In this document: positions 1 to 23,487 of the stretch, in pieces
Layout: every line of letters starts with the position of its first letter
Numbering within the stretch: the first letter of the stretch is position 1
Origin: a virus
Virus record (IMG/VR): IMGVR_UViG_3300049783_001206
Span: 1 to 23,487 of that record
DNA length: 23,487 nt
Reading direction: 5' to 3' (one strand)
The notes under the pieces: generated by a model
Seen by the model: only the letters and a program-made list of their open reading frames with translations
What the model was told of the DNA's origin: nothing
Database searches by the model: none
Program-made: the position numbers and the translations under genes

Positions 1-383
1 CACAGCCTGCACAGCAGAAACAAGCCACACCGGATCCTCGTGCCCAGCAGTGGGCGGACAAGAATGAGTGGTTTGGCTCAGACGAAGTCATGACTTATGC
101 TTCGTTCGGCATCCACCGGAAACTTGTCGAAGAAGAAGGATTTGACCCTTCGAGCGATGAGTACTACAGTGAGGTTGACAAACGTATGCGAACAGAATTT
201 CCACAGAAGTTCACGGGTACGAAAAAATCGAGTGGAGCACAGGTCGCACCTGCTGGCGCTTCAGCTACTCGCAGCACGGCGAAGTCAGGGCGCAGGTCGG
301 TGAAGCTATCACCTTCACAAATTGCGATGGCGAAGCGTCTAAACGTCCCGCTTGAAGAATATGCAAAATACGTGAAGGATTGA
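1..383 (+). CDS. Scaffold-like capsid assembly protein (3' end only)
   Basis: The reading frame is open from the left edge (first full codon at 3) to the TGA at 381-383, so the 5' end lies outside the window; the ATG at 90 sits inside the conserved region and is not the true start. Visible are about 126 residues: an acidic, aromatic block (WADKNEWFGSDEVMTYASF, then EEEGFDPSSDEYY) followed by a Ser/Ala/Lys-rich linker and a basic, helical C-terminus (SPSQIAMAKRLNVPLEEYAK). This two-part arrangement is one I recognise from marine phages, where the protein lies just before the capsid genes and is often called scaffold. A basic C-terminal helix is also how P22-type scaffolds bind coat protein. 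The role is inferred from position and architecture, not from a catalytic motif. Confidence 0.65.
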   Translation, partial: QPAQQKQATPDPRAQQWADKNEWFGSDEVMTYASFGIHRKLVEEEGFDPSSDEYYSEVDKRMRTEFPQKFTGTKKSSGAQVAPAGASATRSTAKSGRRSVKLSPSQIAMAKRLNVPLEEYAKYVKD

Positions 384-387
384 GAAC

Positions 388-846
388 ATGACTGATAGAA
401 AAGCTCGCGCAAGCGAAACACGCGAAACAGAAACGCGCCGTAAACCATGGGCACCGCCCAGTCACCTAGCTGCACCACCGGCCCCAGAGGGCTTTGTGCA
501 TCGCTGGATACGACTCGCAATGCGTGGCGAAGAGGACAAGATGAATGTCAACTCTAAGCTGCGCGAAGGATGGGAACCTGTCCGGAAAGATGAGTATCCA
601 GCCCATGAGGCTCCAACTATCGACGGCGGTCGGTACGAGGGAATCATTGGCCAAGGCGGACTGATGCTTTGTCGAATCCCGCTCGAGACAGTTGCAGAAC
701 GAACTGAATACTACGGGGGCAGAACCCGCGAACAGATGACTGCTGTTGATCAGGACCTTATGAAGGAACAACATCCTTCCATGCCGATTAGTAATAACCG
801 GCAAAGTCGCGTATCGTTCGGAGGCTCAAGACGAGACTCCGATTAA
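388..846 (+). CDS. Conserved phage protein of unknown function, head module
   Basis: This 152-residue hydrophilic protein begins 4 bp after the scaffold-like gene and ends 17 bp before the next gene, so it belongs to the head operon. The N-terminus is very basic and disordered-looking (many Arg/Lys/Thr/Glu), then comes a Pro/Ala stretch and a compact conserved-looking core (GFVHRWIRLAMRGEEDKMNV, REGWEPVR, and GQGGLMLCRIP around the middle), with a Ser/Arg-rich tail. I know similar proteins next to the capsid gene in marine phages but no function. A capsid-assembly or minor head role is only an inference from location. There is no signal peptide, membrane segment or enzyme motif. Confidence 0.7.
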   Translation: MTDRKARASETRETETRRKPWAPPSHLAAPPAPEGFVHRWIRLAMRGEEDKMNVNSKLREGWEPVRKDEYPAHEAPTIDGGRYEGIIGQGGLMLCRIPLETVAERTEYYGGRTREQMTAVDQDLMKEQHPSMPISNNRQSRVSFGGSRRDSD

Positions 847-863
847 TCATATGAGGTGCTATT

Positions 864-1514
864 ATGGCAAATTCTAACGGATCCTTTGGGCTACGGCCCA
901 TCGGTATTGTTGGGCAAGGTGCGAATACTACGGGTGCTACCGAGTATCGTATTGCGTCAGCCAACAATACAAAAATGTATCAGGGCTCCCCTGTAATCCC
1001 GATCGCGGGCGGCACCATCTCTGCGGCGCAAGCTGCGGCTGGTGGTAACGTCGGTTTCTTGGGTGTGTTCTGGGGCGTTGAATACGTCCGCGCATCTGAC
1101 GGGAAGACTATTTGGGCTCCATCCTGGCAGGGTACTGCTGCGGGTGCGGATTCAAACTTCCCGATCAAAGCCTTTGTTTACGACAATCCAATGCAGACGT
1201 TTACTATTGCATCATCCAATGTTGTTGCAGCAGCGAACACTGAAGCGGAAGTTCGTGCGATGGTCTTTAAGAACATCGCATTGGCAACGGCTACTGCGGG
1301 CAATGACACCACCGGTATCTCGTCTGCCACTGCAGACTTGAACACTGTTGCTGCCACTGCTGCTCTTCAGCTGCGTGTTATCGGCGTCCAGAACGACCCC
1401 GACAACGCCGACTTCACCGCCGCTGGCATCCCACTCATCGTACGTCTCAATACATCGTTCAACTCTGCCAACGGCGGAATTGCAGCGGGTACTGTTTCGT
1501 CCACTGGCGTTTAA
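864..1514 (+). CDS. Probable capsid decoration / minor head protein
   Basis: This 216-residue protein has a GAGGTG ribosome-binding site just before its ATG and lies immediately upstream of the major capsid gene. The sequence is rich in Ala, Gly, Thr, Asn and beta-branched residues with few charges, as expected for an extracellular-stable beta-rich virion protein. The N-terminal MANSNGSFGLRPIG opening is typical of a family I recognise from marine phages, and the middle (FWGVEYVRASDGKTIWAPSW) is aromatic. Genes in this slot are frequently head-decoration or stabilisation proteins that bind the outside of the expanded capsid. That role is inferred from position and composition. It could alternatively be a minor capsid or fibre component. 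Confidence 0.6.
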   Translation: MANSNGSFGLRPIGIVGQGANTTGATEYRIASANNTKMYQGSPVIPIAGGTISAAQAAAGGNVGFLGVFWGVEYVRASDGKTIWAPSWQGTAAGADSNFPIKAFVYDNPMQTFTIASSNVVAAANTEAEVRAMVFKNIALATATAGNDTTGISSATADLNTVAATAALQLRVIGVQNDPDNADFTAAGIPLIVRLNTSFNSANGGIAAGTVSSTGV

Positions 1515-1527
1515 GGAGGTCTAACAC

Positions 1528-2439
1528 ATGGCTATTTCACGCGCACAACTAGCTAAAGAGCTAGAACCAGGCCTCAACGCGCTTTTTGGTATGGAGTACA
1601 ATAAGTACGAAAACCAGCACGCTGAGATCTTCACCACTGAATCTTCGGACCGCGCGTTCGAGGAAGAAGTTATGTTGTCCGGGTTTGGATCAGCACCTAC
1701 AAAGTCTGAAGGTTCTGCAATCAACTTCGACGACGCTAACGAAGCATACACTGCTCGTTACAACCACGAAACCATTGCGCTTGCGTTCTCAATCACTGAG
1801 GAAGCAATCGAGGACAACTTGTACGACCGCCTCGGCAGCCGTTACACACGCGCCCTCGCCCGCTCAATGGCTCACACCAAGCAGGTTAAAGCTGCGTCTG
1901 TGCTGAACAACGCATTCGCTGCCGGCCCCACTGCTGGCGGTGACGGTGTTGCTCTTTGCTCCACTGACCACCCGCTCACAAACGGTGGAACTTTTGCCAA
2001 CACTCCAGCAGTAGCTGCTGATTTGAACGAAACTTCCTTGGAAGACGCTCTGATCAACATCGCTGGTTTCGTTGACGAACGTGGTCTGAAAGTCGCATTG
2101 CGCGGCATGAAGCTGCTCATCCCACGCCAACTGCAGTTCATCGCAGAGCGTCTGATGGTTTCCAACCTGCGTGTTGGTACAGCGGACAACGACACGAACG
2201 CTATCCGTTCGATGGGCATGTTGCCTGATGGTTACGCCGTCAACGACTTCCTCACCGACCCTGATGCGTTCTTCATCAAAACAGACGCGCCTCGCGGCTT
2301 CGTCCATTTTGAGCGTTCCGCGCTTTCCACCAACATGGAAGGTGACTTCGACACCGGCAACATGCGCTTCAAGGCGCGTGAGCGTTACAGCTTCGGCTTT
2401 AGCGACCCGCGCACAGTGTACGCTTCGCCGGGGGCATAA
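1528..2439 (+). CDS. Major capsid protein, Mu gpT-like (HK97 fold)
   Basis: At 303 residues the length is right for a Mu gpT-type major head subunit without a delta domain. The start at 1528 is fixed by a strong AAGGAGGT Shine-Dalgarno at 1513-1520, the strongest in the region, fitting a protein made in hundreds of copies. Features of the family visible here are the N-terminal helical arm (residues 5-40), the E-loop-like acidic segment, a long spine-helix region (about 90-135: TEEAIEDNLYDRLGSRYTRA and following), the central CSTDHPLTNGGTFAN segment, and LLIPRQLQFIAERLM in the A-domain. It would assemble with the scaffold-like protein into the procapsid. A rho-independent terminator follows 23 bp after its stop codon. 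The fold assignment is by recognition of the family, not computed. Confidence 0.85.
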   Translation: MAISRAQLAKELEPGLNALFGMEYNKYENQHAEIFTTESSDRAFEEEVMLSGFGSAPTKSEGSAINFDDANEAYTARYNHETIALAFSITEEAIEDNLYDRLGSRYTRALARSMAHTKQVKAASVLNNAFAAGPTAGGDGVALCSTDHPLTNGGTFANTPAVAADLNETSLEDALINIAGFVDERGLKVALRGMKLLIPRQLQFIAERLMVSNLRVGTADNDTNAIRSMGMLPDGYAVNDFLTDPDAFFIKTDAPRGFVHFERSALSTNMEGDFDTGNMRFKARERYSFGFSDPRTVYASPGA

Positions 2440-2462
2440 GTCTCCAACCAGTACTAGAGTCA

Positions 2463-2491
2463 GGGGCGGTCTTCGGATCGCCCCTTTCTTT
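2463..2491 (+). terminator. Rho-independent terminator with UUCG tetraloop
   Basis: A nine-base-pair GC-rich stem (2463-2471 with 2476-2484, one G-T wobble, otherwise perfect) closes a TTCG loop on a C-G pair, the exceptionally stable C(UUCG)G tetraloop, and is followed by TTTCTTT (2485-2491). It sits just after the major capsid gene and so should reduce read-through into the downstream tail genes, setting a high capsid-to-tail ratio. Confidence 0.85.
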
Positions 2492-2506
2492 GTGCGAGGA
2501 CCTCAT

Positions 2507-2526
2507 GTAGCATACGTGTATTCTAC
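2507..2526. promoter_or_regulatory. 20-bp imperfect palindrome, possible operator
   Basis: The sequence GTAG-C-ATACGTGTAT-T-CTAC reads almost the same on both strands (nine of ten mirrored positions pair, excluding the central GT step and one mismatch). It lies in the only sizeable gap of the late region, between the capsid terminator and the next gene, and ends exactly where a possible -35 element begins. With only two central bases it would make a poor RNA hairpin, so a protein-binding dyad is more likely. No binding protein is known to me. Confidence 0.35.
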
Positions 2527-2555
2527 TGACAGTCGCGTGGTGCGGCTGACATAAC
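2526..2555 (+). promoter_or_regulatory. Possible sigma70-type promoter for the post-capsid genes
   Basis: CTGACA at 2526-2531 matches five of six bases of the -35 consensus and CATAAC at 2550-2555 matches four of six of the -10 consensus, with an 18-bp spacer. Transcription would start near 2562, which leaves a very short leader before the AGGAGA site of the gene at 2574. The position after a terminator makes a new promoter reasonable, but matches of this quality occur by chance and a phage-type promoter is equally possible. Confidence 0.25.
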
Positions 2556-2573
2556 CCACGACAGGAGAATATC

Positions 2574-3101
2574 ATGGGTAAAACTACTTTTTCAGGACCG
2601 ATCGTATCCTCGACAGGGGTGATCGTTAAGGGCAGCATTATTTCCGGTCTGAAACCAAGTCTTTCTGGGCTTGCAGTATCGACTAAAAACACTGCGGCCA
2701 CACTCACCTACGATCTAGGTGTCAACCTGAACAACTTCACGGGCACCGCTGCGCAAGCTGTAACACTGCCAGCATGTACGGAAGAGAGCGTCCTGTGCCA
2801 CGCACAGACTGTCGACACGGCAGGGGGCGTGAACACCCTTATCTTCACTACTTCTGGCGACGATGTTTTTGAAGTAGGCAGCATTCTATCCAGCCGCACA
2901 GCAAACGCAGTATCGTTGGCAGTATCGGTTGCCGGGAACAACAGAATAACGTTCACTCCCGCAGCGGCTACCACAAACATGATGAGCATCGGCTCATACA
3001 TTTTCTGGACCTGCAGCCAAACCGGCATCTGGCGTGTTTCGTACGACTTCCACCACCAAGGAACTGGTGTAACCGGCGCGTTCGCCTTCTCAACCGTTTA
3101 A
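2574..3101 (+). CDS. Conserved phage structural-type protein, unknown function
   Basis: This 175-residue protein is the first gene after the capsid terminator and has an AGGAGA ribosome-binding site. It opens with MGKTTFSGPIVSSTG, a start I recognise from a family in marine phages. It is beta-branched and Thr/Ala/Ser-rich with low charge, and alternating hydrophobic runs (NRITFTPAAATTNMMSIGSY and the final aromatic YIFWTCSQTGIWRVSYDF) suggest a beta-sandwich or fibre-like fold. A virion surface or head-fibre protein is the best guess from composition and neighbours. There is no catalytic motif and no transmembrane segment. Confidence 0.65.
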   Translation: MGKTTFSGPIVSSTGVIVKGSIISGLKPSLSGLAVSTKNTAATLTYDLGVNLNNFTGTAAQAVTLPACTEESVLCHAQTVDTAGGVNTLIFTTSGDDVFEVGSILSSRTANAVSLAVSVAGNNRITFTPAAATTNMMSIGSYIFWTCSQTGIWRVSYDFHHQGTGVTGAFAFSTV

Positions 3102-3113
3102 TAGGAGGCTGAC

Positions 3114-3395
3114 ATGTCGAGTGACGTAAAAGCATATCCTTGGGCTCAAGGCACTGCGGCTGGAGTTGCCGGCCCCTTACGGTCTCGCCTCCGTCAAGTT
3201 GTGATTTACGCAGAAACTGCAGGATCGTTTACTTTACGGGACGGTTCGGCCTCGGGGGAGGTTTTGCTCCTCCAACCGTTTCCGGTGGGGATGAACTCTT
3301 TGAACATTCCTTCTGACGGCGTTCTTGCTACTGGGGGCGTTTATGTCAGCGCCTTCACAGGGGCTAACAACGACCTGACAATCTTCTTGTCGTAG
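3114..3395 (+). CDS. Small structural-type protein, unknown function
   Basis: The gene encodes 93 residues and follows the previous one by 12 bp with an AGGAGG site at 3103-3108. The sequence has alternating hydrophobic residues (RLRQVVIYAETAGSFTLRDG, GVYVSAFTGANNDLTIFLS) that predict a small all-beta fold, like short virion decoration or fibre-associated proteins. I recognise the general type from marine phages but cannot name a function. Co-transcription with the genes either side is likely. Confidence 0.65.
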   Translation: MSSDVKAYPWAQGTAAGVAGPLRSRLRQVVIYAETAGSFTLRDGSASGEVLLLQPFPVGMNSLNIPSDGVLATGGVYVSAFTGANNDLTIFLS

Positions 3396-3404
3396 GATCT
3401 TCTC

Positions 3405-3650
3405 ATGCCTAAAATCGACAAGGCCAAAATGAAATGCAACGTTCCGAAACGCCAGGTTTCTGGCGGGAAGAAGTCTGTTGTAAAGGCTTGCGACAAGGGC
3501 AAAGAAAAGATTGTACGGTTTGGCGATGCCAACATGACCATCAAGAAATCGGACCCGAAACGGCGCAAGTCTTTTCGGGCCCGACATGGTTGTGACGAGG
3601 GAACTTTGGACAAACTAAAGGCCAGATACTGGTCCTGTAAAGCGTGGTAG
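3405..3650 (+). CDS. Small basic four-cysteine phage protein
   Basis: The 81-residue product is strongly basic (Lys/Arg over a quarter of residues) and has cysteines at 11, 29, 63 and 78. The conserved-looking core is VRFGDANMTIKKSDPKRRKS, then FRARHGCDEG, and the C-terminus is ARYWSCKAW. I recognise this as a widespread conserved phage family usually found among late genes; I know of no proven role. The charge suggests contact with DNA or with an acidic virion surface, and the spaced cysteines could bind a metal, but neither is shown. The ATG is preceded by GGATCTTCTC, a modest ribosome-binding site. Confidence 0.75.
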   Translation: MPKIDKAKMKCNVPKRQVSGGKKSVVKACDKGKEKIVRFGDANMTIKKSDPKRRKSFRARHGCDEGTLDKLKARYWSCKAW

Positions 3651-3654
3651 AACA

Positions 3655-3900
3655 ATGAAGCCTACGGACGTAATTCTGGGTTTAGTCGGCACTGTCGGGG
3701 TGAGTCTTTTGAGCTTTGCCGCGTTGCAGGTCTATCAGATGAACGCTCATATGGCGGTTGTTAGCTATAAAGTTGACGAGAACCACGATATGATTAAGCC
3801 TATGTGGCAAGATTTCCTGGTCAGAAGGGCTGGACTCAATGACAATGTCGAGGCGTCAAACGTCGTTCCAAGTATCCAAATCTCCGAAAGGGAAAACTGA
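3655..3900 (+). CDS. Small single-pass membrane protein, holin candidate
   Basis: This 81-residue protein has one clear hydrophobic segment near its N-terminus (about residues 5-27, VILGLVGTVGVSLLSFAALQ), only one basic residue (Lys2) before it, and a hydrophilic C-terminal part with a likely amphipathic helix (SYKVDENHDMIKPMWQDFLV). It starts 4 bp after the preceding stop codon with only a weak ribosome-binding site. Size and topology fit a small holin or another lysis-related membrane protein, and no other lysis candidate is seen in the window, but single-segment proteins of this size also occur as virion components. The function is therefore an inference. Confidence 0.65.
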   Translation: MKPTDVILGLVGTVGVSLLSFAALQVYQMNAHMAVVSYKVDENHDMIKPMWQDFLVRRAGLNDNVEASNVVPSIQISEREN

Positions 3901-3901
3901 G

Positions 3902-4117
3902 ATGAGCAAGCCAGGACTTTGGAGCAATATCCGTGACAAGAAGGATCGCATCAAAGGCGGGAGCGGCGAACGCATGCGCAGCCCCGGTGACGATGGAGCC
4001 CCTACCGCCAAAGCGATAAAAGAATCGCAAGGCAAGAAGAACGGTGGTATGGTGCGGTACAAGCAGGGTGGCTGCGCTATGGCAGGCCGCGGCGTCCGCG
4101 ACACAAAGATGGGCTGA
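3902..4117 (+). CDS. Small basic glycine-rich conserved phage protein
   Basis: I chose the ATG at 3902, one base after the previous stop codon, because the family-like sequence begins there (MSKPGLWSNIRDKKDRIKGG) and GAAAGGGA lies just upstream; an in-frame ATG at 3839 would overlap the upstream gene by 62 bp. The product is 71 residues, basic, and ends in a Gly/Arg/Cys-rich stretch (KKNGGMVRYKQGGCAMAGRG). The SGERMRSPGDDGAPTAKA segment is one I recognise in many marine phages, myo- and podoviruses alike, without a known role. Its repeated presence beside connector genes suggests a small virion or assembly component. Confidence 0.75.
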   Translation: MSKPGLWSNIRDKKDRIKGGSGERMRSPGDDGAPTAKAIKESQGKKNGGMVRYKQGGCAMAGRGVRDTKMG

Positions 4118-4121
4118 TAGT

Positions 4122-4787
4122 ATGACAACATCAGGATCAAGATCCTTTAATCTCGACGTTGCCGAGGTGATAGAGGAAGCGTACGAGCGGTGTGGGCTAG
4201 AGGTCCGCACGGGATACGATGCCAAGACCGCTAGGCGGTCCCTGAACCTGATGTTTGCGGACTGGGCCAACCGCGGGTTGAACCTGTGGACCGTGGCCCA
4301 AGGCACAACAGACTTGGTGCAGGGCACTTCTACCTACACGCTGGGCTCTGACGTTGTGGACATGTTGGAGATGGTGCTGCGCCGAGACGGCACGGACTTT
4401 GAAATTGAGCGTATCAGTCGGGGGCAGTATTTGTCATTCCCGAACAAAACAGATCAAGGGCGGCCGTCTCAGTTCTACTTCAACCGGCAGATAGACCCGG
4501 TGATAACACTGTGGCAGAGCCCTGAGAACTCCACGGACCAGCTGGTTTACTATTACGTCCAAAGGATTGAAGATGCGAATGCTTTGGTAAACACAACGGA
4601 TCTTCCGTTCCGGTTTTATCCGTGTATGGCGGCGGGCTTGGCCTACTACCTTTCGATCAAGCGGGCTCCAGAGCGTATTCAGATTTTGAAATCTATTTAC
4701 GAGGAGGAGTTCCGACGTGCCGCGGATGAAGACGAGGACCGAGTTCCTTTACAGCTGACGCCCGGCCGTAGTTATTCGAGGTTCTGA
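4122..4787 (+). CDS. Head-tail adaptor-like protein
   Basis: The start at 4122 is chosen over an in-frame ATG at 4044 because it avoids a 74-bp overlap and begins the conserved-looking sequence (SRSFNLDVAEVIEEAYERCG, then a helix ending RRSLNLMFADWANRGLNLWT). The 221-residue product has an alpha-helical N-terminal half, a beta-rich middle (residues about 65-130) and C-terminal helices (LPFRFYPCMAAGLAYYLSIK and IYEEEFRRAADEDEDR). This layout matches podovirus connector proteins such as P22 gp4 or T7 gp11, which form a dodecameric ring under the portal and hold packaged DNA. Its stop overlaps the next start (TGATG), so translation is probably coupled. Confidence 0.7.
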   Translation: MTTSGSRSFNLDVAEVIEEAYERCGLEVRTGYDAKTARRSLNLMFADWANRGLNLWTVAQGTTDLVQGTSTYTLGSDVVDMLEMVLRRDGTDFEIERISRGQYLSFPNKTDQGRPSQFYFNRQIDPVITLWQSPENSTDQLVYYYVQRIEDANALVNTTDLPFRFYPCMAAGLAYYLSIKRAPERIQILKSIYEEEFRRAADEDEDRVPLQLTPGRSYSRF

Positions 4788-5113
4788 TGGCATACGCTAG
4801 TGAAAAAAACGCATGGGGAATATCCGATCGGTCTGGGCGCCGCTATCGTCTTCGTGAGATGAAGGTTGAGTGGTCGGGTGCCAAGGTGGGCCCTGACGAG
4901 TACGACCCCAAGCAGCCGCAGCTCACCCCTCCCAAGGTGGGCTCTGATCCACAGGCTCTTCGAAACCCTCGGCCGGAATCGGGGCTTGCGCAACAGAGGG
5001 CTGTTCAATGGGGCTGGAACCCCGTAGGTTTTAACGCGCTACCGGGCTTGTCTCCTCCAAACGAACTGGTTGCAACAAGTTCTGTAGGAACAGTGGTGGT
5101 GATAACGACATGA
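4787..5113 (+). CDS. Small connector-region protein with C-terminal VGTV motif
   Basis: The 108-residue product lies between two adaptor-like genes, overlapping each by 1 and 4 bp. The N-terminal part (KNAWGISDRSGRRYRLREMK) is basic; the middle is Pro/Lys-rich and appears extended (EYDPKQPQLTPPKVGSDPQA, RNPRPE); the end is SSVGTVVVITT. I recognise the family from marine podoviruses but know no function. The terminal VGTVVV strand motif recurs in two other proteins of this window (genes at 10054 and 13670), suggesting a shared docking or beta-augmentation element. A small tail-connector component is the likely role. Confidence 0.7.
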   Translation: MAYASEKNAWGISDRSGRRYRLREMKVEWSGAKVGPDEYDPKQPQLTPPKVGSDPQALRNPRPESGLAQQRAVQWGWNPVGFNALPGLSPPNELVATSSVGTVVVITT

Positions 5114-5760
5114 GTTTTACATATGCCCAGCTAAAGCAGGCTGTCCAAGACTATACTGAGAACGACGAGACAACGCTGGTGAATAACCTGCCGTTGTTCA
5201 TTCGCGCTGCCGAGGAGCGTATCCTAAAAAACGTGCAGCTGAGTTTGTTTCGCAAGAACGCTACGGCGCTGACGTCGGCCTCCTTTCAGTATTTGAAGGT
5301 TCCTTCAGACTTCTTGGCTCCGTTCTCCCTGAGCTTGACGGGGACCGCCGGTGACAAGTTCTTTGTGGATTTCAAAGACATGAGTTTTGTGCAGTCGTAC
5401 ACCCCTAATCCCGCCGTTACGGGGGCTCCAAGGTACTACAGCCAGTTTGACGTCGACAACTTCGTATTGGCACCAACGCCTGACGAAGGCTACACGGCAG
5501 AGCTGCACTACTTCTATCGGCCGCGAAGCATCACAGCAGGTGCTGAGGATGGTACGACATGGCTCAGTGAGAACGCAGAGATGTCTCTTCTTTACGGGGC
5601 TTTGGTTGAGGCGTATATATTCATGAAGGGGGAGCAGGACGTCATGGCGATGTACACCTCTCGTTTCCAGGAGTCTTTAGTCGGCATCAAGATGCTGGGT
5701 GAAGCCAAAGAGACCACCGACGAATACCGGACAGGTAAAGTTGTGAGGGCCAAGCGATAA
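5110..5760 (+). CDS. Second adaptor / tail tubular A-like protein
   Basis: This 216-residue protein starts in an ATGA overlap with the previous gene. It has helical N-terminal sequence (YAQLKQAVQDYTENDETTLV, FIRAAEERILKNVQLSLFRK), a central beta region that includes FQYLKVPSDFLAPFSLSL and YFYRPRS, and a C-terminal helical pair (EMSLLYGALVEAYIFMKGEQ, MYTSRFQESLVGIKMLGEAK). That arrangement fits the gp11/gp4 adaptor type, and marine phage relatives are often labelled tail tubular protein A. It has a similar plan to the gene at 4122, so the phage carries two connector-type proteins that may form successive rings. Its stop codon overlaps the next start (TAATG). Confidence 0.7.
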   Translation: MSFTYAQLKQAVQDYTENDETTLVNNLPLFIRAAEERILKNVQLSLFRKNATALTSASFQYLKVPSDFLAPFSLSLTGTAGDKFFVDFKDMSFVQSYTPNPAVTGAPRYYSQFDVDNFVLAPTPDEGYTAELHYFYRPRSITAGAEDGTTWLSENAEMSLLYGALVEAYIFMKGEQDVMAMYTSRFQESLVGIKMLGEAKETTDEYRTGKVVRAKR

Positions 5761-6056
5761 TGTTTGAGATGAATCTAAGCGTGAGTCAAGACCAGCCGAT
5801 CATCGGCGTTCGGACCACAGATAACCGAGGTTTCACCCCGGAAGAACTAGCTGAACAGTGCGTGGGTAAAATCATCTCTGTCTCCAGCGAAGCCCACCCA
5901 GGGATACGGGACCAAGCGACTGCTTTCTCTAAGCAGATCGAGCAGCTTGTGGCGCACTACATGCGGCAGGCTATTCACAGCGACAGGACAACTGTGTATA
6001 CTGCATTGGAACAAGCGGGCCACAGCGATCTGGCCGCGCTCATAAGGAGAATTTAG
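5760..6056 (+). CDS. Small conserved helical phage protein, unknown function
   Basis: The 98-residue product begins in a TAATG overlap (an alternative ATG is at 5769). Apart from a short N-terminal strand (LSVSQDQPIIGVRTTDNRGF) it is mostly helical: TPEELAEQCVGKIISVSSEA, then RDQATAFSKQIEQLVAHYMR, then SDRTTVYTALEQAGHSDLAA and a final LIRRI. I recognise this as a highly conserved small protein of marine phages found among tail genes. The TPEELAEQCV...DLAALIRRI pattern is reminiscent of small chaperone or assembly factors, but no function is known to me. It sits directly before the gene at 6057. Confidence 0.75.
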   Translation: MFEMNLSVSQDQPIIGVRTTDNRGFTPEELAEQCVGKIISVSSEAHPGIRDQATAFSKQIEQLVAHYMRQAIHSDRTTVYTALEQAGHSDLAALIRRI

Positions 6057-6494
6057 ATGGCTTTTAGCGGCAACTTCATGTGCACGTCATTCAAGCAAGA
6101 ATTGATGACTGCCACACACGACTTTACGAACGGGACAGGCAGCACGTTTAAGTTGGCACTGTACGACAACAGCGCATCTTTCACTGCGGCAACCACGGCC
6201 TACACGGCAACCAACGAGGTGGCCAACTCTGGGACGTACGCCGCTGGCGGCGGCGCCCTGACCAACGCCACACCGAGCACCTCGGGTACAACTGCCTTGA
6301 CAGACTTCACAGACCTCACGTTTACGTCGGCTACAATCACTGCTCGCGGAGCTTTGATCTACAACGACACTGCGGCGGGTGATCCTTCTGTTATCGTATT
6401 GGACTTCGGCTCGGACAAGTCTTCGACTTCCGGCGACTTCCAAATCGTCTTCCCTGCGGCTGATGCGAGCAACGCTATTATCCGCATCGCATAA
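6057..6494 (+). CDS. Conserved beta-rich virion protein
   Basis: The 145-residue product has an AAGGAGA site at 6044-6050 and begins directly after the preceding stop. The sequence belongs to a family I recognise as very common in marine phage tail regions: MAFSGNFMCTSFKQELMTAT at the start, TFKLALYDNSASFTAATTAY next, GTTALTDFTDLTFTSATITA in the middle, and a hydrophobic end (FQIVFPAADASNAIIRIA). It is predicted all-beta and is low in charge, as expected for a virion surface or tail component. The exact location in the particle is unknown. Neighbouring fibre genes suggest an involvement with the tail or fibre base. Confidence 0.75.
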   Translation: MAFSGNFMCTSFKQELMTATHDFTNGTGSTFKLALYDNSASFTAATTAYTATNEVANSGTYAAGGGALTNATPSTSGTTALTDFTDLTFTSATITARGALIYNDTAAGDPSVIVLDFGSDKSSTSGDFQIVFPAADASNAIIRIA

Positions 6495-6505
6495 GGATCT
6501 GAATC

Positions 6506-8110
6506 ATGGTCACTCTCGTAAACAGAGCTAAGGTAGGTACTGCTACTACAGGCACAGGTACAGTCACACTTGGTTCTGCGGAGGATGGCTACCAGACCCT
6601 TGCCGATGCCGGTGTCGTAGATGCTAATGTAGTTCGCTATGTTATCGAAGATGGGAGTGACTTTGAGATTGGCACAGGGGTGTACACTGCCTCCGGTACA
6701 ACTCTCTCCCGTACAGTGACTGAAAGCAGCAACGCTGGATCAGCTCTTAACCTGTCAGGAAATGCTGCTGTCTTCGTCGGTGCTACAGCCGAGGACCTAG
6801 GTACAACTTGGATCCGTAAGACTACGACATACACAGCAGCAGCAAACGACGCTGTTATCGCTGATACTTCTGGCGGCGTGTGGACATTAACGCTCCCCGC
6901 CAGTCCTGCGTCAGGTGCTTACATCCGGATACTGGACGGAGCTGACTGGGCAACAAACAACCTTACTGTATCCCGCAACGGGCAAACGATTGATGGCGTT
7001 GCTGCAGACCTGGTTGTTAACATAGGCAATATCTCCATTGACCTGGTGTTCGATGGTACAACCTGGCAAGTGACCGCTCAATTTGGTGGTCAGGGTGGAG
7101 ACTCTGTAACACTGACCGGGACACAGACACTGACGAATAAGACAGTCGCTCTTGGGTCAAATACTATCTCAGGCACTACAGCAGAGTTCAACACGGCTTT
7201 GACAGACGGCAGTTTTTCTACACTGGCTGGGACAGAGACACTGACGAACAAGACAGTCGCCCTTGGGTCAAACACTGTTTCAGGCACTACAGCAGAGTTC
7301 AACACGGCTTTGACAGACGGCAGTTTTTCTACACTGGCTGGTACAGAGACACTGACGAATAAGACGCTTACATCCCCGACATTCGATGGCACCCCCTTAG
7401 CCCCGACCGCAACCGTTGGCACAGACACGACGCAGGTTGCCACAACGGCCTTTGTGCTGGCTAATGGCTCTGCGGGTGTAGGGTCTGACGTTCAAACTTT
7501 CACATCGTCAGGCACATGGACAAAACCTGCTGGGATTACGTGGGTTTTGGTTGAGGCAGTGGGCGGCGGGGCGGGGGGTCCGAACACAACGGGAAGTGGT
7601 AATTTTGGCGGCGGCGGAGGTGGGGCAGGTGTGCAAATTTTACTGTTGGCGTCTACTCTAGCGGCTACAGAGACAGTTACAATCGGCGCGGGAGGTGTGG
7701 GTATTGCCAATGGGGTTCTTGGATTTACTGGCAACCCTGGGGGCGACACCACATTAGGATCACAAGTCACTGCGCGTGGTGGTGCTGGCGGCACTTCAAG
7801 CCAGGGAGGTTTAGCTGGCGGCGGCGAAAGTCCCAACGATGTCGGCACCCCTAGCGGAGGAGGTTATTCTTCAGGTGCGGGAGGTGCGGGAAGTGGCACG
7901 GGTGGCTCGTGTGTTCTTGGCGGTGCTGGCGGCGGTGGTGGCAGTGCGGGCGGGGTTTCGGAATATGGTGGCAACGGAGGTGCGGGAAGTTATTCTTCCG
8001 GCGTGGCTGGCAGCAATGGTTCGGTTCCGGGCGGCGGCGGCGGTGCTTCAACAGGTAATGGCGGCGGTGGCAGTGGTGGAAATGGCAGAATGGTGGTTAA
8101 ATCATGGTAA
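6506..8110 (+). CDS. Tail fibre / receptor-binding adhesin 1 with glycine-rich tip
   Basis: The product is 534 residues in four parts. Residues 1-98 are a fibre N-terminal domain ([20 protein letters not shown] is a common phage-fibre signature) that probably anchors to the tail. Residues about 105-200 form a beta-rich domain. Residues 209-287 hold two complete 37-residue repeats and the start of a third ([13 protein letters not shown]-type). From residue 300 comes a module shared with the second adhesin, starting [20 protein letters not shown], and then a Gly-rich domain (about 325-534) with many GGG runs, ending MVVKSW. Such Gly-rich domains, as in S16-type gp38 adhesins, fold as polyglycine-II sandwiches and display variable receptor-binding loops. 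The last seven bases overlap the chaperone-like gene. Confidence 0.8.
7130..7365 (+). repeat. 111-bp tandem repeat inside adhesin 1
   Basis: Two full 111-bp units (7130-7240 and 7241-7351) and the first bases of a third (from 7352) lie head to tail with only scattered substitutions. Each unit encodes 37 residues, so copy number changes would keep the frame and only lengthen or shorten the fibre shaft. Confidence 0.9.
7403..7558 (+). repeat. 156-bp dispersed repeat, copy 1 (adhesin 1)
   Basis: This block encodes the 52-residue segment from [11 protein letters not shown] to WVLVEA and is matched by 8836-8991 in the second adhesin at the same length without gaps. The encoded residues differ at only one position (Val/Ile) and the DNA contains a 29-base exact run (from ACATCGTCAGG through AAAACCTGC), so it can serve as a recombination substrate. 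Confidence 0.9.
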
Positions 8111-8607
8111 ATTATGCAGTAGTTGACAACGGAATTGTGATAAATATCGTTGTGGCTGATGAACAATCAGCGGCAGATAACGGATGGATCGACGCAACAG
8201 GAGCAAGGATTGGTGACACATGGGACGGTGAAGCATTCACCAGCCCACCCGTACCCTCGCCCACAATCGCAGATGTCATCCCCGAACGCCAACGCCGCCT
8301 AGCCGCTGGTTTCGACTATGACTTTGCAGACGCACGCGGGGTTCACACCATTGGCACAACTGATGCCGACATGTCTGGCTGGGACGAGGTCTCTAAGGCT
8401 GCATCCGCTCTGGTTGCCCTTGGGCTGCCCGATCGAGCAATCAGCATTGTCACGGACACCGGCCCTTGCGTAGTCACAGCAATTGAATGGCAAAGCGTTC
8501 TTGTAGCAGCAATGCAGTTCCGCCAGCCTATCTTTGCTGCGTCGTTTGCCCTACAAGCATCCGACCCGATACCACAAGACTATACCGATGATGTAAACTG
8601 GCAGTGA
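8104..8607 (+). CDS. Tail-fibre chaperone-like protein 1 (DUF4376-like C-terminus)
   Basis: The 167-residue gene starts inside the last codons of adhesin 1 (ATGGTAA overlap, 7 bp), the classic arrangement of fibre and fibre-assembly gene. The N-terminal domain (residues 1-46, [20 protein letters not shown] through [15 protein letters not shown]) is shared with the gene at 9561. The C-terminal domain (about 58-167) has the pattern [34 protein letters not shown] and [12 protein letters not shown], which resembles the DUF4376-type tail-fibre assembly domain. It probably helps fold or attach the glycine-rich tip. The domain name is by eye and needs a profile search. Confidence 0.7.
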
Positions 8608-8661
8608 TGACAGCCCGCAAAAGTAAGACTACACTCATAGCACCACCAGGAGACCGAACAC

Positions 8662-9567
8662 ATGGCTAATCTAACAGACATTATCACCCCTTCTGGTCTA
8701 GCAACAGCAGCACAGGGCGGTAAAGCAGACACTGCCCTGCAAAATGGTTCACTGTATGCAACAGCAGCACAGGGCACGCTTGCGGCCAATGCCGCGCCCT
8801 TGGCGTCACCAACATTCACAGGCACGCCAGCCGCACCAACGGCGACCGTTGGCACAGATACAACGCAGATAGCTACGACGGCCTTTGTACTGGCTAACGG
8901 CAGCGCAGGCGTGGGGTCTGACGTCCAAACCTTTACATCGTCAGGCACATGGACAAAACCTGCGGGGATTACGTGGGTTTTGGTTGAAGCCAATGCTGGT
9001 GGCGGTGGCGGCGGAAATGCGACCGGCGGCACCGACGCTGGCGGGGGAACTGGCGGCGAAGGTATCTGTAAGCTCTTTCTCGCCTCTGACCTTTCGGCTA
9101 CTGAGACGGTAACGATTGGCGCGGGTGGGGCGGGCGGCGACAACAGCGTTACAGAGGGCGGAGCGGCGGGCGGCGACACTTCCTTTGGATCACTTCTAAC
9201 GGCAGCGGGCGGTCCAGAGGGCCTTGGTAGCAATTCTCAAACGCAATTGCCGCGATCTGTTCAAGGCGGCCAGTCTTACACCAACACAAGGGTAGTCCTA
9301 AACATGCTGGTTTTTCCTCAAGCTGGTTACGGCAACGGATCAAGTGCTGCTGGTGGAGCAACTATACACGGCGGCGGCGGCGGTGGTGGTGCAAGGAACG
9401 GTGCGGGCGGTGTCTCTGAGTTTGGCGGCAACGGTGGCGCGGGTATTTTCGCGACATCAACAAAAGGGGAAGATGGAATAGCCCCCAGCGGCGGCGGCGG
9501 CGGCTCAGTAAATGATGGGGGCGGCGGCGATGGAGCAGAAGGCAGAATTGTGGTGAAATCATGGTAA
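8662..9567 (+). CDS. Adhesin 2, glycine-rich receptor-binding protein without the anchor domain
   Basis: The 301-residue product starts after a clear AGGAG site. It lacks the fibre N-terminal domain and 37-residue repeats of adhesin 1; instead it has a short helical-looking lead (GGKADTALQNGSLYATAAQG, a motif seen in other fibres) and then, from residue 59, the module shared with adhesin 1, followed by a Gly-rich tip (about 110-301) ending IVVKSW. The tip shares framework with adhesin 1 ([24 protein letters not shown]) but differs in the intervening loops, including a unique non-Gly insertion (about 200-225). This suggests a second receptor specificity or an alternative tip. It overlaps its chaperone-like gene by 7 bp, exactly as adhesin 1 does. 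Confidence 0.75.
   Translation: MANLTDIITPSGLATAAQGGKADTALQNGSLYATAAQGTLAANAAPLASPTFTGTPAAPTATVGTDTTQIATTAFVLANGSAGVGSDVQTFTSSGTWTKPAGITWVLVEANAGGGGGGNATGGTDAGGGTGGEGICKLFLASDLSATETVTIGAGGAGGDNSVTEGGAAGGDTSFGSLLTAAGGPEGLGSNSQTQLPRSVQGGQSYTNTRVVLNMLVFPQAGYGNGSSAAGGATIHGGGGGGGARNGAGGVSEFGGNGGAGIFATSTKGEDGIAPSGGGGGSVNDGGGGDGAEGRIVVKSW
8836..8991 (+). repeat. 156-bp dispersed repeat, copy 2 (adhesin 2)
   Basis: The counterpart of 7403-7558, about 1.43 kb downstream in the same orientation and the same reading frame relative to the encoded protein. Recombination between the two copies would fuse the adhesin 1 N-terminus to the adhesin 2 tip in frame and delete chaperone 1. Confidence 0.9.
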
Positions 9568-9959
9568 ACTATGCAGTAATTAAAAACGGCACAGTGACAA
9601 ACATTGTCTTGGCTGATGAACAAACAGCGGCAGATAACGTCTGGATCGACGCGACAGGCGCAAGGATTGGTGACGCATGGGACGGGCAGGGCTTCACACG
9701 CCCAGATGTCGATATGGAAACCATTCGCAAAGGTATGTCCTGCTCTAAGATGCAAGGCATCCTGACACTCGGGGAGGCAGCTTGGGGTGAGGTGCAAACG
9801 TATCGAGAGACAGCTTCATGGGCTGAACAGATGGTCATTGATAGTGCGCAGGACTGGAATCGCACCAGTGAAAACATCGCATTCTTTGGTTACTTGCTCA
9901 GTTATACTGATGCGCAAATGGATGCGATGTTTATCGCCGCCGCTCAGGTCACAGCATGA
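9561..9959 (+). CDS. Tail-fibre chaperone-like protein 2
   Basis: The 132-residue product starts within the end of adhesin 2 by the same 7-bp ATGGTAA overlap as the first pair. Residues 1-46 are a clear paralogue of the gene at 8104 ([35 protein letters not shown]). After that the proteins are unrelated: here a helical C-terminal domain (GMSCSKMQGILTLGEAAW, SAQDWNRTSENIAFFGYLLS, TDAQMDAMFIAAAQV) of a kind I know from small proteins encoded after phage tail-fibre genes. Common N-terminus with swapped C-terminus suggests modular exchange. A role in folding or mounting adhesin 2 is inferred from context. Confidence 0.7.
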   Translation: MVNYAVIKNGTVTNIVLADEQTAADNVWIDATGARIGDAWDGQGFTRPDVDMETIRKGMSCSKMQGILTLGEAAWGEVQTYRETASWAEQMVIDSAQDWNRTSENIAFFGYLLSYTDAQMDAMFIAAAQVTA

Positions 9960-9998
9960 ACCACTACTGAAGTACCGCCCTAACACACGGAGCGCACT

Positions 9999-10043
9999 AT
10001 GCTATACGACGCAAGACTAGCCCGAATGAACGCGAAGACATAA
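9999..10043 (+). CDS. Possible 14-codon micro-ORF in the leader of the next gene
   Basis: ATG at 9999 is preceded by a CGGAG site (9988-9992) at suitable distance and encodes MLYDARLARMNAKT, ending 10 bp before the next gene with its AAGGAGG site just after the stop. It may be a real small peptide, a translational-coupling leader or chance. The only support is the ribosome-binding site and its fit in an otherwise empty 94-bp gap. Confidence 0.25.
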   Translation: MLYDARLARMNAKT

Positions 10044-10053
10044 GGAGGCGACA

Positions 10054-10635
10054 ATGCTCGGCTTTGCCCCACTAGCTTCTTCCACACTTGCAGACGATAG
10101 CCCTGGGTCATCGGTAGCTTTGACGGGGGTGTCAGCCGCGTCTGCTGTCGGCTCTGTGACCTTGGTTACAGACAATAATATCAGTGTCTCTGGTGTTTCG
10201 GCTTCTGGAAATGTTGGCACTGTTCAGGTTTCTTTGGGCACCGGTGTTTCGGTCCCTGTTGTCGGGGTCTCTTCTTTCGGACAGCTCGGGTCTGTAGAAG
10301 TAACAGGCACCGTGGAGGTCCCTGCAACAGGGTTGGCCGCCTCCACTGTAGTCGGCACTGTTCAGGTTACTGTCGGCACCGGTATTTTGGTGTCTGTGAC
10401 CGGACTTGCGGGCCCAGCGTCGGTTGGCGTGGTTACTCAGCGCACCACGGCCGTCATTCCAGTGGTCTTCACTCAAAACGCTACTGGACTCGTCGGCGCT
10501 GTTGCGGAGGTCCGGGGATCTGCAACAGTTTATCCAACGGGTGTTGCATCTAGCGGACGTGTAGGAACTGTGCTAGTTTGGGGAAGAATTGTTCCAGACG
10601 AGAACACGGTTTGGACTGAAATTGTAGCGGCTTAG
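10054..10635 (+). CDS. VGTV-repeat structural protein
   Basis: The start is set by AAGGAGG at 10042-10048. The 193-residue product is nearly free of charged residues and consists of about seven imperfect repeats of roughly 21-26 residues with the plan V-x-G-V-S/A-x-x-x-x-VG-S/T-V-x-V (for example GVSASGNVGTVQV, GVSSFGQLGSVEV, GLAASTVVGTVQV, GVASSGRVGTVLVW). Each repeat would supply two beta-strands, so a beta-solenoid or a trimeric fibre shaft is likely. The opening MLGFAPLASSTLADD is one I recognise from marine phages. It is probably a virion tail component, lying between fibre genes. The VGTV element also ends two other tail proteins in this window. Confidence 0.7.
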   Translation: MLGFAPLASSTLADDSPGSSVALTGVSAASAVGSVTLVTDNNISVSGVSASGNVGTVQVSLGTGVSVPVVGVSSFGQLGSVEVTGTVEVPATGLAASTVVGTVQVTVGTGILVSVTGLAGPASVGVVTQRTTAVIPVVFTQNATGLVGAVAEVRGSATVYPTGVASSGRVGTVLVWGRIVPDENTVWTEIVAA

Positions 10636-10643
10636 GAAAACAC

Positions 10644-11363
10644 ATGCCTAGTACATATGCAGCAAACAGTGGTATCGAGCTCCCCCGCAACGGTGAGCAG
10701 TCCGCAACATGGGGCACAACCACCAACAATAACATGAGCATCATCGACCGGCTGACCAACGGGGCGGGCACCATTGACCTGTCCTCCTCTGGCGCAGCCA
10801 AGACGATCCTCACGTCCGAGGGTGCGTTGTCCGAGGGCCAATATAAGGTGCTTCTTTTGACTGGAGCAACGGAGGCGTGCACCATCACGCTGTCTCCGAA
10901 TGACGCCCAGCACCAATACTTTGTGGTCAACTCCTCGGGTGAGAGCTGCACGTTTACGCAGGGGTCTGGGGCCAACGTAACTATTGCCTCCGGAAACAAC
11001 GCGGTCATCTACTCTGACGGCGCTGGATCGGGCGCTGCGGTGGTAAACGTCACAGACAATTTTGCCATGAGCAGCGTCAACATCACTGGCGGTTCGATCA
11101 CAGGTATTACGGACCTCCCAGTTGCGGACGGCGGTACAGGTGCAAGTTCTGCTTCAGCCGCGCAAACCAACCTTGGTCTTGAAATCGGCGTTAATGTGCT
11201 GTCTTATAACGCTAACTTACAGGCGTTTGTTACAGCGTTGACCCTGCCAACGGCCGACGGAACTGCGGGGCAAGCCCTTGGTACAAATGGCTCCGGCGGT
11301 CTTTCATTTGAGAACTACTCATCTACTGGTAAGGCACTCGCCTTCAGCATGATTTTTGTATAG
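10644..11363 (+). CDS. Tail fibre-like protein
   Basis: The 239-residue product starts 8 bp after the preceding gene with AGGAAA upstream. The N-terminal region (YAANSGIELPRNGEQSATWG, NNNMSIIDRLTNG) resembles the opening of many phage side-fibre proteins. The middle is beta-rich, and the C-terminal third carries a well-known fibre motif, VADGGTGASSASAAQTNLGL, followed by VNVLSYNANLQAFVTAL, which in other phages precedes the receptor-binding end. It has no chaperone gene of its own, and ends in FSMIFV without a large tip domain, so it may be a shaft or collar fibre rather than the main adhesin. Confidence 0.75.
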   Translation: MPSTYAANSGIELPRNGEQSATWGTTTNNNMSIIDRLTNGAGTIDLSSSGAAKTILTSEGALSEGQYKVLLLTGATEACTITLSPNDAQHQYFVVNSSGESCTFTQGSGANVTIASGNNAVIYSDGAGSGAAVVNVTDNFAMSSVNITGGSITGITDLPVADGGTGASSASAAQTNLGLEIGVNVLSYNANLQAFVTALTLPTADGTAGQALGTNGSGGLSFENYSSTGKALAFSMIFV

Positions 11364-11372
11364 GAGAGCGAC

Positions 11373-11747
11373 ATGGCTGCGCCGAACATTGTAAACATAT
11401 CGAGTATGATTGGTAAAACAAGCACGACAAATCTGGCAACCACAAGCGCCACGAACGTGCTGAATAATGCAGCATCCTCGGGGAAGGTTCTTCGTGTTAC
11501 ACTCGTACGTGCTGTGAACGTGGACGGCTCTACCGCTGCAGGCATCACCGTTAGTATTTACAGTGAGGACGACCTTGGAGGCACCTTGTCTGAACTGATC
11601 CAAAACAAGTCTGTAGCGGCAAGCAGCAACTACGACGTGGTAACAAGAGACACCCCGATCTATCTCCAGGAAGACACGTCGCTGGGTGCTGCGGCCTCCG
11701 CTGGGAACGATATTGCGATTATCGTAACCTACGAAGAGATCTCGTGA
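11373..11747 (+). CDS. Conserved beta-rich virion protein, unknown function
   Basis: The 124-residue product has a TAGGAGAG site overlapping the upstream stop. It opens MAAPNIVNISSMIGKTSTTN, a start I recognise in many marine phages including myoviruses, followed by SSGKVLRVTLVRAVNVDGST and an all-beta end (GNDIAIIVTYEEIS). It looks like a small jelly-roll or Ig-like structural protein; the place in the virion is unknown. It is separated by only 3 bp from the large tail gene and lacks any enzyme signature. Confidence 0.75.
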   Translation: MAAPNIVNISSMIGKTSTTNLATTSATNVLNNAASSGKVLRVTLVRAVNVDGSTAAGITVSIYSEDDLGGTLSELIQNKSVAASSNYDVVTRDTPIYLQEDTSLGAAASAGNDIAIIVTYEEIS

Positions 11748-11750
11748 TAG

Positions 11751-13670
11751 ATGCCCCTATCTAAGCTCCAGTTCACTCCGGGGGTAAACCGTGAGGTTAC
11801 CTCCTACACCAACGAAGGTGGTTGGTTCGACGGTGACTATGTTCGATTCCAGAAAGGTTTTCCGGAGAAAATTGGGGGTTGGCAGAAGCGCTCATCCAAC
11901 TCGTTTTTAGGGAGCTGCCGCGCCCTTCTTCCGTGGGTGTCTCTCACTTTGAATCAGTACCTGGGGGTTGGAACCAACCTCAAGTACTACATTGATGAAG
12001 GCGGGTACTACAACGACATCACCCCCATTCGTACAACCACGGCCGCAGGGGATGTGACCTTTGCTGCGACGGACGGATCCTCGGAGATTGTCGTCAGTGA
12101 CACGGGCCACGGTGCGGTGGTCAACGACTTTGTTGCGTTCAGCGGCGCGTCGAGCTTGGGGGGCACCATCACTGCGGATGTGCTCAATCAAGAGTACTAT
12201 GTCACCGAGGTTGTCGACGATGACAGCTACAAGATTGTTGCGCGGACCGCGGACACCAGCATTGCGGACATCACTGTCAGCGGGCAGCTGACTCCGACAC
12301 TGGTTTCCGCGAACAGCTCGGATTCCGGTGACGGCGGTGCATCGGTTGTGGGTGCGTATCAAATCAACACGGGTCTGGACTTCGGGGTTTCTGGCGCCGG
12401 CTGGGGCGCAGGAACCTGGGGCCGTGGAACGTGGGGCTCGGCTTCTTCTGACGCTATTGTGACAAACACGCTACGCCTCTGGTCGCACGACAACTTTGGT
12501 GAAGATCTGCTGATCAACGTCCGTAACGGCGGGATTTATTATTGGGATAAAACCAATGGCATAGGTGCGCGGGCCGTGAGCCTCGGATCTTTGCCCGCTG
12601 CGAACTTAACACCGACGGTTGCAAAGCAGATCTTGGTCTCGGATCGAGACCGGCACATCCTCGTTTTCGGCTGCGACACAGAGGGAAACCCTGGTGTGCA
12701 GGATCCACTGGCGATCCGGTTCTCGTCGCAGGAGTCCCTGACGGATTGGCAGTCCACTGCAACCAACACCGCGGGTGAGTTGCGCCTTGGCTCTGGGTCC
12801 GAAATCGTCAGGGCCCTTGAGACACGCCAACAGATCTTGGTGTTTACGGACACGACACTGTATTCTATGCAGTTTCTGGGACCACCGTTCACGTTCGGTG
12901 TGAGCACTTTGTCAGAAAACCTTACGATTGCAGGGCCAAATGCTGCGATCGCAGTGGATGACAACGTGTTTTGGATGGGTCGCTCTGAGTTCTATGCGTA
13001 TAGCGGCGCCGTGCAGCGCCTTCCATGCACAGTCAGAGACTTTGTTTTCTCTGACCTGAACGAATCCCAGCTTTCAAAAGTAAACGCGGCGTTGAACACG
13101 AAGCACGCTGAGATCTGGTGGTTCTATCCGTCCGCGAACAGCGACGAGGTGGACAAGTACGTCGTGTATAACTACCTCGAGCAGGTCTGGTACTACGGTT
13201 CGCTTGCTCGAACCGCATGGGTTGACCGCGGCATCTTTGACTACCCGTTCGCCGCCAACACAGACGGGTTTATTTACGAGCACGAGATTGGGTTTGACGA
13301 CGGAACAACTGATCCAGTGTCCCCCATCAATGCGTACATTCAGTCAAGCCCGGTCGACATCGGCGACGGCGAGAAGTTTATGCTGCTGCGTCGAATGATC
13401 CCAGACGTGGATTTCAAATCCTCCACGGCTTTGGTGCCCGCCGTCCAGATCACTCTGGACGTCAAGAACGCCCCAGACGGGACATATGCGCGGACACAAA
13501 CGAACAGCTTTGTTAAGACGCAGTCGGCCGTGGTGGACGATCGGACAGAACAGCTCTACTTCAGGCTGCGCGGGCGCCAGATGCGGTTCAGGATGGGCTC
13601 AGATGAGCTTGGTGTGGACTGGAGGCTTGGCTCTCCTCGGTTGGACATCCGCCCCGATGGGAGGCAGTAA
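11751..13670 (+). CDS. P22 gp10-like tail stabilisation / nozzle protein
   Basis: The 639-residue protein has an N-terminus typical of the packaged-DNA stabilisation family (LQFTPGVNREVTSYTNEGGW, then FDGDYVRFQKGFPEKIGGWQ). Between about 85 and 200 is a beta-rich insertion with an Asp/Ser-rich stretch. From about 230 on, repeated WSHDNFGEDLLIN-, VFGCDTEGN- and EFYAYSGAVQRLP-like blocks are what I expect of a beta-propeller-like tail nozzle. In P22, gp10 forms the hexameric tail below the adaptor and closes the DNA channel; here it would do the same below the proteins at 4122/5110. The last ATG overlaps its stop codon (TAATG). This is the best marker of a short-tailed phage in the window. Confidence 0.8.
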   Translation: MPLSKLQFTPGVNREVTSYTNEGGWFDGDYVRFQKGFPEKIGGWQKRSSNSFLGSCRALLPWVSLTLNQYLGVGTNLKYYIDEGGYYNDITPIRTTTAAGDVTFAATDGSSEIVVSDTGHGAVVNDFVAFSGASSLGGTITADVLNQEYYVTEVVDDDSYKIVARTADTSIADITVSGQLTPTLVSANSSDSGDGGASVVGAYQINTGLDFGVSGAGWGAGTWGRGTWGSASSDAIVTNTLRLWSHDNFGEDLLINVRNGGIYYWDKTNGIGARAVSLGSLPAANLTPTVAKQILVSDRDRHILVFGCDTEGNPGVQDPLAIRFSSQESLTDWQSTATNTAGELRLGSGSEIVRALETRQQILVFTDTTLYSMQFLGPPFTFGVSTLSENLTIAGPNAAIAVDDNVFWMGRSEFYAYSGAVQRLPCTVRDFVFSDLNESQLSKVNAALNTKHAEIWWFYPSANSDEVDKYVVYNYLEQVWYYGSLARTAWVDRGIFDYPFAANTDGFIYEHEIGFDDGTTDPVSPINAYIQSSPVDIGDGEKFMLLRRMIPDVDFKSSTALVPAVQITLDVKNAPDGTYARTQTNSFVKTQSAVVDDRTEQLYFRLRGRQMRFRMGSDELGVDWRLGSPRLDIRPDGRQ

Positions 13671-13966
13671 TGGCTTCTCGTCGTCTATCCCGCCCATACT
13701 TTCCAATCCCGCCGACGCAATACGAGCAGCGTTATTTCTCGGAGGTTATCCGAGCGTTCTCGGTGTATCTGGAGCAGGCGCAAAACCCCGGTGATGTGCG
13801 TGCGACAGATCTCACATTGACCAGCGTACAGACTGACGACTCAGGACTGGAAACAGGGGCATTGTTTCAACAGGGCGGCTTTGTTAAGATAGCGCTAATC
13901 AACACACCCCACGCACGGGGTTCGGCTGGCAGCGGTGGGGTCGGAGAGGTTTTGGTGATAACATGA
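13670..13966 (+). CDS. Small conserved tail protein with VGEV end
   Basis: The 98-residue product begins in a TAATG overlap with the gp10-like gene, so the two are probably translated together. The N-terminal RRLSRPYFPIPPTQYEQRYF is Pro/aromatic-rich, followed by a helix (SEVIRAFSVYLEQAQNPGDV) and a beta-rich half ending SGGVGEVLVIT. I recognise this family from marine phages, always near the tail genes. The end repeats the VGxVxV motif found in the genes at 4787 and 10054. A tail-associated role is inferred; no enzymatic feature is seen. Confidence 0.75.
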   Translation: MASRRLSRPYFPIPPTQYEQRYFSEVIRAFSVYLEQAQNPGDVRATDLTLTSVQTDDSGLETGALFQQGGFVKIALINTPHARGSAGSGGVGEVLVIT

Positions 13967-14193
13967 GCGATACTATTCTGACTATGGCCGACGGGACTCA
14001 GTGGAAACCTTCCACGAGTTCTGATATGGTGCACTGTGTGAACTGTGACAACGCGGTTGACACGCCGGAAGAGACTGCTTCTTACCCAAGTGGGAACTGC
14101 CCTAATTGCAAACAGCCTTGGACAGGGTCAGAACGGCGCAGTACTTCCGTTATGGTAACCATGCCCCAACAGATGTCAGGTGATACGCTATGA
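13963..14193 (+). CDS. Small zinc-ribbon-like protein
   Basis: The 76-residue product overlaps the previous gene by ATGA. Two CxxC pairs (Cys25/Cys28 in CVNC, Cys46/Cys49 in CPNC) 18 residues apart form a typical four-cysteine zinc-binding arrangement. The flanking sequence (MADGTQWKPSTSSDMVHCVN, PSGNCPNCKQPWTGSERRST) is one I recognise as conserved in marine phages. A zinc ribbon within the tail/ejection cluster could be a virion part or an assembly factor; classical DNA-binding is possible but no basic helix is present. It overlaps the next gene by 4 bp. Confidence 0.75.
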   Translation: MSDTILTMADGTQWKPSTSSDMVHCVNCDNAVDTPEETASYPSGNCPNCKQPWTGSERRSTSVMVTMPQQMSGDTL

Positions 14194-14828
14194 GTATAGG
14201 TAGCTTACTCGGCGGACTGGCCGCTAACTTCCTCTTTCCCGGAGCTGGGTTTCTGGCAACAGGTCTCGGCTCCCTCGCTGGAGGGGTTTTGGAAGAAAAG
14301 CTGTTTGACGACGACGACGCCCCTGATCTGACCGCCGAAAAGACGGCTAAGTTTAACGAGGGCCCTAGCCAAGAAGAAGGCTGGGACGACAACCTGTTCA
14401 AGTCTCGGTACACGGACCCCTCCACTGGAGAAGCACCTGCGTTTAGCACCCCAGAAGAACGAGATGCGTACGACAGGCAGTACATGGCGTCCCGTGCCCA
14501 ACAACAGACAGTTAGCCCTGTGTACAAGGGGATGGCAAGCGGCGGACTGGCGCAGTTCGCAGGCGGGGGCTTGATCCAAGGACCGGGCACCGTGACCAGC
14601 GATTCTATTCCGGGGCAAATCATGCAAAATGGTCGCCCTGTTGAGCAGATCGCAGTCGGAAACGGGGAAGTAATTCTTTCGGGGAAAGACCTCGCGAACA
14701 TGGATCCTAACGGAGATATGAAGCGGGCAGGTATGCGCCTTGGTGGCGCAGCAAATGGAACTCGAGGTGCTGAAGCTGCTAGAATGTTTGCTGAAGCTGG
14801 AAACATGAAAGGCCGTCACAATGGCTGA
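14190..14828 (+). CDS. Probable small ejection protein with N-terminal glycine zipper
   Basis: The 212-residue product begins with a hydrophobic glycine-rich helix (residues about 4-35: SLLGGLAANFLFPGAGFLAT and following), of a type seen in phage ejection proteins that insert into membranes. A hydrophilic, acidic linker follows, then a conserved-looking C-terminal domain (about 115-205) with MASGGLAQFAGGGLIQGPGT, DSIPGQIMQNGRPVEQIAVG and GEVILSGKDLANMDPNG. I know this GPGT-SDSIP-GEVILS domain from other phages, where it also appears in large internal proteins. Its place before two larger ejection-type genes suggests an analogue of P22 gp7. The assignment is an inference. Confidence 0.6.
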   Translation: MSIGSLLGGLAANFLFPGAGFLATGLGSLAGGVLEEKLFDDDDAPDLTAEKTAKFNEGPSQEEGWDDNLFKSRYTDPSTGEAPAFSTPEERDAYDRQYMASRAQQQTVSPVYKGMASGGLAQFAGGGLIQGPGTVTSDSIPGQIMQNGRPVEQIAVGNGEVILSGKDLANMDPNGDMKRAGMRLGGAANGTRGAEAARMFAEAGNMKGRHNG

Positions 14829-15822
14829 GGCAGTAACATCCACATCGATTGCCGACCTGCCGGAGTGGCAGAAGGCGTACATGAAAGAGATCCTTGACAG
14901 GTCTCAAGCTCTCGGAAAACAGAACTATACCCTGCCCGAATACAATGTTGCGCAAAGAACACCTTTGCAGCAACAAGCTACCGAGTTGGCCCAGCAGGGT
15001 GTCGGGTCGTATGCTCCGATGCTTCAGGCTGGCGCGGCCAGCTTGGGGACAGGCATTGAGAGTGCGCAAGCGGGGTTGAACCCTTTGGCGGCGTCGATTA
15101 CTTCCGCGAGCCAGATTGGTCAGCAGACTGCAGACAACATACTAAACCCAAACGCCGCTCAAGCATACATGAACCCGTATGAACAGGCTGTAATCGATCA
15201 GTCTATGGCGGACATCCAACGTCAAAGCGACATCCAACAGCGGGGCCTTGCTGCTCAAGCTGTGGGCTCAGGCGCCTTTGGAGGGTCTCGTCAAGGGATC
15301 CAAGCGGCAGAGCAACAGCGCAATACTCTTGACACACAGGCACGCACCGCAGCAAATCTGCGTCAAACTGGGTACAACCAAGCGCAACAACAGCAGCTGT
15401 CTCGGGCGCAGGCCGCAGGTCAAGCGGGTTTTGCGGGCGCAGACCTAATGCAGACTGGCGCAGCCCAGTACGGACAGCTCGGTCAGGGGATCGGCAGTTT
15501 GGGTATGCAGCAAGCTAAATTGGGCGAGGCGTACCAAGGTCTGAACCTGAACGACATCAATACTCTGGGGAGTTTCGGCGGGCAAGAACAGCAGCAGCGT
15601 CAAGCAGAGTTCGATGCGCAGCGCCAGACGGAATACCAGAATGTTATGCAGCCATATCAACAGCTTGGCTTCTACTCCGATATTTTCCAAGGGATGCCGA
15701 CGTCTCAGTCTACGTTCACATCTCAGCAGCAGCCTAGTGCAAGCCCGATATCGCAGTTTGCAGGATTGGCTGGGGGTCTATACAGTCTGGGTCAAACAGG
15801 CATGTTCGGCGGAGGCGGCTAA
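14821..15822 (+). CDS. Glutamine-rich ejection (internal virion) protein
   Basis: The 333-residue protein overlaps the previous gene by 8 bp. It is dominated by Gln and Ala, nearly all predicted helical, with few hydrophobic segments apart from a Gly-rich end (SPISQFAGLAGGLYSLGQTG). A segment at about 115-165, AYMNPYEQAVIDQSMADIQR then AVGSGAFGGSRQGIQAAEQQ, is typical of a family of phage internal or DNA-ejection proteins I recognise from marine podoviruses. The probable role is to form part of the periplasmic conduit with the two larger proteins downstream, as do P22 gp7/gp20/gp16 or T7 gp14/15/16. No lytic motif is seen. Confidence 0.65.
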   Translation: MAEAVTSTSIADLPEWQKAYMKEILDRSQALGKQNYTLPEYNVAQRTPLQQQATELAQQGVGSYAPMLQAGAASLGTGIESAQAGLNPLAASITSASQIGQQTADNILNPNAAQAYMNPYEQAVIDQSMADIQRQSDIQQRGLAAQAVGSGAFGGSRQGIQAAEQQRNTLDTQARTAANLRQTGYNQAQQQQLSRAQAAGQAGFAGADLMQTGAAQYGQLGQGIGSLGMQQAKLGEAYQGLNLNDINTLGSFGGQEQQQRQAEFDAQRQTEYQNVMQPYQQLGFYSDIFQGMPTSQSTFTSQQQPSASPISQFAGLAGGLYSLGQTGMFGGGG

Positions 15823-15823
15823 T

Positions 15824-17992
15824 ATGAGTGCTATGAATCGGAAGATGTTCGTTAACCGAGATGCTCGTAACAAGCTGGCAGGTATGGGCGGGATTCTTTC
15901 CTCGTCCTCCGAACTGATGGGCGCGACTCAGCGGTTTGAGCCCGGTGGCGTCGTCAATGCCGGTGAGGGTCTCACCCCTATTGCTACAGTCGGCAACCGC
16001 AGTTTCTTCTTGACTCAAGATGGCCGCTCCATTGTTGACGGCGAAGGCCGCGCGGTCCGTGATCCAAGCGTCTTGAGGGCGATAATGCAGCAGGATCAGG
16101 GGGCCACGGCTCCTACGGCCGAAGAGGAGCTGTTTGATAGCCGACGTGCAGGTGTCATGGCGGCTGCGCAACCCCAGCTTCCTCCGGAACCTCGCCCAAC
16201 ATACCAAACACCGGAGCTGTCTGGGCTTGAGAGTTTTGCACAGTCTCAACCAGTCAGCGAAGAAGTTTCGAACCAGATGCGTGTCCTCGACATGGCTAAA
16301 GCGGGTGCGTCCATCAATCAGATGGCGCAGACCACAGGTGTTGCCATTGCGGATATTGCAAACATTATCGCAGGATCTGCGTCCCTCTTGGTAACTGAGG
16401 GCGCGGCACTGGCTGCCGACGTTGCAGGTTTGGTTTCAGGTGGAGGAGATGTCAGCAAGTTTGCTTTTGAAGGCGCCCAAGATCTCAGAGACTTTGGGAG
16501 AAACACCTACATCCCGGACACTAACTCCGGTAACTTGGATGACTATGCTCCCCGTCTGTTCATGCCCAAAGAAGAGGCTCCTGAAGTAGATCGGTTGGCT
16601 CAGATCGAGGCGGACTCTCTTCGCAACATCGGTGCTGGAGACGAGGCGTTGTTTGCAGAGGGAGCTCCGGTAGAGCAGCTCGGCGACAACTTCCCCTCGT
16701 CAATCATAGAAGCCCGTAACACGGGCGCACCTCAGATCCCAGACTTTGACTCTGAGCTTGCGTCGTCTCAGATCTTGGGGAGCCAGCGATCTAGCTTCGA
16801 GGCCCCAGAGGGCGGGACGTCGCCGGACGTCGCCGGACGACCAGCTATGCCCGGACGAATGGACGTCAGCACTGGCGTCCCAATGACCATGGATGAAATT
16901 CAGTCGAGCACTTTGAGGGAGCGAGAAGACGCTGCAAACCGAGGGCTGGGTGTCCCCACGGAACAAGAGGATCGTTTCCCGCAAGAGGATCAGCGCCTTG
17001 CCGAGCAAGAAGCGCAGATGGCTAACATTTCCAACATACGCCGCTCGGCCCAAGAGCGCATGCAGATGACAATGCCAGAAGCCGCTGTCACCCCTGCCCC
17101 CGAAGCCGCTGTCACTCCTGCCCCCGAAGACGGGGGGTTCACACCACGCTTCCCCGGCGATGTCCCCGAAGCGGCGGAATTACAGCGCAGAGTGGAGGAG
17201 GCCGAGGCTTCAACCGCCGTGACCCCAGCCCCACCCGCCGCAGACGCGGCCCCACCCGCCGCAGACGCGGCCCCACCCGCCGCAGACGTGGCCCCACCCG
17301 CAATGAATATCGATACCGCGGAACTGAGCTATAACATAGACATGGACCCAGCAAACGCGGGCTTCACGGCTTCCACCGCGATCCTCGGTTCTGCAGGCGT
17401 TGACACATCCGGCATGGGGATCGAAGAGCGCACAGTTGCGATGAGGGACATGTTGGATGGTCTTATGGGCCAAACCGACGCGCAGGAAAAAGAAGAGTTC
17501 TGGATGAACATGGCGATGGTTGGTTTCGGAATTGCTGCAGGGGAAAGCTCTAACGCAATGAAGAACATCGCCGACGGTCTGCTTGCGGGAACTGCGCAGA
17601 TCAGCAAGGGCAACGCGGCCAAGAGTGAGCGGAACGACAGGTTCACTCTTACTGCTTTCGGAGAAGTTTTGGCGGACCAACGGGCGCAGGAGAAGTTCGA
17701 TCGCGATGTAACCTTGGCTGGGATACGGTCCAGTGGTTCTGGCAGCATTTACGGCGATCGCAAAGATCCGTTGACCGCAGTGTATCAGCTCGCGCAAACC
17801 ATGTTTGCCGCGGGGGAGTACGACACTCTCGCGGATGCTATAGCCGCCGCAAAGATTCAAGTCTATGGGGACTATGGCATAACCGAGCCTCCGGGCGGCG
17901 GCAGCGGCAGCGGTGGCGGCGAAGATATGGTCACCATAGAGCAGGGCGGCCAACGTATACAGATTCCTAGAAGTCAACTTCCCGGGAATTAA
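15824..17992 (+). CDS. Large internal virion / ejection protein
   Basis: The 722-residue start at 15824 has GGAGG at 15811-15815; an in-frame ATG at 15614 would overlap the preceding gene by over 200 bp and gives a very different composition, so I reject it. The product has an N-terminal basic region (MNRKMFVNRDARNKLAGMGG), an Ala-rich helical and partly hydrophobic segment (about 165-210, IADIANIIAGSASLLVTEGA), a long acidic disordered middle with short repeats (EAAVTPAP twice, APPAADA three times), and a C-terminal helical domain (about 560-640: EKEEFWMNMAMVGFGIAAGE, DGLLAGTAQISKGNAAKSER) typical of internal virion proteins of marine phages, then a Gly/Ser-rich tail. It probably joins the DNA-ejection machinery. 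Not seen: a lysozyme or transglycosylase motif. Confidence 0.65.
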   Translation: MSAMNRKMFVNRDARNKLAGMGGILSSSSELMGATQRFEPGGVVNAGEGLTPIATVGNRSFFLTQDGRSIVDGEGRAVRDPSVLRAIMQQDQGATAPTAEEELFDSRRAGVMAAAQPQLPPEPRPTYQTPELSGLESFAQSQPVSEEVSNQMRVLDMAKAGASINQMAQTTGVAIADIANIIAGSASLLVTEGAALAADVAGLVSGGGDVSKFAFEGAQDLRDFGRNTYIPDTNSGNLDDYAPRLFMPKEEAPEVDRLAQIEADSLRNIGAGDEALFAEGAPVEQLGDNFPSSIIEARNTGAPQIPDFDSELASSQILGSQRSSFEAPEGGTSPDVAGRPAMPGRMDVSTGVPMTMDEIQSSTLREREDAANRGLGVPTEQEDRFPQEDQRLAEQEAQMANISNIRRSAQERMQMTMPEAAVTPAPEAAVTPAPEDGGFTPRFPGDVPEAAELQRRVEEAEASTAVTPAPPAADAAPPAADAAPPAADVAPPAMNIDTAELSYNIDMDPANAGFTASTAILGSAGVDTSGMGIEERTVAMRDMLDGLMGQTDAQEKEEFWMNMAMVGFGIAAGESSNAMKNIADGLLAGTAQISKGNAAKSERNDRFTLTAFGEVLADQRAQEKFDRDVTLAGIRSSGSGSIYGDRKDPLTAVYQLAQTMFAAGEYDTLADAIAAAKIQVYGDYGITEPPGGGSGSGGGEDMVTIEQGGQRIQIPRSQLPGN
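16816..16839 (+). repeat. 10-bp tandem repeat (2.4 copies)
   Basis: The unit GACGTCGCCG occurs at 16816-16825 and 16826-16835 and is followed by GACG. Ten is not a multiple of three, so the two copies are read in different frames and a change of copy number would shift the frame of the ejection protein. Confidence 0.85.
17078..17302 (+). repeat. Short in-frame tandem repeats (24-bp and 21-bp)
   Basis: A 24-bp unit encoding EAAVTPAP occurs at 17078-17101 and 17102-17125, and a 21-bp unit encoding APPAADA occurs at 17228-17248, 17249-17269 and 17270-17290 with a partial copy to 17302. All are multiples of three and lie in a Pro/Ala-rich linker, as expected of slippage that only alters linker length. 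Confidence 0.9.
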
Positions 17993-18015
17993 CCAAGAAA
18001 TTAACAGGAGCATTC

Positions 18016-21000
18016 ATGGCGGAGTTTGACCCCACCCAACCGTTCAATGTCGTGGAGCCCGAGCCCGTTGCATTTGACCCCACCCAACCGTTCAATGTCG
18101 TGGGCGAGGAACCTGAGACCGACCAAACGGTACTTGGCTCCGTGGCCCGAGGAGCGGGGGCCGGGGTGGTCGATTTTGTTCAAGGTTTCGGCGAGCTTGG
18201 GGCCATGGGCCTCGAGGCGACGGGTGTTGTAGGCGATGGCTCCCAAGAGGCGACAACTAGGTTCTTCGAAAACAGCAAGGATTTCTTGGGGTTTACCCCT
18301 GAGAGAACGGCAGGCAAAGTTATCGAGCAGGTCGTGAACTATGGTTCAGCGATGATACCTGTCCTCGGCTGGGTAAGCAAAGCAAGTCGGGTGGGCACAG
18401 CAGTGAAGGCGGGATTAGCCCTTCCTGCTGCACGCACGTGGTTTGGCAGGTCGGCGGTCACGTTTGGCAAGAGAAGCTCGCTGCCTGCAACCCGCACCGG
18501 ACGTGCCGCATTGACTACCGCAGGCACAGGCGTCGCCGACTTCCTAGTTTCCCCAAGCACAAACACATCTTTGGCCGACAGCTGGGATGCTATGCCGGAG
18601 CAGTTGCGTACAGAGGACGAAGAAGGTCTGACAGGGATGGCCTTGTCCGCAGTGCGCCTTCGCAACAAATTCCGACTTGGCCTTGAAGGTGCGATGTTCA
18701 ACGCTGCAGGGGAGATACTTCTTCCCGTTGTTGGCGGTGTCGTTCGGAGCGCGGCCATGGTTCCTGGGGTTCCGGCCACAGCCAGAGCCCTGTCAAAAGG
18801 ATTGAATTTTTTAGGCGACAAAGCAACAAGCGTGCCTTTCATCCGCAGGCGCCTGACGCCCAACGGGTTTACTCCTGCTGAAGTCGCGGATGCTGTTCGG
18901 ACAGGTCAAGCTGTTGGTGAAACAGAGCAGGGGATTGCCTCGGGCCTCGTCTCGAACTTCGACAGCGCAGTAAAGAAGGCTGTTCGCGCACAGGGTCTGC
19001 GGCGTGGCGCAAAAAAGGCTGCTGTGCAACGGGCCCACAATGACTCGTTTGATTACCTGACAGGGTCCATTCAACGGAGTGACTTTGTCAGCGGGTACGG
19101 GGAAAATGCGGCCAAAGCCGCCGACGCCATGCGGATGCAAGTCGATGACCTGAGCACAAACTTCAGGTCTTCGATCGATTCAGCTCCAAACCTAGATGCC
19201 ACCGCGAAGGCGACGTTAAAAGCCCAGTTTGACGAGAACCAAGGCTCGTACATTCGCCGGATATACGAACTTCACACAAAACCTGAGAACTTCCAAACCC
19301 CTGTCTCCCAGTTGCCTCAATACAAAGGGGCGGTGGACCAAGTCAGTTCCTATTTGATGAAGAAAGACCCTTTGATGGCGGCCGATCCGACCGCCGCGGC
19401 TCAAAAAGCGGGGCAGGAAATCGACAGGCTCTTCAACCAGACCCTCAACGCCACGGGACTAAGCCCCGAGGCACGCGCTAGTGCAGCAAAGTTTGCTGGC
19501 GGGCGGGGCGCAGCGACAGAAAAAGGTCGTGCGTCTCTGTTCAATCTGTCGAAAGGTATGCTCGAGTCTCGCAGCGAAATGCTCACCCAAGCGCCGATGC
19601 TTCGCGAGATGATGGGCGAGATCCGTGAGCCAAAGGAGGCCTTCCTGCGGACCATTGACAATCTGTCCTCCACCATGGCGGGTCAAAGATTGTTCGACAC
19701 CGTGTCTGGCGGGATTGAAGCGGGTAAGTTTGTCCCTAGAAACGCCAAGCCACTGGCGCAGGCTGTTTCAGAGATGAACAACGGTGCTCGGCCCTTGGTC
19801 ATCGACGGGACAAATCTCACACCCAACCAAGTGGACGACCTGACTGGGGTTCTGAATTACGTTAAAGCGGGGGAGATTGACATGGACAACCCGTTCGGCG
19901 GTACTTTCGGATCTCTCTCGGGCAACTACGTCCCTGTTGAAGTTTACGACTCTCTGACAACTCCGATCCGTGCGTACTCTGGGGCCCAAGACGCCTTAGC
20001 TGTGTCCCTGCAGTTGAAGGGTGTGTCTCAGATGTCCAAGACAGTCCTGAACCCGCTGTCTCAGGTCCGGAACTTTATCTCCAACACGTTTGTTGTAGGA
20101 GCCAACGGGCTTCTTGGCAGAAACATGGGGATTTTGGAGAGCGCAGAGGTCTTGCTGGCCAACGCACTTGACAGCCCGCAGCAATACAAACTCCTGCGGG
20201 CAATGTCGGATGAGGGCGCGATCGGCCAGAACATTCAGGTCAACGAGCTCGCCCGTCTGATGAAGGAACAAGTGGAGGGCGGCGTGTCCGCTCGTTTGCG
20301 TCAGGCCGGAGAGACGTTCAGTGACTCCAAGCTCGGCGCTCCTGTCCGCTTCATGCAGAAGACATACAAATTAGGTGATGATTACTGGAAAGTCGTCGGC
20401 GCTCTTGGTGAAAAGGCTCGCTACGGAGCAGCAATGCGTAAGGGTGGCCTTGACATAGAGAACCTCAACTCTGCTGTGCAGGATGCGCTCACTCGATCTG
20501 GATTGGCGCAGCGGTCGTCGTCCATTGCGAACACAGACTTTGGCAACATGTTCGTCACGGACATCGTTCGTCAGACCATGCCTACATACTCCATGGTCCC
20601 CGACGCTATCAAACAGCTCCGCCGGATTCCGGTCATCGGTAACTTCATGGCGTTCCCTGCGGAGATCATCCGTACGTCGGGCAACATCGTAAGTCGATCG
20701 CTCAAAGAAATGGGTTTCCAAGCAACCGACGATCTGGTCGCGGCCATGGGCAAGCAACAGGCTGATATATTTGCTCGGGAAGTTCGAGCCATTGGCGCTC
20801 AACGGCTGTCTGGGTACATCGCAATGGCGGGCGCGGCACCTATCGCGTTCAAGACCGCGGCACACGACATGCTTGGCGTCACCGAAGCCGAGGAAAAGGT
20901 TCTGCAATCGGGCGCCGCTCCTTGGACCAAGGGCAACACTCTTGTGTATATGACCCGCCCAGACGAAGAGGGCCAAGCCGAATACATCGATCTGTCGTAC

Positions 21001-22134
21001 ATGCTGCCCTATGAGTTCATGCTCACTCCGGCCCGCGCTGCGAGACAGGAGTATAATGAAAAAGGGTCTGTCGACGCAGGTTTTGCAGAGCAGGTCGTCT
21101 CTGCAGCATGGGAAGGGTTTAAGAAGTTTGCTGAACCGTTCGCATCGGAGGCCATGGCCGCGGAAAGAGTCATCGACGTGACCACACGTCAGGGCAGGAC
21201 ACAGACAGGTGCTGACATCTACAAACCTGTCGACAATCTAGGCGACAAGTTGTCCCAGTCTTTGACCCACGTTGTTGGAGCGTTCCTTCCAGGCATCGTT
21301 GATCAGGTAGTGACTGTTAAGAGTGGCGAGTTTGTGGAAGGCCGCACGCTTCGCTCCATCACAGGAGCACCGTCTTCGCAGGGTGACGAGTACCGCCCGT
21401 TTGAAGAAGCGGGAACCATGCTCACAGGTCTTCGGGCATTGAGGCTGAACATACCCCGCAGCCTTAGCTACGCGGGATCTGAGTATTCGGCCCTTCGAAC
21501 CAGTGCTTCATCTATCTTCACGGGTCTAGCGGATGACAACGACGCAACCGAAGCGGATGTTCTCGACGCATATGTCCGAGGGAACGATGCCCGCCGTCGC
21601 CAGCAGGCTGTGTTGAAGTCTAGGATTGACGCAGCTCTGGCGGCGGGCATGAGCCGCCGAGAGGTCTACAGAGCGTTTGATAGATCAGGTGTTTCCAAGA
21701 CGGAACTCGGCAACATAATGCGCAACAATTATATTCCGCTGCCTGTAAGCCAAGCATTGATCCGTGAGGTCAACATGGAAGCTAGAGATGAGGCCCGAAT
21801 CCTGCAGCGTCTTCCTATGCGGGAGCTTAACAGTATCCGCCGCTCGTTGATGCGTACGGAGATTGTTCCCACGGGAGATGCCGAAGAGACACCTATGTTT
21901 GACCCCACCCAACCGTTCAATGTCGTGGAGCCCGCGCCACGTCCACAGGCCTCATCACCACAACCCGCAGCACCACAACCCGCAGCGGCCCCGTCATTCG
22001 TTGAACGAGCCGCATCTACAGCCAGTGGTGGCGCCGGCAGCCTGCTTGACCGTGCTCGGTCCTTGGCCCCCGGTCTTTTAGGGGACCGGAGAAACCAAGA
22101 GATTATCGATCGGGCAAACCAGCCGCCTCAGTGA
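18016..22134 (+). CDS. Giant ejection / internal virion protein with terminal FDPTQPFNVV motifs
   Basis: The 1,372-residue protein starts after AACAGGAG. Residues 4-14 and 20-29 carry the motif FDPTQPFNVV(E), and the same motif appears at 1295-1305, just before a Pro/Gln/Ala-rich tail. Between lie a Gly/Ala-rich region (about 45-160) and hydrophobic segments (GEILLPVVGGVVRSAAMVPG; SGYIAMAGAAPIAFKTAAHD near 930-955) plus long helical parts, for example KTVLNPLSQVRNFISNTFVV, KLGDDYWKVVGALGEKARYG and MPTYSMVPDAIKQLRRIPVI. This size and layout match the largest internal protein of podoviruses (the position of P22 gp16 or T7 gp16), which is ejected before the genome. No lysozyme catalytic motif was recognised. 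The end overlaps the convergent gene by 7 bp. Confidence 0.65.
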   Translation: MAEFDPTQPFNVVEPEPVAFDPTQPFNVVGEEPETDQTVLGSVARGAGAGVVDFVQGFGELGAMGLEATGVVGDGSQEATTRFFENSKDFLGFTPERTAGKVIEQVVNYGSAMIPVLGWVSKASRVGTAVKAGLALPAARTWFGRSAVTFGKRSSLPATRTGRAALTTAGTGVADFLVSPSTNTSLADSWDAMPEQLRTEDEEGLTGMALSAVRLRNKFRLGLEGAMFNAAGEILLPVVGGVVRSAAMVPGVPATARALSKGLNFLGDKATSVPFIRRRLTPNGFTPAEVADAVRTGQAVGETEQGIASGLVSNFDSAVKKAVRAQGLRRGAKKAAVQRAHNDSFDYLTGSIQRSDFVSGYGENAAKAADAMRMQVDDLSTNFRSSIDSAPNLDATAKATLKAQFDENQGSYIRRIYELHTKPENFQTPVSQLPQYKGAVDQVSSYLMKKDPLMAADPTAAAQKAGQEIDRLFNQTLNATGLSPEARASAAKFAGGRGAATEKGRASLFNLSKGMLESRSEMLTQAPMLREMMGEIREPKEAFLRTIDNLSSTMAGQRLFDTVSGGIEAGKFVPRNAKPLAQAVSEMNNGARPLVIDGTNLTPNQVDDLTGVLNYVKAGEIDMDNPFGGTFGSLSGNYVPVEVYDSLTTPIRAYSGAQDALAVSLQLKGVSQMSKTVLNPLSQVRNFISNTFVVGANGLLGRNMGILESAEVLLANALDSPQQYKLLRAMSDEGAIGQNIQVNELARLMKEQVEGGVSARLRQAGETFSDSKLGAPVRFMQKTYKLGDDYWKVVGALGEKARYGAAMRKGGLDIENLNSAVQDALTRSGLAQRSSSIANTDFGNMFVTDIVRQTMPTYSMVPDAIKQLRRIPVIGNFMAFPAEIIRTSGNIVSRSLKEMGFQATDDLVAAMGKQQADIFAREVRAIGAQRLSGYIAMAGAAPIAFKTAAHDMLGVTEAEEKVLQSGAAPWTKGNTLVYMTRPDEEGQAEYIDLSYMLPYEFMLTPARAARQEYNEKGSVDAGFAEQVVSAAWEGFKKFAEPFASEAMAAERVIDVTTRQGRTQTGADIYKPVDNLGDKLSQSLTHVVGAFLPGIVDQVVTVKSGEFVEGRTLRSITGAPSSQGDEYRPFEEAGTMLTGLRALRLNIPRSLSYAGSEYSALRTSASSIFTGLADDNDATEADVLDAYVRGNDARRRQQAVLKSRIDAALAAGMSRREVYRAFDRSGVSKTELGNIMRNNYIPLPVSQALIREVNMEARDEARILQRLPMRELNSIRRSLMRTEIVPTGDAEETPMFDPTQPFNVVEPAPRPQASSPQPAAPQPAAAPSFVERAASTASGGAGSLLDRARSLAPGLLGDRRNQEIIDRANQPPQ
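18025..18061 (+). repeat. FDPTQPFNVV DNA repeat, copy 1
   Basis: A 37-bp block beginning TTTGACCCCACCC that is identical, base for base, to 21898-21934 near the other end of the same gene. The identity covers synonymous third positions. Confidence 0.95.
18073..18103 (+). repeat. FDPTQPFNVV DNA repeat, copy 2
   Basis: The first 31 bases of the block repeated 48 bp downstream of copy 1, in frame, with identical bases, then diverging (GGCGAGG instead of GAGCCCG). Confidence 0.95.
21898..21934 (+). repeat. FDPTQPFNVV DNA repeat, copy 3
   Basis: The copy near the 3' end of the gene, 3,873 bp (1,291 codons) after copy 1. Its codons read MFDPTQPFNVVEPAP and lead directly into the Pro/Gln/Ala-rich tail. 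Confidence 0.95.
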
Positions 22135-22340
22135 TCCTCTTCGAAGGTGACAGAGACACCGTTGCCACCGAATAGGCGGATCATTTCGTCCGCTTTATTC
22201 TCAACTTCGAGTACGATGTCTTTGTCCTCGGTCATAGCGGCTAGGTTCAGTGCGTCCTGTATAAACTCCAACAAGGCCTCCACTTGGACGGTGTGCATTT
22301 GTTTAAGGCCTAGTGTTTTCATGTCTTCGATATTCATCAT
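22128..22340 (-). CDS. Small protein downstream of DNA polymerase, unknown function
   Basis: I place the start at the ATG whose first base is 22340: it overlaps the polymerase stop codon (GAATGATG) and has GGGGAGA upstream at 22352-22347; a TTG at 22355 would be the longer alternative and the ATG at 22337 the shorter. The 70-residue product is helical and acidic (MKTLGLKQMHTVQVEALLEF, DALNLAAMTEDKDIVLEVEN, KADEMIRLFGGNG) and I do not recognise it. Coupled translation after the polymerase suggests a replication-associated accessory role. It converges on, and overlaps by 7 bp, the end of the giant ejection gene. Confidence 0.65.
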   Translation of the reverse strand: MMNIEDMKTLGLKQMHTVQVEALLEFIQDALNLAAMTEDKDIVLEVENKADEMIRLFGGNGVSVTFEEDH

Positions 22341-23487
22341 TCGATTTCTCCCCAATCATTTTGAATGTCTACGTCGATCTTCGACGGGATAGCTAGTTTG
22401 ATCCCCGTCTCCATGATCTCCTTGATCCGAGCGGTTTGCTCGGGGCTGTCTATGTTAAAGCATAGTTCGTCGTGCACTGTCAGCATAGGCGTGTAGCCCT
22501 CGTTGTAGCAATCCAGCATGGCCTTCTTTGTTTGGTCGGCCGCCGATCCTTGGATCAGTTTGTTCAGCGCCTTGTATGTGAAGGCGCGTCGTATGCCTCT
22601 GCCACCGGGGCCGCCGTACTCCTTCATCGCTTCATCGTGGGGCAGTGGCTTGCCCGCGCCGAACACAGTGGGCTCCCATAGGTGGAAGCGACCCTTGCGG
22701 CCCAGCAGCGTGCGTATCTGCCCGTTCTTATCTGCCTGTTTGCTGGCAAGATCGGCCAGCCCTTTGACAAACGGAACCTTCGAGTGGTGTCTTGCGATCA
22801 GATCCTTGGCGTCTTCCTTGGAAATGCCCAGCTGGTCCGCGAGTTTCATCACGCCCATGCCGTACATAATCCCAAGGTTCACGGTCTTGGCTTGCTTGCG
22901 CGTGATGTTCGCCAAGTCCGCAACCATCTGGTGGAGGTCAACGTCTCCGGTGTTGAACTCTTCCACGACATCATCGACAATAGGATGCCTGATCGCAGAC
23001 GGGATCATCGACGCAAAGTGGACCAATAACCGCGGCTCTTGGCTCGAGTAGTCAAACGAACCCCACTTGTACCCCTCTTCTGGGATAAACAGTCCTCGGA
23101 TCAGCTTCTTGATGTCCGGATCTCGGGCGGGGATCTGCTGAAGGTTGGGGTTCGAGGAAGAGAATCGACCTGTGACAGTCCCACCCTCGTCCCTGCGTGT
23201 GGAGTGAAGCTCGGTGTGGACCCGACCGTTGTGCTCGTGGCGCAGGATGCTGTCGATGAACGTGCTGTCAGCCTTGTCAAACTCGCGCAGCTTAACCAGA
23301 ACCTGTGCGATCTTGGCTGGGTGTTCGTTGAGGAACGCCTTGGTGAATGATGGTGCGCCCTTCTCGGTCCTCGGATACTCGAGGTCGAGCTTGTCGAACA
23401 TCTTCTGGATAGACGCGGACGCCCAGATATCCACCTCCATGCCCGCTTCTTTCTCGACGATACCGCGTAAAGATTTGCTCTGCTCCC
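22337..23487 (-). CDS. polA: DNA polymerase I, family A (C-terminal part)
   Basis: The gene runs off the right edge of the window; the frame is open to 23487, so the ATG at 23440 is internal. The C-terminal palm/fingers region is complete. Counting from the Met at 23440, TGRFSSSNPNLQQIP is at 90-104, motif A (WGSFDYSSQEPRL) has its catalytic Asp at 130, motif B (O-helix, RKQAKTVNLGIMYG) has Arg181 and Lys185, and motif C (LTVHDELCF) has His323-Asp324-Glu325. It replicates the phage genome. The position equivalent to E. coli Phe762 is leucine (Leu189, codon 22876-22874). The 5'-3' exonuclease or 3'-5' exonuclease domain, if present, lies outside the window. Replication genes on this strand oppose the late genes. 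Confidence 0.95.
   Translation of the reverse strand, partial: EQSKSLRGIVEKEAGMEVDIWASASIQKMFDKLDLEYPRTEKGAPSFTKAFLNEHPAKIAQVLVKLREFDKADSTFIDSILRHEHNGRVHTELHSTRRDEGGTVTGRFSSSNPNLQQIPARDPDIKKLIRGLFIPEEGYKWGSFDYSSQEPRLLVHFASMIPSAIRHPIVDDVVEEFNTGDVDLHQMVADLANITRKQAKTVNLGIMYGMGVMKLADQLGISKEDAKDLIARHHSKVPFVKGLADLASKQADKNGQIRTLLGRKGRFHLWEPTVFGAGKPLPHDEAMKEYGGPGGRGIRRAFTYKALNKLIQGSAADQTKKAMLDCYNEGYTPMLTVHDELCFNIDSPEQTARIKEIMETGIKLAIPSKIDVDIQNDWGEIE

Follow-up and report, generated by a model that had tools for sequence, protein, structure and literature searches.

Short repeats in a giant phage protein are likely to be linear docking tags, which a C-terminal dock of the protein encoded immediately upstream would recognise, thereby capturing the giant protein. 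Tags and dock co-vary, are replaced together, keep a conserved placement and pair by class in unrelated phages. From these patterns we infer both that the dock physically binds the tag and why classes switch.

The window, by which we mean the whole stretch of DNA analysed (23,487 nucleotides), is an IMG/VR record of a 23.5-kb uncultivated phage fragment that also encodes two SU10-type adaptors and a family A DNA polymerase. The features relevant here are:

1528-2439: capsid protein
14821-15822, + strand: DNA-ejection-like protein, encoded by the gene before the dock gene (phrog_4287, E 1e-8)
15830-17992, + strand: dock-bearing upstream gene, ~720 aa, with a start inferred from relatives beginning MSVMNRK
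17921-17989, + strand: putative dock, C-terminal EDMVTIEQGGQRIQIPRSQLPGN, class FDP (Q-N/G-G type), assigned by profile and upstream-gene comparison
18016-22134, + strand: tagged protein, 1372 aa, of the large virion/internal-protein type (phrog_22602 virion structural protein, E 1.9e-20, residues 632-1011)
18025-18054, + strand: N-terminal tag 1, FDPTQPFNVV, a sequence repeat
18073-18102, + strand: N-terminal tag 2, FDPTQPFNVV, a sequence repeat
21897-21938, + strand: 42-nt near-identical copy of 18024-18065, through which the C-terminal tag appears recently homogenised with N-terminal tag 1
21898-21927, + strand: C-terminal tag, FDPTQPFNVV, ~70 residues from the C-terminal end within a Pro/Ala-rich region, a position shared by relatives

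The match of the phrog_22602 profile to its body places the tagged protein among large phage virion structural proteins. The ~720-aa dock-bearing protein of the window is without a family match; its N-terminus is conserved with the backbone and is followed by a long, variable Ala/Pro-rich middle. Orthologues of its gene lie directly upstream of the tagged gene wherever family contigs reach that far. The dock of the window itself is divergent: a general FDP profile misses it at iE 0.01, but a family dock profile from which the window was withheld ranks it as the best match in all six frames (iE 0.026, residues 788-811 of an 813-aa open frame).

The preliminary description of this DNA had reported FDPTQPFNVV blocks, identical at the DNA level, at both ends of the gene, and our analysis bears this out. 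TTTGACCCCACCCAACCGTTCAATGTCGT occurs exactly three times across the 23.5-kb record; the copies encode residues 4-13, 20-29 and 1295-1304 of the tagged protein, are identical over 30 nt and share all nine compared codons. The first and last copies agree over 42 nt with one mismatch (18024-18065 and 21897-21938), 38 nt of it without a break. Runner-up direct repeats in the region reach only 75-80% over 20-29 nt, which excludes a chance origin. The same description had offered recent duplication or gene conversion, or selection on the nucleotide sequence, as the cause. The former is supported for the window itself, where the 42-nt identity suggests that sequence was copied locally and recently; a C-terminal tag could plausibly be matched to a newly gained N-terminal one in this way.

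Selection on the nucleotide sequence did not survive comparison with relatives. Family members with FDP tags show two to four synonymous differences between their N- and C-terminal tags, and in some relatives N-terminal tags 1 and 2 are identical; since synonymous codons differ between copies of one peptide, the peptide is what is selected. The perfect identity of the copies in the window would suit selection or recombination acting on the 30-bp DNA itself, as a recombination site or packaging signal. Nearly all relatives, however, show synonymous differences between copies, and wholly different sequences occupy the same places in other phages, which leaves this explanation a negligible probability.

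Relatives of the tagged protein were found at 69 IMG/VR loci (52-82% identity). Nearly all relatives whose termini are covered have a pair, or occasionally a trio, of short repeats up to residue ~45 and one or two more at ~50-110 residues from the C-terminus; the repeats sit in Pro/Ala-rich or acidic linkers. The repeated peptide varies from phage to phage (FDPTKPFTIV, LFGVAADE, MFGAPV, FVPIPV, YIPPEPLGPV, NPFLAL, GLFDDLL or QAPWET), while N- and C-terminal tags agree within one phage; the exception is locus L006, in which the C-terminal tag mismatches the N-terminal ones. The preliminary description had named, as evidence against itself, third codon positions that diverge among relatives together with random placement: the third positions have indeed diverged, but placement is conserved. 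Tag class does not track the phylogeny of the tagged protein, with 14 class changes among seven classes on a tree of 27 bodies. The window's closest relatives carry LFGVA and FVPIPV, and FDP tags recur on far backbones. No other ORF of a tagged protein's own contig, these contigs being partial genomes, was found to carry the same tag. Two distant annotated relatives, HTVC027P and 023Pt_psg01, have no evident tags; no relatives of the tagged protein were found in sequenced cellular genomes, and short-peptide tblastn searches against named phages were mostly unsuccessful.

What changes along with the tag is the last ~25-40 residues of the immediately upstream gene product. FDP tags go with a dock ending ...VVQNGKTIEVPxSQI, PEPLGPV tags with ...EAKAAGKTEYNYNGQRYPVQ, FVPIPV tags with ...AAKAAGQTQYVGPDGNNYKVQ, LFGVA and MFGAP tags with ...TQAEYDALPSGTEFIQN, NPFLAL tags with ...VSDEKIKSQLIEAGHDPKTYG, GLFDDL tags with ...PELKSVMLTRLRNEGYDTKGLE and QAPWET tags with ...GNSYKFPDGTYKFLGG. 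None of the 28 distinct family pairs shows a mismatch of tag and dock class (24 judged by regular expression and four FVP pairs by eye). One phage, L033, has the backbone of an FDP phage, yet carries FVPILA tags together with a YTGPDGxxYKVQ dock that is otherwise found with FVP tags on a window-like backbone. The partial correlation between tag and dock given the body is 0.75 (reached in 0 of 5000 permutations), and that between tag and body given the dock is 0.007. Across 15 comparisons, which took in adaptors, structural proteins, the ejection protein, the polymerase and the dock protein, only the dock co-varied strongly with the tag (0.73; next 0.31). The other values ranged from -0.09 to 0.31, and the dock protein's own first 200 residues gave -0.02. 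Family relatives are not independent of one another, and metagenomic contigs can be chimeric; the tests in unrelated phages described below do not rest on these relatives.

Because dock and N-terminal tags adjoin and are replaced as a single block, adjacency alone could make them co-vary as one recombination unit with no need to interact. To this the C-terminal tag is the telling exception. We aligned six pairs with near-identical bodies but different classes and found that the differences fall mainly into two blocks, one made up of the final ~200-390 nt of the dock gene and the opening ~110 nt of the tagged gene, the other surrounding the C-terminal tag for ~60-400 nt. The intervening ~3.5 kb is mostly 95-100% identical, with one additional short gap in the pair L022/L030; small divergent patches ahead of the C-terminal tag and differences in upstream parts of the variable dock protein also occur. 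The C-terminal tag thus turns to the same class from 3.5 kb away, and hitch-hiking of adjacent sequence was rejected for this reason. Two separate same-class replacements with the intervening DNA kept would be hard to explain without functional coupling of the C-terminal tag to the dock.

Unrelated phages show the same pairing. A DNA pattern for two FDPxxPF peptides retrieved 58 IMG/VR stretches, and in this discovery set the motif Q[NGD][GKR]..[YFIW] lies within the last 45 residues of 39 of the 45 usable upstream ORFs, versus 2 of 257 other ORFs. Since this expression was drawn from the discovery data, a second scan using the other Phe codon served as the test: the motif was present in 30 of 36 upstream ORFs and in 0 of 243 others (p 1e-34), and most misses were near variants such as QGEKIY and QKGVTY. 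A profile trained on the discovery docks matched 40 of 51 held-out FDP loci and none of 76 NPF loci. In three loci with FDP tags (L142, L164 and L235) no dock was recognised.

Where the tags read NPFDQFD, the C-terminal end of the upstream ORF follows A(I/V)xxLxxNPxLxxxFDxKYGxGAAxxxLG, a predicted helical dock with an F..KYG core. A regular expression from the discovery set matched 61 of 63 held-out upstream ORFs versus 1 of 490 other ORFs (p 9e-78), and a discovery-trained profile matched 74 of 76 NPF loci and none of 51 FDP loci. The FDP and NPF profiles gave no cross-matches and one match per locus, lying 25 aa or less from a C-terminus in all but one case per set; locus L488 is an exception to the pairing. 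Four apparent exceptions across the two sets (L374, L381, L438 and L489) have the dock in another ORF of the locus. Four discovery loci with NPFDEF[KR] tags have an ALxPGTxFIDPxG dock instead. In unrelated GLFDDL phages the upstream C-terminal ends resemble ARLxxxGxDxxGL by eye (L258, L263 and L306); this pairing rests on inspection because the preset FDDL expression, too narrow, matched only one of seven. In the IMG/VR scans, FDP and NPFDQFD between them already account for about two hundred phage loci, with tagged proteins that are mostly unrelated. That one tag goes with one dock class in unrelated proteins again argues against mere adjacency, as does the persistence of the pairing across an extra ORF that separates the two genes (L170) or with a non-adjacent dock ORF (L381 and L489); we regard co-variation without interaction as very unlikely.

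A third partner could in principle make both elements co-vary. The tags would then be head-targeting or prohead-protease sites for capsid, scaffold or protease, and the dock C-terminus a matching signal; capsid targeting sequences are known from T4- and P1-type phages (PMC9026906, PMC9024508). The capsid protein, however, is 87-95% identical across tag classes and is not ordered by class – that of the FDP window shares 95% identity with an LFGVA phage but 89% with an FDP phage – and it was rejected as the tag receptor. No other gene in the comparison, outside which the portal and protease of relatives lay, co-varies comparably with the tag; docks, in contrast to tags, are predicted to fold as mini-domains; and a processing site does not predict a co-varying dock. 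We therefore consider a shared third partner unlikely. The preliminary description had listed among its possibilities a docking tag for packaging into the head, a portal or scaffold recognition signal, and a processing site. The docking tag is supported, with the C-terminus of the upstream gene product rather than portal or scaffold as its candidate partner.

Models of the docks could be obtained because dock and tag frames are often in phase across one stop, which permits single-chain modelling; AlphaFold was run on read-through dock-plus-tag chains with the stop read as glycine. The FDP dock of L149 was modelled as a three-stranded meander (pLDDT ~88) and the NPF dock as a three-helix mini-domain (pLDDT ~82). 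Tags in these chains were modelled with a confidence of ~55-74, and contacts were not part of the model output. Foldseek returned no significant match for either dock model.

Annotation hints at the nature of the partners. Among unrelated tagged proteins there are PHROG matches to internal virion protein, internal protein with an endolysin domain, endolysin, DarB-like antirestriction, DNA ejection and virion structural protein. Among dock carriers of 48 unrelated loci, four match the DNA ejection protein phrog_4287, the PHROG also matched by the window's DNA-ejection-like protein; endolysin, transglycosylase, tail fibre and virion proteins occur as single cases, and most carriers match nothing. 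These annotations are most naturally read as one internal, ejection-type protein capturing another internal protein, and homology suggests a virion location for both.

We propose that the upstream protein ends in a mini-domain that would recognise the tags of the giant protein. Two N-terminal tags and one C-terminal tag would let this ejection-type virion protein hold the giant protein, probably with avidity, and would most likely serve their joint assembly into the head or their joint action on ejection. Orthogonal tag/dock classes would differ by phage, a class change replacing dock, N-terminal tags and C-terminal tag while the rest of the protein stays.

Encapsulin cargo-loading peptides are likewise short, often repeated and placed in a disordered tail, and recruit cargo into an HK97-type shell. 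There the shell is the receptor, whereas here the capsid protein ignores tag class, which speaks indirectly against an encapsulin-type peptide site on the shell, and the putative dock is a separate protein. The capsid targeting sequences of T4 and P1 are also short signals that bring internal proteins into heads, but they are N-terminal and cleaved; here a C-terminal copy is conserved in relatives. Neighbouring proteins in those phages are not known to us to end in a matched dock.

Another parallel is offered by the docking domains of NRPS/PKS enzymes, in which a beta-hairpin docking domain pairs with a short linear motif (review PMC9113145). As there, the C-terminus of one protein and a terminus of the following protein bear small matched pieces, in several orthogonal, swappable classes, and co-variation suggests such matched elements in the consecutive proteins studied here. 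The difference is that these are phage virion proteins, not assembly-line enzymes, with multiple tags at both ends. Pfam scans for docking-domain homology returned only TubC_N (E 0.017) in one of 48 upstream proteins, which we took as chance. The LFGVA-class dock resembles Pfam PF24243 Phage_tail_C (the 'phage tail tip domain'; E 3.5e-4), though its 20.3 bits fall below the membership cut-off of 23.7; the window's dock has no match to this family, and no link of PF24243 to a partner peptide was found in open-access literature. A Cronobacter JC01 match to the LFGVA dock is weak, lies inside a small non-structural gene and was also taken as chance. Podovirus ejection proteins (T7 gp14/15/16, P22 gp7/16/20; PMC8954989) share the probable role of both partners and mosaic evolution. 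No tag/dock code was found in a text search of that review, nor did searches for the tag strings and for ejection-protein motifs return an earlier description in open-access literature.

Many unrelated phages thus appear to share a lock-and-key code joining proteins carried in the particle, with the dock carrier nearly always encoded by the preceding gene. We give roughly even chances to a wider proposal, in which tailed phages at large would use an orthogonal, recombinable peptide code of at least eight tag/dock classes to choose the internal proteins that are loaded and injected together; a protein that gained a tag would become new cargo, and a change of class may protect coinfecting relatives from cross-loading. 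Little is understood of how the phage head comes to receive its particular ejection proteins and injected effectors. With a readable tag/dock rule, the sequence by itself would tell which uncharacterised phage proteins form a travelling group and by which partner they are held; such a rule would also account for the concerted hypervariability of protein ends and supply ready-made orthogonal peptide/dock pairs.

Named genomes provide individual examples. The pairing is present in Bradyrhizobium phage ppBjS10J-1 (OP596615.1, genes WAX24468/WAX24467), and in Pseudomonas phage PA8 an ALPxGT dock precedes a giant protein that opens with WGENDKIV/FGANDEVV. Contigs from Asaia and Methylobacterium genomes, presumably prophages, likewise show the NPFDQFD pairing.

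At loci L019, L030 and L071, among other compared phage loci, the start of the tagged gene is overlapped by the stop of the dock gene in the sequence TAATG. Because of this overlap, sequence suggests that the dock gene and its tagged partner are translationally coupled. At locus L170 a 251-amino acid ORF – possibly a homing endonuclease – sits between the two genes, and the tag/dock pairing is still intact.

NPFDEF[KR] tags pair with an ALxPGTxFIDPxG dock (L352, L353, L367, and L372), whereas NPFDQFD tags are accompanied by a helical dock. A single dock type appears to be reused for different tags. In Pseudomonas phage PA8 (L137), an ALPKGTQY-type, PF24243-like dock adjoins an 11.3-kb gene encoding a protein with WGENDKIV and FGANDEVV at its N-terminus; a C-terminal tag copy was looked for in this protein and not found. 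At L006 both the N-terminal tags and the dock are of the LFGVA class, but the C-terminal end, QVGLFSKITSP, resembles those of L050 and L057. Recombination that left the two ends mismatched, a chimeric assembly or an additional class could each account for this locus.

Two fibre-like proteins in the window (6506–8110 and 8662–9567) share a long module (VGTDTTQ[VI]...) followed by Gly-rich tails and are apparently paralogous; most relatives apparently lack them. The variable middle of the window's dock protein (~17200–17560) contains PPAADAAPPAADAAPPAADVAPPA and EAAVTPAPEAAVTPAPE in tandem repeats.
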